In this document: positions 1 to 64,000 of the stretch, in pieces
How positions within the stretch are numbered: the stretch's first letter is position 1
Layout of the letters: the number at the start of each line of letters is the position of its first letter
Origin: Rhodococcus spelaei
Lineage (GTDB): Bacteria > Actinomycetota > Actinomycetes > Mycobacteriales > Mycobacteriaceae
Assembly: GCF_006704125.1 (NCBI RefSeq)
Contig: NZ_VIGH01000009.1
Coordinates: 1 to 64,000 of the forward strand
DNA length: 64,000 nt
Reading direction: 5' to 3'
The notes under the pieces: generated by a model
What the model saw: the letters and a program-made list of their open reading frames with translations, nothing else
Told to the model about the DNA's origin: nothing
Database searches by the model: none
Program-made: the position numbers and the translations under genes

Positions 1-111
1 GCCATAGCGGAGGGGAAACGCCCGGTCCCATTCCGAACCCGGAAGCTAAGCCCTCCAGCGCCGATGGTACTGCACTCGACAGGGTGTGGGAGAGTAGGAC
101 ACCGCCGAACA
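1..111 (+). rRNA. rrf: 5S ribosomal RNA, 5'-truncated by the window edge
   Basis: The sequence is the conserved actinobacterial 5S rRNA, including the GGGGAAACGCCCGGTCCCAT block, the CCGAACCCGGAAGCTAAGC block and the closing GAGAGTAGGAC-CCGCCG stretch. About nine bases of the 5' end lie outside the window. It forms part of the large ribosomal subunit and here marks the end of an rrn operon whose 16S and 23S genes must lie upstream. A strong hairpin follows at once. Confidence 0.95.
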
Positions 112-120
112 TCCGTTACC

Positions 121-160
121 GAAGACCCCCAGCATTGTGCTGGGGGTCTTCGTGTTTTCC
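121..160 (+). terminator. Rho-independent terminator of the rrn operon
   Basis: A perfect 14-bp inverted repeat (left arm 121-134, right arm 138-151, TTG loop) is followed by a T-rich stretch (gttttcc). It sits ten bases after the 5S gene, as expected for rrn termination. Confidence 0.85.
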
Positions 161-240
161 GGACAAGTTTCCCCGTGCCGGATTGCCGAGTCCGTCCCCG
201 CCGCGGATACTGTCTGCACCGCCGACGGAGGGGGACGCAC

Positions 241-1113
241 ATGACACTGACGTCGCGATCCGACTCGAGTGCGCCGCCGCCGGCCCGAACCGCTACCCAG
301 CGGACCTATCTCATGTGTCCACCGACCTACTTCGACGTCAACTACAGCATCAACGAGTGGATGGACCCCACCGAGTCGGTCGACACCACGCGCGCGAACG
401 ACCAGTGGCAGTCGCTGGTGGACACCTATCGGCGGCTCGGCCACCGGGTGCATCTCGTCGACCCCGTTCCGGGGCTGCCCGACATGGTCTTCGTGACCGA
501 CAGCGGGTTGGTCGTCGACGGGGTCGCGCTCGGCGCCCGGTACCGCAGCGACCACCGCGCGCCCGAGGCGGATCATGTCCTGAGGTGGTTCGTCGAGCAC
601 GACGTGCGACGCCCGACGCGGCCGGTGTACATCAACGAGGGCGAGGGTGATCTGCTGGTCGTCGGTGACATCATTTGTGCGGGAACGGGTTTCCGCACAG
701 ATGAGCGGGCGCATGCCGAGGTCGAGCGGCACCTGCGGCGGCGGGTGGTGACACTGCGTCTGGTCGATCCGCGGTACTACCACCTCAACACCGCACTCGG
801 CGTCATCGACGACCGCACCATCGCGTACTTGCCCTCGGCCTTCGACGAGCGGAGCCGGCTGACGCTCCGAGCTCTCTTCCCCGACGCGATCCTCGCGGAC
901 GAGTCGGATGCGGCGTGGTTGGGACTGAACCTGGTCAGCGACGGGGCGAACGTCGTGATGGCCGGGCAGGCGACGTCCCTTGCGGCACAGCTACGCGAGC
1001 GCGGGTATCGCCCGGTGCCGGTCGACATGTCGGAGTTCCTCAAGTCCGGTGGCGGAATCAAGTGCTGCACAATGGAATTGCGCGGGTGGGTGGAGCCGGG
1101 GGAGCGGCCGTGA
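241..1113 (+). CDS. ddaH: Dimethylargininase / arginine dihydrolase-like amidinotransferase-fold enzyme
   Basis: A 290-residue guanidine-modifying enzyme of the amidinotransferase/DDAH superfamily. It opens with the family's MCPP-x3-DV-Y-IN-WMD block (about residues 22-42). The predicted catalytic His is in YYHLNTA (about residue 181) and the nucleophilic Cys is in the C-terminal IKCCTMEL. The ATG at 241 follows a GGAGGGGG Shine-Dalgarno. The stop overlaps the GTG of rocD, so the two are translationally coupled. Mycobacteria carry the same pair (Rv2323c with rocD). Because the partner consumes ornithine, an arginine-to-ornithine reaction is as plausible as classical DDAH activity. The family is certain, but the substrate is inferred. 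Confidence 0.85.
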   Translation: MTLTSRSDSSAPPPARTATQRTYLMCPPTYFDVNYSINEWMDPTESVDTTRANDQWQSLVDTYRRLGHRVHLVDPVPGLPDMVFVTDSGLVVDGVALGARYRSDHRAPEADHVLRWFVEHDVRRPTRPVYINEGEGDLLVVGDIICAGTGFRTDERAHAEVERHLRRRVVTLRLVDPRYYHLNTALGVIDDRTIAYLPSAFDERSRLTLRALFPDAILADESDAAWLGLNLVSDGANVVMAGQATSLAAQLRERGYRPVPVDMSEFLKSGGGIKCCTMELRGWVEPGERP

Positions 1114-2354
1114 CCGGACTGCCTGGGGTGCCGGTCACCGAGGCCACCCGGGTCGCGCTGTCCCGCGCCGACGCGCACAGTGCCCACAACTACGACCCGC
1201 TGCCGGTGGTTCTCGAATCCGCACACGGTGTGTGGGCGCGCGGGATCGACGGCGTCGACTATCTGGACCTGCTCGCCGGCTACTCCGCGCTGAACTTCGG
1301 TCACGCGCATCCGGGCCTCGTCGCTGTCGCCACGGACCAGTTGGCGCGACTGTCCCTCACCAGCCGGGCGTTCCAGCACTCGTTGTTCGGCGACTTCTGC
1401 GAAGCGGTGTCCCGGTTGTGTGGCAAGGACGCAGTGTTGCCGATGAACACCGGCGCCGAGGCGGTCGAGACGGCGTTGAAGCTCGCCCGCCGTTGGGGTT
1501 ACGAGGTCAAGGGTGTGCCTGCCGACCGCGCCGAGATCATCACCTTCGCCGGCAACTTCCACGGCCGGACCATCGCGATCGTCGGGTTCTCCACGGATCC
1601 GGACGCGCACGACGGATTCGGCCCGTACCCGCCGGGGTTTCGGACCGTCGCCTACGGAGACATCGGCGCGCTGTCGGACGCGATCACCGAGAACACCGTT
1701 GCGGTGCTGGTCGAACCCATCCAGGGGGAGGCAGGGGTGCTCGTGCCGCCGGACGGCTACCTCGGAGCGGTTCGTCGTCTCTGTGATGACACGGGTGTGT
1801 TGATGTTGGCCGACGAGATCCAGAGTGGTCTCGGTCGCACCGGCGAGACATTCGCGTGCGATCACGAGGGCGTGGTGCCCGACGTCTACATACTCGGCAA
1901 GGCACTCGGCGGCGGGTTGGTCCCGGTGTCGGCGGTGGTCGCGAACTGGGCGGTGATGGGTGTGATCGGGCCCGGTCAACACGGCAGCACGTTCGGCGGG
2001 AATCCGCTCGCCTGCGCGGTCGCGACCGAGGTGGTCCGGATGCTCGAGACCGGCGAGTACCAGCAGCGCAGTCGTGAACTCGGCGCCTACCTGCATGAAC
2101 TGCTCGGTCAACTGCCTCGTGACGGCGTCGCGCAGGTTCGCGGGCGTGGACTGTGGGCGGGGGTCGAACTCGCGTCCGGACAACCGCCTGCGCGGACGAT
2201 CTGTGAGCGACTGCTGGCCCGTCGGGTACTGGCGAAGGACGCGCACGAGGGCACGATCCGGCTCGCGCCACCCCTCGTCGTCGAGCGGCACGAGCTCACC
2301 TGGGCGGTCGAACAGTTGGCCGACTCGCTGGTGGACTCACCCGACCCACTTTGA
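1110..2354 (+). CDS. rocD: Ornithine aminotransferase
   Basis: A 414-residue class III PLP aminotransferase that converts ornithine and 2-oxoglutarate to glutamate semialdehyde and glutamate. The PLP lysine is Lys264 in ILGKALGGG, preceded by the LADEIQSG cofactor-aspartate motif. The NTGAEAVETA phosphate-binding block and the TFGGNPLAC block are both present. The GTG at 1110 overlaps the upstream stop (GTGA), which decides the start. With the upstream guanidine hydrolase it forms a two-gene arginine/ornithine catabolic unit. Other class III aminotransferases (acetylornithine, 4-aminobutyrate) are related, but the neighbour and motifs favour RocD. Confidence 0.88.
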   Translation: MTGLPGVPVTEATRVALSRADAHSAHNYDPLPVVLESAHGVWARGIDGVDYLDLLAGYSALNFGHAHPGLVAVATDQLARLSLTSRAFQHSLFGDFCEAVSRLCGKDAVLPMNTGAEAVETALKLARRWGYEVKGVPADRAEIITFAGNFHGRTIAIVGFSTDPDAHDGFGPYPPGFRTVAYGDIGALSDAITENTVAVLVEPIQGEAGVLVPPDGYLGAVRRLCDDTGVLMLADEIQSGLGRTGETFACDHEGVVPDVYILGKALGGGLVPVSAVVANWAVMGVIGPGQHGSTFGGNPLACAVATEVVRMLETGEYQQRSRELGAYLHELLGQLPRDGVAQVRGRGLWAGVELASGQPPARTICERLLARRVLAKDAHEGTIRLAPPLVVERHELTWAVEQLADSLVDSPDPL

Positions 2355-2512
2355 CCTGGCTCTGACCTGCACGGTAAGGTTCAACGTCGGCGTGCGGTAC
2401 GGCGCGGCACTCATGTGTCGGTCGTAGAGCGGGTTCCCGGGTCTCCACTGGCCGCCGGGAGTTCGATCACACCCGACTGGCCAGCAGCTACACGATATGA
2501 CGAGGAAGTTCT

Positions 2513-2956
2513 GTGTCTACGTACACCCCGAAGGCCGGAGATGTGACCCACACGTGGCACGTCATCGACGCCACTGACGTGGTGCTCGGCCGCCTTGCCG
2601 TCCAGGCAGCGAACCTGCTGCGCGGCAAGCACAAGCCCACCTTTGCCCCGCACGTTGACGGCGGCGACTTCGTCGTCATCATCAACGCCGAGAAGGTTGC
2701 CATCAGCGGCAACAAGCGCGACGGCAAGCTCCTGTACAACCACTCCGGTTACCCGGGTGGCCTCAAGTCCCGCACCGTCGGCGAGGTCCTCGAGCGGACC
2801 CCTGATCGTCTGGTCGAGAAGGCCGTCACCGGCATGCTCCCCAAGAACAAGCTCGGCCGCGCAATCGCAGGCAAGCTGAAGGTCTACGCAGGCCCGAATC
2901 ATCCCCACGCCGCGCAGCAGCCGGTTCCGTTCGAGATCAAGCAGGTGGCCCAGTGA
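2513..2956 (+). CDS. rplM: 50S ribosomal protein L13
   Basis: A 147-residue protein with the L13 signatures: [18 protein letters not shown] at the N-terminus, and [21 protein letters not shown] followed by GMLPKN-LGR. It is an early-assembling large-subunit protein. The GTG start follows GAGGAAG. A 158-bp leader with no gene precedes it and should hold the promoter. Its stop overlaps the GTG of rpsI, so L13 and S9 are made from one coupled mRNA, as in most bacteria. Confidence 0.97.
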
Positions 2957-3471
2957 GCGATCAGAACGAGACCCCCGAGATCGTCGAGGAGACCGTCGTG
3001 GAGGAGTTCGCTTCGGCGGACCAGCCCGAGATCGTCGAGGAGACCGTGGTCGAGGAGTTCGCCGCTCCCGCCCCGATCTACATCGACCGTCCGATCCAGA
3101 CCGTCGGTCGCCGCAAGGAGGCGGTCGTTCGCGTCCGCATGATCCCCGGCACCGGTGAGTTCAAGCTCAACGGCCGCACCATGGAGGATTACTTCCCCAA
3201 CAAGGTGCACCAGCAGCTCATCAAGGCCCCGCTGGTCACCGTGGAGCGCACCGAGTCCTTCGACATCGTTGCCCTCCTGCACGGTGGCGGACCGTCCGGC
3301 CAGGCCGGCGCGCTGCGTCTCGCCATCGCCCGCGCCCTGATCGAGGTCACCCCCGAGGATCGCCCCGCCCTCAAGAGCGCCGGCTTCCTCACCCGTGACG
3401 CCCGCGCCGTCGAGCGCAAGAAGTACGGCCTGAAGAAGGCCCGCAAGGCTTCGCAGTACTCGAAGCGCTGA
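2953..3471 (+). CDS. rpsI: 30S ribosomal protein S9 with a duplicated acidic N-terminal extension
   Basis: A 172-residue S9. The conserved core starts near residue 50 ([13 protein letters not shown]) and ends with the basic [12 protein letters not shown] tail that reaches the P-site tRNA. The first ~45 residues are an acidic extension holding two identical 13-residue units, [13 protein letters not shown], at residues 8-20 and 25-37. Actinobacterial S9 proteins often have acidic extensions; the exact duplication is the unusual part. It is co-translated with rplM. Confidence 0.97.
2974..3063 (+). repeat. Internal 39-bp tandem duplication in rpsI
   Basis: Two copies (2974-3012 and 3025-3063) are separated by a 12-bp linker. 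They encode the same 13 residues and differ only by synonymous changes (for example gtcgtg versus gtggtc). The encoded sequence has therefore been kept since the duplication. Confidence 0.85.
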
Positions 3472-3524
3472 TGCGTCGCCGATGCCGGCCCGGTGGGTTG
3501 GCATCGGCACCTGTTCACCACCGA

Positions 3525-3560
3525 GAGCAGGCGTCCAGCAGTACCGGACGCCTGCTCTTG
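3525..3560 (+). terminator. Hairpin terminator after rplM-rpsI
   Basis: A perfect 12-bp inverted repeat (GAGCAGGCGTCC at 3525-3536, complement at 3546-3557) with a 9-base loop follows rpsI and precedes glmM. The T-run after it is short, as is common in high-GC actinobacteria. Confidence 0.7.
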
Positions 3561-3614
3561 GCGTAGGAAAAGCGGAAACGCGGGAATCGTTGCAACGGCA
3601 AGGGGTCTGAATTC

Positions 3615-4955
3615 ATGGGTCGGATGTTCGGGACGGATGGCGTGCGTGGCCTGGCCAACGCGGAACTCAGCGCTGAGTTGGCGCTGCGGATCGCGGGCGC
3701 GGCGGCGTCGGTGCTCGCACTGTCCGAGCGGGGCACCCCCAGACCCACCGCCGTGGTCGGACGCGACCCCCGCGCCAGCGGCGAGATGCTCGAAGCGGCG
3801 GTGACCGCCGGTCTCTGCGCAGCGGGCGTCGACGTGATCAGCGTCGGCGTGCTGCCGACCCCCGCGGTGGCATTCCTGACCGGCGCGTACGACGCCGCGC
3901 TGGGCGTGATGATCTCCGCCTCGCACAACCCCATGCCGGACAACGGCATCAAGATCTTCGCCGCGGGCGGGCACAAGCTCGACGACGAGTCCGAGGACCG
4001 CATCGAGGCCGCGATCGCCGACCACGACCAGATCCCGCGGCCCACGGGCGCCGCGATCGGTCGCGTCACCGTAGCCACAGATGCGGCCGAGCGCTACCTG
4101 GCTCAGCTGGCCCGCGCCACCACGCACCGCATCGAGGGTCTGTCCGTCGTGGTGGACTGCGCCAACGGGGCGGCTTCTGCCGTCGGGCCCGCGGCCTATC
4201 GTGCGGCGGGCGCCCGAGTCATCGAAATCCATTCCGAGCCCGACGGCCGCAACATCAACGACGGTTGCGGCTCGACCCATCTCGAGGACCTCCAGGCCGC
4301 GGTGCTCGAGCACGGTGCCGACCTCGGCATCGCGCACGACGGCGACGCCGACCGTTGCCTCGCTGTCGACGCGAGCGGTGCCGTCGTGGATGGGGACGCC
4401 ATCATGTCGATCCTCGCCGTGGCGATGAACGAGGCCGGTGAGCTCGCCGGGAACACGCTGGTCGCCACCGTGATGAGCAACCTCGGACTGCACATCGCGA
4501 TGCGCGGGGCAGGCATTGCGGTGCGTACCACCGCGGTCGGCGACCGCTACGTGCTCGAGGAACTGCGCAGCGGTTCGTTCAGCCTCGGCGGCGAGCAGTC
4601 CGGGCACGTGGTGCTGCCGGGATTCGGCACCACCGGCGACGGCATCCTGACCGCGCTGCGGCTGATGAGCCGGATGGCGCAGACTTCGCGTTCGCTCGCC
4701 GATCTGGCGGCCGTCATGGAGACGCTGCCGCAGGTCCTGGTCAATGTCCGGGTCTCCGACAAAGCTGCGGTCGCCACCGCTCCTGCAGTGCTGGCGGCGG
4801 TGGCCGAGGCCGAGCAGATCCTGGGGGAGGCCGGCCGCGTGCTGCTGCGTCCGTCGGGTACCGAGCAACTGGTTCGGGTGATGGTCGAGGCTACCGAGAT
4901 CGAGGTCGCGCGCAAGCTCGCCGACGACCTCGCGGACCGCGTCGCCTCTGTCTAG
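3615..4955 (+). CDS. glmM: Phosphoglucosamine mutase
   Basis: A 446-residue alpha-D-phosphohexomutase that interconverts glucosamine-6-phosphate and glucosamine-1-phosphate on the way to UDP-GlcNAc for peptidoglycan and arabinogalactan. Visible are the N-terminal FGTDGVRG, the phosphoserine loop SASHNP with Ser103, the metal-binding DGDADR (242-247), the sugar-binding GGEQSGH and the C-terminal phosphate-binding RPSGTEQ loop. All four domains are complete. It lies between rpsI and glmS, as in mycobacteria, and provides the step after GlmS. Confidence 0.97.
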
Positions 4956-5108
4956 CGCCGTTGTCGATGGGGCGGCCGTCGGCCACCCCGCGAGGCGACA
5001 CTGTGTGCCCGCCGCACCCCGTCGGGAACGCGATCATCAACGGAACCACCACCTTTCGATCCGGTGCATCTGACACCGTGACGGGCATCTTCGAAGACAG
5101 GAGCCACG

Positions 5109-5306
5109 ATGGGCGAGCAGTTTTGGCTGGACCTGGCGGCGTTGCAGGTCATCGCCGGCCGGCTCGTCGCGTCAGCGGGCGTACCGGAGGTCGAGGTGGA
5201 CCGGCCCGTGGACCGCGGCCTGGACGCCCTCGCGCTCAGCGTCCGCGCCTGGTCGGAGGCGACCGCGGGCAATTCTCGACGGCTGGTTGCAACGACGCAC
5301 CACTAG
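5109..5306 (+). CDS. Short MGEQ-family helical protein, truncated paralogue of the gene at 5848
   Basis: A 65-residue protein that starts MGEQ and aligns by eye with the 88-residue product of 5848-6114. Both share a Leu/Ala-rich first helix and the segment L-ALA-S-RAWS-x6-S-LV. It lacks the C-terminal helix that carries the YxxxE motif in the longer protein. The ATG follows an AGGAGCC ribosome site and lies 153 bp after glmM. It is probably a shortened copy of an ESX-like small protein; function unknown. Confidence 0.6.
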   Translation: MGEQFWLDLAALQVIAGRLVASAGVPEVEVDRPVDRGLDALALSVRAWSEATAGNSRRLVATTHH

Positions 5307-5581
5307 CGTCGTAGGACCTGGAGAACGGACACCTGGTGGAGCGTGCGGTCGCGGCAGGCGCCCCTGGTCGAGCCTGCACGGACCACGTCGGGCCGGCACG
5401 TTCACAGACGCGCTCCGAGACCTCGGGGTGTACCCCGAGCCGCGGGCACGGGTCCCGTAGTCCCCGAGAGTGAGGCTCGGGTCGGCGAATCAGCCCTGAG
5501 CGCGATGCGGCCCGCCGGTGTGGTCGACGACAGTGGAAGGCACAGCAGCAACAGCTGCTGACCGACTCCGAAGGGATCGAC

Positions 5582-5785
5582 ATGACCGCCTCGACCGCCA
5601 GCCGCCGCCTCACCCGGGCTCGCCGGGACAAGATGATCGGCGGCGTGTGTGCCGGCATCGCTGAGTTCTTCCACGTGACGCCGGCGCTGGTCCGGGTGCT
5701 GTTCGTGCTGTCCTGCCTACTGCCGGGCCCCCAGTTCCTGATCTACCTGGCGATGTGGATATTCGTCCCCGAGAGCGAGGCCTGA
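5582..5785 (+). CDS. Small PspC-domain membrane protein
   Basis: A 67-residue protein that is almost entirely one PspC domain: a basic LTRARRDKMIGGVCAGIAEFF motif region, then a hydrophobic helix (about residues 39-62) ending in the typical WIFVPESEA. PspC proteins sense envelope stress at the inner membrane. An AAGGGATC ribosome site precedes the ATG. The 275 bp upstream (5307-5581) hold no gene I can support, only a short hairpin near 5422-5439. Two larger PspC proteins occur later in this window. Confidence 0.8.
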   Translation: MTASTASRRLTRARRDKMIGGVCAGIAEFFHVTPALVRVLFVLSCLLPGPQFLIYLAMWIFVPESEA

Positions 5786-5847
5786 GGGAACCGAATCCGC
5801 TCCCGGCGCGTCTGAGTTCGTGACAGCGACACTCGGCGGGGGGATTC

Positions 5848-6114
5848 GTGGGCGAGCAACTGGAACTGGAGGTCGCCGCGGTGTTGGTCGCGGCGGCGGA
5901 ACTCGCCGACTCGGCGCGGGCCCTCGACGTGGCCGCCCGCGACATCGAGTCGCACGCCCCGGCGGCGGGGCACGGCTACGGCGCGCTTGCCGCGAGCCTG
6001 CGGGCGTGGTCCCGTTCGGTGGCGCAGGACAGCGAGCACCTGGTGTCCACTGCCCGCGCGTACGAGCGTCGGGAGGCCGCACATGCGTCCGCACTCGGCG
6101 AGCTACGACCGTGA
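5848..6114 (+). CDS. ESX/WXG100-like small helical protein (Rv3440c-like)
   Basis: An 88-residue Ala-rich, all-helical protein. Two helices are separated by a glycine-containing turn (about 40-45). Trp54 lies in the second helix, and a Tyr72-x3-Glu76 motif lies near the C-terminus. The size, helical hairpin and YxxxE element are those of type VII secretion substrates, but a canonical WxG is missing. The GTG follows a GGCGGGGGG stretch. The stop overlaps the GTG of the next gene, so the two are coupled. Position and size match the uncharacterised Rv3440c. The secretion role is inferred. Confidence 0.65.
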   Translation: MGEQLELEVAAVLVAAAELADSARALDVAARDIESHAPAAGHGYGALAASLRAWSRSVAQDSEHLVSTARAYERREAAHASALGELRP

Positions 6115-7163
6115 CCGCGCATGCGCCCGGCGCCGACTCCGACCTGCGGTATTTCGCGGAGTTCGTGCCACGCGCGGCCGGCGTCTCGCCGCTACCGGTC
6201 GACTACGCGCACCTGGTGAACCGCTACGGCGGGCAGTCGGGCCTCGACCTCGACGGTCTGCGCAACGGCGCCGCGATGGTCGCCGACGTGGTCGTGACGA
6301 TGCGGGCGCAGTGTTCGGCGCAGTCCAGAGCGTTGACGCGGGTGGCCGCGGCCTGGCACGGCGCCGCCGCCGATGTCGCGGTGTCCGGAATCGCGCGCCG
6401 CCTCGAGCGGGCATACGCCGACACGGACGCGATGTCCGGAGTGCAACGTGCGCTGGAGGAGGCGGCGTCGGTGATCGACGACGCGGTCCGGGCCAAGTCT
6501 GATCTGGTGGCCTCGGTCGACCCCTCCGCGATCGGCGGCCGCAGTGTCCGTGAGATCGACGGGATGCTCGCGGCGGCGCTCGGCGAGTCGCCCGATTCGA
6601 CGGCCGAGTCGTGGTTGCGGGAGGTGCTGGTCCCGCAGGTGCGCGCGCACGTCGACGCGGTTCTCGATCTCTGTGCTGCCGTCGAGCGGGTCGTCCTGGG
6701 CGCGCACCGCATGGTCGACGATGCGATGGTTGCGGTGGACCCGGCGCCGTACCGCCGTACGACGGAACCGGAGTCGACGTTCGCGCCGGCCGATCCGGTG
6801 CAGGGCGCGTCGGTCCCTCCGGTCGGTGCGGATCCCGGTCAGTGCGGGTGCGACGGCGCCGGCGACACGCACAGCGGGATCGACAGTGACGTCGGGGCGG
6901 ACGAGGCGGGCACCGGGGCCGAGTCGGTGCCGCCTGCCGACCCGGAGCAGGGGGCGACCGAGACGGCGGCACCCGCTCCGGTCGAGGAACAGGCGGCGCC
7001 CGGCGCGGAGGTCGTGGCGGAGGCGCCTGCCCCGCAGTCCGGGATGCTCGACTTCGGCCCGACCGGCGAGCCGGTGCGCCGCCGGGACGCCCCGCGTGAG
7101 CCGGACCGGACCGAACGGGAACCCGACTCCGGTGCCGAACTGGCCACGGCGGGCCCGCTGTGA
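6111..7163 (+). CDS. Ala/Pro-rich protein with WxG and YxxxD motifs (Rv3439c-like)
   Basis: A 350-residue protein with a helical N-terminal ~230 residues and a low-complexity Ala/Pro/Glu tail. The helical part contains Trp82-His83-Gly84, followed by Tyr102-x3-Asp106. This WxG-then-YxxxD order is typical of type VII secretion substrates. No signal peptide or membrane helix is seen. The start is the GTG at 6111 that overlaps the stop of the small helical gene, and the downstream gene overlaps by GTGA too. It corresponds in position and composition to the Ala/Pro-rich Rv3439c. Partner binding with the 88-residue protein is a prediction. Confidence 0.65.
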   Translation: MTAHAPGADSDLRYFAEFVPRAAGVSPLPVDYAHLVNRYGGQSGLDLDGLRNGAAMVADVVVTMRAQCSAQSRALTRVAAAWHGAAADVAVSGIARRLERAYADTDAMSGVQRALEEAASVIDDAVRAKSDLVASVDPSAIGGRSVREIDGMLAAALGESPDSTAESWLREVLVPQVRAHVDAVLDLCAAVERVVLGAHRMVDDAMVAVDPAPYRRTTEPESTFAPADPVQGASVPPVGADPGQCGCDGAGDTHSGIDSDVGADEAGTGAESVPPADPEQGATETAAPAPVEEQAAPGAEVVAEAPAPQSGMLDFGPTGEPVRRRDAPREPDRTEREPDSGAELATAGPL

Positions 7164-7369
7164 GTGTCGCCGCCACCGCCGACGCACTACGGGACGAACT
7201 GCGAGTCGCCGTCGAACGGGCCGAGATCCGGATCGCGCAGGCGCGACTCGCCGCGCAGCGCCGGTCCGACGAATTGTCAACGCGGGCAAGGGAAGACGGG
7301 TCAGGTCCGCCCGTGCTCGGTTCGGACGAGGCCGCCTGGGACTATCCGGCAGACAGTTGGCTGGTGTGA
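7160..7369 (+). CDS. Small charged helical protein, last gene of the ESX-like operon
   Basis: A 69-residue protein with a charged, probably coiled-coil helix (about 5-45) and a C-terminal tail ending WDYPADSWLV. The GTG overlaps the stop of the preceding gene. Its 3' end overlaps the convergent hydrolase gene by 28 bp. I do not recognise a family. Tight coupling suggests it works with the two upstream helical proteins. Confidence 0.6.
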   Translation: MSVAATADALRDELRVAVERAEIRIAQARLAAQRRSDELSTRAREDGSGPPVLGSDEAAWDYPADSWLV

Positions 7370-8175
7370 TCGTCCGCTGCCACCGGGTCGACCAGGGCGG
7401 TCCGCGGGATCTCGGCCTCCGGGGTGGCGAACTCCTCGTACTTCGTCTCGCCGAGCAGGTGGTAGAGCAGGTAGCCGGTCAGGAGGGCACGCGTGGTGCG
7501 TTGCGTCCCGCGTTCGGAGCCGCCGAGGCCGAGTGCGCCGAACAGTCGCCGTCCCTCGGCGAGACCGCCACCGGACCCGCCGTTGACGCTGCGCAGGATC
7601 GCCTGGCCGCCCCATGCCTGCGCGAGCGACTTCGCGTTGCAGTTCATCGAGTCGAGGTCGTCGGCCCCGGCGACGACGAGTCCCGGCCCGGCGATCTTCG
7701 CGGCGAAGCGTTCGGCGGGGGGCGAGGTCGGGGCGGGGAACAGGGCCGCGACCGCGGTCGGCGCACCGTGCCCGGCCGCGGCGATGACGGCCGCACCCGC
7801 GCCCATCGCGTGGCCGGCGAAGGCGATCCGCTCGGCGTCGACACTGATCTTGCCGGGGCCCAAGCGCACACCGGCGGCGATCTCGGCGGCACTGCGCAGG
7901 TCGGCTGCCAGGCCGAGATGCGACGCGACCGGCGAGCGCTGAGTGTCCGGCGCGGCGACGACCAGCCCCCAGGATGCGAGGTGGGTGAGGGTTTCCCGGT
8001 ACCGGTCCACGCCGGTGAGCCAGCCGTGGCCGAACACCACAGCGGGAAGCCCGAAGCCCTCGGCAGGGGTGTACACCACGCCGGGCAGGCCGGCCAACGC
8101 GAGGTCGCCGCGCAGCACCTGGTGCGGGCCGCGCTTAGATAGTTGGGAGGCCAGGGTCTTCGGAGTCGGCGCCAC
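7342..8175 (-). CDS. Dienelactone-hydrolase-like alpha/beta hydrolase (Rv3438-like)
   Basis: A 277-residue cytosolic hydrolase of the dienelactone hydrolase/chlorophyllase-like group. Visible are the oxyanion block VVFGHGWLTG, a nucleophile-elbow-like FAGHAMGAG and a late acidic segment in VVAGADDLDSM. The elbow has His-Ala-Met where GxSxG would be expected, so Ser is absent at that exact place and catalysis is uncertain. The GTG at 8175 was chosen because upstream in-frame codons would run into the divergent gene. Mycobacteria have a similar gene (Rv3438) at this place. Confidence 0.75.
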   Translation of the reverse strand: MAPTPKTLASQLSKRGPHQVLRGDLALAGLPGVVYTPAEGFGLPAVVFGHGWLTGVDRYRETLTHLASWGLVVAAPDTQRSPVASHLGLAADLRSAAEIAAGVRLGPGKISVDAERIAFAGHAMGAGAAVIAAAGHGAPTAVAALFPAPTSPPAERFAAKIAGPGLVVAGADDLDSMNCNAKSLAQAWGGQAILRSVNGGSGGGLAEGRRLFGALGLGGSERGTQRTTRALLTGYLLYHLLGETKYEEFATPEAEIPRTALVDPVAADDHTSQLSAG

Positions 8176-8236
8176 GGAGATGACCGTAGCCGATCGACCG
8201 GATCGGGCACGGCAGCGAGCTAGGAGAACCCACGAA

Positions 8237-9307
8237 GTGTTTGGCATTCCGGTACCCGTCCCGCGCGACCTCCCGCGAGCGGTCGCGAACGTGCGGGCGC
8301 GACTCGGCTCGAACGGGCTGGCCGATCTGCGCCCGACGGATTCCGAGATCGTCGACACCAACGCCGACCGCACCGTCCGCCGGTTCCGTTCGACCGAACG
8401 CCCGGCAACCGGAGCGCCGCTGCTGCTGGTCACCCCGCTGGCCGCGACATCGGTCGCCTTCGACCTGCGCCGAGGGTGCAGCCTCGTCGAGTACCTCAAG
8501 GAGACCGGCAGGGACGTGTACGTCGTCGACTACGGCCCGGTGAACTTCGCGGACCGCGCTCGCGGGTTCGAGCACTGGGTGGACGACGTGATCCCGGACG
8601 CGGTCCGGGTGGTCAGCGCGGACGCGGGCGGGGCGAAGGTGCACCTGGCCGGTTGGTCGCTCGGCGGGATCTTCGCCGTCTATACCGCAGCCGCGCACCC
8701 GGAACTACCGCTGCGTTCGGTGACTCCGATCGCGAGCCCGTTCGACCTGCGGCAGGTCCCGCTGTTCGCCACCCTCCGCCCGCTCGACCGGCTGTTCGGT
8801 CCGTACACGGTCGCCCCGTTCTACAAGCTGCTCGGCACCGTTCCGGCGCCGCTGACCAGCCTCGGCTTCAAAGCCGCCAGCATCGACAAGTACCTGACTC
8901 GGCCCTGGACCGTGCTCGCCAACCTGGACGACCGCGACCACCTCGAGCAGATCGAGGCAGTGGACCGGTTCATGAGCAGCATGTACGCGTATCCGGGACG
9001 GACCTTCGGGCAGCTCTACCACGTGGTGATGCGGTCGAACGAGTTCGCGTCCGGGCACATGCAGATCGGCGGCAGGCGGGTCGACCTGGACGACATCGAC
9101 GTGCCGGCGATGGTCGTCGCGGGCAGCGGTGACGGCCTCGCGCCCGAACCTGCTGTGCGGCATCTCACAGAACTGCTGAACGGTTCGCCGACGGTTCGCT
9201 ACGGTGTCTTCCCCGGCGGCCATCTGGGCGTGCTGGCAGGTCGGGCCGCCCGCCGCACCATGTGGCCCGCGTTTGCCGAATTCCTCGCCGAGTTCGATCC
9301 GGCCTAG
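8237..9307 (+). CDS. PHA-synthase-like alpha/beta hydrolase
   Basis: A 356-residue protein resembling the PhaC/PhaZ-like alpha/beta hydrolases: the segment LLLVTPLAATSVAFDLR, the VYVVDYGPVNFADR strand, and the nucleophile elbow AGWSLGG. True PHA synthases use Cys at that elbow; this one has Ser, so a lipase or esterase role is more likely. The GTG at 8237 follows a well-spaced AGGAGA, which favours it over an in-frame ATG about 57 bp upstream. It diverges from the hydrolase at 7342-8175 with only 61 bp between the starts. Confidence 0.75.
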   Translation: MFGIPVPVPRDLPRAVANVRARLGSNGLADLRPTDSEIVDTNADRTVRRFRSTERPATGAPLLLVTPLAATSVAFDLRRGCSLVEYLKETGRDVYVVDYGPVNFADRARGFEHWVDDVIPDAVRVVSADAGGAKVHLAGWSLGGIFAVYTAAAHPELPLRSVTPIASPFDLRQVPLFATLRPLDRLFGPYTVAPFYKLLGTVPAPLTSLGFKAASIDKYLTRPWTVLANLDDRDHLEQIEAVDRFMSSMYAYPGRTFGQLYHVVMRSNEFASGHMQIGGRRVDLDDIDVPAMVVAGSGDGLAPEPAVRHLTELLNGSPTVRYGVFPGGHLGVLAGRAARRTMWPAFAEFLAEFDPA

Positions 9308-9374
9308 TGCGAGGGTCCGGTCGTGCGCCCCTCGCGGTCGGCGCGCCGGGGCGTTCCCAGTACCCTCAGTAACC

Positions 9375-11237
9375 ATGTGCGGAATCGTGGGATACGTCGG
9401 CCACCGGGGGGCGTTGGACGTCGGCGTCGAGGCGTTGCGCCGGATGGAGTATCGCGGCTACGACTCCGCGGGGATCGCGGTCCTCGACGGTGCCGGTGGG
9501 CTCGCCGTCGAGCGCAAGGCGGGCAAGCTGGCCAACCTCGAGGCCGAACTCGCGGAGATCGGCGCCGACCGGTTCGTGGGCAGCACCGGCATCGGCCACA
9601 CCCGGTGGGCCACCCACGGCCGCCCCACCGACCGCAATGCGCACCCGCACGTCGACGGGACCGGCAAGGTCGCCGTCGTGCACAACGGCATCATCGAGAA
9701 CTTCGCCCCACTGCGGGCCGAGCTCGAGGCGGCCGGCGTCGAACTGCACAGCGACACCGACTCCGAGGTGGCCGTCCACCTCGTCTCGCGTGCGTATGCG
9801 GCGGGCGAGACCGCGGGCGACTTCGTCGCCAGCGCACAGGCCGTCGTGCGGCGCCTCGAGGGTGCATTCACCCTGGTGTTCGCGCATGCCGACCATCCCG
9901 ACACCCTGGTGGCCGCCCGCCGCTCCACGCCGCTGGTCGTCGGCGTCGGCGAGGGCGAGATGTTCCTCGGCTCGGACGTCGCGGCGTTCATCGAGCACAC
10001 CCGCGACGCCATCGAACTCGGGCAGGACCAGGTCGTGGTCATCACCGCCGGCGGCTACTCGATCACCGATTTCGCGGGTAACGAGGCGCAGGGCCGTCCG
10101 TTCCGTATCGACTGGGACCTCAAGGCCGCCGAGAAGGGCGGTCACGACTACTTCATGCTCAAGGAGATCGAGGAGCAGCCCGCCGCTGTCGCGGACACCC
10201 TGCTCGGTCACTTCGCAAACGGCAAGATCGTCCTCGACGAGCAGCGCCTGTCCGACCAGGAGCTCCGCGACGTCGACAAGGTCTTCGTCGTCGCGTGCGG
10301 CAGCGCCTACCACTCGGGACTGCTCGCCAAGTACGCGATCGAGCACTGGACGCGGCTGCCCGTCGAGGTCGAGCTGGCCAGCGAGTTCCGCTACCGCGAC
10401 CCGGTTCTGGACCGCTCGACCCTGGTGGTGGCGATCTCGCAGTCCGGTGAGACCGCGGACACGCTCGAGGCCGTCAAGCACGCCAAGGACCAGAAGGCCA
10501 GGGTGCTCGCGATCTGCAACACCAACGGCGCCCAGATTCCCCGTGAGGCGGACGCGGTCCTCTACACCAGGGCGGGGCCGGAGATCGCGGTCGCCTCGAC
10601 CAAGGCGTTCCTGGCGCAGGTGACCGCGAACTACCTGGTCGGGCTGGCGTTGGCGCAGGCCCGCGGCACCAAGTACCCGGACGAGGTCGGCCGCGAGTAC
10701 GCGGACCTGGAGGCGATGCCCGACCTGGTGGCCCGGGTTCTGGAGAACGTCGAGCCGGTGCGCGCGTTGGCGCGCGAGTTCGCGGACTCGTCGACGGTGC
10801 TGTTCCTCGGACGGCACGTCGGCTACCCGGTGGCCCTCGAGGGTGCGCTCAAGCTCAAGGAGCTCGCGTACATGCACGCCGAGGGCTTCGCCGCCGGCGA
10901 GCTCAAGCACGGCCCGATCGCGCTGATCGAGGAGGGCCTGCCGGTCATCGTCGTGATGCCGTCGCCGAAGGGGCGTGCGGTGCTGCACTCGAAGCTGGTC
11001 TCCAACATTCAGGAGATCAAGGCTCGGGGTGCCCGGACCATCGTGATCGCCGAGGAAGGCGACGAGACGGTGCGCGCGCACGCCGATCACCTGATCGAGA
11101 TTCCGGCCGCTCCCACGCTGCTGCAGCCGCTGCTGTCCACGGTGCCGCTGCAGGTGTTCGCGGCCGAGGTGGCGAAGGCTCGCGGCTACGACGTCGACAA
11201 GCCGCGCAACCTGGCGAAGTCCGTCACGGTCGAGTGA
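9375..11237 (+). CDS. glmS: Glutamine-fructose-6-phosphate aminotransferase (isomerizing)
   Basis: A 620-residue GlmS that makes glucosamine-6-phosphate from fructose-6-phosphate and glutamine, the first step of amino-sugar synthesis. Cys2 is the N-terminal nucleophile (MCGIVGYVG), followed by GIGHTRWATHG and the HNGIIEN block of the glutaminase domain. Two SIS domains follow, with the ISQSGETADT and STKAFLAQ sugar-phosphate loops, and the protein ends LAKSVTVE as in the family. No glmS ribozyme is evident in the short leader. It supplies the substrate for GlmM at 3.6-5 kb. Confidence 0.98.
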   Translation: MCGIVGYVGHRGALDVGVEALRRMEYRGYDSAGIAVLDGAGGLAVERKAGKLANLEAELAEIGADRFVGSTGIGHTRWATHGRPTDRNAHPHVDGTGKVAVVHNGIIENFAPLRAELEAAGVELHSDTDSEVAVHLVSRAYAAGETAGDFVASAQAVVRRLEGAFTLVFAHADHPDTLVAARRSTPLVVGVGEGEMFLGSDVAAFIEHTRDAIELGQDQVVVITAGGYSITDFAGNEAQGRPFRIDWDLKAAEKGGHDYFMLKEIEEQPAAVADTLLGHFANGKIVLDEQRLSDQELRDVDKVFVVACGSAYHSGLLAKYAIEHWTRLPVEVELASEFRYRDPVLDRSTLVVAISQSGETADTLEAVKHAKDQKARVLAICNTNGAQIPREADAVLYTRAGPEIAVASTKAFLAQVTANYLVGLALAQARGTKYPDEVGREYADLEAMPDLVARVLENVEPVRALAREFADSSTVLFLGRHVGYPVALEGALKLKELAYMHAEGFAAGELKHGPIALIEEGLPVIVVMPSPKGRAVLHSKLVSNIQEIKARGARTIVIAEEGDETVRAHADHLIEIPAAPTLLQPLLSTVPLQVFAAEVAKARGYDVDKPRNLAKSVTVE

Positions 11238-11280
11238 GGACGTGCGATCGGCGGCCCGATGGGCCGCCGATCGCACGTCC
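11238..11280. terminator. Bidirectional 20-bp palindromic terminator
   Basis: A perfect 20-bp inverted repeat (11238-11257 and 11261-11280) with a GAT loop begins immediately after the glmS stop and ends 7 bp before the convergent cupredoxin stop. It is symmetric and should end transcription from both sides. There is no U-tract. Confidence 0.8.
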
Positions 11281-11286
11281 CGTCGG

Positions 11287-11664
11287 TCAGCTCACGATGA
11301 CGGTGCCGGCCATGCTCGAGTGGATGGCGCAGGTGTACGCGTTGGTGCCCTTCTCGGTGAAGGTGAAGCTGTAGGTGCCCGAGGACAGGACGCCGCTGTC
11401 GAAGACCTGTTGGGCGCTCGGCTGGGAGACGACCTCGTGGTCGAGGCCCTGGTCGTTGAAGGCCCAGGTGACGGTGTCGCCGATGTGGACCCGGATGGTC
11501 GACGGGTGGAACATCATGTTCGAGATCGTCACGGTAGTGGTGCGGTTGACGACCAGCATGACCTCGGCTGACTGGGTGGGCTGTGCGCATCCCGCGATCA
11601 CTGACGCGAACAGAAGCCCGGACGTCACGATGACCCCGCATGCACGCAATGATGGTGCTTGCAT
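11287..11664 (-). CDS. Cupredoxin-domain lipoprotein
   Basis: A 125-residue exported protein. The N-terminus has a basic start, a hydrophobic segment and a lipobox IAGC with Cys26 as the predicted lipidation site. The rest is a plastocyanin/azurin-like domain with a possible type 1 copper site: His in LDHEVVS, then Cys-x2-His-x3-Met in YTCAIHSSM. It could carry electrons or buffer copper outside the membrane. The ATG at 11664 is the only reasonable start. It diverges from the NAD(P)HX enzyme with about 80 bp between them. Confidence 0.88.
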   Translation of the reverse strand: MQAPSLRACGVIVTSGLLFASVIAGCAQPTQSAEVMLVVNRTTTVTISNMMFHPSTIRVHIGDTVTWAFNDQGLDHEVVSQPSAQQVFDSGVLSSGTYSFTFTEKGTNAYTCAIHSSMAGTVIVS

Positions 11665-11746
11665 AATTCCACGCTAGACCTGTCCCGGCGCCGGTGGAAC
11701 CCTTATGGGGATCCCACGGCCGCGTCCCTCGGGTTACGGTCGATCG

Positions 11747-13186
11747 ATGCGTGACTACTTCACCGCCGACCAGGTGCGCGGGTACGAGGCGCCGATGCTC
11801 GCCGCGCTGCCGGACGGCGCACTGATGCGTCGGGCGGCCTACGGACTCGCTCGGGTGGCGGCCGACGAATTGCGTTCGCGCACAGGGGGTGTGGTCGGTC
11901 GAGGGGTAGCCCTGCTGGTGGGGTCCGGAGACAACGGGGGCGACGCGCTGTGGGCAGGAGCGATGCTGCGTGCCCGCGGCGTCGCGGTACGCGCGGTGCT
12001 GCTCGCACCGGATCGTGCGCACCCGGCCAGCCTCGCGGCGTTCCGGTCGGCGGGCGGACGGGTCGACACGGACCTGGGGGAACCGGACCTGGTGCTCGAC
12101 GGCATCGTCGGGATCTCGGGTCGGGGGCCGTTGCGCCCGCCCGCCGCGGCGCTGGTGGCCACGATCACCGCGCCGATCGTCGCCGTCGACCTGCCGAGCG
12201 GGGTCGACCCCGACACCGGCGCAGTCTCGGGACCGGCGGTGACCGCGCAGGTCACGGTCGCCTTCGGGGCGCTCAAGCCGGTGCACGCGCTTGCCGCACC
12301 GCGCTGTGGACGGGTCGAGCTCGTCGACATCGGTCTCGGTGTGGGCGCGGCCGAGATCCGGGCGCTCACCGCGCCGGAGGTCGGCGCGGCCTGGCCGATC
12401 CCGGGCCCGGCCGACGACAAGTACACCCAGGGTGTGGTCGGGGTGGTCGCGGGCAGCGCACACTATCCCGGCGCCGGTGTGCTGTGTGCGGGCGGCGCGG
12501 TGGCCGCGACGTCCGGGATGGTGCGGTACGCGGGAACCGCTGCGCCGCAAGTGCTCTCGTGGTGGCCCGAGGTCGTGGCGGTCGACGGGTTCGCCGATGC
12601 CGGCCGGGTGCAGGCCTGGGTGGTGGGACCGGGCATCGGTACCGACGAGGCCGCCCGGGCGGTGCTGCGGGCCGCGCTCGCGACCGACCTACCGGTGCTC
12701 GTCGACGCGGACGGACTGACGATGCTGGCCGCGGACCCGGCGCTGGTCGCGGGCAGGCGGGCGCCGACGTTGCTGACCCCGCACGCGGGTGAGTTCGAGC
12801 GACTCACCGGACGCGATCCGGCCGAGGACAGGATCGGCAACACCCGTCGCCTCGCCGCAGAGTGGGGTGTGAGCGTGTTGCTCAAGGGCCGCTGCACCGT
12901 CATCGCGGACCCCGACGGACAGGTGCTGGTCAACGAGGCCGGGGGGTCCGCGGCCGCCACTGCGGGCGCCGGCGACGTCCTCGCGGGCATCGTCGGCGCC
13001 CTGATGGCCACCGGACTGGCGGCGTCGAGGGCGGCCGCGATGGGGGCCCGCGCCCACGCCTTGGCCGCCGCGCTGGCTGCGCGCAGTGGTTCCGATACTG
13101 AGTCCCCGACTTCCGCGGGACCGCTGTTGGGCCAGGTCAGGGACGCTGTGAGGGTTCTGCGCGCGCAGCGGGTTCTCAAACCGTGA
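11747..13186 (+). CDS. nnr: Bifunctional NAD(P)HX epimerase / ADP-dependent NAD(P)HX dehydratase
   Basis: A 479-residue repair enzyme that restores NAD(P)H from its hydrated forms. The YjeF-N epimerase domain (about 1-210) shows LLVGSGDNGGDALWAG and VAVDLPSGVDPDTG. The C-terminal ribokinase-like dehydratase domain (about 225-475) has LVDADGLTML, LTPHAGEFERLTG, VLLKGRCTVI and the ATAGAGDVLAGI ATP/ADP loop. It is the counterpart of Rv3433c and lies just upstream of alr, as in mycobacteria. Confidence 0.95.
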   Translation: MRDYFTADQVRGYEAPMLAALPDGALMRRAAYGLARVAADELRSRTGGVVGRGVALLVGSGDNGGDALWAGAMLRARGVAVRAVLLAPDRAHPASLAAFRSAGGRVDTDLGEPDLVLDGIVGISGRGPLRPPAAALVATITAPIVAVDLPSGVDPDTGAVSGPAVTAQVTVAFGALKPVHALAAPRCGRVELVDIGLGVGAAEIRALTAPEVGAAWPIPGPADDKYTQGVVGVVAGSAHYPGAGVLCAGGAVAATSGMVRYAGTAAPQVLSWWPEVVAVDGFADAGRVQAWVVGPGIGTDEAARAVLRAALATDLPVLVDADGLTMLAADPALVAGRRAPTLLTPHAGEFERLTGRDPAEDRIGNTRRLAAEWGVSVLLKGRCTVIADPDGQVLVNEAGGSAAATAGAGDVLAGIVGALMATGLAASRAAAMGARAHALAAALAARSGSDTESPTSAGPLLGQVRDAVRVLRAQRVLKP

Positions 13187-13201
13187 CCTGGGGAGTGACG
13201 G

Positions 13202-14503
13202 ATGTCATTTGGGCAGAGAACTGAAAATGGCAGGATCGACGACACCATGACTACCGCTCCGCAGCTCGACCACGCGGCATCCGCTCCTCGGGCGGGTGCC
13301 GATTTGTCCGTACGGCACGGGGCAGGTGGCAACCCGCGCCCGGCAACCGACCCGGCGCCCCGGAGCGCACCGCAGGCAGAGGCCCTGATCGATCTCGATG
13401 CGGTCGCCGACAACGTGCGGCTGCTGTGCGAGCACGCGGGCGATGCCGCGCTGATGGCCGTGGTCAAGGCCGACGGGTACAACCACGGCGCGGTGCAGGT
13501 GGCCCGGACCGCGCTCGCCGCAGGTGCGGCGGAACTCGGCGTCACCACCGTCGACGAGGCCCTCGAACTGCGCGCGGCGGGTATCGACGCACCGGTGCTG
13601 TCCTGGCTGCACACCCCGGACGCCGACTTCGCGAGGGCGATCGCGGCGAATGTCGAGCTCGCCGTCTCCTCGCCACGTCACCTGCGTTCGGTGGTCGCCG
13701 CGGCCTGCGACCTCGGCACCACCGCGACCGTCACCATGAAGGTCGACACCGGGCTGAACCGCAACGGCGTCTCGCCGACCGAGCTGGACACGCTGCTCGA
13801 CGACCTGGCCCGAGCCCAGGCAGAGGGTGCGATCCGGTTCCGCGGCATCTTCTCCCACCTCGCCCATGCCGACGAGCCGCACCATCCCGTCATCGACACC
13901 CAGGTCGAGGTGCTGCGACACGCAGTCGCCGAGGCCGCGCGCCGGGGTCTGCGTGCGGAGCGGGTGCACCTGTCGAACTCGGCGGCCACACTGACGCGTC
14001 CGGACCTGAGCTTCGACATGGTGCGGCCCGGCATCGCCCTCTACGGACTGTCCCCGGTGCCCGATCTCGGACAGTTCGGTCTGCGACCCGCGATGGTGCT
14101 GCGGGCTCGCGTGGCGCTGGTCAAGAAGGTCGCGGCGGGCGGTGGCGTGTCGTACGGGCACACCTGGATCGCCCCGCAGGACACCACCGTCGCGCTGCTC
14201 CCGGTCGGTTACGCCGACGGCATCCCGCGCGCCATCGGCGGCCGGTTCGAGGTGCAGATCGGCTCCAGACGGTACCCGCAGATCGGCCGGGTGTGTATGG
14301 ACCAGGTGGTCGTCGACCTCGGGGCGGACCCCGGCCCGGTCACCGAGGGCGACGTGGCGATCCTGTTCGGCAGCGGAGACGGCGGCGAGCCCGTCGCGCA
14401 GGACTGGGCCGACGCTCTCGACACCATCCACTACGAGGTGGTGACCGGGGTACGCGGGCGCGTCGTGCGCACGTACACCGGCGGTGGGCAGGTCGCGCGG
14501 TGA
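13202..14503 (+). CDS. alr: Alanine racemase
   Basis: A 433-residue fold-type III PLP enzyme that converts L-alanine to D-alanine for peptidoglycan. The PLP lysine is Lys89 in [10 protein letters not shown], and the catalytic Tyr lies in GVSYGHTW. The [13 protein letters not shown]-terminus is typical. The ATG at 13202 has GGGGAG six bases upstream. This gives an unusually long, Pro-rich N-terminal extension (about 45 residues more than expected). An ATG at 13247 is the alternative, with a poorer ribosome site. The stop overlaps the next GTG. Confidence 0.95.
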
Positions 14504-15576
14504 AGCCGTTCGGAAAGGCCGGGCTCATCGGCGGCGCCGGCGTCGCCACCGTCGTCGGTGCCTTTGCCGGCGTCAGCGTCGCCCATCACCCCGCGCCGAC
14601 CCGGCGCGGCAGGCGGGACCGGCACGCCCGCGAGGACTTCGGGCTGATGAACGCCGACCGCGGCAGCCTGGTCACCGCGGACGACGGCATCCCCCTCGCG
14701 GTGCGGGAGGTCGGGCCCGCCGACGCGCCGCTGACGGTCGTGTTCGTGCACGGCTACTGCCTGCGGATGGACTCCTGGCACTTCCAGCGCCGTCAGCTCG
14801 AACGGCGCTGGGGCAGCGCGGTGCGAATGGTCTTCTACGACCAGCGCGGCCACGGCCGGTCCGGCACCCCGAGCCCCGAGAGCTGCACCATCGGTCAGCT
14901 CGGCCGCGACCTCGACGCGGTGCTGCGCGCCGTCGCCCCGACCGGGCCGGTCGTGCTGGTCGGGCACTCGATGGGCGGGATGAGCATCCTGGCGATGGCC
15001 CGCCAGCTGCCCGAGCTGTTCGGTACCCGGGTGGTCGGGGTCGGTCTGGTCGCCACCGCGGCAGAGGGCCTCAACAAGACCGGGCTGAGCCGCAACCTGC
15101 GGAACCCGGTGATCGACGCCTTCCGGCTCGCGGTCCGCACCGCGCCGGGTGTGGTCCAGTTCGGTCGCGGCGCCGCCCGCGCGATCATCTCGCCGATACT
15201 GCGTGCCGCGTCGTACGGCACCGACGTGAGTCCGTCACTGACCAGGTTCTCGGAGAGCATGCTCAACGAGACGTCGGTGACGACCATCGTGAACTTCCTC
15301 AAGTCGCTCGAGCTGCACGACGAGTCGGAGGCGCTCCCGGTGATCGCGGACCTGCCCGTCCTGGTGCTCTGCGGTGACGCGGACATGGTCATCCCGTTCG
15401 GACAGTCGGAGGCGATGGCCGCGGTTCTGCCCCGCTCCGAACTGGTTCGGGTGGTCTCCGCCGGACACCTGGTACAGCTCGAGTTCCCGATTCGCGTCAC
15501 GGATGCGATCGACCGGCTGGTGACAAGGGCGCTCGAGGGCGCCGAGTGCTCGGATCGGGTGGGTTTCGGTGGCTGA
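14500..15576 (+). CDS. Membrane-anchored alpha/beta hydrolase
   Basis: A 358-residue hydrolase. A single hydrophobic helix (about 7-28) acts as an N-terminal anchor, followed by a basic linker. The catalytic core shows [14 protein letters not shown], the YDQRGHGRS block, the nucleophile elbow VGHSMGGM, the acidic strand [12 protein letters not shown] and the His in SAGHLVQLE. It is coupled to alr (GTGA) and overlaps tsaE by 8 bp, so it is embedded in the alr-tsa operon. Substrate unknown. Confidence 0.85.
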
Positions 15577-16069
15577 GTCGACGCACACGGTGATCGAGCT
15601 GCCGACCACCCAGGACACCGAGGCGTTCGGCAGGCGCCTCGCCCTCGAACTGAGCGCCGGCGACCTGGTGGTGCTCGACGGGCCGCTCGGTGCGGGTAAG
15701 ACCGCCCTGGCGCGCGGGATCGCGGCCGGTCTCGGCGTCCGGGGCCGGGTCAGCTCGCCGACCTTCATCATCGCCCGCGAGCATCGGGCGGGGGAGCGAC
15801 CCGGCGGAGGTCCCCCCGTCGCGATGGTGCACGTGGACGCGTACCGGCTCGGGATCGGTGCCGGGGAGTCCGGTCGCCACGACCGGACGTTCGACGAACT
15901 CGATGCGCTCGACCTCGACACCGACCTGGCCGGTGCGGTCGTGGTGGTCGAATGGGGCGAGGGCGTCGTCGAGCACCTGTCCGACCGGCACCTGCTGGTG
16001 CGGCTGCGCCGCGAACCCGAGTCCGACGTGCGGACCGCGCGGTGGGGCTGGGTCTCCGCCCACGGGTAA
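15569..16069 (+). CDS. tsaE: tRNA threonylcarbamoyladenosine biosynthesis ATPase TsaE
   Basis: A 166-residue P-loop ATPase needed for the t6A37 modification of ANN-decoding tRNAs. The Walker A motif is GPLGAGKTALARG, followed by VSSPTFIIAREH, the HVDAYRLG strand and VVEWGEG near the end. A roughly 15-residue Gly/Arg-rich insertion splits the middle region. The GTG at 15569 overlaps the end of the hydrolase gene. TsaB and TsaD, its complex partners, follow. Confidence 0.95.
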   Translation: MAESTHTVIELPTTQDTEAFGRRLALELSAGDLVVLDGPLGAGKTALARGIAAGLGVRGRVSSPTFIIAREHRAGERPGGGPPVAMVHVDAYRLGIGAGESGRHDRTFDELDALDLDTDLAGAVVVVEWGEGVVEHLSDRHLLVRLRREPESDVRTARWGWVSAHG

Positions 16070-16080
16070 CCTGGTCAATT

Positions 16081-16725
16081 GTGCTCGTACTCGCCGTCGA
16101 TACCGCCACCCCGGCCGTCACCGCGGGGGTCGTCCGCCTCGAGGGCGACGAACCCCGGACGCTGTCCACCCGGGTCACCGTCAACGCCCGCGCGCACGCG
16201 GAGGTGCTGACGCCGCACATCCTCGAATGCCTCGCGGAGGCGGGACACACGCCGCCCGACCTGGACGCCGTCGTCGTAGGCTGCGGCCCCGGACCCTTCA
16301 CGGGACTCCGGGTGGGGATGGCCACCGCGGCCGCGTTCGGTGATGCGCTCGGCATTCCCGTGTACGGGGTGTGCAGCCTCGACGCGATCGCCGTCGAGGC
16401 GGCACTGGGGCGAGACCTGTTGGTGGTCACCGACGCCCGGCGACGCGAGGTGTACTGGGCTCGGTACTCCCGGGGGGCCAGGGTGTCCGGACCCTCCGTC
16501 GACAAGCCCGCCGACGTGAATCCGCTGCCGTCGAACGCGGTGGCGGGCTCGCCCGCGCACGTGGACCTGTTCGACCTGCAGGTGGAGCCGGTCGAGACGC
16601 CGTCGCCCGCCGGGCTGGTCCGCGTCGCCCGGCAGGCGCTCGTGGACGGCGCCGAACCGGAACCGCTTGTCCCGCTGTATCTTCGGCGCCCCGACGCGGT
16701 CGAGATCGCGAACCGCACGAAATGA
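16081..16725 (+). CDS. tsaB: tRNA threonylcarbamoyladenosine biosynthesis protein TsaB
   Basis: A 214-residue ASKHA-fold protein. It opens [15 protein letters not shown], and has [13 protein letters not shown] and the [17 protein letters not shown] loop that forms the contact with TsaD. It is the regulatory scaffold of the t6A complex and is not itself catalytic. The GTG at 16081 lies 11 bp after tsaE. The stop overlaps the ATG of rimI. Confidence 0.95.
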
Positions 16726-17225
16726 GTGCCGCCATCGTCGCGATGACGGCGGCCGACGCGGGTCGTTGTGCGGAGCTGGAGGCGATCCTGTTTCCCGGGG
16801 ACGGGCCGTGGAGTGCGGAGGCCTTCCATTCGGAGCTCGCCCACGCGTACAACCACTACTTCGTGGCCCGGGACGAGTCTGGTACCGCCATCGGCTACGC
16901 GGGAATAGCGTTGCTGGGCGGGGGATCCGACCCCGAATCCGAGGTGCACACCATCGGCGTCGACCCCGTTCACCAGCGGCGCGGGCTCGGTTCGCGGCTG
17001 CTCGACGAATTGCTGCGGGTCGCCGAGACTCACGGTGGCCCGGTGTTTCTCGAGGTGCGCACCGACAACGAGTCGGCCATCGCCCTCTACCGCCGCGAGG
17101 GCTTCGAGATTCTCGGCACCCGCCGGAACTACTACCAGCCGAGCGGCGCCGACGCATACACCATGCGTCGGGAGCGCCGGGCGAGCGAAGCGACTGGGAC
17201 TGTGACGAAGGAGCAGCCGGCATGA
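16722..17225 (+). CDS. rimI: Ribosomal protein S18-alanine N-acetyltransferase
   Basis: A 167-residue GNAT acetyltransferase. The acetyl-CoA-binding motif A is [22 protein letters not shown]-like (Q-R-R-G-L-G core). It is followed by [20 protein letters not shown] and [13 protein letters not shown]. RimI acetylates protein N-termini, classically S18. It sits between tsaB and tsaD with ATGA overlaps on both sides, the standard actinobacterial order. Confidence 0.93.
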
Positions 17226-18274
17226 TCGTGATGGGCATCGAGAGCTCCTGCGACGAAACAGGAGTCGGCATCGTCCGGTGGCGCGCCGACGGGACCTGTG
17301 AACTACTCGCCGACGAGGTCGCCTCGAGCGTCGACCAGCACGCCCGTTACGGCGGCGTGGTGCCGGAGGTCGCCTCGCGGGCCCACCTCGAGGCGATCGT
17401 CCCGACCATGCGCCGAGCGCTCGCGCAGGCGGGCATCGCGAAGCCGGACGCGTTGGCCGTCACCATCGGGCCGGGGCTCGCCGGTGCGCTGCTCGTCGGT
17501 GCCGCCGCGGCCAAGGCCTACGCGGCCGCCTGGGACGTGCCGTTCTACGCACTCAACCACCTCGCCGGGCACGTCGCGGTGGACACTCTCGAGCACGGGC
17601 CGATGCCGCCGTGTGTCGCGCTGCTCGTCTCCGGGGGGCACACCCACCTGCTGCACGTGCAGGACCTCGCACAGCCGATCGTCGAACTCGGGACCACCGT
17701 GGACGACGCGGCCGGTGAGGCCTTCGACAAGGTGGCGCGACTGCTCGGCCTCGGCTTTCCCGGAGGCCCGGCCCTGGACAGGGCAGCCCAGGACGGTGAC
17801 CGCACCGCGATCGCCTTCCCGCGCGGCATGACCGGGCCGCGGGACGCGCGCAACGACTTCTCGTTCTCCGGTCTGAAGACGGCCGTCGCCCGCTACGTGG
17901 AGTCGAAAGAGCGGGCGGGCGAGCCGATTTCGATCCCGGACGTCGCGGCCAGCTTCCAGGAGGCGGTTGCCGACGTGCTGACCATGAAGGCGGTCCGGGC
18001 GGCCGCCGACGCGGGCGTGGACACCCTGGTGCTCGGCGGCGGGGCGACCGCGAACTCGCGGATCCGCGCGCTCGCGGAGGAGCGCTGCGGCGCGGCGGGT
18101 TTGAGGCTTCGCATCCCGAAACCACGGCTGTGCACGGACAATGGCGTGATGATCGCAGCATTGGGTGCGCACGTCATCGCCGGCGGTGCGCTGCCGTCGC
18201 CGCTGACCGTGGCCACCGATCCGGGTCTGTCGGTGACCGTCAGTCAGTCGCGGGACCCGGGCGATGCCCGCTGA
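17222..18274 (+). CDS. tsaD: tRNA N6-adenosine threonylcarbamoyltransferase
   Basis: A 350-residue catalytic subunit of the t6A machinery that transfers the threonylcarbamoyl group to A37. It opens [15 protein letters not shown]. The metal-binding HxxxH is in NHLAGHV, and further markers are [25 protein letters not shown] and the late CTDNGVMIA aspartate. The length is normal. It overlaps rimI upstream and the K+ channel gene downstream by 11 bp. Confidence 0.97.
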
Positions 18275-18806
18275 CGGTCTCGCCGGCCTGTCGAAGGCGG
18301 ACCGGAACGCGCTGATCCGCCGGGCGCTCGTGCGACCGTCCTGCTCGGCGGCGCTCCTCGTGCTCGCGTACTTCCTGGTGCCGATGCGGAACCTGCATTC
18401 GGCCAGCGCGATCGGCGGTCTGGTGCTGGTCCTGGCGCTGGTCGGTGCGCTGTGTGGGTGGCAGATCTGGAAGATCGTGCACGCGCGGTACCCCGCTCTG
18501 CAGGCGGTCGAGGCGCTCGCGCTGTCGTTGCCGGCGTACCTGCTGGCGTTCGCGACGCTCTACCACGTGCTCTCGTCGGTGACGCCGTCGAGCTTCAGTG
18601 AGCCGCTCTCCAAACTCGACGCGCTGTACTTCACGCTGGTGTGCTTCTCCACTGTCGGTTTCGGCGACATCACCGCCGCCAGCGAGACCGCGCGCGCGAT
18701 CGTGTCGGTGCAGATCGTCGCGAACCTGGCACTGCTCGCCGTCGGGGTGCGCATCATCACGGCCGCGGTGAAGGCAGGCAAGCGTCGCCGCGACTCCGAC
18801 GACTAG
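18264..18806 (+). CDS. Two-transmembrane potassium channel
   Basis: A 180-residue membrane protein. Hydrophobic helices lie near 28-44, 49-66 and 83-104. A re-entrant pore loop with the selectivity filter TVGFGD (about 132-137) follows, then a final helix (145-168) and a charged tail. TVGFGD is the K+ filter with Phe in place of Tyr, which is common in bacterial KcsA/Ion_trans_2 channels. No RCK/TrkA-N domain follows. It overlaps tsaD, so it is part of that operon, although no functional link is obvious. It ends 9 bp from the convergent nsrR-like gene. Confidence 0.85.
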
Positions 18807-18815
18807 TGGGACGGC

Positions 18816-19259
18816 TCAGATGGCCGCGGTGTCCGAGAGTGAGAGCAGGGTGACGGTGTTCGGCGCGGAGACCAGGTCGTCGACGGTGACGCCGTCGAGC
18901 GACGCGTAGAAGGCGTCCTGGGCGCGGCGCAGGGCCCCACGCAGTCGGCACGCGCTGCGCAGCGGACACGGAGTGGTGCCCTCACAGGTCACGACCTCGC
19001 CCTCGCCCTCGAGTTCGCGGGCAAGCCACCCGATCGACGTGGAGCGGGCGCGATCGGTGATCGTGAGCCCGCCGCCCCGACCGCGGCGGGCTTCGACCAT
19101 GCCGAGTTCGCGTAGCCGCAACACGACCTTGGTCGTGTGCGTGTACGGAATCGCCATCTGATCCGCCACCTGACTCGTCGTCAGGCCGCCGCCTCCTGGG
19201 GAGACCGCAAGGCGCATCATGACGCGCAGCCCCAGGTCAGTGAATCGCGTCAGCTGCAC
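18816..19259 (-). CDS. nsrR: NsrR-like Rrf2-family nitric-oxide-sensing repressor
   Basis: A 147-residue Rrf2 regulator. The winged-helix domain (1-75) has the recognition segment YTHTTKVVLRLRELG and the RGRGGGLTI wing. Three cysteines, Cys92-x5-Cys98-x5-Cys104, match the spacing of [Fe-S]-binding NsrR. NsrR proteins repress NO-detoxification genes (usually hmp) and lose DNA binding when NO damages the cluster. No flavohaemoglobin gene lies nearby. A perfect palindrome 20 bp upstream suggests autoregulation. An IscR-like role is less likely given the Cys spacing. Confidence 0.82.
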   Translation of the reverse strand: MQLTRFTDLGLRVMMRLAVSPGGGGLTTSQVADQMAIPYTHTTKVVLRLRELGMVEARRGRGGGLTITDRARSTSIGWLARELEGEGEVVTCEGTTPCPLRSACRLRGALRRAQDAFYASLDGVTVDDLVSAPNTVTLLSLSDTAAI

Positions 19260-19278
19260 GTCATCGACCGTATATTAC

Positions 19279-19295
19279 TTGCATTTCGTATGCAA
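19279..19295. promoter_or_regulatory. NsrR-type operator, TTGCAT-N5-ATGCAA
   Basis: A perfect 6-bp inverted repeat with a 5-bp spacer lies 20-36 bp upstream of the nsrR-like start in an AT-rich island. The TGCAT-N5-ATGCA core and spacing agree with the proteobacterial NsrR half-site pattern as I recall it. A TAATAT sequence beside it on the minus strand could be the -10. Confidence 0.65.
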
Positions 19296-19321
19296 TAAAA
19301 AGACTCCGGCATCGGCCCTGG

Positions 19322-21049
19322 TCAGGCGCGTGGTGAGGGCAGTAGGAGCTCGGTGTTGTGGTCGCCGGACACACCCATCAGCTTCGGGTCGGCGTGGATG
19401 TCGTTGAAGGACAGTTCCCGGTACAGCGACGCAAGCCCGGACTGTGAGAAGTCGCCGTGACTGGTCTGATACGGGCTGTCCGACTCGATCAGTGTCGTCA
19501 GTAGCGACACCGTGCCGTCGTGGTTGTCCGCGACCTCGATGATCCGCGCGTGCTGCGGAAAGTCGATGTGCGATGCGGTGTTGATCTCCCAGAAGCCCTG
19601 GACCGGCGTTGGACCGGTCCGAGCGGAGATCTTGTTCTCGTGGGTGTGGCCGTTGACCCAGGCCAGCACGTTCGGGAACCGGTGCAGCAGGGCGACCAGT
19701 TCGGCGCCGGAGTGGCGGCGATCGGCGGGATTCTCCGGATCCGGCACGAGGTTGGCCATGGTGTCGCTGGTGTGGTGGCTGAACAGCAGGAACCAGGTGT
19801 CCGCGCGGGACTGCGTCACCGCGCGGCCGCCGGTGTCGAAGTAACGGCTGCTGCCCGACTCCAGGGTTCGCTCGATCCACCGGAACTGGGCCTCGCCGAG
19901 GGATCCGTCGACGAAACCTGCGCGGTTGGTGGAGTCCATGCTGATGCCGATCACGCCGGGTGCGATCTCGAACGTGTAGTAGCCGATGCCGGTCTCGCCG
20001 GCGTCGGGGGCGAAGCCGTGACCGACCGGGCCGGGCCCGGTGTTCCTCGGGTCGAGGTGCGCGGCGATGAACTGGCGGGGCGTGAAGGGGGCCCGGTTGC
20101 CGTCAGGGGTGACGATGCGCGGCGGGGTGGTGACCGCGGCGAGCAGCGCGGGCAGCGCGGACGGGTCCGAGCTGGCGGCGCTGCCGATCGCGCGGGCCTG
20201 CTCGGAGTCCGGCCCCTCGATCTTGATCGACCCGGTGTACATGGCCTCGAGGGGCGGGATGCCGCTCGGGACGGTGCCTTCGACAGAGTCGTCGTGGTTG
20301 CCGAAGACGCAGTACCAGGGGGTGCGCAGGCCGGGGCTGGTGACCGGGGCGAGGGCCGCGCCGAGCAGTCCGGGGATCTCGGGGAAGCCGGCCTTCTTGT
20401 ACATGTCGCGGATCGGCGACTCGGGGTTCCAGTACAGGTCCGAGCCGGAGTTCTGGACACCCTCGTAGCGGTCGAGGGCGCCGGTGTTCGGCCGGAAGGT
20501 GCCGCCGTTGAGGGTGGCCAGCAGCCAGCCCAGCTCGGCGTGCTCCTTGTTGTCGGTGTTGTCGCCGGTGGTCACGACCGCATCGAAGCGGCGCCGGGTG
20601 TGCGGGCCGCCCGCAAGGGAGTTGATGCGGGACACCAGCGAGGCGAGGCCGTGGGTGGTCAACGTCTCGTGGGGCCGGAATGCGGACCCGGTGAACGGGT
20701 GCAGGTACTCGAATCGCATCGGCGACTGGGCGTCGAGCACGTGCATGTCGGTCATTTGAACGAACGAAGCCAGCGCCGCGCGGCGTTCCTCGCGGCCGGA
20801 CTTGGCCTCGGCGAGTTCACCGCGCACGATCACCGGCCAGCCGGGCCCGGCGGAGAGGGTGCGGTAGCCCGACGTCCCGACCGGAGTGGCAACGGCCTCG
20901 AGGGTCGTTCCCGCGAGGTGCTCGGGCAGCGCGTCGGCGGCGGCGTACCAGGTGCCCCACGGGGCGCGCCCGAAGGCGCCGACTCCCATTGCGCCCGCGG
21001 CGCCGAGGCCCGCGAGTCCGAGAAACGATCGTCGGTTCATGTTTGCCAC
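19322..21049 (-). CDS. Tat-exported metallophosphoesterase (TIGR03767-like)
   Basis: A 575-residue calcineurin-like phosphoesterase. The N-terminus MNRRSFLGLAGLGAAGAMG is a twin-arginine signal. Metal-binding motifs run in the usual order: D-M-H (QMTDMHVLD), G-D-N (VTTGDNTDN), G-N-H-D (VFGNHDD), and GHTHENK at the end. Long insertions lie between them. It probably hydrolyses phosphodiesters or phosphomonoesters outside the membrane. Its start could be the first Met or the Met three residues later, just before the twin Arg. It stops about 25 bp from the NsrR operator and is probably a separate unit. Confidence 0.85.
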   Translation of the reverse strand: MANMNRRSFLGLAGLGAAGAMGVGAFGRAPWGTWYAAADALPEHLAGTTLEAVATPVGTSGYRTLSAGPGWPVIVRGELAEAKSGREERRAALASFVQMTDMHVLDAQSPMRFEYLHPFTGSAFRPHETLTTHGLASLVSRINSLAGGPHTRRRFDAVVTTGDNTDNKEHAELGWLLATLNGGTFRPNTGALDRYEGVQNSGSDLYWNPESPIRDMYKKAGFPEIPGLLGAALAPVTSPGLRTPWYCVFGNHDDSVEGTVPSGIPPLEAMYTGSIKIEGPDSEQARAIGSAASSDPSALPALLAAVTTPPRIVTPDGNRAPFTPRQFIAAHLDPRNTGPGPVGHGFAPDAGETGIGYYTFEIAPGVIGISMDSTNRAGFVDGSLGEAQFRWIERTLESGSSRYFDTGGRAVTQSRADTWFLLFSHHTSDTMANLVPDPENPADRRHSGAELVALLHRFPNVLAWVNGHTHENKISARTGPTPVQGFWEINTASHIDFPQHARIIEVADNHDGTVSLLTTLIESDSPYQTSHGDFSQSGLASLYRELSFNDIHADPKLMGVSGDHNTELLLPSPRA

Positions 21050-21156
21050 GGCGACGACTGTAGGTCACCCGCGCGTCACCTGGAGTCCGAACCCGGTCGG
21101 TGTCGGACGATCGTCCAGGCTGCGGGGTCCGCGTCGGCACCCGCCGCTCTTGAGCG

Positions 21157-21183
21157 CTGGCACTCGCATGTATAGAGTGCTAG
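21157..21183 (+). promoter_or_regulatory. CIRCE element (HrcA operator) upstream of groES
   Basis: CTGGCACTC at 21157-21165, nine bases, then GAGTGCTAG at 21175-21183 form the CIRCE inverted repeat with one mismatch between arms. It lies 131-157 bp upstream of the groES start and overlaps a TATAGA -10-like sequence. HrcA would repress the chaperonin operon here. Confidence 0.9.
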
Positions 21184-21313
21184 TTGGCGCTGACCCAGCT
21201 CCGGCACCCGCGACGACGGGGCTTGGCGAGGGGCCGCAAGCGTACTGAACCGAAAAGAAACCGCCCAGGGAACAGCCCGGGGCGGAACAACCCCTGAAAG
21301 TGGAGGGCTCATC

Positions 21314-23321
<2,008 letters not shown>

Positions 23322-23355
23322 GCACCCCGCCGCGACCCTCGGGTCGTAGGTACAG

Positions 23356-23395
23356 CGCAGGGCCCCGGACGAATTCGTCCGGGGCCCTGCGTCTT
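23356..23395. terminator. Perfect 18-bp palindromic terminator after groEL1
   Basis: The arms 23356-23373 and 23374-23391 are exactly complementary, with the centre at GAATTC. The element lies between the convergent groEL1 and metal-ATPase genes and can act on both strands. Confidence 0.8.
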
Positions 23396-23452
23396 CCACG
23401 AACGATGCTCGGCCGCAGCGGGACAACGGTCGCTCGCGGGTCTGCGCACCCC

Positions 23453-25414
23453 TCAGCGGCCCGCGTCGATCACCGTGATCGGTCGCGCCGGCGCGGTGGC
23501 CGAATCCGTGAGGGTCGCGGCGCGGCCGGCCCTCACCCCGTTGGCGATGACGACGATCTCGGCGACCTCGTGGACGAGGACGACGGCGGCGAGGCCGAGT
23601 ACGCCGAGCAGTGCGAGCGGCATGAGAACGGTGATGATCGCCAGCGACAGTCCGATGTTCTGCAACATGATCCGCCGGGATCGGCGGGCGTGCTGCAACA
23701 GTTGGGGCAGGTGGCGAAGGTCCTCACCCATGAGTGCGACATCGGCCGTCTCGATGGCGACGTCGGTGCCCATCGCGCCCATCGCGATGCCGATGTCGGC
23801 GGTGGCCAGGGCCGGTGCGTCGTTGACGCCGTCGCCGACCATGGCCGTCGGCCTTGCGCCGCGCAGGGATTCGACGATGCGGGCCTTGTCTTCGGGGCGC
23901 AGGTCGGCGTGCACCTCGTCGATGCCGACGTCGGCGGCCAGGCTGCGGGCGGTGCGGTCGTTGTCGCCGGTCAGCATCGCCAGGCGGTAGCCGTCGCGGC
24001 GCAGGCGGGCGATCACGCCCCGAGCCTCGGGGCGCAGTTCGTCGCGGACCGCGACCGCGCCGAGCAGACGGCGGTCGAGTTCGACGAGCACCGCGGTGGC
24101 CCCCGCGTGCTGCATCGCCTCGACGGCGGCGCCCAGTGGCCCGGGGTCGATCCAACCGGGTCGGCCGAGCCGGGCGGTGGCGCCGTCGATCCGTCCGACC
24201 ACCCCGGCGCCGGTGACCGCAGCGACCGCCTCGGCGGGGACGGCGTCGTCGACCGCGGCGAGGATCGCTGCGGCGAGGGGATGTTCGCTGCGGGCCTCCA
24301 AGGAGGCGGCCACGGCCAGGACCTCGGCGGGGGAGGCGCCGTCGACGGTGGCGACGTCGATCACGGTGGGCCGGTTGCGAGTCAGGGTGCCGGTCTTGTC
24401 GAGCGCGATGCCGCGGATGCGACCGAGTGTCTCGAGCGCGGCACCACCTTTGACCAGGGCGCCGAGTTTGGAGGCCGCCCCGATCGCGGCAACCACGGTC
24501 ACCGGAACGGCGATCGCCAGCGCGCACGGGGACGCTGCCACGAGCACGACGAGAGCGCGTTCGATCCAGATCCGCGGCTCGCCGAGCAGGCTGCCGACAG
24601 CCGCGATCACCATGGCGGCGGCCATGATCGCGGGGACGAGCGGTGTGGCGATCTTGTCGGCCAGGCGTTGGGCCTCGCCCTTGCGAGACTGCTCGGCCTC
24701 GACGATCCGCACGATCTTCGCGAGGGAGTTGTCCTCGGCGCGTGCGGTGACCTCGACCTCGAGAACGCCTGTGCCGTTGATGGATCCGGCGAACACCTCG
24801 TCGCCGGGCCCACCCTCGACCGGTACGGATTCGCCGGTGATCGCCGAGACGTCGAGGGCGGTGCGACCGTGGCGGACGACGCCGTCGGTGGCGATTCGCT
24901 CACCGGGTTTGACGACCATGACGTCGCCGAGACGAAGGTCGGACGGCGGAACGGCCTGCTCGCGGTCACCGCGGATCACGGTGGCGGTGTCGGGGACCAG
25001 CGACAGCAGTGCGCGTAGGCCACGGCGAGTCCGTGTGACCGCGAATTCTTCGAGGCCCTCGCTGATGGCGAACAGGAATGCCAGCATCGCGGCTTCGCCG
25101 ACTTCCCCGAGGAGGACGGCGCCGACGGCGGCGATCGTCATCAGCGTGCCGACGCCGATCCTGCCTCTGGCCAGGCGTCTGAGGGTGTTCGGGACGAAGG
25201 TGCAGCCGGCGACGACCAGTGCGAGTGTTTCGAGGGCCAGTTCGACGGTGTGAGGTCCGTCGGTCCAGCCGACGATCAGCCCACCCAGCAGGAGCACGCC
25301 GGCGATCGCGGCGGCCCGGATCTCGGTGACCTGCCAGAACTTCTCGGGCTCGCGCTCCTGCGCGTCGTCGCCGACCGCAGGTTCGTCGTGGCCGCAGCCG
25401 CACGCATCGCTCAC
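23453..25414 (-). CDS. P1B-type heavy-metal-exporting ATPase (SPC motif)
   Basis: A 653-residue metal-transport P-type ATPase. The start CGCGHDE is Cys/His-rich, but no HMA domain is present. Membrane helices come in pairs. The TM metal-site motif is Ser295-Pro-Cys297, the phosphorylated residue is Asp339 in DKTGT, and the hinge is GDGVNDAPAL. The final helices carry His-Glu (LVHEVAEIV). SPC in place of CPC is characteristic of the P1B-4 group (Co, Zn, Cd, Fe). It follows a CmtR-like repressor gene by 4 bp, like cmtR-ctpG in M. tuberculosis. Cd/Pb/Zn/Co efflux is the likely role. Confidence 0.88.
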   Translation of the reverse strand: MSDACGCGHDEPAVGDDAQEREPEKFWQVTEIRAAAIAGVLLLGGLIVGWTDGPHTVELALETLALVVAGCTFVPNTLRRLARGRIGVGTLMTIAAVGAVLLGEVGEAAMLAFLFAISEGLEEFAVTRTRRGLRALLSLVPDTATVIRGDREQAVPPSDLRLGDVMVVKPGERIATDGVVRHGRTALDVSAITGESVPVEGGPGDEVFAGSINGTGVLEVEVTARAEDNSLAKIVRIVEAEQSRKGEAQRLADKIATPLVPAIMAAAMVIAAVGSLLGEPRIWIERALVVLVAASPCALAIAVPVTVVAAIGAASKLGALVKGGAALETLGRIRGIALDKTGTLTRNRPTVIDVATVDGASPAEVLAVAASLEARSEHPLAAAILAAVDDAVPAEAVAAVTGAGVVGRIDGATARLGRPGWIDPGPLGAAVEAMQHAGATAVLVELDRRLLGAVAVRDELRPEARGVIARLRRDGYRLAMLTGDNDRTARSLAADVGIDEVHADLRPEDKARIVESLRGARPTAMVGDGVNDAPALATADIGIAMGAMGTDVAIETADVALMGEDLRHLPQLLQHARRSRRIMLQNIGLSLAIITVLMPLALLGVLGLAAVVLVHEVAEIVVIANGVRAGRAATLTDSATAPARPITVIDAGR

Positions 25415-25418
25415 GCCG

Positions 25419-25787
25419 TCACTCCGCGCCGGTGCCGTAGTTCGGGCACAACGCAACCGCGCTACCCGTTGCGGTGAGCAGGGTTTCGGCCGAGGCGAGC
25501 AGATCGAGCAGTTCCGGTCGGCCGAGTGAGTAGAAGACCTGTCGACCCTGGGGCCTGCCGTCGACCAGGCCGCAGTCGCGCAGGCACGCCACGTGCGCCG
25601 ACACGGTCGACTGAGCCAATCCGAGGTCGCCGACCAGGTCCGCGACCCGAGCCTCGCCATCGGCCAGCCGACGCACGATCGCCAACCGGGTGCCGTCGGC
25701 GAGGCTGCGGAACAGTGCCACCGCCGGATCGAGGCCCGACTCGGTGCAGGTCGACTCGCGGCGCCCAACCGCATCATTGATCGTCAT
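25419..25787 (-). CDS. CmtR-like ArsR/SmtB-family metal-sensing repressor
   Basis: A 122-residue winged-helix repressor. The recognition helix segment STVSAHVACLRDCGLV carries Cys68-x3-Cys72, and Cys114 lies in the C-terminal tail. This is the Cys arrangement of mycobacterial CmtR, which senses Cd(II)/Pb(II). Cys14 is extra. The ATG at 25787 is chosen because the domain starts just after it and an operator-like palindrome covers the start. It is the first repressor of the metal-ATPase operon, 4 bp upstream of the pump gene. Confidence 0.85.
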   Translation of the reverse strand: MTINDAVGRRESTCTESGLDPAVALFRSLADGTRLAIVRRLADGEARVADLVGDLGLAQSTVSAHVACLRDCGLVDGRPQGRQVFYSLGRPELLDLLASAETLLTATGSAVALCPNYGTGAE

Positions 25788-25816
25788 CGGGCGATGATAG
25801 CGGGGAAAGGCGATGA
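25784..25816 (-). promoter_or_regulatory. Operator/promoter of the CmtR-like gene
   Basis: A TCATCG-GG-CGATGA inverted repeat (25784-25797) covers the start codon. A CGATGAT direct repeat recurs about 19-20 bp upstream (near 25812). On the minus strand a TATCAT -10 lies within this region, with a GACAAA -35 at 17-bp spacing. Repressor binding would block initiation. The transcript would be nearly leaderless. Confidence 0.5.
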
Positions 25817-25896
25817 TTTGTCGCGCGCGGCCGCGAGGCGCCGGCCGGTTCGGGTGCATCCGGACCGGCTTCCGCGCCGCACTGGACATTTGCTTG

Positions 25897-25965
25897 TCAC
25901 ATCGGCGGACAGCAAGGCCCCATCATGCGACAGAGCCAGTCGCACATCATCTGCAGGGGATTCAC
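25897..25965 (-). CDS. 22-residue Cys/Met-rich metal-binding micropeptide (putative)
   Basis: A GTG preceded by a near-perfect GAGGAGGTG Shine-Dalgarno opens a 22-codon frame ending in TGA. The residues are Met at 1, 6, 7, 14, 15 and 22 and Cys at 8, 12, 18 and 19, with Trp10 and a C-terminal Cys-Cys-Pro-Pro-Met. The C-x3-C and CC pairs plus six Met are what a soft-metal-binding peptide or tiny metallothionein would have. It lies about 90 bp downstream of a MerR-type promoter on the same strand and 109 bp upstream of the CmtR-like gene. It may therefore be the first gene of micropeptide-repressor-pump. I recognise no family. Expression is unproven, but the ribosome site and context are strong. 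Confidence 0.6.
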   Translation of the reverse strand: MNPLQMMCDWLCRMMGPCCPPM

Positions 25966-26061
25966 GGTTCACCTCCTCTCGGTGGACGTCGTGGTCGTAC
26001 TGGCCTGCGCAGCAAGACGCCACAGGAGCAGCACTGTCGGCATGACCGGGCGATGCGTCCC

Positions 26062-26093
26062 ATTGTCAACCTTCCAGTACGGTGGAAGGTCAA
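26062..26093 (-). promoter_or_regulatory. MerR-type operator-promoter driving the micropeptide
   Basis: An inverted repeat ACCTTCCA-N6-TGGAAGGT lies between a TTGACC -35 (26088-26093, minus strand) and a TGACAA/GACAAT -10 (26062-26068). The spacing is 19-20 bp, the long spacing diagnostic of MerR-family activated promoters. The layout closely resembles the CueR/ZntR target promoters. It points towards the micropeptide and diverges from merR, whose start is 10 bp away. Confidence 0.72.
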
Positions 26094-26102
26094 GGAGTCG
26101 AG

Positions 26103-26525
26103 ATGAGAATCGGTGAACTTGCAGATCAGAGCGGTGTCGCAACGAGGACTCTGCGCTTCTACGAGCAGAGTGGGCTACTTTCCGAGCCGGTCCGCACGGC
26201 AAGCGGCTACCGGGACTACGGGCCGGAATTCGTCGAGCGCCTTCACTTCATCCGTCGTGCACAGGCCGCCGGCCTGACCCTGCGTGAGGTTCGCGACGTC
26301 CTCACCATTCGCGATCGCGGGCAGGCGCCGTGCGGGCAGGTCGTGGACCTCCTCTCCGAGCACCTCGAGCAGGTTCGCGGCAAGATTCTGGAGTTGATCA
26401 CCCTCGAATCCACGCTCGAATCCCTGCTCGACCGGGCGAAACTGGGCGGACCACACGACGCAGGCAGCGCAGGCGTCTGTTGGATCCTCGAATCCGACGA
26501 CCCCGCGGCCGAGATTGCACGCTGA
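26103..26525 (+). CDS. MerR-family heavy-metal-responsive activator
   Basis: A 140-residue MerR regulator. The N-terminal winged helix has RIGELADQSGVATRTLRFYE and SGYRDYG. A dimerisation coiled coil follows (about 78-115). Cys77 (in QAPCGQV) at the start of the dimer helix and Cys126 (in GVCWILES) in the metal loop are kept. A Cys at the first position marks sensors of divalent metals (Zn, Cd, Pb, Hg) rather than Cu(I) sensors, which have Ser there. It likely activates the divergent micropeptide-pump promoter and regulates itself. Confidence 0.85.
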   Translation: MRIGELADQSGVATRTLRFYEQSGLLSEPVRTASGYRDYGPEFVERLHFIRRAQAAGLTLREVRDVLTIRDRGQAPCGQVVDLLSEHLEQVRGKILELITLESTLESLLDRAKLGGPHDAGSAGVCWILESDDPAAEIAR

Positions 26526-26559
26526 TTCGACACCTGTCAATGTTTATGCATGTCGAATC
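26524..26559. repeat. Inverted repeat GATTCGACA-N18-TGTCGAATC
   Basis: Perfect 9-bp arms (26524-26532, 26551-26559) flank an AT-rich core just after merR and before the arsenic-operon remnant. It could terminate merR or be the fossil promoter/operator of the decayed ars genes. Confidence 0.5.
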
Positions 26560-26617
26560 AGGAATCGTCGAAGATCGGTGCTTGTTGTGCGCCGCTGGCG
26601 CGCGAGCCGCTGACCCA

Positions 26618-26764
26618 GGACTGACTTACGGCGCGTCGTCCGGCCAGGCGCTGGCCGGGGTGGTCGGTCCGCTGATCGAGGTCCCCGTCCTCGTCGGGCT
26701 GGTCTACGTCTCCCTGGCACTGCGCAAGCGCTTCGCGACATCGACAGGGGCCCTTCATGCCTGA
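26618..26764 (+). pseudogene. Remnant of arsenite efflux permease Acr3 (C-terminus only)
   Basis: One frame encodes YGASSGQALAGVVGPLIEVP followed by VLVGLVYVSLALRKRF, which I recognise as the last transmembrane segment and tail of Acr3/ArsB-type arsenite exporters. No start codon with a ribosome site and none of the preceding ~300 residues are present. The stop overlaps the arsC start by 8 bp, as in an intact acr3-arsC operon. This is a 5'-deleted gene. The exact left edge of homology is uncertain. Confidence 0.7.
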
Positions 26765-26933
26765 CAATCCCAGCGTGCTGTTCGTCTGCGTGCACAACGC
26801 CGGCCGCTCCCCAGATGGCCGCCGAATTCCTGTCGCACCTCGCCGGGGCATCGAAGCGGTCCGCCCGATCCGCGACCAGATGCGCGAGCGTGTCGAGGCG
26901 CTGATCGCGGAACTCGTTCCCGCGCACACGTGA
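26757..26933 (+). pseudogene. Arsenate reductase ArsC, internally deleted and frameshifted
   Basis: The N-terminus reads MPDNPSVLFVCVHNAGRS, the P-loop of a thioredoxin-coupled, LMW-phosphatase-type arsenate reductase. One extra C near 26811 then shifts the frame. Removing it restores QMAAEFLSHLAG, the expected continuation. After that the sequence jumps to GIEAVRPIRDQMRERVEALI, the family's C-terminus, in another frame, ending in TGA at 26931. About 60 central residues are missing. The gene cannot make an active enzyme. Confidence 0.75.
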
Positions 26934-26962
26934 GGCCGAACTGCTGACTGCCGCAACGCAGA

Positions 26963-27715
26963 TCAGTGCAGCGCGAGTGAGGCGAACGCGGGGGCGGTCG
27001 GCTGCGGCGAGCCGCCTGCGGGTTCCACGGTGAAGGCCAGCAGGGTCGCGTCGTCGAGGCTGTCGACGACCGTCATGGTCGACGGTGACATCTGACCGGG
27101 TCCCATCATGCCCGCAGAGACCGGTGCACCGGCCCCCGGAACCAGCCACATCTGGTACACCGAGTCCGGCGGGGGCGGCGTGACGTCGTTCATCACGAGC
27201 ACCGCAGCGTTCGCCTGTTTGGAGTACATCGCGGTCGCAGATCCGCCGCCCGGCACCTCGGTCGAGGACGAGCGCACGTCCGGCGCACCCATCACCTGCG
27301 ATGCCGTCGATTCCGGCGCCGGCCCGGTGCGGAACTGCGCCCCCACGGTGATCCCGCCCGCGAGCACCACGACGGCAGCGGCAGCGGCAACGGCGACCCG
27401 CCGCCAGCGGCTGGTGCGGACGCGGCGGTCGGACAACGAGACGGGCGGCTCGGGGGCCGCTCGGCCGCGGTCGGTGGCACGCGGTTCGGCCGCGATCCGG
27501 GCCAGCAGTCCGGCACGCAGATCCGCGGACGGCTGCGCCTCGGTCACCGAGCTCGTCGCCGCCAGCGTCTCCCGGGTCGACCGCACCTCCGATTCGAACT
27601 CCGCGCGCAGACGGACGTCGGACCCGGACAGAATCAGCTCGGCGGCGCGCAGGTCGTCCTCGTCGAGAGCGTCGAGGGCGTAGCCGTGCGCCAGGTGGAC
27701 TTGGTCGTCCTTCAT
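26963..27715 (-). CDS. rskA: Anti-sigma-K factor
   Basis: A 250-residue membrane anti-sigma factor. The cytoplasmic N-terminal domain (HLAHGYALDALDEDDL) binds SigK. One transmembrane helix lies at about 106-128. The periplasmic part holds the RskA domain (SVYQMWLVPGAG, ending near FASLAL). It lacks a zinc-binding HxxxCxxC, as RskA proteins do. It starts 1 bp after the sigK stop, so the pair is coupled. Release of SigK is expected through regulated proteolysis. Confidence 0.92.
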   Translation of the reverse strand: MKDDQVHLAHGYALDALDEDDLRAAELILSGSDVRLRAEFESEVRSTRETLAATSSVTEAQPSADLRAGLLARIAAEPRATDRGRAAPEPPVSLSDRRVRTSRWRRVAVAAAAAVVVLAGGITVGAQFRTGPAPESTASQVMGAPDVRSSSTEVPGGGSATAMYSKQANAAVLVMNDVTPPPPDSVYQMWLVPGAGAPVSAGMMGPGQMSPSTMTVVDSLDDATLLAFTVEPAGGSPQPTAPAFASLALH

Positions 27716-27716
27716 C

Positions 27717-28364
27717 TCATGCCACCCCCAAACATCCTCTGAGCCTTGCCAATCCGTCCCGAATGCGGGTCTTCACCGTGGGTAGCGCCACGCCGAGGTC
27801 GGCCGCGACCTCGCGGTACGTGCGACCGCCGTAGTACGCCAGCGCGACCGATTCGCGCTGGGTGTCGGTGAGCACGTCGAGGCAGTCGATCACCGACTGC
27901 CGCTCGAACCGCCGCGTGACCTCCTCGCTCACCTCGTCGAACGTGCCGAGGTGGTTGCGCGCCTCGTAGGCCGCATCGCGGTCTGAACTCGACTGCTCCG
28001 AGCGAACCCGGTCCACGGCCCGGCGGTGCGCGAGCGTGAGCAACCAGCTCAGGGCCGATCCCCGAGCCGCGTCGAAGGTGTCAGCTGCGCGCCACACCTG
28101 GAGGTACACCTCCTGGGTGGTCTCCTCCGCGAAGCCCCGGTCGCGCAGGACTCGCAGCACCATGCCGTAGACGCGTGACGAGGTCCGGTCGTAGAGCTCG
28201 GCGAACGCGGTCGCGTCGCCTGCGGCGGACGCCGTCACCAGCGTCGCCAGTGCGCTGGACTCGGCTGCGCGGGCGGTCGCGGCCGGTCCTGCGTCCACCG
28301 GGCAGTCGGCCGGCGCGGCGGCATCCGACGCGGACCCGGGGCGGTCCCGCCCTGGCCCCGTCAC
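27717..28364 (-). CDS. sigK: ECF RNA polymerase sigma factor SigK
   Basis: A 215-residue ECF sigma factor. Region 2 shows AFAELYDRTSSRVYGMVLRVL and EETTQEVYLQVWRAADTFD. Region 4 shows LTDTQRESVALAYYGGRTYREVA and ALPTVKTRIRDGLARLR. The GTG at 28364 gives an N-terminal extension of about 25 residues compared with mycobacterial SigK; later starts cannot be excluded. It is followed directly by rskA, its membrane anti-sigma factor. The 270 bp between it and whiB3 hold no other gene. Confidence 0.92.
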   Translation of the reverse strand: MTGPGRDRPGSASDAAAPADCPVDAGPAATARAAESSALATLVTASAAGDATAFAELYDRTSSRVYGMVLRVLRDRGFAEETTQEVYLQVWRAADTFDAARGSALSWLLTLAHRRAVDRVRSEQSSSDRDAAYEARNHLGTFDEVSEEVTRRFERQSVIDCLDVLTDTQRESVALAYYGGRTYREVAADLGVALPTVKTRIRDGLARLRGCLGVA

Positions 28365-28634
28365 AACAGCCTCGTCGCATGCATGGAGGAACACGCTATC
28401 GCGCACCCGACCTACCGCGGCAGCGCAGCCGAACGGGTGCGGTGATTCATGTCGTCCTCCGCCGTCGCTGTGGTGGAGGTGGATGGAGTGTCTCGGCTCA
28501 TCGGTCTGCCGTCCTTCGTTCGTCAAGGGCCTGTCGGTCCTGCCGAGGAGGCATTCGGAGCCGCATGCGATGCGGATGGGTGGCCGGCCACCCCGGCGTG
28601 CGCGGGCGCGCGGGGTGGGCGGCGGACGAACCGT

Positions 28635-28928
28635 CTACGACGCGATGCGCTGGCGTCCGCGGCGGGCGAGCGACTCGCGCTCGGACTCGGACATCCCGCC
28701 CCAGATTCCGTACGGTTCGGACACGCTCAATGCGTGGCTGCGGCACTGGGCGAGTACCGGGCAGCGCCGGCACATCTCCTTGGCCCGCATCTCGCGCTGA
28801 GTCCGGGCGCGACCGCGTTCTCCGTCGGGGTGGAAGAACATCGAGGAGTCGACTCCGCGGCAGAGTCCGTTCATTTGCCAATCCCAGATATCGGCGTTCG
28901 GTCCGGGGAGGTGATTCGGCTGCGGCAT
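28635..28928 (-). CDS. whiB3: WhiB3-type iron-sulfur transcription factor
   Basis: A 97-residue Wbl protein. Four Cys ligate a [4Fe-4S] cluster: the first in NGLCRG, then Cys-x2-Cys-x5-Cys in EMCRRCPVLAQCRSHA. The GIWGG turn and a basic C-terminal tail that contacts DNA follow. The start MPQPNHLPGPNADIWDWQ closely matches mycobacterial WhiB3 (redox and lipid metabolism control), and its place beside groEL1/sigD agrees. It would act with the major sigma factor. A promoter is visible about 77-106 bp upstream. Confidence 0.95.
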   Translation of the reverse strand: MPQPNHLPGPNADIWDWQMNGLCRGVDSSMFFHPDGERGRARTQREMRAKEMCRRCPVLAQCRSHALSVSEPYGIWGGMSESERESLARRGRQRIAS

Positions 28929-29004
28929 GTCATCTCCTGACGTTTGCGGGACTCAGGTCCCGACCTGATGGTCGTCCAGGCGCGTACTTCAATTTCCGTT
29001 AGCC

Positions 29005-29034
29005 ACGTTAGAGGTGTGCGGGAAATCGAGTCAA
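29005..29034 (-). promoter_or_regulatory. Predicted whiB3 promoter
   Basis: On the minus strand TTGACT (29029-29034) and TAACGT (29005-29010) are separated by 18 bp, a good housekeeping-type promoter. It would give a 5' leader of about 70 nt before the whiB3 ATG. A CGTTAG-N3-CGTTAG direct repeat overlaps the -10. Confidence 0.55.
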
Positions 29035-29273
29035 TAGTTGTTCAAGTGGTGATTTACATACCGCGCCAGAAGGGAATTAACGCTGCGTTCATCGACATCG
29101 ACACACAATTGACACACATTCGTGATTCTTTCCTTGGGGGCGAAAAGTGCGGCGTCCAGGGCGAATCGGGGCAACCGCGCACGTCAGCGGCGCCGCCGTC
29201 GATACGCCCGGGCTGACGTGACACACCTCGAATGCACATGTCGTGTGGAGGCCGCCGGCGCCAGCCCGGCCGA

Positions 29274-29301
29274 GGTTGCGTGATGCACGATTAACGCAAC
29301 C
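29274..29301. repeat. Inverted repeat GGTTGCGT-N12-ACGCAACC
   Basis: Perfect 8-bp arms with a 12-bp spacer (one helical turn plus) lie in the whiB3/Rv3415c-like intergenic region. The geometry suits a dimeric regulator. No family can be assigned. Confidence 0.5.
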
Positions 29302-29543
29302 GGTCGTTCGAGACATCCGTCACCACTAATGGGTTGAACGATTGGGTGGACGGGAATGTTAATGCGAGGAAAACTCTCGACAAACCCGAACTGAACGAGT
29401 AACGCAGCGCCTTCTCCCGTGAACCCGACCGCCGTGCGGCGGCTCCGATCCGGGGTCCTACTCTTACGCCGTGCAGTACCGGACAGCCCGCGGGCCACTA
29501 CCCGATCGACCCCGATTCGACGCGTCAGAGCGGCGGTCGTGAG

Positions 29544-30347
29544 GTGACCCGTTCGGACCTGGAACGGGCCGCGTTCGGTGACACTCCGGGCGCTCGCGAC
29601 CTGCCCGCGGCCGAGGACGCGCGCGATCACTGGCTCCGCGCGGTGACACTTGGTGGGCAGGGGCGATACGCCGCTGCCCGCGCCGAACTCGAACAACTGC
29701 ACAGGCTCGACCCGGACCCCGTGCTCGCCTCCCTTGCGGCCAGCACGGAGGCGTCGCTGCTGCGGCAACTCGGCTGGCACGCACTTGCCTCCACTCATGA
29801 CGGCCGCGCGTTGGCACTGCTCGGCGCGCCCGCTGTCGCCATCGCGGACGCGAGCGTCCAGGCACGCTGTGACGCGCTCACCGGGCTCGCCGCGGACGCG
29901 CTCGGGTGCGGCCGGTTCGCCCTCGGATTCCGGCTGCTCGAGCGCTGTGGCGCCCTGGCCGACCAACCCGACCCGGCAGTGTGGCGTCAGCGGATTCGGT
30001 GGAACTGGGTCAGCGCCGAGATGTCGCTCGCGTCCGGGGACGCGGCCGGTGGGCGCAGGCACGCCGCTGCCGCGCTCGACCTCGCCGCGGACTGCGAGTC
30101 GATCCGGCACCAGGTCAAGTCCGAGCTGCTGCTGGCCGCGGCCGAGAGCGCGGGCCCCGATCCGACCGCCGCGACCGGACCGGCCAGGCGGGTACTTGCT
30201 CGCTGCGCGGAGCATGGACTGGTGCCGCTGGAGTGGGCCGCGTCGATGCTGCTCGGCGGGGTGCAGCCGAGCGCGGAGGCGAACGACGTCCGGGACCGGT
30301 GCGAGAGCCGGATCGCCGCGTGGGGCGGGCGATTCAGGGAACTGTGA
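29544..30347 (+). CDS. Rv3415c-like helical-repeat protein upstream of sigD
   Basis: A 267-residue soluble protein with TPR-like helical repeats: AALDLAADCE, ARAELEQLHRLDPDPVLASLAAS and similar helices throughout. It ends in a Trp-containing helix (AAWGGRFREL). No enzymatic motif or signal peptide is seen. The GTG at 29544 follows GTGAGG. It occupies the position of the uncharacterised Rv3415c, directly before sigD, and may act in that regulatory pathway. I cannot assign a function. Confidence 0.75.
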   Translation: MTRSDLERAAFGDTPGARDLPAAEDARDHWLRAVTLGGQGRYAAARAELEQLHRLDPDPVLASLAASTEASLLRQLGWHALASTHDGRALALLGAPAVAIADASVQARCDALTGLAADALGCGRFALGFRLLERCGALADQPDPAVWRQRIRWNWVSAEMSLASGDAAGGRRHAAAALDLAADCESIRHQVKSELLLAAAESAGPDPTAATGPARRVLARCAEHGLVPLEWAASMLLGGVQPSAEANDVRDRCESRIAAWGGRFREL

Positions 30348-30436
30348 GCACCTGTCGCTATCCTTCAATCGTTCCACCGCCAGGTGGGAGCGCCCTGTGA
30401 GCGGGCGTCACTGTAACGCCGGGACATTCTCTGACG

Positions 30437-31015
30437 ATGACTAGTACGAGCGAGGAGTTGGACTCAGCCGTCGCTGCGGCAGCGCAGGGCGATCGAGTTG
30501 CCTTGGCTCGGGTTCTCGAGAGTGTCCGACCCATGGTCGTGCGTTACTGCCGGTCACGGGTCGGAGCCGCGGAGAGGGGACAGCTCTCCGCGGACGACGT
30601 GGCGCAGGAGGTGTGCCTGGCTGTGATGACCGCTCTGCCGCGGTACCGGGATCAGGGTCGGCCCTTCATGGCGTTCGTGTACGGCATCGCCGCACACAAG
30701 GTCGCCGACGCTCATCGTAACGCCGGACGTAACAAGGCGGAGTCGATGGCCGAGGTACCGGATGTCGTCTCGACGGACGAGGGCCCGGAGAAGCTCGCGC
30801 TCGACTCGGAGACGAGCAGGCAGATGAACGCCCTGCTGGCGACGCTCTCCGACAAGCATCGAGAAATTGTCATCCTGCGGCTGGTGGTGGGTCTGTCCGC
30901 GGAGGAAACGGCAGTTGCTGTGGGGAGCACGGCCGGAGCAGTACGAGTGGCCCAACACCGGGCGCTCGCCAAGTTGAAGAACGAAGTAGCGAAAGCGGGT
31001 GAGATGTATGGCTAG
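30437..31015 (+). CDS. sigD: ECF RNA polymerase sigma factor SigD
   Basis: A 192-residue ECF sigma factor. Region 2 shows DDVAQEVCLAVMTALPRYRD and FMAFVYGIAAHKVADAHR. Region 4 shows LSDKHREIVILRLVVGLSAEE and GAVRVAQHRALAKLK. The best match is mycobacterial SigD, by sequence and by position between the Rv3415c-like gene and rsdA. The start is the ATG at 30437. The stop overlaps the next ATG, so the anti-sigma factor is co-translated. Confidence 0.94.
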   Translation: MTSTSEELDSAVAAAAQGDRVALARVLESVRPMVVRYCRSRVGAAERGQLSADDVAQEVCLAVMTALPRYRDQGRPFMAFVYGIAAHKVADAHRNAGRNKAESMAEVPDVVSTDEGPEKLALDSETSRQMNALLATLSDKHREIVILRLVVGLSAEETAVAVGSTAGAVRVAQHRALAKLKNEVAKAGEMYG

Positions 31016-32021
31016 GGGGAGCAAGCGCGGTGGACACGACAAGTGGACGCAACGCACAAACGCGTCCGATGCCGATCTCGCCCCGGCATCGCTGGAGCTG
31101 GACGAGGACACGGATTCGACGCCCTTCGACCTGGCGGCCGTGCAGCACGACGACGCGCTGATCGACGCCATCGCCGGTGGCGGCAAGGTCGCGACGGAGA
31201 CTCCGGAGGAGTACCAGCTCGCGATGCTGCTGGCAGGGTGGCGGGCCGAGATCGTCACGCCCGCTCTGCCTGCCGAACCGAGCCTCGACGAGGTCGTGGC
31301 GGCCGTCAACGAGGAGATCGCTCCCGGCACCGGACGGTCCGCCCGGCTGCGCCTGCTGCGGCCGATCGCCGGCGCCGCCGCCGCGATCGCCGTCGTGATG
31401 GCGGGGGTGACGGTGTTCTCCTACAACGCTCAGCCCGGCGATCCGCTGTGGAAGGTCAAGGAGGTCGTGTTCAGTCAACGCGCCAACTCGACCGTTGCCG
31501 GCATCGACACCACGTCGAACCTGCAGGAGGCCGAGCGGCTGATCAAGGCAGGCGACACCCAGGGCGCCATGGCGGTCCTGCAGTCCGCGAGCAAACGGGT
31601 CGGCGACGTGAACGACTCGGGCAAACGTGACGAACTCAACGCCTGGCACGACCGACTGATGGCGGATGTCGCGAAGACCACGACCTCGACGACCACCGCC
31701 ACCACCACGACCACCACGCCCGGTGAGTCCACCTCGGTGCCCGTCGTGCCCGGGGTGACCATCCCGGGGCTGCCCTCGACCAGTGTGCCGAGCATCCCCC
31801 CGAGCGAGCTGACCGTGGTCCCGATCGTGCCGACGGCCCCGTCGGTGACACCGCCGGTCGTCACGACGCCGAGCCAGGTCCCGACGACCACCGAACCGTC
31901 GCAGTCGCAGTCGCCGTCACCGTCGTCGACGACGACCAGTGCACCCGCGGCGTCGACGACGATCAAGATCGTCCCGCCGATCGAGACCCGGCAGTTGGTG
32001 CCCGCCCCGACGCCGTCGTAG
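31008..32021 (+). CDS. rsdA: Anti-sigma-D factor RsdA
   Basis: A 337-residue membrane protein. The N-terminal cytoplasmic part carries the SigD-binding segment (about 25-60: FDLAAVQHDDALIDAIAGGG). One transmembrane helix lies at 113-132. The external part has a short helical domain, then a ~140-residue Thr/Pro/Ser-rich tail suited to crossing the cell wall. It is the Rv3413c counterpart. It overlaps sigD by 8 bp. SigD release probably needs ClpXP or site-2 protease action, as in mycobacteria. Confidence 0.9.
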   Translation: MARGSKRGGHDKWTQRTNASDADLAPASLELDEDTDSTPFDLAAVQHDDALIDAIAGGGKVATETPEEYQLAMLLAGWRAEIVTPALPAEPSLDEVVAAVNEEIAPGTGRSARLRLLRPIAGAAAAIAVVMAGVTVFSYNAQPGDPLWKVKEVVFSQRANSTVAGIDTTSNLQEAERLIKAGDTQGAMAVLQSASKRVGDVNDSGKRDELNAWHDRLMADVAKTTTSTTTATTTTTTPGESTSVPVVPGVTIPGLPSTSVPSIPPSELTVVPIVPTAPSVTPPVVTTPSQVPTTTEPSQSQSPSPSSTTTSAPAASTTIKIVPPIETRQLVPAPTPS

Positions 32022-32040
32022 ACGGGTTCCCGATACCGAA

Positions 32041-32076
32041 AGAACGGCCCGGCAAGTGATCTTGCCGGGCCGTTCT
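32041..32076. terminator. 16-bp hairpin between convergent rsdA and the DUF5319 gene
   Basis: The arms 32041-32056 and 32061-32076 are perfectly complementary around a TGAT loop. They lie 19 bp after rsdA and 20 bp before the stop of the convergent gene. Confidence 0.8.
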
Positions 32077-32096
32077 CGTGTGTCTCGTGGTCGGGG

Positions 32097-32501
32097 TCAG
32101 GCGTCGAAGCCGTCCCCGTGCAGCGCCTCGTTCATCGACGCGTCCGCGTATCCGCGGCAGTAGTCCCACGTCACGTAGGCCTCGGGGACCGGGTCGTAGG
32201 CCGGCTCGTGAGGTCGCACGGTGCCGTCGACGAGGAGTTGCAGCAGGTTCGCCCGCAGCATGTCCCAGTCGTGGTAGTGGTCCTGCTGGCAGTCGTCACA
32301 GCAGACCACGAGGCCGCGGATGCCGCGGTGGCCCAGCAGCGCCTCGTAGACGGCGAGGTCCGCGAGGTCCTCTTCGACGGCTAGTCGCTCATGGGGATCC
32401 AGGGGCTGACCGGGCTCGATCGCGTCGAGCGCGGCGGAGGGGTCGGCGGGGTCACCGGCGAACGGGTCCGGCGGCAGACCGGGGGGCAGTTGATCTCGCA
32501 C
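32097..32501 (-). CDS. DUF5319 family protein (Rv3412-like)
   Basis: A 134-residue acidic, soluble protein. The centre holds a dense possible metal site, CCDDCQQDHYHDW (Cys-Cys-x2-Cys plus His residues), and a further Cys lies in WDYCRGYAD. It matches Rv3412 by position and features. Function is not known. The Cys/His cluster suggests zinc binding. Confidence 0.8.
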   Translation of the reverse strand: MRDQLPPGLPPDPFAGDPADPSAALDAIEPGQPLDPHERLAVEEDLADLAVYEALLGHRGIRGLVVCCDDCQQDHYHDWDMLRANLLQLLVDGTVRPHEPAYDPVPEAYVTWDYCRGYADASMNEALHGDGFDA

Positions 32502-32599
32502 AGGTCCACGGTACGCAGCGCAGGCGGGTCTGCGCCAGCGGATCGGTCACCGCGTTCGCTCGCACGCTCGTCCAGCCGATACCATGGTGGGCGGGCTGA

Positions 32600-34249
<1,650 letters not shown>

Positions 34250-34314
34250 CCGCGCGGGATAGTTTCCAGCGAACATCCAGGCAAGCATCAGCCACAACGA
34301 AGAAAGGGGCGCGC

Positions 34315-35457
34315 GTGCGCGACCTCGTTGAAATCGGCATGGGCCGGACAGCCCGACGCACCTACGAGCTGGACGACATCGACATCGTCCCCTCGCGCCG
34401 GACCCGGTCGTCGAAGGAGGTGTCGACGTCCTGGCAGTTGGACGCGTACCGCTTCGACATCCCGGTGCTGGCGCACCCGACCGACGCGCTCGTCTCGCCG
34501 TCGTTCGCGATCGAACTCGGCAAGCGCGGCGGCCTCGGCGTGATCAACGGTGAGGGCCTGTGGGGTCGCCACGCCGACGTCGACGCCAAGATCGCCGAGC
34601 TGATCCGGGTCGCCGAGTCGGACACCGACGCGGACGCACCGATCGCGAAGCTGCAGGAACTCCACGCGGCGCCGATCCAGCCGGACCTGCTCGCGGCCGC
34701 CGTGTCGCAGGTGCGTGACGCGGGTGTCACCACCGCGGTGCGGGTCAGCCCGCAGAACGCGCGGGCCCTGACGCCGGCACTGGTCAAGGCGGGCATCGAC
34801 CTGCTGGTCATCCACGGCACCATCATCTCCGCCGAGCACGTCGCGCACGGCGACAGCGAGCCGCTGAACCTCAAGACGTTCATCTCGGAGCTGGACGTGC
34901 CGGTCGTCGCGGGCGGCGTCAGCGACCACCGCACCGCGCTGCACCTGATGCGCACCGGCGCGGCGGGCGTCATCGTCGGCTACGGCTCGACCGAGGGCGC
35001 CACCACCACCGGCGAGGTGCTCGGCATCGGCCTGCACATGGCCACGGCCATCGCGGACGCCGCGGCTGCTCGCCGGGACTACCTGGACGAGACCGGTGGC
35101 CGGTACGTGCACGTGATCGCGGACGGCGACATCCGCACCTCCGGTGACCTCGCCAAGGCCATCGCGTGCGGCGCCGACGCCGCCGTCCTCGGCGCGCCGC
35201 TGGCGGTTGCGGCGGAGGCCCCCGGGCACGGCTGGTACTGGCCGTCGGCGGCCGCGCACCCCTCGGTGCCCCGCGGCGCGCTGCTGCCGGTCTCCTTCGG
35301 CGAGGAGCGGCCGTCCCTCGACCGCGTGCTCACCGGTCCGTCGGACGATCCGTACGGCTCGCTCAACCTGGTCGGCGGCCTGCGCCGCTCGATGGCCAAG
35401 TCGGGCTACTCCGACCTCAAGGAGTTCCAGAAGGTCGGGCTGACGGTCCGCGCCTGA
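34315..35457 (+). CDS. guaB3: GuaB3 family IMP dehydrogenase-related protein
   Basis: A 380-residue TIM-barrel protein of the actinobacterial GuaB3 group. It starts EIGMGRTARRTYELDDIDIVPSRRT-like (split: GMGRTARR, then DDIDIVP). It lacks CBS domains. At the place of the IMPDH catalytic Cys loop no Cys-Thr pair is visible, so activity as an IMPDH is doubtful; GMP-reductase-like or structural roles have been proposed for such paralogues. It ends KVGLTVRA and is followed by a strong terminator that closes the guaB2-guaB3 unit. Confidence 0.92.
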   Translation: MRDLVEIGMGRTARRTYELDDIDIVPSRRTRSSKEVSTSWQLDAYRFDIPVLAHPTDALVSPSFAIELGKRGGLGVINGEGLWGRHADVDAKIAELIRVAESDTDADAPIAKLQELHAAPIQPDLLAAAVSQVRDAGVTTAVRVSPQNARALTPALVKAGIDLLVIHGTIISAEHVAHGDSEPLNLKTFISELDVPVVAGGVSDHRTALHLMRTGAAGVIVGYGSTEGATTTGEVLGIGLHMATAIADAAAARRDYLDETGGRYVHVIADGDIRTSGDLAKAIACGADAAVLGAPLAVAAEAPGHGWYWPSAAAHPSVPRGALLPVSFGEERPSLDRVLTGPSDDPYGSLNLVGGLRRSMAKSGYSDLKEFQKVGLTVRA

Positions 35458-35473
35458 TCGCAGCCCCCCGGCG

Positions 35474-35524
35474 TGAACGGACCGTTCAGGTTCTCCATGA
35501 ACCTGAACGGTCCGTTCATACTTT
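35474..35524 (+). terminator. 20-bp hairpin terminator after guaB3
   Basis: The arms 35474-35493 and 35499-35518 are perfectly complementary with a 5-base loop, followed by ATACTTTC. It ends the guaB operon before the GMC oxidoreductase. Confidence 0.85.
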
Positions 35525-35652
35525 CGGGTGGGCGGGCTTCCACCTCGGTTTCTGCTACTTGCCGTTACAGTTAGGTCACCCTTGTGGCATCAGTCACAGT
35601 CGCTGGGTGCATACTGGCGGGTAACTAACGGGTTCACGGTGGAGGTTTCCTG

Positions 35653-37431
35653 ATGGGCAAGCGTGCAACGGATTTCGACGTCCTGATCATCGGGTCCGGA
35701 TTCGGCGGCAGCGTCACCGCGCTGCGGCTGGTCGAGAAGGGCTACCGGGTCGGGGTGCTCGAGGCCGGGCGCCGGTACACCGACGCCGACTTCGCGAAGA
35801 CGAGCTGGGACCTGAAGCGGTTCCTGTGGGCCCCGGCCCTCGGCTGCTACGGCATCCAGCGAGTGCACATGCTGCGCGACGTCCTGATCCTCGCCGGTGC
35901 CGGCGTCGGTGGTGGTTCGCTCAACTACGCGAACACGCTCTACAAGCCGCCGGCGCCGTTCTTCCAGGACCCGCAGTGGCGCGACATCACCGACTGGGAC
36001 GCCGAACTCACCCCGCACTACGAGCAGGCGCGCAAGATGCTCGGCGTGGTGCAGAACCCGCACATGACTCCCGCCGACGACATCATCAAGTCGGTCGCGG
36101 ACGACATGGGGGTCGGCGACACCTTCATCCAGACCCCGGTCGGCGTCTTCTTCGGTGAGCCGGGTCGGACGGTGAAGGACCCGTACTTCGGCGGTGTCGG
36201 ACCGGATCGCAGCGGCTGCATCGAGTGCGGCGAGTGCATGACCGGCTGCCGCCACGGCGCCAAGAACACACTGGTCAAGAACTACCTCGGGTTGGCCGAG
36301 AGGGCGGGCGCGAAGGTCGTCTCGATGACCACGGTCACCGGACTGCACGAGGCCTCGGACGGCACCTGGGACGTCGTGACCCGGCGCACCGGCGCCAAGG
36401 TCCGCAAGAACCACAAGACCTACACCGCGCAGCACGTCGTCGTCGCGGCCGGCACCTGGGGCACCCAGCAGCTGCTGCACAAGATGAAGGACAGCGGCGC
36501 CTTGCCGAGGCTTTCGGACACTCTCGGCGAGCTGACCCGCACCAACTCGGAGGCGATCCTCGGCGCCGGCAAGGTGTCGGTGGACCCGGACCTCGACCTG
36601 ACCCGCGGCGTCGCGATCACGTCCTCGTTCCATCCCTCGTCCGACACCCACATCGAGCCGGTCCGCTATGGCAAGGGCTCGAACGCGATGGGCTTGCTGC
36701 AGACCCTGATGACCGACGGTGGCGGCACCACGCCGCGCTGGGTCAAGCTCCTCAAGGTCATTGCGGCGAACCCGTCGCAGATGCTGCGGATGCTCTCGGT
36801 GAAGAACTGGAGCGAGCGCACGATCATCGCCCTGGTCATGCAGAACCTGGACAACTCGATCACCACCTACACCAAGCGCGGCATCCTCGGGCGTCGCAAG
36901 GTGACCAGCAAGCAGGGCCACGGCGAGCCGAACCCGACCTGGATTCCGGCGGGCAACGACGCGACCCGACGGATCGCGGAGAAGATCGACGGCATCGCCG
37001 GTGGCACCTGGGGCGAGGTCTTCAACGTCCCGCTGACCGCCCACTTCCTCGGCGGTTGCGTGATCGCCGCGGATCCGCAGCACGGCGTCATCGACCCCTA
37101 CCACCGCGTGTACGGCTACCCGACGCTCAGCGTGGTCGACGGCGCGGCCGTGTCGGCGAACCTCGGTGTGAACCCCTCGCTGACGATTAGCGCCCAGGCC
37201 GAGCGTGCCGCGTCGCTGTGGCCGAACAAGGGCGAGCAGGACATCCGCCCGACGCAGGGATCGGACTATCAGCGGCTGAACGCGGTGGCGCCGAACAGTC
37301 CGGTGGTGCCCGCGGGCGCGCCGGCGGCACTGGTGCTGCCCATCGTCGAGATCCGCAGCGGCGCCCCCGCCGTGAAGAAGGGCGCAGCGACGAACGCCGA
37401 GAAGTCGGAGTCCGGCAGCGGCGTGGCCTGA
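35653..37431 (+). CDS. GMC-family flavoprotein with a ferredoxin-like Cys cluster (ChoD-like)
   Basis: A 592-residue FAD oxidoreductase annotated in mycobacteria as ChoD (Rv3409c). The FAD-binding motif is IIGSGFGGSV at residues 12-21. GAGVGGGSLNYAN is the second flavin motif, and the C-terminal catalytic region holds TAHFLGGC and VNPSLTISA. An unusual feature is Cys189-x2-Cys192-x2-Cys195-x3-Cys199, a half-ferredoxin pattern that could bind a [4Fe-4S] cluster. Bona fide cholesterol oxidases lack this. The ATG follows GGTGGAGG. The name ChoD is by position; the substrate is unproven. Confidence 0.85.
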   Translation: MGKRATDFDVLIIGSGFGGSVTALRLVEKGYRVGVLEAGRRYTDADFAKTSWDLKRFLWAPALGCYGIQRVHMLRDVLILAGAGVGGGSLNYANTLYKPPAPFFQDPQWRDITDWDAELTPHYEQARKMLGVVQNPHMTPADDIIKSVADDMGVGDTFIQTPVGVFFGEPGRTVKDPYFGGVGPDRSGCIECGECMTGCRHGAKNTLVKNYLGLAERAGAKVVSMTTVTGLHEASDGTWDVVTRRTGAKVRKNHKTYTAQHVVVAAGTWGTQQLLHKMKDSGALPRLSDTLGELTRTNSEAILGAGKVSVDPDLDLTRGVAITSSFHPSSDTHIEPVRYGKGSNAMGLLQTLMTDGGGTTPRWVKLLKVIAANPSQMLRMLSVKNWSERTIIALVMQNLDNSITTYTKRGILGRRKVTSKQGHGEPNPTWIPAGNDATRRIAEKIDGIAGGTWGEVFNVPLTAHFLGGCVIAADPQHGVIDPYHRVYGYPTLSVVDGAAVSANLGVNPSLTISAQAERAASLWPNKGEQDIRPTQGSDYQRLNAVAPNSPVVPAGAPAALVLPIVEIRSGAPAVKKGAATNAEKSESGSGVA

Positions 37432-37452
37432 CGGCGACGGCTCACGGGGAGC

Positions 37453-38244
37453 ATGATCGACCCCGTGGGCTTTCCGACGGGTGTGCGCGTGACCGGCACG
37501 GTCGCGGCGGTTCTGCTCGCCGCGACCGTGGCGGCAGCCGGTCCGCCGGTCGCCTCGGCGGGGCCGGCGGCCCACGCGGCCGACCCCGACCCGCGGGTCG
37601 GTGCGCTGTTCGTCGCGAACACCCCGATGCACTTCTGCAGCGGAGCGGTCCTCGACAGCGCGGGCGGCGACCTCGTGGTGACCGCCGCGCACTGCCTCGC
37701 GGGCACCGGCGCCGGGGTCAGCTTCGTGCCCGGCTTCGACCGCGGCGTCTCGCCGTTCGGCGAGTGGGCGGTGACGCAGGTGTACCTCGACCCGCGGTGG
37801 ATCGCCACACAGGATCCCCGCAGCGACTACGCGGTGCTCCGGGTCCGACGCATCGACGCGACCTCCGTGGCCGGGGTGGCGACGGTGGTCGGGGGAGGGC
37901 TCCCGATGACGGTCGCGCCGGCTGTCGGCGCGGGCGTCACCGTGACCGGCTATCCCACCGGCGACGACCGGCCGGTCGCGTGTACCGGCGGGGTCACGTC
38001 GACCACAGGCTTCCCGACCCTGGCCTGCGACGGCCTGCGGGGCGGCACCAGCGGGGCGCCGTGGGTGGGTCCGGCGGGAGTCGGTGCGGTGGTCGGCGGC
38101 CTCGAACAGGGCGGCTGCACCGACTCGGTGTCCTACTCGTCCGAGTTCGGGGCCGATGCGCTGGCGCTGGTTCGACGGGCGGACGGCGGTGAGCCGGGGG
38201 ACGTCGCGCCGGTCGCGTTAGCGGGTCTGTGCACCGGGTCGTGA
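37453..38244 (+). CDS. Secreted trypsin-like serine protease
   Basis: A 263-residue chymotrypsin-fold protease. A signal peptide covers about 1-42, with a hydrophobic core and Ala-x-Ala near VASAGPAAHAA. The catalytic triad is visible as His in TAAHCLAG, Asp in RSDYAVL and Ser in GGTSGAPW. It probably acts in the cell wall or outside. It lies between the GMC oxidoreductase and guaA with short gaps, and no terminator separates it from either. Confidence 0.87.
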   Translation: MIDPVGFPTGVRVTGTVAAVLLAATVAAAGPPVASAGPAAHAADPDPRVGALFVANTPMHFCSGAVLDSAGGDLVVTAAHCLAGTGAGVSFVPGFDRGVSPFGEWAVTQVYLDPRWIATQDPRSDYAVLRVRRIDATSVAGVATVVGGGLPMTVAPAVGAGVTVTGYPTGDDRPVACTGGVTSTTGFPTLACDGLRGGTSGAPWVGPAGVGAVVGGLEQGGCTDSVSYSSEFGADALALVRRADGGEPGDVAPVALAGLCTGS

Positions 38245-38299
38245 CGGCCGGTCCGCGGGCTGTGCGAGGCGCCGGAGCTGGGCAGATTAGACTGGTCGG

Positions 38300-39889
38300 G
38301 TGGCAGACACCCAGCATTCCGGCCCCTCGCAGCAAAATCCCGTCCTCGTCGTCGATTTCGGTGCGCAGTACGCGCAGCTGATCGCGCGCCGGGTGCGGGA
38401 GGCCAGCGTCTACTCGGAGGTGGTGCCGCACACGGCGACCGTCGAGGAGATCGTGGCTCGTAAGCCGGCGGCGGTGATCCTGTCCGGCGGGCCGTCCAGC
38501 GTGTACGCGGACGGCGCCCCGCAGCTCGACGCCCGACTGTTCGACCACGACATCCCGGTGTTCGGCATCTGCTACGGCTTCCAGGCGATGGCGGGGGCGC
38601 TCGGCGGCACCGTCACGCACACCGGCACCCGCGAGTACGGCCGCACTCAGCTCAGCGTGGACGGCGGCGTCCTGCATGAGGGTCTCCCGGCGACGCAGCC
38701 GGTGTGGATGAGCCACGGCGACGCCGTCACCGACGCCCCGCACGGCTTCGAGGTCACCGCGACCAGTGCGGGCGCGCCGGTCGCGGCGTTCGAGGACCGG
38801 GCCCGCCGGCTCGCGGGCGTCCAGTACCACCCGGAGGTGCTGCACTCCCCGCACGGCCAGCAGGTGCTGACCCGGTTCCTGCGCGAGATCGCCGGCATCG
38901 CCCCGACCTGGACCGCCGCGAACATCGCCGACGCGCTGATCGAGCAGGTCCGCGAGCAGGTGGGCGAGAAGGGTCAGGCGATCTGCGGTCTGTCCGGTGG
39001 TGTCGACTCCGCGGTCGCCGCGGCCCTGGTGCAGCGCGCCATCGGCGACCGGCTGACCTGTGTGTTCGTCGACCACGGCCTGCTTCGGGCGGGGGAGCGC
39101 GAGCAGGTCCAGCAGGACTTCGTCGCGTCGACCGGCGCCAAGCTGATCACCGTCGACGCGGTCGACACCTTCCTCGGCGAACTGGACGGTGTCTCCGACC
39201 CCGAGACCAAGCGCAAGATCATCGGACGTGAGTTCATCCGCAGCTTCGAGGGCGCGGTGTCCGAGGTGCTCGGTGAGTCCGCGGCGCACGGCGAGGCAGT
39301 CGAGTTCCTCGTCCAGGGCACGCTGTACCCGGACGTGGTCGAGTCGGGCGGCGGCACCGGAACCGCGAACATCAAGAGCCACCACAACGTCGGTGGCCTG
39401 CCCGAGGATCTGCAGTTCTCGCTCGTGGAGCCGCTGCGGCTGCTGTTCAAGGACGAGGTCCGCGCCGTCGGACGGGCGCTCGGGCTGCCCGAGGAAATCG
39501 TTGCGCGCCAGCCCTTCCCGGGGCCGGGCCTGGCGATCCGCATCGTCGGCAGCGTCAACCAGGAGCGTCTGACGCTGCTGCGTCAGGCGGACGCGATCGC
39601 CCGCGAGGAGCTCACCGCGGCCGGTCTCGACGGCCAGATCTGGCAGTGTCCCGTGGTGCTGCTCGCCGACGTGCGCAGCGTCGGCGTGCAGGGTGACGGC
39701 CGCACCTACGGCCACCCGATCGTGCTGCGTCCGGTCTCCTCCGAGGACGCGATGACCGCGGACTGGACCCGACTGCCCTACGACGTGCTGGAGCGGATCT
39801 CCACCCGCATCACCAACGAGGTGCCCGACGTCAACCGTGTCGTCCTCGACGTCACGAGCAAGCCGCCGGGAACCATCGAGTGGGAGTAG
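38300..39889 (+). CDS. guaA: GMP synthase (glutamine-hydrolysing)
   Basis: A 529-residue GMP synthase that aminates XMP to GMP. The N-terminal class I amidotransferase has Cys91 in GICYGFQAM, with His and Glu in YHPEVLHS. The ATP pyrophosphatase domain has the P-loop [12 protein letters not shown]. The C-terminal dimerisation domain has [13 protein letters not shown] and ends KPPGTIEWE. The GTG at 38300 gives a normal length. It completes the IMP-to-GMP pathway begun by guaB2. Confidence 0.98.
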
Positions 39890-40001
39890 GGCGGGCGGTT
39901 TCGACCGTTATGTCCTGACGGCGGAGCGGTTGTCGGACATTCCCAGCAGATTCGCAGGAAGGCCCCAGGGTCACTGCCGGGGAGCGTGACTCAATGGCGG
40001 G

Positions 40002-42002
40002 GTGACCCAGACCCGCGAAGAGTTGACCGACCCGACGACCGCCGCCGTACCGGGGCCCGCCGATCGGATCGCCGCGCCCGCGGGCAGTCGACCGGCGACC
40101 CGCCCGGAGCGGATCGGGTTGGCGGCGCTGCTCGTCGGCACCGCGGTGGCCTACCTGTGGAACATCACCGTCAACGGCATGGGCAACTCCTTCTACGCCG
40201 CCGCGGCGCAGGCCGGTTCGCGGAGTTGGAAGGCACTACTGTTCGGTTCGCTCGACAGCGCCAACTTCATCACCGTCGACAAGCCGCCGGTCTCCCAGTG
40301 GGTGATGGGACTGTCCGGGCAGATCTTCGGCTTCAGCAGCGCCGGCATGCTGATCCCACAGGCCCTGATGGCGGTCGCGTCGGTCGCGCTGCTCTACTGC
40401 GCGGTCGGAAGGATCAGCGGTCGCGGTGCGGGCCTGCTGGCCGGAGCGGCGCTGGCGTTGACTCCGGTTGCGGCACTGATGTTCCGGTTCAACAACCCGG
40501 ACGCGGTGATGGTGCTGCTGATGACGGCGGGCGCCTACTGTGCAGTCCGGTCACTGGACCGGGCGAGTGCGCGGTGGATCGCGTTGGCCGGTGTGGCGTT
40601 GGGTTTCGCCTTCCTCGCCAAGATGCTCGAGGGTCTGATGGTCATGCCGGCGTTGGCGCTCGCCTTCCTGGTCGCCGCGCCGACGTCGTTGCGCGCACGC
40701 CTGCTGCGTCTGCTCGGCGCGCTCGCGGCCTTTCTCGTCTCGTCCGGGTGGTTCGTCGTATTGACGTTGCTGTGGCCGGCGGGTTCGCGGCCGTATCTCG
40801 CCGGGTCGACCGACGACAACTTCATGAACCTGGTGCTGGGCTACAACGGTTTCGCGCGGGTTCTCGGCCGCAACCACCCCGGCGGCAGCCAGCCGGCCGA
40901 TGCCGCGACTACCGGAACTGCCGGGCACGGCGGCGGATTCGGCGGGTTCGGCGGTCAGACGCGGGGCCTGGGCCGGTTGTTCGGCGGCGAGTTCGGTTAC
41001 GAGATCGGGTGGCTGATCCCGGCCGCCCTGCTGGCGACGGTGCTGGTGATGGTGGCACGGTGGCGCGCCCCGCGCACCGACCTCGTCCGCGCGGGGGCGA
41101 TCGTCTTTGGCGGCTGGCTGCTGGTGGACGGCCTCGTGTTGAGCTACATGAGCGGCACCATCCACCCGTACTACTGTCTCTCGCTCGCACCTGCGGTCGC
41201 GGGCATGTTCGCGATCGGTGTGCACGAGATGTGGACAAGGTGGACAACGTGGTTCGGCCGGTCGGGGCTCGCGGGCATCATCCTCGCGGCCGGGGTGTGG
41301 AGCTTCTGGATCCTGGGCCGCAACGCGCACTGGATGCCGGCGCTACGGTGGCTGATCCTGGTCGTCTCGGTCGCGTCGGCGGCGGCGGTGCTGACCGCGT
41401 GGACCGGGCGCAGCAGGCGCTTCGGTCTGTTCGCGGTCGCGGCGGGAATGATTGCGGCACTGGCCGGTTCGGGTGCGTACACGGTCGCCACCCTCGGGCA
41501 ACCGCACACGGGTGGCAGTCCGACCGTCGGTCCCGCTGCCGCCCGGCAGTCCGGTGGATTCGGTGGGTTCGGCGGTGCGGGCCAAGCCAATCCGCAGCTG
41601 GACTCGATGCTCGCGACCACCGACACCACCTGGTCGGCCGCGGTCGACAGATCCTCGACGGCGGCGGGCCTCGAGTTGTCCAGCGACACGGCGGTGATGG
41701 CGATCGGAGGGTTCACCGGGTCGGATCCGACGCCCACCCTGGCCGAGTTCGTCAACTACGTCAAGGACCGCCAGGTGACCTACTACCTCGTGCAGAACCG
41801 CACCGGGGACGGCGGTCGTGACGCCGGCAAGCAGGGCCAGGAAGGTCAGGGGCCGGGTGGTCAGGCGCAGGCCGGTCGCGGTGGTGCACCGGGCGGGCGG
41901 GAGAGCGCCCACAAGGACGTCGCGGACTGGGTGGCGGCCCACTTCACCCCGGTCACCGTCGGATCGACGACCGTCTACGACCTCTCCGGATACCGGGGCT
42001 GA
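40002..42002 (+). CDS. GT39-family membrane glycosyltransferase (ArnT/PMT-like)
   Basis: A 666-residue polytopic protein. It has the family features of an acidic residue in the first external loop (NSFYAAAAQAGSRSW region), the VDKPPVSQW motif and about 11-12 hydrophobic helices. Two Gly/Phe-rich inserts (GGGFGGFGG near 310 and GGFGGFGG near 520) and a Gly/Gln-rich segment near 610 interrupt the external domain. Such enzymes move sugars from polyprenyl phosphate carriers to lipids or proteins. The GTG has a weak ribosome site. It probably works in cell-envelope glycan assembly; the acceptor is unknown. Confidence 0.85.
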   Translation: MTQTREELTDPTTAAVPGPADRIAAPAGSRPATRPERIGLAALLVGTAVAYLWNITVNGMGNSFYAAAAQAGSRSWKALLFGSLDSANFITVDKPPVSQWVMGLSGQIFGFSSAGMLIPQALMAVASVALLYCAVGRISGRGAGLLAGAALALTPVAALMFRFNNPDAVMVLLMTAGAYCAVRSLDRASARWIALAGVALGFAFLAKMLEGLMVMPALALAFLVAAPTSLRARLLRLLGALAAFLVSSGWFVVLTLLWPAGSRPYLAGSTDDNFMNLVLGYNGFARVLGRNHPGGSQPADAATTGTAGHGGGFGGFGGQTRGLGRLFGGEFGYEIGWLIPAALLATVLVMVARWRAPRTDLVRAGAIVFGGWLLVDGLVLSYMSGTIHPYYCLSLAPAVAGMFAIGVHEMWTRWTTWFGRSGLAGIILAAGVWSFWILGRNAHWMPALRWLILVVSVASAAAVLTAWTGRSRRFGLFAVAAGMIAALAGSGAYTVATLGQPHTGGSPTVGPAAARQSGGFGGFGGAGQANPQLDSMLATTDTTWSAAVDRSSTAAGLELSSDTAVMAIGGFTGSDPTPTLAEFVNYVKDRQVTYYLVQNRTGDGGRDAGKQGQEGQGPGGQAQAGRGGAPGGRESAHKDVADWVAAHFTPVTVGSTTVYDLSGYRG

Positions 42003-42225
42003 GTCGGCAACCCCCGATTCACAGCGAACTGTCAGCTCGGTCGGCTCTGGTCAGGAGTTGACTGGAGTCAGGCGTGGCGCACCGACGACGCGTGACGTCG
42101 ACAACCGCAGAAGAGCCGTCGGAGTACGGAACTGGGCTCGGAGCGAACGGACTGCACCTGCGATCAGATGTAATTGACGACACTCCTCGCCGCAGTCACC
42201 TCGGCGGCACGAGGAAGGTGTGACG

Positions 42226-42600
42226 ATGAACGAGAAATGCGGAATGCACGGTTCGCGCCGGGTGATTGTCAGGTTGGCCGTCGCGGGCGCGATCGTCGTG
42301 ATCCCGATGGTGGCGGCTGTGGGTCCGGCGTTGGCTTCGACGGTGACGCCGGCGCCGCTGCCGGCGGTGCAGGTCGACGGGCACGGCGGGAACTGGAACA
42401 ACAACTGGGGTCATGGCCGCGGCGACGATCGCGACGGGAACCGCGACGGGAACCGCAACTGGAACAACAACTGGAACAACAACTGGAACAACAACTGGAA
42501 TCGGAACTGGAACAACAATCAGAACAACAACTACAACTACAACTACAACCAGAATCAGAACCCGTTCGGCGGGCTGTTCAGCCTGTTCGGCAGCTCGTAG
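42226..42600 (+). CDS. Secreted Asn-rich repeat protein
   Basis: A 124-residue protein. A signal peptide (about 1-38: basic start, hydrophobic VRLAVAGAIVVIPMVAAVG, cleavage near ALAST) precedes a mature part dominated by Asn, Trp, Gly, Tyr and Gln. It contains five near-identical NWNN-type tetrapeptide units and a short YNYNYNQNQN run, and ends with hydrophobic FGGLFSLFG. The ATG at 42226 is 7 bp from GAGGAAGG; the GTG two codons upstream is too close to it. I do not recognise a family. The composition suggests an aggregating or amyloid-like wall protein. Confidence 0.7.
   Translation: MNEKCGMHGSRRVIVRLAVAGAIVVIPMVAAVGPALASTVTPAPLPAVQVDGHGGNWNNNWGHGRGDDRDGNRDGNRNWNNNWNNNWNNNWNRNWNNNQNNNYNYNYNQNQNPFGGLFSLFGSS
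42457..42516 (+). repeat. Five 12-bp tandem repeats (AACTGGAACAAC)
   Basis: Units begin at 42457, 42469, 42481, 42493 and 42505. Four are identical and the fourth (AACTGGAATCGG) varies. They encode the NWNN units of the secreted Asn-rich protein and could expand or contract by slippage. Confidence 0.85.
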
Positions 42601-42650
42601 TCTTCGGGCACGCACGTCCTCGCCGACATCCCAGGTCGGGATGACGGTGG

Positions 42651-44054
42651 TTACGCAGCCGCGCCCGGCACCCCGATCCTGGTGGCCAGCCACGGCAGGC
42701 CGTCGTTGAACGCCTGGGCGGCGAACTGCCAGGTGTGCCCGCCCGCTCCGGTGTGTACCGCGCAGCTCACCTGCTGGGCGGTCGCGGCCGCGCACAAGGC
42801 ATCGGCGGCACCCTTCTCGTCGTTGTCCGGGGTGCCGTCGCGTCCGCCGTACCCGCTGCCCGCGGTGTCGGACGGGGGCGGTCGGTTGCCGGCCTGCCCC
42901 GGGTCGGCGGTGTGCGCCGCGTTGCCCCGCCGCGGTGAGGCCGAGGTGTCCTCGAACAGTCCGGATACCCCGGTGTAGGGGCCGTGCGCGGCCATGACGG
43001 TGGTCGGGTCGAACCTGGCCCACTGCGCGGAGTTTCCGCCGTACAGCCGGTCGACGGTCTGCTCCTTGGTCCCGGACGTCGGTCCGAGGTCGCCCGCGAT
43101 GTCGACGAAGCTGCCGAACAGGTCCGGGTGCATCACCGTGAGGTCGACGGCGCAGGTGCCGCCCATCGACCAGCCGATGACGCCCCAGTTCGAGGGGCTC
43201 GCGGAGGCGCCGAAGGTCGACACCACGTACGGCCGGACGTCTGCGGTGAGATGGTCGGCCGAGTTTCCGCGGGGGCCGTCGACGCATTCGGTGTCGTTGT
43301 TGAAGCTGCCGCCTGCATCGACGAACACCAGGATCGGTGCCTGGCCGCCGTGGCTGTTCGCGTAGGCGTCCACCGTCGTCGTGATGTTGCCGCTGCGCAT
43401 CCAGTCGGCGGGGGTGTTGAACTCGCCGGCGATCATCATCGCGGCGGGCAGGGTGGGCGGGGTTGGGCCGGCGAACCAGGAGGGCGGCAGGTAGACGTAC
43501 TCGGTGCGGTGGGCGAAGCCGCTCGAGGTGTCCGGAATGTCCACGGGCACCACCTTTCCCGTGGACATCGAGGTGCCGCGCAGCCCCGGCAGTTCGTCGG
43601 CGGACACCTGATCCGGCAGTGGACCCGAGGTGACTGCGCCCCAGGCGGCCGCGACGGTCGGGTAGTAGCCGACCCACTGGTTGAGCACCAGTCCGACGCA
43701 CAGCAGGCTCAGCGGTATCGCGATCACCGACAGGCCGCGGCGCCACCACCGACTGCCCCGCCAGCCGATCACCGCCAGCGCTACCGCGGCCACGAATACG
43801 GCCACCCAGATCCACAATGCGCCGGGGGCCGGATCGGAGGACAGGCCCTGCGAATCCATGTACCAGTGCGCGATCAGTGCGCCCAGCGTGCCGACCGCGA
43901 CGCAGACCGGCACCCAGAGCAGCCGCCAGCGGGCGCTGCGCCAACCGACGACCGCGATCACGGCCGCGACGGTGACGATCTCGGCGGTCAGTGGCAGCCA
44001 ACCGCCGAGCAGTGACACACCGTGGTGATAGCTTCCGGTGGCATTGAAATTCAC
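42651..44054 (-). CDS. Membrane-anchored esterase (mycolyltransferase/esterase-D-like fold)
   Basis: A 467-residue protein. Four N-terminal transmembrane helices (about 15-35, 40-60, 78-95 and 103-123) are followed by an alpha/beta-hydrolase domain facing outside. The domain shows YVYLPPSWF, VFVDAGGSFNND, the nucleophile elbow GWSMGGT and a C-terminal His in GAGGHTWQF. The fold resembles antigen-85-like mycolyltransferases and esterase D. A role in trehalose-mycolate or envelope-lipid transfer is possible. The GTG at 44054 lacks a clear ribosome site, and another GTG lies 12 codons downstream. It converges on the Asn-rich gene. Confidence 0.8.
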   Translation of the reverse strand: MNFNATGSYHHGVSLLGGWLPLTAEIVTVAAVIAVVGWRSARWRLLWVPVCVAVGTLGALIAHWYMDSQGLSSDPAPGALWIWVAVFVAAVALAVIGWRGSRWWRRGLSVIAIPLSLLCVGLVLNQWVGYYPTVAAAWGAVTSGPLPDQVSADELPGLRGTSMSTGKVVPVDIPDTSSGFAHRTEYVYLPPSWFAGPTPPTLPAAMMIAGEFNTPADWMRSGNITTTVDAYANSHGGQAPILVFVDAGGSFNNDTECVDGPRGNSADHLTADVRPYVVSTFGASASPSNWGVIGWSMGGTCAVDLTVMHPDLFGSFVDIAGDLGPTSGTKEQTVDRLYGGNSAQWARFDPTTVMAAHGPYTGVSGLFEDTSASPRRGNAAHTADPGQAGNRPPPSDTAGSGYGGRDGTPDNDEKGAADALCAAATAQQVSCAVHTGAGGHTWQFAAQAFNDGLPWLATRIGVPGAAA

Positions 44055-44190
44055 GCGGCCAGTCTGCGGGCATTGCCTGTGAGGTCGCTGTGTGGATCGA
44101 CAACTTTCTGCCAGCCGACGCCCAGGTTGGCGGAGTTCAATGAGTGACGAGTACCGATTCGACGAGATCGCGCGCGAGAGGAGGACGACG

Positions 44191-44730
44191 ATGAGCCATG
44201 CGGTACGCACGGCGGCCGCCGACACAGCGCCCACCGACTACGACGAACTGGACGGCGCCGCAACCGCGGCGGCTGCCGGGGACCGGGACGCGACCGCCCG
44301 ACTGGTCGCGCTCCTCCTGCCACTGGTGACGCGACTGTGCCGTGCCGAGTTCGGCCGGGGGAGCGGTTCGGACGACCTCGCCGCGGGCCTGTGCCCCGCG
44401 GTGGCGGCTGCCGTCGTGGCCGCTCGTGGGCCCAGGCGAGCGGAGCGACGGGGGATGTCACCGCTCCGCGTCGCCTACGAGGCGACCGTCCAGCACCTCC
44501 AGGGGTTACGCCCGGGTGCTTCGGATGTGCTGGACGGTATTTCGCGTCGTGGACGTGAGGTGTTGACGTTGCGCCTCGCGGTCGGGTTGAGCGTGGAGCA
44601 GACCGCCGTCGCGCTGGGAATCACCGCCGGACGGGTTCGAGTCGAGCAGCATCGTGCGGTCACGGCGCTCCGCGGCGACGCGGCCGGAACCACTCAGGGC
44701 GCGGACAACTCGGCGGGGTCCACCGCGTAG
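44191..44730 (+). CDS. Degenerate SigD-like sigma-factor paralogue
   Basis: A 179-residue protein whose C-terminal part matches sigma region 4 of the SigD above: LRLAVGLSVEQTAVALGITAG then RVEQHRAVTALR. The N-terminal half aligns with SigD region 2.1-2.2 (AATAAAAGDRDATARLVALL and SDDLAAGLCPAVAAAV). The stretch that would be regions 2.3-2.4, which melt and read the -10, is replaced by an Arg-rich segment. The ATG at 44191 has a strong GAGAGGAGG. An ATG at 44140 would add 17 residues. Its 3' end overlaps the convergent kinase-like gene by 37 bp. Its ability to initiate transcription is doubtful. Confidence 0.65.
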   Translation: MSHAVRTAAADTAPTDYDELDGAATAAAAGDRDATARLVALLLPLVTRLCRAEFGRGSGSDDLAAGLCPAVAAAVVAARGPRRAERRGMSPLRVAYEATVQHLQGLRPGASDVLDGISRRGREVLTLRLAVGLSVEQTAVALGITAGRVRVEQHRAVTALRGDAAGTTQGADNSAGSTA

Positions 44731-45644
44731 TCCTCGCGTCCGCACAACGCGCGGGCAACCCACAGCGAGCGGGCCGCGTCCCCGTGTGCGCCGTCCCCGA
44801 GATAGTCGAGGTAGTTCTCGACCTCACGGGCCACCGACCACCGTCGGGACAGGTCGCGGCTCAGTCCGGCGGAGTCGGCCAGCGCGTCGCAGCGGGCCCG
44901 CAACCCGCCCGCGCCGTGGCCGTCGAGTTCTGCCAGTCGATTCCAGAGCATCGGCGCGACCGCGAACTCGGGTACGGCCAGCATCGGTTTGGGGTCGATG
45001 GCCCGCCACCCGTCGCCGTGGGCCAGCACGTTCTCGTAGTGCAGATCCGTGTGCACCAACACCTGAGGTCCGGGGGGCAGGCGGCACACCGAGACGGCCT
45101 GCTCGATCAGCCATGAAGGACAAGGCTTTCCGAGTCGGCGCCACCGGTCGGGCAGCTCGTGCGTCCAGCGGCGCGCCAGCTCGGTGAGGGTGTCGAATGC
45201 GTGGTCGCCCACGGGAGCAGGCACCGACAGCTCCCGCATCAGTTCGCCCCACTCGTGGATCGCCTGAGCCACCCGCACGTCGGCCAGACTGCGGTCGGCG
45301 TCCAGGCGTTCGAGCAGTAGCACCTGGTGCTCCGTCGCCGACCGGAGCATTCGTACCGCGCCACGACCGTCCCACCTCGACAGGGCGGCGCGTTCTGTGG
45401 CGGATTCCGGTGCCGGATACGACATCTTGAGCGCCGCGGGGGTGCGGTCGGCGAGCCGGACCGCCAGCACCACCGCGACGTAGCCGTGCCTGAACTCGGC
45501 GCCGTCCACCGTCAGCTGCCACTCGTCGAGATAGCGGGAGGTCAGGTCCGGCAGCAGTCCCAGCCACTCGTCGGCATCCGGTGCGTAGGACCGGACTCGG
45601 GCCCGGTAGGACTCCGGGACGGCCGGTATCGGCAGCGGCGGCAC
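44694..45644 (-). CDS. Aminoglycoside/hydroxyurea phosphotransferase-like protein
   Basis: A 316-residue APH-fold kinase of the aminoglycoside 6-/hydroxyurea-resistance group. The phosphotransfer loop is VLVHTDLHYENVL (Asp and Asn of HxDxxxxN), followed by AIDPKPM for the Mg-binding Asp. The N-lobe has YVAVVLAVRL and ALKMSY, with the Lys for ATP. The GTG at 45644 overlaps the stop of the upstream small membrane protein gene by one base. Its natural substrate may be a metabolite; resistance is not implied. Confidence 0.8.
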   Translation of the reverse strand: MPPLPIPAVPESYRARVRSYAPDADEWLGLLPDLTSRYLDEWQLTVDGAEFRHGYVAVVLAVRLADRTPAALKMSYPAPESATERAALSRWDGRGAVRMLRSATEHQVLLLERLDADRSLADVRVAQAIHEWGELMRELSVPAPVGDHAFDTLTELARRWTHELPDRWRRLGKPCPSWLIEQAVSVCRLPPGPQVLVHTDLHYENVLAHGDGWRAIDPKPMLAVPEFAVAPMLWNRLAELDGHGAGGLRARCDALADSAGLSRDLSRRWSVAREVENYLDYLGDGAHGDAARSLWVARALCGREDYAVDPAELSAP

Positions 45645-45859
45645 TACTTTCGACGTCCGGGGGCGAACACCAGGATCACTCCGACCACTACTGCCACGAT
45701 GACGAAGATCCACCGGAACTCGGCGCCGCCGAACGCGCTGAACCGGTCGGGCCCGATGATCGCCCAGGCGCTGATCAGCAGCGCGGTCAGTCCGCTGAGC
45801 AGCAGCAGCGCGGACGGGCGCCGGCTCGTCTTGTCGCCGAGGTCGTTGTTGTCAGCCAC
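45644..45859 (-). CDS. Small two-helix membrane protein
   Basis: A 71-residue protein with two hydrophobic helices (about 17-35 and 48-66) and a basic GRRK tail. It overlaps the PspC/LiaF-like gene upstream by 8 bp and the kinase-like gene downstream by 1 bp, so the three are probably one operon. No family recognised. It may be an accessory subunit of the PspC/LiaF-like protein. Confidence 0.7.
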   Translation of the reverse strand: MADNNDLGDKTSRRPSALLLLSGLTALLISAWAIIGPDRFSAFGGAEFRWIFVIVAVVVGVILVFAPGRRK

Positions 45860-47189
45860 GATGCACCTGCATATCTCCGACCTTGCCGGTCATGTTGAGG
45901 GTCAGTACCGGTTTGTTCGCGCCGTCCGTACCCAGGCTGAGTCCGTCAGCCAGGCACGACACGTCGCCGATGGCAATCGAGCAGTGGTTCTCGACGTTCA
46001 TGTTCGGCGGGACCAGGACCGTGAAACTGCCTACCCCCGAGGTGATGTCGACGGTCTTGTTCTCGGTGAGCTGCACCGAACGCAGGTCGAGGGTGAAGTC
46101 GCCGAGCTGCCCGGAGTAGGAGGACTGGAGTTCGGCGGCGCTGGCCGGCGCGAAGGTACGGCTTCCGACCTGCTGACTGTTCCAGTCCACCGGCCCGATC
46201 AGCGAGGCCAGCATGACGAATCCGATCAGCGGTCCGGTCACCACCAGGAGGCCGTAGCCGCGGCGCAGGAACGCCCCGACAATCAGTCCGATGCCGATCA
46301 CCGCGAGCGCGACGGCCCCGATTCGGCCGGGGGACAACCATTGCGCACCACTCGCCGCACTGACCCCCCAGGTGGCGGCCGAGGCGATGATCGCGACGCC
46401 GAGCACGGTCGAGGTGAGCCGGGACTTCGGCCGCGCCACGATCGCGGGCACGGTCGCCGGCGCCGGCTCGGGCAGGTCCCAGGCGAAGGGGGCGACGCCC
46501 AGCGGATCCCACGACGGCGGCTGCGCAGCGGAATCGGTGGGCACGGGGTCGGTGGGCGCGGCGGCGTCCGAGACCGTGTCGGCGGACGGTGCCGCGGTCT
46601 GTGCGGTCACGGTCGGCGCCGGCTCGTAGGTCTTCGGCAGCGTCGCGTACACGCCGGGTGTGGTGAACCCGCCGTACTCGGCGGCCGGGGTGACCGTGCC
46701 CGGGTAGCCGGTCGGCTGGGTCGGATATGCGAAGCCGACGTCGACGCCGGCGGGCAGCGGGGGCGGCACCGGTCGGCGTTGATGCAGCAGCCACAGTCCG
46801 CCGAGCATCAACGCGAGACTGATCAGACCGGAGCCGCCGAGACCGACACCGACCGGGCCGAGGGTGCTCATCGCGATGACCAGCGCCACCGCCAGCACCA
46901 CCTTCTTGGTGCCGGACTCGGAGCTGTGCCCGCGCCCGAACATCGATTCGGCGGCGGAAACCTGGTCGCCTGCCTGCGGCAGCAGCAGCCAGCAGGCGAG
47001 GTAGAGGACGATCCCCACACCGCCGAAGATCGTCGAGACCGCGAACGCGACCCGAACCAGCACCGGGTCGACGTCGTATCGATGGGCGATGCCCGCTGCG
47101 ACGCCTGCCAGCGGCCCCCGGTGGGGCAACCGCACCGGCCTGGTGCGCCACAGCTCCTGCAGCTGATCGGGGAAGCTCGGATTGCTCAT
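45852..47189 (-). CDS. PspC-domain protein with a LiaF-like C-terminus
   Basis: A 445-residue membrane protein. An N-terminal PspC domain (about 20-75: GPLAGVAAGIAHRYDVDPVLV and a membrane helix) is followed by several further helices and a Pro/Ala-rich cytoplasmic stretch. After three more helices comes a C-terminal beta-rich domain like LiaF/DUF2154 (GDFTLDLRSVQL, SGVGSFTVLVPPN). It diverges from a PspC-domain histidine kinase and its response regulator. This layout (LiaF-type modulator, LiaS-type kinase, LiaR-type regulator) fits cell-envelope-stress sensing. The ATG at 47189 precedes the conserved part by 20 codons. Confidence 0.85.
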   Translation of the reverse strand: MSNPSFPDQLQELWRTRPVRLPHRGPLAGVAAGIAHRYDVDPVLVRVAFAVSTIFGGVGIVLYLACWLLLPQAGDQVSAAESMFGRGHSSESGTKKVVLAVALVIAMSTLGPVGVGLGGSGLISLALMLGGLWLLHQRRPVPPPLPAGVDVGFAYPTQPTGYPGTVTPAAEYGGFTTPGVYATLPKTYEPAPTVTAQTAAPSADTVSDAAAPTDPVPTDSAAQPPSWDPLGVAPFAWDLPEPAPATVPAIVARPKSRLTSTVLGVAIIASAATWGVSAASGAQWLSPGRIGAVALAVIGIGLIVGAFLRRGYGLLVVTGPLIGFVMLASLIGPVDWNSQQVGSRTFAPASAAELQSSYSGQLGDFTLDLRSVQLTENKTVDITSGVGSFTVLVPPNMNVENHCSIAIGDVSCLADGLSLGTDGANKPVLTLNMTGKVGDMQVHRG

Positions 47190-47320
47190 GCCACCATCGT
47201 GGCGGGCGTGGCCCGCCGCCACATCGGGACAAACCCTGATCTTTCCGAACCCCCGGTCGCCCGGGTGGATCAGGGTCTGCCCTGATGCGCGGCGACGTGC
47301 GCTCGTGCCACCATCGTGGT

Positions 47321-48661
47321 GTGCAGCCGGTCCCGCATGCCGTCCCCCCTCAGGTCAACAACACGGGGGAGGTGTCCCAGCCCCGTCTCGAACGCCGCGT
47401 CGGTGGTCGGGTGATCGGTGGTGTCGCCGGCGGCCTCGCCGACCACCTCGGTGTCGACGTGACCAAGGTGCGGGTGGCATTCGTGATCCTGTCGGCACTG
47501 ACCGGCATCGGCATCGTGGCGTACGGACTGCTGTGGATCTTCACACCTCCCGGCTCCGACACCGCGCGGCCCAGCCCCGCCGAACGCCGACGAGCACTGG
47601 GACTGGCGGTGATCGGGCTCGCGCTGTCGACCGGACTGGCGTGGCTGGTGAGCGGCACGGCCGCCTCGGTGATCGCGCCGGTCATCGTGGTTGCGGTCGG
47701 GGCGGCGCTGGTGTGGCGGGAGTACGACGACGACGGCCCGCGCTCGGCGCTCGGGTTGCCGCAGCGACCCACCGTGCTGACCTGGGCCCGGGTGCTGGGC
47801 GGGGTGACGCTGATCGTGTTCGGCCTCGGTGTGGTCGTGCTGGCCCGGGTCGACCTCGAGGCACTGCGGTCATCGCTGCTCGCGGTGATCGTCACGCTGA
47901 TCGGCGCCGGCCTGCTGACCGTGCCGCTGTGGCTCCGGATGTGGCGGGCCCTCGGCGAGGAACGCGCGGCGCGCATCCGCAACGACGAGCGCGAGGAGAT
48001 CGCCTCGCACCTGCACGATTCGGTGTTGCAGACCCTGGCTCTGATCCAGAAGCAGGCCGACCGCCCGCAGGAGGTCGTGCGGTTGGCGCGCAGCCAGGAA
48101 CGCGAACTGCGCAAGTGGCTCTTCGGCGGCGGGGACGCCGCGCACGCGAGCCTGGCGGAGGCGTTGCGCACCATCGCGGGCGAGGTCGAGGACCAGCACT
48201 GCATCACCGTGCGGCCGGTGACCGTCGGCGACGTGCGCCTCGACGAGCCGGACTGCGGGCTGTCCAAGGAGGCCTTCACCGCGCTGCTCGGCGCGACCCG
48301 CGAGGCCCTCGTCAACGCCGCGAAGCATTCGGGAGAGACGAACGTGGACCTGTTCGCCGAGGCGGACCCGCGGGAGGTGAACGTCTTCGTCCGGGACCGC
48401 GGCACGGGCTTCGACCTGGCCGCGGTGCCCGCGGACCGGCAGGGACTGGCCAAGTCGATCCGGGCCCGGGTCGAGCGCCGCGGCGGGCAGGTCGAGGTGC
48501 AGTCCGCGCCCGGACGCGGGACGGAGATCCGGATCCGGATACCGTTGGGCGGCAACGGTCACGGTGCAGACGAGGTCGCCGAACCCGAGAGCGAGTCCGA
48601 GTCGACCCGACCAGCGTCCGCCGAGCACCCAGCAGCCGAACCGAAGGAGCAGTCCAGGTGA
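47321..48661 (+). CDS. PspC-domain sensor histidine kinase (LiaS-like)
   Basis: A protein of about 446 residues. An N-terminal PspC domain (LERRVGGRVIGGVAGGLADHL, then a membrane helix) is followed by four further transmembrane helices. A cytoplasmic NarL-type kinase core follows, with the H-box EIASHLHDSVLQTL, the N-box REALVNAAKHSG, the DRGTGFDL G-box and a final GRGTEIRIRIP. The GTG at 47321 was chosen; an ATG at 47285 is an in-frame alternative and neither has a good ribosome site. It overlaps the response-regulator gene (GTGA). Confidence 0.88.
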   Translation: MQPVPHAVPPQVNNTGEVSQPRLERRVGGRVIGGVAGGLADHLGVDVTKVRVAFVILSALTGIGIVAYGLLWIFTPPGSDTARPSPAERRRALGLAVIGLALSTGLAWLVSGTAASVIAPVIVVAVGAALVWREYDDDGPRSALGLPQRPTVLTWARVLGGVTLIVFGLGVVVLARVDLEALRSSLLAVIVTLIGAGLLTVPLWLRMWRALGEERAARIRNDEREEIASHLHDSVLQTLALIQKQADRPQEVVRLARSQERELRKWLFGGGDAAHASLAEALRTIAGEVEDQHCITVRPVTVGDVRLDEPDCGLSKEAFTALLGATREALVNAAKHSGETNVDLFAEADPREVNVFVRDRGTGFDLAAVPADRQGLAKSIRARVERRGGQVEVQSAPGRGTEIRIRIPLGGNGHGADEVAEPESESESTRPASAEHPAAEPKEQSR

Positions 48662-49332
48662 CAACGCCCGGAACCCCCGCGACGGGTCCCACCGCGTTTC
48701 GAGTCTTTCTCGTCGACGACCATGCCGTGTTCCGGTCGGGGGTGCGAGCCGAACTCGGTTCCGAACCCGACATCGAGGTGGTCGGCGAGGCGGGCGGGGT
48801 CGCCGACGCCATCGCGGGGATCAATGCGTCCACACCCGACGTCGTGCTCCTGGACGTGCACATGCCGGACGGCGGCGGCGTCGCGGTGCTCGGCGGGATC
48901 GAGCCGGGCCCGGTGTGCTTGGCGCTGAGCGTGTCCGACGCGGCGGAGGACGTCATCGCCGTGATCAGGGCGGGTGCGCGGGGCTACGTCACCAAGACCA
49001 TCTCGGGGTCGGAACTGGCCGACGGGGTGCGGCGCGTCGCGGGCGGCGACGCCGTGTTCGGCCCGCGGCTGGCGGGTTTCGTGCTGGACTCGTTCACCGG
49101 TCGCTCCGCAGCCCCGGAACCGCCGCTCGATCCGGAACTGGACTCGTTGACCCCGCGCGAACTCGAGGTGCTCCGACTGCTCGCGCGCGGCTACACCTAC
49201 CGGGAGATCGCGGAGAACCTGGTGATCTCGGTGAAGACGGTCGAGACGCACGCGTCGAACGTGCTGCGAAAGACCCAGCAGTCCAACCGGAATGCGTTGA
49301 CCCGCTGGGCGCATCGACGTCAGATCGAGTGA
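48658..49332 (+). CDS. LuxR/NarL-family response regulator (LiaR-like)
   Basis: A 224-residue response regulator. The receiver domain has the acidic pair Asp20-Asp21 and the phospho-acceptor Asp66 in VVLLDVHMPDG, plus Lys in YVTKTISG. The LuxR-type helix-turn-helix reads LTPRELEVLRLLARGYTYRE then ISVKTVETHASNVLRK. The GTG overlaps the kinase stop, so the pair is co-translated. It probably controls the divergent PspC/LiaF-like operon and other envelope genes. Confidence 0.92.
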   Translation: MTTPGTPATGPTAFRVFLVDDHAVFRSGVRAELGSEPDIEVVGEAGGVADAIAGINASTPDVVLLDVHMPDGGGVAVLGGIEPGPVCLALSVSDAAEDVIAVIRAGARGYVTKTISGSELADGVRRVAGGDAVFGPRLAGFVLDSFTGRSAAPEPPLDPELDSLTPRELEVLRLLARGYTYREIAENLVISVKTVETHASNVLRKTQQSNRNALTRWAHRRQIE

Positions 49333-49412
49333 CGGTCCGCCGGGGCGGCAGCTCGAGAAGGCGCACGTCGACGCTCGGACCGGCTACGAATTACGTTGAC
49401 ACGGGGCGTGTT

Positions 49413-50591
49413 TCACGACGCGATCATGAGAACGACGACCACCACGACGGCGATCGCGACGAACAGCAGCACGATCGCGACGGCCAGTGGGACGGCCGAG
49501 TGCGGCGTGGGCGCAGGCCGCGGCTCGATCGGCGGGGCGACCGGGATCCGCGGTCCGGGCCGGGGCACGCTCTGCAGCGGGACACTGTTCTGTGCGGCGG
49601 GCAGGCCGGTGATCGTGCTGGTGGGCAACCGGTTCGCCCGCACCGGACCGCTGGTCGCGGAGCGGCGAGCCCAGAACGGGACGGTTCCGTCGGCGCCGCG
49701 CAGTGGGGTGTCGAGTACGTAACTGACGCTGCCGCCGGCCCCGGCGGCGACCTGGGCCAACAGGTCCCGGGCCTGCGCCATGGTCGGCCGACGCGCCGGA
49801 TCCGGCTCGAGCAGGTGCAGCAGCACGTCGGTGAGGTCGCCGCTGTGCACCGGACGCATGATCTCCGCCTTGGCGACCTTGTGCAGCAGGGCGATGGTGT
49901 TCTCGTCGATGCCGAACGGCGGCTGGCCCTCGGTCGCGGTGTACAGCGTGGCGCCGAGGGAGAACACGTCCGAGGCCTCGGTGGGATCGTCGCCGCGGGC
50001 CACCTCCGGGGCGAAATATGCTGGGGTGCCGGTGATCACGCCGGTCCGGGTGAGCTGCGCGTCGCCCTTCGCGCGGGAGATGCCGAAGTCGCTGATCTTG
50101 ACGGTCCCGGCGCCGCGTCCGCGGTCGGCGATCAGGATGTTGCCGGGCTTGATGTCGCGGTGCACGATGCCCGCGGCGTGCGCCTCCGAGAGTGCGTCGG
50201 CGACCTGCGCGCCGATCTGGGCGACCTGCAGTGGGGGCAGGGCCTCGGTGACGTTGAGGGCCTGGGCGAGGCTGCGTGAGGGCAGGTACTCCATGACCAG
50301 CCAGGGCTCGCCGCCCTCGAGTGCCACGTCGTACATGGCAATGGCGTGGTCGTGCGACAGTCGGGCCGCGATCCGCCCCTCGCGCATGGCCCGGGCGCGG
50401 ATCTCCTGGGCGGCCTCCTCGGTGAGGCCCGCGGTGGAGACGACCTGCTTGATCGCGACCTCGCGGTCGAGCAGGGTGTCGTGGGCGAGCCAGACCGATC
50501 CCATGCCGCCGCCGCCGAGTTTGGAGCGCAGCCGATAGCGGCCCGCCACCAGGTAGTCCGGTCCGACGATTCGCTGCTCCTGCTCCGCCAC
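49413..50591 (-). CDS. Membrane-anchored eukaryotic-type Ser/Thr protein kinase
   Basis: A 392-residue Hanks-type kinase. The glycine loop is LGGGGMGSVWLA, the ATP Lys is Lys48 in VAIKQVV, and catalytic Asp146 is in HRDIKPGN. DFG (ISDFGISRA) and APE (YFAPEVARG) motifs are intact. A proline-rich juxtamembrane linker (about 300-365) leads to one C-terminal transmembrane helix (about 368-388). There are no PASTA repeats outside. The kinase faces the cytosol with almost no external sensor, so activation is likely by clustering or by partners. Confidence 0.92.
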   Translation of the reverse strand: MAEQEQRIVGPDYLVAGRYRLRSKLGGGGMGSVWLAHDTLLDREVAIKQVVSTAGLTEEAAQEIRARAMREGRIAARLSHDHAIAMYDVALEGGEPWLVMEYLPSRSLAQALNVTEALPPLQVAQIGAQVADALSEAHAAGIVHRDIKPGNILIADRGRGAGTVKISDFGISRAKGDAQLTRTGVITGTPAYFAPEVARGDDPTEASDVFSLGATLYTATEGQPPFGIDENTIALLHKVAKAEIMRPVHSGDLTDVLLHLLEPDPARRPTMAQARDLLAQVAAGAGGSVSYVLDTPLRGADGTVPFWARRSATSGPVRANRLPTSTITGLPAAQNSVPLQSVPRPGPRIPVAPPIEPRPAPTPHSAVPLAVAIVLLFVAIAVVVVVVLMIAS

Positions 50592-50695
50592 ACCGTGAGG
50601 GTAGTGGACGCACGTTCAGGCCCTTCTGGTGCGCCGTGCACTGCGATCGGCGACACCTTGACGAGGGTCCCGGCAGCGGCTTTACTGGAAAGAGT

Positions 50696-50711
50696 TCGAA
50701 TATGTGTTCGA
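50696..50711. promoter_or_regulatory. LexA (SOS) box upstream of imuA'-imuB
   Basis: TCGAAT-N4-GTTCGA is the mycobacterial SOS box (TCGAAC-N4-GTTCGA) with one mismatch. It lies 72-87 bp before the imuA' GTG, so the mutasome genes should be derepressed on DNA damage. Confidence 0.85.
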
Positions 50712-50782
50712 GTTCTGTTAGTCGTGCCGCGCCTTCCCCGCGGATGATCGACCGGCCACGTGCCGGGTGGAGGGAGGCCGTG

Positions 50783-51652
50783 GTGACGAGTGTCGCGCCC
50801 GAGGTCGTGGGCACAGATTTCGTGGGCACAGAAGCTGTGGGCACAGAAGGCGGTGGAGTCTCCCCGGATGCCGGCCTGGCCGGGCTGTCTCGGCAGGAGC
50901 GGCTCGACCAGCTCCGCCGCCGGATGGCGGCGGTGCCCGCCCGCGGCGAGGCGGTGGCGCCTCGCCCCGGCCCCGAGCCCGGTGGCGACTTGTCCGGAGA
51001 CGGCAGACAGGTTCTCCCGGTGCCGCCCGCGCTGGCGTCGCTGCTGCCCCGCGGCGGGCTGGCGCGGGGCACTGTGGTCTCGGTGTCCGGTGCCGGCTCA
51101 CTGCTGCTGGGTCTGCTCGCGTCGGTGACGGAGTCCGGCGGGCATGCGGCGGTGATCGGACTGCCCCGGCTCGGTCTGCTCTCGGCCATCGAGATGGGGG
51201 CCGAACTCGGCCGGCTGGCGCTGATCCCGGACCCGGGACCGGACCCGGTGGAGGTGGCGGCGGTCCTCCTCGACGGCATCGACATGGTGGTGCTGGGGCT
51301 CGGCGGGCTCGCGGTACCGCCTTCGCGGGCGCGGGCTGTGGTGGCGCGGGCCCGCAGCAAGGGGTCGACGCTGGTGGTGACGGACGGGCACTGGGGTGGC
51401 GCGGAGGTCAGGCTGGAGGCCGCGGTCCGGGACTACGACGGGCTGGGGTGCGGGCCGGAGCTGGGGCGTGGCCGGTTGCGTGGGCTGCGGCTCGCGGTCA
51501 GCGCAGAAGGCCGGGCGTTCCAGCGGCGCACTGCGCGGCTCGACGTGCGGCCGGTAGGCAGTCGTGTGGAGTGGCTGCCGGACATGCCCGCCCGGGATCT
51601 CGGGTCGGGCGAGCACGAGGGTGCGCTCGCCCGCAGCAGCGGTGTGGCATGA
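50783..51652 (+). CDS. imuA': Mutasome accessory protein ImuA'
   Basis: A 289-residue RecA-fold-like protein with no obvious Walker A. It shows ALASLLPRGGLARGTVVSVSG, then IGLPRLGLLSAIEMGAELGR and the strand DGIDMVVLGLGGLAVP. Together with ImuB and DnaE2 it carries out damage-induced mutagenic translesion synthesis in mycobacteria (Rv3395c counterpart). The GTG at 50783 has GGAGGGAGG upstream and is preferred to an ATG that lies inside the SOS box. Residues 9-22 hold three GT-(D/E) pentapeptide repeats. It is coupled to imuB (ATGA). Confidence 0.88.
   Translation: MTSVAPEVVGTDFVGTEAVGTEGGGVSPDAGLAGLSRQERLDQLRRRMAAVPARGEAVAPRPGPEPGGDLSGDGRQVLPVPPALASLLPRGGLARGTVVSVSGAGSLLLGLLASVTESGGHAAVIGLPRLGLLSAIEMGAELGRLALIPDPGPDPVEVAAVLLDGIDMVVLGLGGLAVPPSRARAVVARARSKGSTLVVTDGHWGGAEVRLEAAVRDYDGLGCGPELGRGRLRGLRLAVSAEGRAFQRRTARLDVRPVGSRVEWLPDMPARDLGSGEHEGALARSSGVA
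50807..50851 (+). repeat. Three 15-bp tandem repeats in the imuA' 5' end
   Basis: GTGGGCACAGA recurs at 50807, 50822 and 50837 with exact 15-bp periodicity. It encodes the VGTDF/VGTEA/VGTEG repeats near the N-terminus. The region is not conserved in the family and is prone to length change without a frameshift. Confidence 0.8.
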
Positions 51653-53247
51653 CCGCCGGTCCGGCCTCGCGGGTGGTGGCGCTGTGGTGTCCCGACTGGC
51701 CCGCGATCGCGGCCGCGGCGGGTGCGGACCTGCCCCCGACCGAGCCGGTGGCGGTGACGTCGGGCAATCGGGTTGTCGCGTGTTCGGCGACCGCCCGAGC
51801 CGAAGGGGTGCGACGGGGACTGCGCAAGCGGGAGGCGCAGGGCCGATGCCCGCGACTGCGGGTCTTCGCCGCGGACCCCGCTCGCGACGCCCGGATGTTC
51901 GAGCCGGTGGCTGCGGCGATCGACGCGGTGGCTCCCGGGGTGGAGGTGCTGCGCCCCGGGCTGCTGGTGCTCGCCGCCAGGGGGGTCAGTCGCTACTTCG
52001 GTTCCGAGGAATCCGCCGCGGAACGCCTCGTCGACGAGGCCTCGGCGGCCGGGGTGGAATGTCAGGTCGGGGCGGCGGACGAGCTGTCCACCGCGGTGAT
52101 CGCGGCCCGTCGAGCGGCGCTGGTCCCGCCCGGTGGCGGCGCCAGGTTCCTGGCTCCGCTGCCGGTGGCGGAACTGGCTGCCGAACCGAGCCTGGCAGCC
52201 GCCGAGCGCGTCGAACTGGTGGACCTGCTGCACCGGCTCGGGCTGCGCACCGTGGGAGACTTCGCGGCCCTGACCCCGGTGGCGGTGGCGTCCCGGTTCG
52301 GGACCGATGCCGTGGCGGCGCACCGCAGTGCCCGGGGCGAGCCGGAGCGACCGCCGTCGGCTCGGTCGCTGCCGCCGGATCTCGAGGTGCAGCAACGGTG
52401 TGACCCGCCGGTGGAGCGGGTGGACGCGGCAGCCTTCGCCGGACGGGCGCTCGCGGAGCGGTTGCACGTCAAGCTGTCCGCGGCCTCGGTCGCGTGCACT
52501 CGACTGCTGGTGCACGCCAGTACCGGGAACGGGGAACATCTTTCGCGTACCTGGCGGTGCGCGGAACCGCTCACCCCGGAGGGTACGGCGGACCGGGTGC
52601 GCTGGCAGTTGGACGGCTGGCTCAGTGGTCGCAGCGAGTCCCGGCCGACGGCGGGGATCGAGGTGCTGCGACTCGAGCCGGTGGAGGTGGTGGCGGCCGG
52701 GGCGTTGCAGTTGGGGCTGTGGGGCGGGGTCGGCGCAGAGGACGAGCGAGCCAGGCGGGCGCTGGTCCGGGTCCAGGGGCTGCTCGGCGGCGATGCGGTG
52801 CGCGTCGGCGTGCTCAGTGGGGGCAGGGGGCCGGGGGAGCGGGTCACCCTGCTGCCGCTCGGCGACGAACTGGTACCGGAGTCGGATCCGTCGGCGCCCT
52901 GGCCGGGCCGGCTGCCCGAGCCCGCTCCCTCGGCGGTGCTGCCCGGCCGGCCGCCGGTGACGCTCGAGGATGCGGCGGGTGCGGCGGTGGCGGTCACCGC
53001 CCGCGGTGCGTTCACGGCCCCGCCGGCGAGGCTGCGGTGGGGCACGAGGAGTTGGGAGCTGTCCGGCTGGGCGGGGCCATGGCCGGTGGACGAGCGGTGG
53101 TGGGATCCGGCGGAGGCGAGGCGGTCGGCGCGCGCCCAGGTGCTGCTCGCGCGGGGGCGTGATCGAGACCCCGGCGGCGTCGAGCCGCGAGCGCTGCTGC
53201 TGGTCTTCGGCGGGTCCGGGTGGAATGTCGAGGGAGTCTACGAGTGA
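51649..53247 (+). CDS. imuB: Mutasome scaffold protein ImuB (inactive Y-family polymerase)
   Basis: A 532-residue Y-family DNA-polymerase homologue. The N-terminus RVVALWCPDWPAIAAA has the family fold. The catalytic acidic residues are missing: the usual DxD/SxDE positions read as neutral residues in LLVLAARGVSRYFG. A beta-clamp-binding motif QLGLWG lies at residues 354-359, followed by the long C-terminal region that recruits ImuA' and DnaE2. It is the Rv3394c counterpart. It shares the SOS promoter with imuA'. dnaE2 is not in the window. Confidence 0.9.
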   Translation: MTAGPASRVVALWCPDWPAIAAAAGADLPPTEPVAVTSGNRVVACSATARAEGVRRGLRKREAQGRCPRLRVFAADPARDARMFEPVAAAIDAVAPGVEVLRPGLLVLAARGVSRYFGSEESAAERLVDEASAAGVECQVGAADELSTAVIAARRAALVPPGGGARFLAPLPVAELAAEPSLAAAERVELVDLLHRLGLRTVGDFAALTPVAVASRFGTDAVAAHRSARGEPERPPSARSLPPDLEVQQRCDPPVERVDAAAFAGRALAERLHVKLSAASVACTRLLVHASTGNGEHLSRTWRCAEPLTPEGTADRVRWQLDGWLSGRSESRPTAGIEVLRLEPVEVVAAGALQLGLWGGVGAEDERARRALVRVQGLLGGDAVRVGVLSGGRGPGERVTLLPLGDELVPESDPSAPWPGRLPEPAPSAVLPGRPPVTLEDAAGAAVAVTARGAFTAPPARLRWGTRSWELSGWAGPWPVDERWWDPAEARRSARAQVLLARGRDRDPGGVEPRALLLVFGGSGWNVEGVYE

Positions 53248-53275
53248 GTCGCGGCGGTCCGGCAGCCGTTGCGAC

Positions 53276-53292
53276 ATACCCACTGGGGGTAT
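53276..53292. promoter_or_regulatory. CsoR-type copper operator, ATACCC-N5-GGGTAT
   Basis: A perfect 6-bp inverted repeat with G-runs inside, like known CsoR sites of actinobacteria (pseudo-palindromic ATACCCC...GGGGTAT). It ends 11 bp before the copper-ATPase ATG, so a bound repressor would block initiation. No csoR gene is seen in the window. Confidence 0.75.
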
Positions 53293-53303
53293 ACCCTCGG
53301 CTC

Positions 53304-55484
53304 ATGACCTCCGAGCGAGGAACACGCACCGACCACCTCGACCATCGGCCCCGTGGCGGTGACTCGCAACTCGGGCCGCCGCACGGCGAGCATTCGGACC
53401 ACGGCGAGATGCACCCCGCCGGCCACGAGCATCCCGGTCAGGATCATTCTGAGCATGCCGGCCACGGCGACCACGCCGCCCAGTTCCGGCGACTGTTCTG
53501 GATCATGCTCGCCGTCGCTGTGCCGGTGGTGCTCGCCAACGTGATGTTCGCCGACCTGGTCGGGTACACGCTGCCCCACGACGGTCCCGTCACCTGGATC
53601 TCCCCACTGCTCGGCACGGTGATGTACCTCTGGGGCGGCAGGCCCTTCCTCGCCGGTGCGGTCTCGGAGATCCGGGCCCGTCAGCCCGGCATGATGCTGC
53701 TCATCGCGTTGGCGATCACGGTCGCCTTCGTCTCGTCCTGGGGCGCGAGCCTCGGCATCCTCAGTCACGAACTCGACTTCTGGTGGGAGCTGGCACTTCT
53801 CGTCGTGATCATGCTGCTCGGGCACTGGATCGAGATGCGTTCGCTCGGCCAGGCATCCAGCGCGCTCGAGTCGCTGGCCGCGCTGCTACCGGACGAGGCC
53901 GAGCGGCTCGACGCCAGCGGTGGCACGGAAGATGCAGTGACCGTACCGATTTCGGACCTGGTGGCCGGCGACCTCGTCATCGTCCGGCCCGGTGGCCGCG
54001 TCCCCGCGGACGGCACCATCGTCGAGGGAGTCGCCGACGTCGACGAGTCGATGATCACCGGCGAGTCCCTGGCCGTGCGGCGGGCACCCGGCGACCGGGT
54101 GGTCGCGGGCACCGTCACCACCGACTCGGCGCTGCGGGTGCGGATCACCGCGGTCGGGGAGGACACCGCGCTCGCCGGGATCCGGCGTCTGGTCGCCGAG
54201 GCGCAGAACTCGTCCTCGCGCGCACAGGTTCTCGCCGACCGGGCCGCGGGCTGGCTGTTCTGGTTCGCCCTCGGCGCCGCCGTGCTGACGGCGCTCGCCT
54301 GGCTGCTCCTGGGCACCCCCGAGGACGCGGTCACCCGCACCATCACCGTGCTCGTCATCGCCTGCCCACACGCGCTCGGCCTGGCGATTCCCCTGGTGGT
54401 GTCCATCGCCACCGAACGCGCGGCCCGCGCCGGCGTGCTCGTCACCGACCGTCGTGCGCTCGAGACGATGCGCACCGTCGACGCCGTCCTGTTCGACAAG
54501 ACCGGCACCCTGACCAAGGGTGAGCCGGCCGTCGTCGCGGTCGCGGCGACCACCGGGCACACCGAGGACGAGGTGGTCGCGCTGGCCGCCGCGGTCGAGG
54601 GTGACAGCGAGCATCCGCTCGGCAGGGCCGTCGTCGAGGCCGCCCGACATCGCGGGGCAGCCGTACCCACGGCCTCCGGCTTCCATGCCCTGGGCGGCGT
54701 CGGGGTGACCGCAGAGGTCGACGGGGCGCGGGTCAGTGTCGGCGGCCCGGGCATGCTCGCCGACCACCGGCTGACCGCGCTCGCGCAGACGGAGGACTGG
54801 GCCGGCCGAGGATCGACGGTGCTGCACGTGATCCGCGACGACCGGGTGGTCGGGGCGCTCGCCCTCGCCGACGAGATCCGGCCGGAGTCGAAGCAGGCGA
54901 TCGACGCCCTGCATGCGCGCGGCGTCACCGTCGCGATGATCACCGGCGACGAGGAAGCCGTCGCACAGTCGGTCGCCCGCAGTCTCGGGATCGGGGCGAG
55001 CGGAGAGGTGGGGGAGGTGGCAGACGAGGTCTTCGCCGGAGTGTTGCCGCAGGACAAGGGCGCCAAGGTCAAGGCCCTGCAGTCCGCGGGCGCGGCGGTG
55101 GCCATGGTCGGCGACGGTGTCAACGACGCGCCCGCACTGGCCCAGGCCGACGTCGGCATCGCGATCGGCGCGGGCACCGACGTCGCGATCGCGTCGGCCG
55201 GGGTGGTCCTCGCCAGCGACGACCCCCGCTCGGTGCTGTCGGTGATCGAACTGTCCCGGGCCGCCTACCGGAAGATGGTGCAGAACCTCAGCTGGGCCGC
55301 CGGCTACAACGCCATCGCGGTGCCGCTCGCCGCGGGGGTCCTCGCGCCGTGGGGATTCACCCTCCCGATGGAGGTCGGCGCCCTGCTGATGTCCGCGTCC
55401 ACCGTGGTGGTGGCCGTCAACGCCCAGTTGCTTCGGCGGCTCGACCTGCGGCCCGACGCGATCCTCGGGGGGTCGGGTGGCTAA
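53304..55484 (+). CDS. copB: CopB-type P1B copper-translocating ATPase (CPH motif)
   Basis: A 726-residue P-type ATPase. The N-terminus is His-rich (about 13 His in the first 60 residues, e.g. HGEHSDHGEMH and HEHPGQDHSEHAGHGDH) in place of an HMA domain. The TM motif is Cys354-Pro-His356. The actuator loop has ITGESL, the phosphorylation site is Asp398 in DKTGT, and the hinge is GDGVNDAPAL. His-rich tail plus CPH defines the P1B-3 (CopB) group, which exports Cu(II)/Cu(I). There is no good ribosome site between the operator and ATG, so a leaderless mRNA is possible. Confidence 0.9.
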   Translation: MTSERGTRTDHLDHRPRGGDSQLGPPHGEHSDHGEMHPAGHEHPGQDHSEHAGHGDHAAQFRRLFWIMLAVAVPVVLANVMFADLVGYTLPHDGPVTWISPLLGTVMYLWGGRPFLAGAVSEIRARQPGMMLLIALAITVAFVSSWGASLGILSHELDFWWELALLVVIMLLGHWIEMRSLGQASSALESLAALLPDEAERLDASGGTEDAVTVPISDLVAGDLVIVRPGGRVPADGTIVEGVADVDESMITGESLAVRRAPGDRVVAGTVTTDSALRVRITAVGEDTALAGIRRLVAEAQNSSSRAQVLADRAAGWLFWFALGAAVLTALAWLLLGTPEDAVTRTITVLVIACPHALGLAIPLVVSIATERAARAGVLVTDRRALETMRTVDAVLFDKTGTLTKGEPAVVAVAATTGHTEDEVVALAAAVEGDSEHPLGRAVVEAARHRGAAVPTASGFHALGGVGVTAEVDGARVSVGGPGMLADHRLTALAQTEDWAGRGSTVLHVIRDDRVVGALALADEIRPESKQAIDALHARGVTVAMITGDEEAVAQSVARSLGIGASGEVGEVADEVFAGVLPQDKGAKVKALQSAGAAVAMVGDGVNDAPALAQADVGIAIGAGTDVAIASAGVVLASDDPRSVLSVIELSRAAYRKMVQNLSWAAGYNAIAVPLAAGVLAPWGFTLPMEVGALLMSASTVVVAVNAQLLRRLDLRPDAILGGSGG

Positions 55485-55530
55485 CCTGGCTGGCGGGAAT
55501 GCGTAGGTCCCGAAGGACGGTTCTGGGTTG

Positions 55531-56276
55531 ATGGCGACAACGACGGCCACCCTCGGCGGTATCGAGATCGCCTATCGAGACTCGGGCGGAACCGACCCGG
55601 TGCCGGTCGTGCTCGTACACGGCATGGGCGGTGACAGCCACACCTGGGATCGGTTCGCCCGGACCCTGATTCGTCGCGGACGCCGGGTCGTCTCGGTCGA
55701 CCTGCGTGGTCACGGCCGGAGCGCGCACGCGCAGTCGTACCGGTTCGCCGAGTTCGGCGACGACCTGATCGCACTGTCCGACCACCTCGAGCTCGACCAG
55801 GCCGACCTGGTCGGACACTCGCTCGGCGGGCACGCGGTCTCGCTCGTCGCGCAGACGCGTCCGGACCTGGTCCGCAGGCTCGTACTCGAGGAGGCGCCGC
55901 TGCCGCTGCGGCCCGACGAGACGATGGGGTCGCTGTCGCGTCGGCTGCCGTCGCCGGTGGAGCTGTGGCACGCGGTGACCAGCATGGCCCGCAGTCCGCG
56001 GGCGGTGTTTGCGTTCGACCGGTCGATGACCCGTTCTGCGCTCGAGCAGTTCCACGCTGCGCACCCGGACTGGTGGGCGGGACTGCCGTCGATCAGTGCG
56101 CCGACCCTGGTGATCTCGGGCGGGCCCGCGGCATGGTCGACGCGGACAGGCTCGCCGCGGCGCTCGCCGCCATCCCCGACGTCCGTGCGGTGACCATCGA
56201 GGTCGGGCACAGCGTGCACCGCGACCGCCCGACCGAGTTCGAGGCCGAGGTCACGGCGTTCCTCGCCGGCTCGTAG
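55531..56276 (+). pseudogene. Alpha/beta hydrolase interrupted by a -1 frameshift
   Basis: The first frame (55531-56193) gives a normal hydrolase: VVLVHGMGGDSHTW, VDLRGHGRS, nucleophile VGHSLGGHA and the acidic strand PTLVISGGP. Near 56133, in a C-run, the frame changes. The downstream frame continues with GMVDADRLAAALAAIPDVRA, the catalytic His in EVGHSVHRDRP and a proper end FLAGS at 56276. One missing C (CCC for CCCC) restores a ~248-residue protein. This is either a recent inactivation that loses the catalytic His or a sequencing error. Confidence 0.75.
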
Positions 56277-56288
56277 TTTCGGGTCCCG

Positions 56289-56861
56289 TCACCAGCCGGC
56301 GCTGAAGGAGTACCAGGGTCCGCGCAGGTGCCAGACCTTGACGCCCTCGCCGACGGGGTCCGGCGTCGCCGGTTCGCCGTTCGGCAGGTAGGCGACGCCG
56401 TCGTCGTTCAGGAAACCGCTGTCGCGGACGATGAAGTAGATGTTGTCCTCGTGGGTGCGCGTGCCCCGCACCTCATAGCTGCCGATCCGGCGGTCCTGGG
56501 TGGACCCGTCCGCACCGGAATGGATCGTGTCGACCGCCGCCTCGAACTCCGACTGGGACAACTGCCAGCGCGACTGCCGCGGCGCGTCGAACACGAGCAG
56601 AGCGAGGCCGGTGAGGGCGACGAGCGGCACCGCGGCGATCCAGTTCGACCAGGCACCGTGACGCAGGAAATACGTGCCGGTCTTGAGCGTCCAGCCCACC
56701 GCGACGATCACCGCAGGCCAGAAGCAGCCGAGGATCAGGATCCAGCCGTTCGGCGTCGGATAGCTGTACGCCCACAATGCGGCCAGGCAGACCAGGACCG
56801 CCCAGGTCAGCAGGACCCCACGGGGAGGCTTGTCCCAGAACGCATTCCACCACCGCCGCAC
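56289..56861 (-). CDS. Membrane protein of unknown function
   Basis: A 190-residue protein with three hydrophobic helices (about 14-31, 38-56 and 70-91) and a soluble C-terminal domain of ~95 residues rich in aromatic residues (IYFIVRDSGFLNDDGVAYLP, ending GPWYSFSAGW). I recognise no family. It ends 12 bp from the frameshifted hydrolase (convergent) and starts 39 bp from the stop of the AraC-type gene, on the same strand. Confidence 0.65.
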   Translation of the reverse strand: MRRWWNAFWDKPPRGVLLTWAVLVCLAALWAYSYPTPNGWILILGCFWPAVIVAVGWTLKTGTYFLRHGAWSNWIAAVPLVALTGLALLVFDAPRQSRWQLSQSEFEAAVDTIHSGADGSTQDRRIGSYEVRGTRTHEDNIYFIVRDSGFLNDDGVAYLPNGEPATPDPVGEGVKVWHLRGPWYSFSAGW

Positions 56862-56900
56862 GGCAGCCCCCTCGCCCGTCAGCCCGACCCGCTCCGGAGC

Positions 56901-57716
56901 CTACCCGCCGAGCGGCTGCCCGCCGCCGAGCTGCCGGACGTAGGTCGCCGGTGGGGTCCCGACTGCCGCGGTGAAATCGCGGATCAGGTGGGCCTGGTCG
57001 CTGAACCCCAACTCGTCGGCCAGTTCCGCCCACGCGATCGGGGTCCCGCTGTGCGCCCGCTCGGCGGCGTCGAGCAGCCGGTGTCGCCGGATCACCCACT
57101 TCGGACCGATTCCGACGTACTCGGTGAACAGGCGTTGCAGGGTGCGGACGCTCAGTCCGGCGAGGGCGGCGACTTCGTCGACCCGGTGGATCGACGTGTC
57201 CTGCTCGATCCGGGTGACCAGTTCGGATACCCGGTCGACCGCCGGGTCCAGTTGGGGCGACAGCGATTCCAGGTAGTCCTCGACGGCGTCGGCCATCGCG
57301 TCGTTGTCGGTGGTGGCCAGGGCTGCCGCGGCCACCGGCCCGTCGTCCACGCCGACCAGGGGGCCGACCGGGAGCACGGCGCCGGCGAGATCGCCGACGC
57401 TCGACCGCAGGAACGGCCGGAATCCACCGGCCCGGAACGCAACCCCGATCACGTGCCCGGTGCCGGCGAGTCGACGGTGGAACGGATCGCGGTTGACCCC
57501 GTGGACGAGCAGTCGGCCGTCCTCGGTGGCGAGGTGAATCTTGGGCTGCGGCAACACCTGCTGGTCGCGAACGCCGTCCACCCGCCAGTGCACGATCCAG
57601 AGGTACTCGACGAACGCCCGCAACGAATCCCGCGGCAGCCGGCGCGACACCTCGATCGACTGCGCCGCCTCGTCGGGTCGCACGATCGCCTCGGGCACGC
57701 CGCGGGGTTCGGTCAT
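56901..57716 (-). CDS. AraC-family transcriptional regulator
   Basis: A 271-residue regulator. The N-terminal ~150 residues form a DUF6597-type sensor domain (FVEYLWIVHWRV, GVAFRAGGFRPFL). The C-terminal double helix-turn-helix reads VDEVAALAGLSVRTLQRLF and IAWAELADELGFSDQAHLIR, ending TPPATYVRQ. The ligand is unknown. It diverges from the gene at 57756 by 39 bp and may control it. Confidence 0.87.
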   Translation of the reverse strand: MTEPRGVPEAIVRPDEAAQSIEVSRRLPRDSLRAFVEYLWIVHWRVDGVRDQQVLPQPKIHLATEDGRLLVHGVNRDPFHRRLAGTGHVIGVAFRAGGFRPFLRSSVGDLAGAVLPVGPLVGVDDGPVAAAALATTDNDAMADAVEDYLESLSPQLDPAVDRVSELVTRIEQDTSIHRVDEVAALAGLSVRTLQRLFTEYVGIGPKWVIRRHRLLDAAERAHSGTPIAWAELADELGFSDQAHLIRDFTAAVGTPPATYVRQLGGGQPLGG

Positions 57717-57755
57717 GCCCCGATATTAGTGGCGCCGGCTTCTAGGATCGTCGTC

Positions 57756-58301
57756 ATGGCACTGACAGCGCTCGACGTCAAACTCCTCGGCTGGTCCGCC
57801 GCCTACGTGGCGTCGCAGGCGAACATCGCTCGACTGCTGGGCCCGGCCGCACCGAAGCTCCTCGCGACCCAGACCGCGATGTCGGCGCGCTCCTACCGCG
57901 CCGTCCTCGACAGCATGGACGACGCGGAAACCGCGCGGTTCCGTAGCCATTTCGCGCCGGACATGGTGCATCCGGTGATTTACGCGGCCGCGCTGTGCAC
58001 CGGTGCCAAGCGGCTCGGGCAACTCTCCGAACTGTCCCCGGCGACGCGGCGCGCGCTGTACGCGGCACCGGTCGTCGCGGCGGCCGCCGACTACGTGGAG
58101 AACGTGGTGGACCTGCATCTGCTCGACCACCGCGAGGCGATCACCGACACCCGGGTGCGAGCGATCTCGACCGTGAGCATCACCAAGTGGGTGCTGAGCA
58201 TCGGCGCGCTCGCCTACCTGTCGCAGGGATTCGTGCGCGTGTGGGTGGGGATGGCGACCGGTCGCCGCCGCGGCTCGGGCGAAGCTTCGGGCAGAGTTTG
58301 A
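57756..58301 (+). CDS. Conserved hypothetical helical protein
   Basis: A 181-residue Ala-rich helical protein with two moderately hydrophobic segments (about 60-85 and 142-165), possibly membrane-associated. Motifs such as FAPDMVHPVIYAAALCTGAK and YVENVVDLHLL recall uncharacterised DUF proteins of actinobacteria, but I cannot name the family. The ATG at 57756 is 39 bp from the divergent AraC-type regulator. Confidence 0.65.
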   Translation: MALTALDVKLLGWSAAYVASQANIARLLGPAAPKLLATQTAMSARSYRAVLDSMDDAETARFRSHFAPDMVHPVIYAAALCTGAKRLGQLSELSPATRRALYAAPVVAAAADYVENVVDLHLLDHREAITDTRVRAISTVSITKWVLSIGALAYLSQGFVRVWVGMATGRRRGSGEASGRV

Positions 58302-58352
58302 GTCGTCGCGTTTGTTCAAGCCCCGGCTGATCCCGGGCCATAGCGTGGGGGC

Positions 58353-58928
58353 ATGGCAGTGGAACGGACCACGGAGTACTTCACCGACGCGTCGGCCTTC
58401 CGGGACTGGCTGGCCGGTCACCACGACAGTTCGCCCGGGATCTGGCTGAAGATCGCCAAGAAGGACCGGGGGAAGTCGAGCGTCAGCTACGACGAGGCGC
58501 TGGACGCCGCGCTCTGCTTCGGGTGGATCGACGGGCAGAAGCGCGCCCTCGACGACGACTTCTGGTTGCAGGGCTTCAGCGCGCGCAGGGCCCGCAGTCC
58601 GTGGTCCAAACGCAATCGGGACAAGGCGGAGCGGCTGCTCGCGGACGGCGTGATGCTCGAGCCGGGACTGGCCGAGGTCGAGGTAGCCAAGGCCGACGGT
58701 CGCTGGGACCGCGCCTACGAGGGGCAGTCGACGGCGACCGTGCCCCAGGACTTCCTCGACGCGTTGGCACAGGTCCCGGCCGCGGAGCAGTTCTTCGCGA
58801 CGCTGAACAAGGTCAACCGGTATGCGGTGGCCTACCGGCTGCAGGACGCCAAGAAGCCCGAGACCCGGGCCCGCCGCATCGACAAGTTCGTGCAGATGTT
58901 CGCGGAGGGCAAGGCGATCCACGGGTGA
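58353..58928 (+). CDS. YdeI/OmpD-associated family protein
   Basis: A 191-residue protein of the bacteriocin-protection/YdeI family. Visible are EYFTDASAFRDWLAGHH, WLKIAKKDRGKSSVSYDEAL, ALCFGWIDGQKRALDDDF and FSARRARSPWSKRN, with a helical C-terminal half. The molecular role is not known; relatives affect resistance to antimicrobial peptides and polymyxin. It is preceded by a short gap and is probably monocistronic or co-transcribed with the next gene 22 bp on. Confidence 0.85.
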   Translation: MAVERTTEYFTDASAFRDWLAGHHDSSPGIWLKIAKKDRGKSSVSYDEALDAALCFGWIDGQKRALDDDFWLQGFSARRARSPWSKRNRDKAERLLADGVMLEPGLAEVEVAKADGRWDRAYEGQSTATVPQDFLDALAQVPAAEQFFATLNKVNRYAVAYRLQDAKKPETRARRIDKFVQMFAEGKAIHG

Positions 58929-58950
58929 GCTCACGGGGCAGAATGGGCCG

Positions 58951-59868
58951 GTGACCGACCCGACCCGCACCGACGTACGCGACCAGCCCGAGGCGGCGCT
59001 CGTCCCGTGGACGTGTTCCGCCCGCTCGGCCGTCGACGAGCCGCTGCCCGGCACCGCCGCCCAGGTCACCGGCTGGCTGTGCCTCGAACACCCGGGCGCC
59101 TGGGGGCGTGACGTGTTCTCCGGGGAGGCGTTCGGGCCGGAAGTCTCGACCGCCCTCGAACGGCGAATGGACGAGGCCGGACTTCGGTTGCTGCTGATCC
59201 GCCGCCCAGGCCGGGCGGTCGAGGCTCCGCGCCGCCGGACCGTGCTGCTGGCCCGATCCGATCCGTCCGGCACCTGGTGCGAGCAGCTGGAGGTGTCGGA
59301 GCCGGGCGACCTGCTCGATCTCGACCTGGCGCTGCCCGCGGCGCCGTCGGGCATCGGGCGGCGGGTCACCGATCCCGTGGTGCTGGTCTGCGCGCACGGC
59401 AAACGTGACCAGTGCTGCGCGGTGCTGGGCCGCCCCGTCGCCGCCGACCTGTCCGCCCGGTTCGGCGACGCGGTGTGGGAGTGCTCGCACACCGGTGGGC
59501 ACCGTTTCGCACCGTCGATGATCGTGCTGCCCACCGGCTACACCTACGGCCGGTTGACCGCCGGACAGAGCGTCGAGGCGGTGCTGGCCGCCGGACGAGG
59601 CGAGGTGTACCCGCAGGGCCTGCGGGGGCGCAGCTGCTGGACGCCCGCCGGTCAGGTAGCAGAAGTTGCGGTGCGCCAACGAGTTCCGGCCGGTGCTGAC
59701 GACCTCACTGTGGACGAATCCGGTGCGGTGCCGGTGGTCCGGCACCGGGACGGCCGGTCCTGGACGGTCGACGTGTCGAGCATCGGGCTCGAACCTCGGC
59801 CCGCGAGCTGCGGCGCGGTCTCCAAGCCGGTCGCGGCACTGGTCGCCGGGGCGGTCACCGCGCTGTAA
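58951..59868 (+). CDS. Sucrase/ferredoxin-like protein
   Basis: A 305-residue protein of the Suc_Fer-like family. It contains the thioredoxin-like ferredoxin signature: Cys in VLVCAHGKRDQCCAVLG, then Cys in VWECSHTGGHRFAP. These can ligate a [2Fe-2S] cluster. A further conserved Cys pair lies near the start (WTCSARSAVDE and WLCLEHPG). It is probably an electron carrier or redox sensor. The GTG at 58951 gives a complete domain. It converges directly on the acyl-CoA-reductase gene with no gap. Confidence 0.83.
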   Translation: MTDPTRTDVRDQPEAALVPWTCSARSAVDEPLPGTAAQVTGWLCLEHPGAWGRDVFSGEAFGPEVSTALERRMDEAGLRLLLIRRPGRAVEAPRRRTVLLARSDPSGTWCEQLEVSEPGDLLDLDLALPAAPSGIGRRVTDPVVLVCAHGKRDQCCAVLGRPVAADLSARFGDAVWECSHTGGHRFAPSMIVLPTGYTYGRLTAGQSVEAVLAAGRGEVYPQGLRGRSCWTPAGQVAEVAVRQRVPAGADDLTVDESGAVPVVRHRDGRSWTVDVSSIGLEPRPASCGAVSKPVAALVAGAVTAL

Positions 59869-61869
59869 CTACCAGTGCGTGCCGGGCACCAGCCGGGCCA
59901 GTCGACGAACCACCCGACCGGTGACGGACCGTCGGTGCTGACCGACCGCGACCGCTCGGTCGGGGACAGCCGAATCGTCCTGCGGCGCAGGGGAGTGCCC
60001 CTTGGCGGCGGGTGAGTCGGGGAACGCCAGGTACATCTGGTGCAGGATGCGGTCGGTGGTACCCGGCGCGAACATGTGCCCGTACTCGCCGAGCGTGCCG
60101 AGTGGGACGTCGATCCGCTTGGGCCGCTCGATCAGGGCCCGTACCACCATGGCGGCGGCATGCTCGGGGCTGATCGCCCTGCCGACGTTCGCTCCTCCCG
60201 ACGGCGTGATCATCGGGGTCTGTACGAGCGGCATGTGGATGGTGGTGAAGGTGATTGCGTCCGAGAGGGTTTCGGAGGCGACGGTGTCGGTGAACCCGTC
60301 CAGCGCGGACTTGCTCGCGATGTAGGCCGAGAACCGCGGCGAGCGGCCCTGCACTCCCGCGGTGCTGATGTTCACCACGTGCCCGAACCGCCGCTCGCGC
60401 ATCTGGGGCAGCAGCGCGAGGATCAGTCGCACCGCACCGAAGTAGTTGACCGCCATGGTGCGCTCGTAGTCGTGGAAGCGGTCGGTCGAGGCGTACACGC
60501 CGCGGCGGATGGACCGGCCTGCGTTGTTCACCAGCATGTCGACATGGCCGTGCGCATCGAGAACGGTCTTGATCGTCTGGTCGACGGATTCACCGTCGGT
60601 GATGTCGCACGGGTAGCCGAACGCGGACCCGCCGGCTTCCCGGACCTGGGCGACCGTCGCCTCGAGTGCCTCGGCGCCGCGGGCGATCAGCAGCACCGTC
60701 GCGCCCTTCTCCGCGACCGCCAGTGCCGCGGCCCGGCCGATGCCCGACGATCCGCCCGTGATGAGTACCGTCCGCCCGACCAGCGGTCCGGCCGGGTCGG
60801 CGCGCCGGTACCGGTTCGGGTCGAGGTTCGCCTGCCAGTATCGCCACAGGACGTCGGCGTAGGAACCGAAGCGGGGCACCGTGATTCCGGTCCCGGCCAG
60901 TGCCCGCTCGGTCCGCGTCGAGTCGAAGGTGGTCGGCATGGTGAGGTGTTCGAGGATGATCGGCGGGATGCCCAGACGGCGCAGGGCGACGTCGCGGGCG
61001 GTCCTCGCGGCGCGGAGCGGCGGTCGCAGCACCGGCGCCGCGACGACGGCGGGCAGGTCGGCGACCGGACGCGGGGCGCCGGCGGCCGCCGCCAGCGCGG
61101 CGTAGATCTCGCGCATCGGCTGCGGCCGTGGATTGACCAGGTGGAACACCTCGCCGTCGCGACCGGGCGCCAGCATCAGTTCCACGATCGCCCGCGCCAC
61201 GTAGTCGACGGGAACGATGTTGGTGGCGCCGAGATTCGGCACCGCGACCGGCAGGAGCGCGGGCAGTTTCGCCAGTCCCGCGATCGCCGGGAACAGGTAG
61301 TACGGGCCGTCGATCTTGTCCATCTCGCCGGTCGCCGAATCGCCGACCACCGCGGCGGGCCGGTAGATCCGCCAGGCAGGTCCGCCGCTCTCGCGGACCA
61401 GTCGCTCGGCCTCGAACTTGGTGCGGTGGTACGGCGTGGGGAAGGACTGTCCGAGGTCGAAGTCGGTCTCGGTGAAGGTGCCACGGTAGTCGCCCCCGAC
61501 GGCAACCGAGGAGACGTGATGCAGTGTGGCGCCGAGCTTCTCGGTCAGAGCGATCACCGCGCGGGTGCCGTCGACATTGGTGGCGGCCTGCTCGTCGCCC
61601 GCCGTCATGTCGTAGATCGCGCCCAGGTGCAGGACGTGGTCGGCCGGGGGCGGCGTCGTGTCGAGCCCGAGTCCGGGCGCGGTGAGGTCGCCGATCAGCG
61701 GATGTATCCGCTCGCCGCCGTCCCAGCCCGCAGCGAGCCGCTCGAGTCGGGTCGCCGAACCCGGTCGGACCAGCACGTGGACCTGCGCGCCGGGCAGTCG
61801 CGCGAGCAGCAGTGGCAGTACGTTGCGGCCGAGGAATCCGGTCCCGCCGGTCACGATGAAGGTCGACAT
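59869..61869 (-). CDS. acrA1: Two-domain fatty acyl-CoA reductase (AcrA1/FcrA-like)
   Basis: A 666-residue fusion. Residues 1-350 form an extended SDR / thioester-reductase-like domain (FIVTGGTGFLGRNVLP for NAD(P), then the YHRTKFEAE active-site Tyr-x3-Lys). Residues 370-640 are a second SDR (VLITGGSSGIGRAAA and YIASKSALDGF). This arrangement is that of mycobacterial Rv3391 and rhodococcal FcrA, which reduce acyl-CoA to fatty alcohol for wax esters. The ATG at 61869 has GGAGGAG. A palindrome about 80 bp upstream suggests TetR control. Confidence 0.88.
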   Translation of the reverse strand: MSTFIVTGGTGFLGRNVLPLLLARLPGAQVHVLVRPGSATRLERLAAGWDGGERIHPLIGDLTAPGLGLDTTPPPADHVLHLGAIYDMTAGDEQAATNVDGTRAVIALTEKLGATLHHVSSVAVGGDYRGTFTETDFDLGQSFPTPYHRTKFEAERLVRESGGPAWRIYRPAAVVGDSATGEMDKIDGPYYLFPAIAGLAKLPALLPVAVPNLGATNIVPVDYVARAIVELMLAPGRDGEVFHLVNPRPQPMREIYAALAAAAGAPRPVADLPAVVAAPVLRPPLRAARTARDVALRRLGIPPIILEHLTMPTTFDSTRTERALAGTGITVPRFGSYADVLWRYWQANLDPNRYRRADPAGPLVGRTVLITGGSSGIGRAAALAVAEKGATVLLIARGAEALEATVAQVREAGGSAFGYPCDITDGESVDQTIKTVLDAHGHVDMLVNNAGRSIRRGVYASTDRFHDYERTMAVNYFGAVRLILALLPQMRERRFGHVVNISTAGVQGRSPRFSAYIASKSALDGFTDTVASETLSDAITFTTIHMPLVQTPMITPSGGANVGRAISPEHAAAMVVRALIERPKRIDVPLGTLGEYGHMFAPGTTDRILHQMYLAFPDSPAAKGHSPAPQDDSAVPDRAVAVGQHRRSVTGRVVRRLARLVPGTHW

Positions 61870-61947
61870 CCGTTCTCCTCCCACAGGGGCTACGGCTTCA
61901 TCACCCGAGGCTTCGCCCGAGACCAGGTCATCCGAGAATGTCTGTAA

Positions 61948-61963
61948 CTTACTCCAAAGTAAG
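61948..61963. promoter_or_regulatory. Operator-like palindrome CTTACT-N4-AGTAAG
   Basis: A perfect 6-bp inverted repeat, 79-94 bp upstream of the acyl-CoA-reductase start in an AT-rich gap. TTACT/AGTAA half-sites with short spacers are typical of TetR-family repressors. No tetR gene adjoins it in the window. Confidence 0.55.
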
Positions 61964-62007
61964 AAGTCTGTGAACCCATTGCCCCGGCGCCTCGCGGCCG
62001 CTGTCGG

Positions 62008-63096
62008 TCAGTCGCTGCCGACGACGCGGACGCGGGCCCAGGAGTTGTTCACGTAGCCCTTGGGATTCCACAACAGCCGGGCAGACTCGGGTTGGCACGC
62101 GGCGGCGGTGTCCCACGCCCGAGCCGTGATCACGGTCGGACCGGCGGGCACTTCGAGCGTGGTCCGCCAGAGCCGCCACGCCCACGGCCCGGACGGTTCG
62201 TCGAGGTCGGCCTGGACCCAGCTTCTGCCGGAGTCGAGCGACACGTCCACCCGGGCGACGCCACGGTCGCCGGCGAACGCGTAACCGGTGACCTCCGTCG
62301 CGCCGACCGGAAGGGTTTGCCCCTCGACCGGTCGCAGGATGTCGGCGTTGACCGCGACCACCCCGAGCGACAGACCGTCGTAGGGGCCGGCCGTCGCGGG
62401 GTCGGAATCGGCGGCGTGCAGTCGGTACGCGGTGGCCTGGAAGTAGTTGTTCGACGGATGTCGCTGGGCGCTCACCCGCTGCACCCACTTGACGCTGCGC
62501 GCGCCGATGTAGCCGGGCACCACCACGCGGACCGGCGCGCCGTGTGCGGCCGGCAGTGGCTCACCGTTCATGCCCCAAGCCAGCAGCACCTCGCCCGCGA
62601 GGGCCTTGGTGACGGGGATGGACGCTCCGTACGGTTGGGACGGTTCGGCCAGCGTCGAGATGTCGGGCGCGGCGAACGCGACGTGCTCGGCGGCCGCCCC
62701 GAGCCCGGCCGCGGCGAGGACGTCGGCGAGGCGGACGCCGGTCCACTCCGCGGTGGAGATAGCTCCCGAGCCCCACGGCGCCTCGCCGGGGATGTCGCGG
62801 ACCTCCATCAGTCCCGCCCGGCGATTTCCGGCGCACTGCAGCGTCGCCGTCAGCACCCGCGGCTCGAACCGCGACTGCAACTCCGCCAGGGACAGCGACA
62901 GTGCATGGTCGACCTCGCCGTCGACGCGCAGCCGCCACGTGTGGGGGTCGAGTTGGGGGATCGGTCCGTGATTGCGACTGTAGAAGGTGTCCAGTGCGGT
63001 CACTGCCCGGTCGGCGAGCGCGTCAGGCGGCGGTTCGGCGTTGTACGGCTCCGTCTGGTGCACGATCATGCCCTCGCGTTTGCCCCATCGGCTCAT
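62008..63096 (-). CDS. Sulfite-oxidase-type molybdopterin oxidoreductase
   Basis: A 362-residue molybdoenzyme. The molybdenum-binding domain carries Cys88 in LQCAGNRR, which ligates Mo, and the pterin-binding VVVPGYIGARSVKWV. The C-terminal dimerisation (Mo-co_dimer) domain has GYAFAGDRGVARVDVSLD and WRTTLEVPAG. No haem domain and no Tat signal are seen, so it is cytosolic or exported by an unseen route. The ATG at 63096 (MSRWGKREG) was chosen over upstream in-frame codons. Sulfite is likely but not proven as the substrate. Confidence 0.88.
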   Translation of the reverse strand: MSRWGKREGMIVHQTEPYNAEPPPDALADRAVTALDTFYSRNHGPIPQLDPHTWRLRVDGEVDHALSLSLAELQSRFEPRVLTATLQCAGNRRAGLMEVRDIPGEAPWGSGAISTAEWTGVRLADVLAAAGLGAAAEHVAFAAPDISTLAEPSQPYGASIPVTKALAGEVLLAWGMNGEPLPAAHGAPVRVVVPGYIGARSVKWVQRVSAQRHPSNNYFQATAYRLHAADSDPATAGPYDGLSLGVVAVNADILRPVEGQTLPVGATEVTGYAFAGDRGVARVDVSLDSGRSWVQADLDEPSGPWAWRLWRTTLEVPAGPTVITARAWDTAAACQPESARLLWNPKGYVNNSWARVRVVGSD

Positions 63097-63148
63097 CGCG
63101 AATCCTCTCGCCGCTGTCAGCGTCCGTCTGGTCAGTGTCCCCGCGCTG

Positions 63149-64000
63149 TCAGTGCCCGATGCCGACCTTCTCGTACACCTTCCGCATCCAGGCCGGTGCC
63201 CACCAGTTGGCCTCACCCATCAGTTTGACCAGTGAGGGCACCAGCAGCATCCGCACCACGGTGGCATCGATGACCAGTGCCAGGATCATCCCGACGCCGA
63301 GGAACCGCATGATCGACAGGCCGGACAGGGTGAAGGCGCCGGTCACGACGATCAGCAGGGCCGCCGCCGTCGTCACGATCCGGCCGGTGCGGGCGGTACC
63401 GATCCGCACGGCCTCCTCGGTGCTCGCTCCGTTCGCCCGCGCCTCGACCATCCGGGACATCAGGAACACCTCGTAGTCGGTGGACAGTCCGAACACCACC
63501 GCGAGGATCAGCACCACGAACGTCGGTTCCAGTGGGTTGGGTGTGACACCGAGCAGGCTCGCACCGTGACCGTCCTGGAAGACCCAGGTGAGCACGCCGA
63601 AGGTCGCGGCCAGACTCAGCCCGGCCATCGCGACCGCCTTGACCGGCAGCACCACCGAGCCGAACGCCAGGAACAGCAGCACCAGGGTCGAGCCGACCAT
63701 GATCGCGATCATCCACGGCAGGTGCGCGACGATCGAGGAGTTGGTGTCCTCGGTCAGTGCCACCCCGCCGCCGACCATCAGGTCGGTGCCGGCCGGCGGC
63801 TCGATCGCGCGCAGCGCGCGCACCGTGTCGGCCGGGTTCGAACCCTCGGCGTAGCTCGCGTTCAACACCGAGAAGTCGTCGGTCGACGCGACCAGTCGCA
63901 CCTGCGCGACACCCTCGACAGCCCGCGCCTGCGCGGAGAACTCGCCGAGTTGCGCGGTGCTCGGCGGTGCGCCGTTCTCGCCGCGCAGCATCAGGCTGGC
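63149..64000 (-). CDS. MmpL/RND-family transporter, C-terminal part (5' end outside the window)
   Basis: The last ~283 residues of an MMPL-family exporter; the reading frame stays open to the window edge. Five or six transmembrane helices are visible (WMIAIMVGSTLVLLFLAFGS, FVVLILAVVFGLSTDYEVFL, IVTTAAALLIVVTGAFTL and so on). The signature GLSTDYEVFLMSRM, with its proton-relay Asp-Tyr pair, is present. It exports lipids or drugs across the inner membrane. The N-terminal half should lie beyond position 64000. Confidence 0.9.
   Translation of the reverse strand, partial: ASLMLRGENGAPPSTAQLGEFSAQARAVEGVAQVRLVASTDDFSVLNASYAEGSNPADTVRALRAIEPPAGTDLMVGGGVALTEDTNSSIVAHLPWMIAIMVGSTLVLLFLAFGSVVLPVKAVAMAGLSLAATFGVLTWVFQDGHGASLLGVTPNPLEPTFVVLILAVVFGLSTDYEVFLMSRMVEARANGASTEEAVRIGTARTGRIVTTAAALLIVVTGAFTLSGLSIMRFLGVGMILALVIDATVVRMLLVPSLVKLMGEANWWAPAWMRKVYEKVGIGH

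Follow-up and report, generated by a model that had tools for sequence, protein, structure and literature searches.

A 22-codon frame lies on the minus strand of the window (the whole 64,000-nucleotide stretch of Rhodococcus spelaei DNA that was analysed). It stands between a MerR-type promoter on one side and the genes for an ArsR/SmtB-family repressor and a P1B-type heavy-metal efflux ATPase on the other (Table 1). The GTG-started frame with its ribosome site was present exactly where the initial annotation had placed it, and the sequence ahead of the start reads GAGAGGAGGTGAACC-GTG. Translation from the GTG gave (fM)NPLQMMCDWLCRMMGPCCPPM, and this product indeed contains the claimed four Cys (positions 8, 12, 18 and 19) and, with the initiator counted, six Met. 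When all start-to-stop frames of 18-30 codons were counted, with nested starts counted apart, the micropeptide was the only one of 470 in the 64-kb window with at least four Cys and at least four Met, and none of 1,999 such frames in 20 random Nocardia regions (241 kb in all) reached this.

Table 1 Positions of the micropeptide gene and of the surrounding features in the window
Feature	Position	Strand	Description
groES-like and groEL-like frames	21314-23321	(+)	Named by eye from the translations
P1B-type heavy-metal efflux ATPase	about 23453..25414	(-)	SPC motif; TIGR01525 and TIGR01512 over cut-off; predicted start
ArsR/SmtB-family repressor	25419..25787	(-)	NF033788 over cut-off; start taken from the Rhodococcus homologue
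GC-rich hairpin past the peptide stop codon	25819..25888	(-)	Borderline, z -2.0
Micropeptide gene	25897..25965	(-)	22 codons, GTG start, TGA stop, product MNPLQMMCDWLCRMMGPCCPPM
Ribosome-binding site	25966..25979	(-)	AGAGGAGGTGAACC; abuts the GTG on its 5' side; read directly
MerR-type promoter	26062..26093	(-)	TTGACC -35, dyad ACCTTCCA-N6-TGGAAGGT, 20-base spacer, GACAAT putative -10
Divergent MerR-family regulator	about 26103..26525	(+)	Pfam over cut-off; predicted start

Longer frames of 63, 79, 97 and 150 codons overlap the micropeptide, and each was considered as the real gene and rejected, since none had clear conservation of its own. When they were compared with the loci of six relatives, their better matches coincided with the peptide itself, with the MerR box or with the antisense strand of the ArsR gene. 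The placement between a MerR promoter and a repressor plus P1B ATPase stood, whereas the term CmtR-like for the repressor holds only as nearest relative, below the model cut-off.

The window ArsR keeps the CLRDC (CxxxC) Cys pair and the C-terminal Cys. Its nearest solved relative is CmtR, and the CmtR NCBIfam model reached 63.8 of 150 bits, below the curated cut-off. The window MerR was nearest to the CadR/PbrR, MerR and ZntR NCBIfam models, all below their cut-offs (CadR-PbrR, 109.1 of 151.45 bits); since both the CmtR and the CadR/PbrR models fell short, only family-level names are used for these neighbours. A Cys at the start of the dimerisation helix marks divalent-ion sensors among MerR proteins, and alignment to MerR-family structures placed a Cys of the window MerR (APCGQV) at this helix start, where CadR-type proteins have one. 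The MerR start is likely the ATG at 26103 and not the listed GTG at 26082, because the frame from the GTG overlaps the dyad and the similarity to solved MerR begins at residue 7 or 8. From the MerR Cys, the CmtR-nearest ArsR with its CxxxC and the models below cut-offs, the window system is probably, though not certainly, of the Cd/Pb/Zn type; many of the Nocardia copies described below lie beside copper genes.

Two further groups of frames were observed around this cassette. The groES-like and groEL-like frames point at the P1B ATPase gene, with the ends about 130 bases apart, and the groEL-like frame has a His-rich tail, GHGHGHSH; metal binding by a His-rich-type region of GroEL1 is mentioned in the accessible text of PMC9374683. 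Beyond merR, the plus strand at 26600-26950 carries fragments that by eye look like the final part of an ACR3 arsenite transporter and like an arsenate reductase, and in the Rhodococcus plasmids that were viewed an ars operon flanks the MerR/peptide/ArsR/P1B cassette on the matching side.

Conservation and spread of the peptide

A tblastn search with the peptide matched 19 plasmid records, 18 from Rhodococcus (about 86% identity) and the Nocardia plasmid pNF1 (61%), and none of the 19 had an annotated feature under the match in the gene table consulted, which is incomplete. When 84,980 species, one genome each, were searched with a DNA pattern for MNPxxMxCxWxC, 30 stretches were found, all from Nocardia and one of them in a metagenome bin. 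All 30 opened a frame of 21-25 codons behind a purine-rich ribosome site; these sites in the relatives were mostly of the AGGAGG type, with a GAAGGA type in a branch of 25-residue peptides. By its residues, the window micropeptide belongs to a family of peptides that are 21-25 residues long and follow the pattern MNPxxMxCxWxCxxMxxC.

A total of 23 distinct peptides were collected by motif, and three variants outside this motif set (L114, L115 and L118) were added by hand. In an 18-row alignment N2, P3, M6, C8, C12, M15 and C18 were invariant, and M1 and W10 were nearly so. Outside the alignment, MNH was found in two variants, MNL in one and MSP in one, and W10 was replaced in a few. In several branches Pro stood in place of C19.

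The Ka/Ks-type check that the initial annotation had called for was carried out on the relatives, and synonymous changes were found in excess. In 32 distinct coding sequences the mean pS was 0.56 and the mean pN 0.20 in frame, and the shifted frames gave pS/pN of 0.36/0.25 and 0.17/0.31. Sixteen disjoint nearest pairs showed 46.7 synonymous versus 53.3 nonsynonymous changes with synonymous sites at 15% (binomial p about 8e-14). The corresponding dN/dS-like ratio was 0.21, a value biased downwards, since picking the relatives by the likeness of their peptides makes nonsynonymous change look rarer. One pair (L113/L049) went the opposite way, with 0 synonymous and 3 nonsynonymous changes. The least biased comparison, which escapes part of the peptide-similarity bias, was that of the window with Rhodococcus, where the flanking genes are the same; it gave 6 synonymous and 4 nonsynonymous changes (p = 0.005), and the identity of the peptide (86%) exceeded that of ArsR (80%) and MerR (63%). 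As judged from these substitutions, the micropeptide is under purifying selection as a peptide and is real beyond chance.

We also asked whether relatives still carrying the flanking genes had lost the frame, the Cys positions or the ribosome site, a loss that had been named as evidence against the peptide. No such loss was seen in Rhodococcus, where the 18 plasmid records with a close MerR relative were the same 18 that carry the peptide (the DNA of three was read). This part of the prediction stood, but it did not extend to the distant MerR relatives in mycobacteria and Tsukamurella, in which the peptide was absent and its slot was filled by other genes.

A profile built from 18 members matched 32 of 150 Nocardia genomes (30 when the two with weak matches only are set aside) at 51 places, 47 of them clear, with up to four copies per genome. 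The same profile matched one of 28 genomes of the Rhodococcus-type genus and nothing in 396 other genomes sampled at the order level and 295 others at the phylum level, samples that contain few Nocardia. In five other genomes of the window's own genus, a plain search with the peptide gave weak matches in two (E 0.16 and 0.69), which were taken as chance, as was a match at the family level in a fourth genus (G316; E 0.036), which lay inside a 477-codon frame. A viral or phage origin was also rejected, since the pattern had no match in viral contigs and tblastn none in phages. Absence from the sampled relatives at the order, phylum and own-genus levels marks the peptide as accessory, and by this distribution the family is narrow, patchy and accessory.

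The earlier statement that no family like this one had been described agreed with the database searches. Up to E = 10, neither the window peptide nor five relatives matched Pfam, and the five relatives matched nothing in NCBIfam; the window peptide had no NCBIfam match at 0.001. Such short queries weaken both tests. No match was found among PDB sequences, and the literature search returned no description of such a peptide, with subscription papers largely outside its reach. The family is thus so far uncatalogued in Pfam and NCBIfam. A known RNA element at the locus was rejected, as Rfam at the gathering threshold gave no family in 25300-26600 of the window.

Gene neighbourhood, promoters and hairpins

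The neighbourhood was compared in 43 loci, namely 40 of the 51 profile-match places together with L018, L020 and the window; seven clear places, the doubtful partial match G1006:C13 and three weak ones (E 0.01-0.03) were left out. Genes were called as frames of at least 60 codons by a simple script and not by a trained gene finder, and some of the calls are open to doubt. A gene for a P1B ATPase, a multicopper oxidase, an HMA protein or a cupredoxin/DsbD protein occurred within 6 kb in 37 of the 43 loci versus none of 20 random Nocardia regions, and a wider metal-linked gene set in 38 versus none. The gene set was drawn from the same loci, the Pfam identities of the neighbours being independent of it. 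Furthermore, the locus counts overstate independence, because nearly all loci come from one genus and many are near-identical. The link of the micropeptide to metal resistance that had been read from the window was borne out by these counts. No metal-linked marker was found within 6 kb in five loci (L085, L106, L107, L115 and L116), and in L118 the sole marker was a DUF2933 gene.

The three viewed Rhodococcus plasmids keep the gene order of the window, with MerR divergent from peptide-ArsR-P1B, followed by lspA and a cadmium transporter gene; Rhodococcus erythropolis CCM2595 carries such a cassette on pRECF1. In Nocardia, one frequent order is multicopper oxidase-peptide-Penicillinase_R repressor (BlaI/CopY type)-P1B and another is cupredoxin-HMA-peptide; several branches have no close ATPase and instead a multicopper oxidase, cupredoxin or HMA gene. 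In two Nocardia, the peptide start lies 16 bases past the end of a cyclodipeptide synthase (PF16715) gene (L032:3081-3866, and in L046), and this gene lies downstream of P1B ATPase and lspA genes.

A MerR-type box directly upstream of the peptide was found in 15 of 44 loci (the set of 43 plus L019), as eight distinct sequences. It consists of a TTGAC-type -35, the dyad TTGACCTTCCA-N-TGGA within an over-long spacer, and a -10 such as TAGCAT, with 20 bases from -35 to -10, and lies 110-161 bases before the start codon; a spacer of 19-20 bases is typical of MerR promoters. The exact core occurred nowhere else in the fetched loci and not at all in the 241 kb of control sequence from the 20 random Nocardia regions, and looser look-alikes were seen elsewhere in some loci (L091 and L105). 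The window promoter is one of two matches to the core pattern in the 4.8-Mb genome and the only one in the window. The remaining 29 loci lack the box.

Among them is the 25-residue branch (L020, L103, L104, L109 and L110), whose peptides end in CPMMGQPM or CPMMMQPM. At 190 bases ahead of the peptide these loci have a common block of the type GAAGGACCTCC...AAAGGTCCCTA. DUF2933 and SHOCT proteins are encoded among the neighbours of this branch, and single loci of this or allied branches have Hsp20, universal-stress-like or CBS genes nearby; tentatively, such neighbours may point to a dormancy-type regulon.

Hairpins after the peptide stop had a mean z of -2.1 in 36 distinct stretches, 17 of which were below -2. 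In a control of 100 other called frames, taken from the peptide-bearing loci and not from random regions, the mean z was -0.7 and 15 were below -2. In the 25-residue branch the downstream hairpins were weak except in pNF1.

Possible function of the micropeptide

Because certain Nocardia and Rhodococcus relatives keep them beside metal-detoxification genes, the peptides probably bind toxic metals. The locus most likely encodes a minimal metal-binding peptide, a reading that we infer. More specifically, we consider it rather likely that the product is a metal-induced, free-standing 22-residue micropeptide that binds soft metals and is metallothionein-like in function; four Cys, against this, are few for a metallothionein.

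We propose the following mechanism. The inducer would be soft metal ions, probably of the Cd/Pb/Zn type in the window and probably copper in many Nocardia relatives. As predicted from the sequence, the divergent MerR would bind the TTGACCTTCCA-N-TGGAAGGT dyad and, when loaded with metal, activate leftward transcription. The peptide would be translated first, from its near-ideal ribosome site, and the hairpin after the stop may yield more of the peptide than of the ArsR-ATPase message. The residue pattern is compatible with a short helix capped by Asn2-Pro3, with Cys8, Cys12 and Met15 on one face, and a following turn may bring Cys18 (and Cys19) to the same ion, forming one soft-metal site. A Cu(I), Cd(II) or similar ion would be bound by thiolate and thioether groups until the P1B ATPase exports it or an oxidase acts on it, and the micropeptide would thus work as a minimal metallothionein or a soluble metal carrier.

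The main rival is a role as a partner or chaperone of the P1B ATPase, in which the peptide would bind the pump or a membrane platform and stabilise or load it in the manner of PacL (DUF1490), since PacL occupies the same promoter slot in some mycobacterial relatives; we regard this role as unlikely. In a MerR relative on a Mycobacterium avium plasmid (L155), the slot behind the box holds a DUF1490 (PacL) protein (L155:3586-3882, PF07371 at 2.7e-33 in Pfam) and then a P1B ATPase. By eye a PacL-like protein was also seen in the slot of six of the seven loci L147-L153 (L150 excepted), and the slot of a Mycobacterium lentiflavum MerR relative has no PacL protein. According to the accessible text of two studies, PacL2 stabilises CtpG, and for PacL1 a function in scavenging zinc or as a metallochaperone of CtpC has been proposed; PacL proteins contain Ala/Glu repeats besides a membrane helix, and PacL1 also has a metal motif at its C-terminus (PMC9374683, PMC13043812). 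Like PacL of the Mycobacterium avium plasmid, the micropeptide is a small accessory product encoded between a MerR-type box and a P1B ATPase gene, but it has no DUF1490 similarity and no evident membrane segment (by eye). A P1B operon lies downstream of the peptide in the window and Rhodococcus, and the ATPase gene is close by in the window and the three viewed Rhodococcus plasmids, but not in all Nocardia branches, several of which lack a close ATPase.

The initial annotation had also offered a leader peptide whose translation senses metal, and this option found less support. Translation stalled or released by metal at the Cys pair would control the ArsR-ATPase genes through the hairpin, as in CruR (DUF2946), a copper-sensing precedent in Bordetella of about 145 residues that has a CXXC motif and, at its C-terminus, a RAPP arrest motif, as described in the accessible text of PMC9426467. 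Like CruR in that text, the micropeptide is a Cys-pair product that heads a metal operon in the window, where it is first, directly upstream of the genes to be regulated, 109 bases before arsR (153 in Rhodococcus) with the hairpin between, an arrangement that would fit attenuation. The micropeptide differs in that its Cys pair is of the CxxxC type and that it stands in several gene orders and not always at the head of an operon; Pfam gave no DUF2946 match, CXXC and RAPP were absent by eye from the 23 peptides, and Rfam had no family in the window stretch. In the branch with VNPLKMIC peptides, six of seven loci (four of the seven being near-identical) have their next called downstream gene on the other strand, with calls limited to frames of 60 codons or more. 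In other branches the peptide follows the multicopper oxidase gene or, 16 bases on, the cyclodipeptide synthase gene, and some loci have nothing suitable downstream. Furthermore, the residues are conserved over most of the length across several gene orders. The hairpins after the stop, together with the opposite-strand gene in one branch, argue against a leader peptide, and a free peptide explains all contexts where a leader explains only some. Hence, the leader reading is less likely, and we give it a low probability.

We consider it very improbable that the frame encodes a RiPP precursor, to be modified into a peptide that binds copper or another metal, for example a methanobactin or a bufferin made by an MNIO enzyme. 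In favour of this reading, the family members are short, Cys-rich and precursor-like and lie near metal genes, and bufferins chelate copper, as stated in the accessible text of PMC12452194. However, when 16 peptide-bearing genomes were searched for MNIO genes (PF05114), only seven had one, either on a different contig or at a distance of hundreds of kilobases from the peptide, and the window's own genome had none; the MNIO-type option was rejected for want of a linked gene. That the frame is a chance opening without a product is hardly credible: short frames are common, as the 470 in the window alone illustrate, but the homologues with synonymous change, their common ribosome site and end point, and a promoter box common to a third of the loci led us to rule this out.

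The reading as a free metal-binding peptide invites comparison with two kinds of known protein. We know of no bacterial metallothionein smaller than the 21-25-residue peptides. The helices of copper-storage proteins (Csp), like the Cys8-Cys12 pair, have the CxxxC spacing. In Csp, Cu(I) is held mostly by Cys thiols inside a helical protein, according to the accessible text of PMC7558416; Csp proteins are tetramers of four-helix bundles, whereas the micropeptide would have one short helix, as its residue pattern suggests. The same text describes MymT as a mycobacterial copper metallothionein of 4.9 kDa that is tied to copper resistance and predicted to bind up to six Cu(I) (PMC7558416). Both MymT and the micropeptide are small, Cys-rich, actinobacterial and unannotated (MymT at first); the micropeptide is about half the size of MymT and has four Cys and six Met. 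In a test for a metallothionein of the MymT, SmtA or BmtA kind, no catalogued family was matched in Pfam or NCBIfam, with the short queries weakening the test.

It is possible, and we put this forward tentatively, that the peptides constitute a new family of genetically encoded soft-metal micro-buffers of 21-25 residues, in which a capped Cys-x3-Cys-x2-Met helix and a Cys turn would form a complete metal site. As plug-in parts they may be passed between gene sets for copper, for cadmium/lead and perhaps of a hypoxia type, often together with a MerR-type promoter and a terminator-like hairpin of their own. That Rhodococcus plasmids and metal gene sets of Nocardia carry the peptide suggests a useful cargo. 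Frames this short are often passed over by gene callers, so annotated genomes could lack a layer of metal handling. A peptide of 21-25 residues is cheap to synthesise and could show the minimum size of a useful genetically encoded metal site; other possible uses are as a short tag or as a sorbent for copper, cadmium or lead.

Two individual records differed from the rest. On plasmid NZ_CP034156.1 of Rhodococcus sp. NJ-530 (L019:6001-6063), the usual stop is lost at the last codon and the frame extends to 74 codons, which is either real or a sequencing error. On one Nocardia contig (G1066:C17, 55-139 kb), four different copies of the peptide are spread over about 84 kb, an arrangement that suggests a large metal-resistance island.
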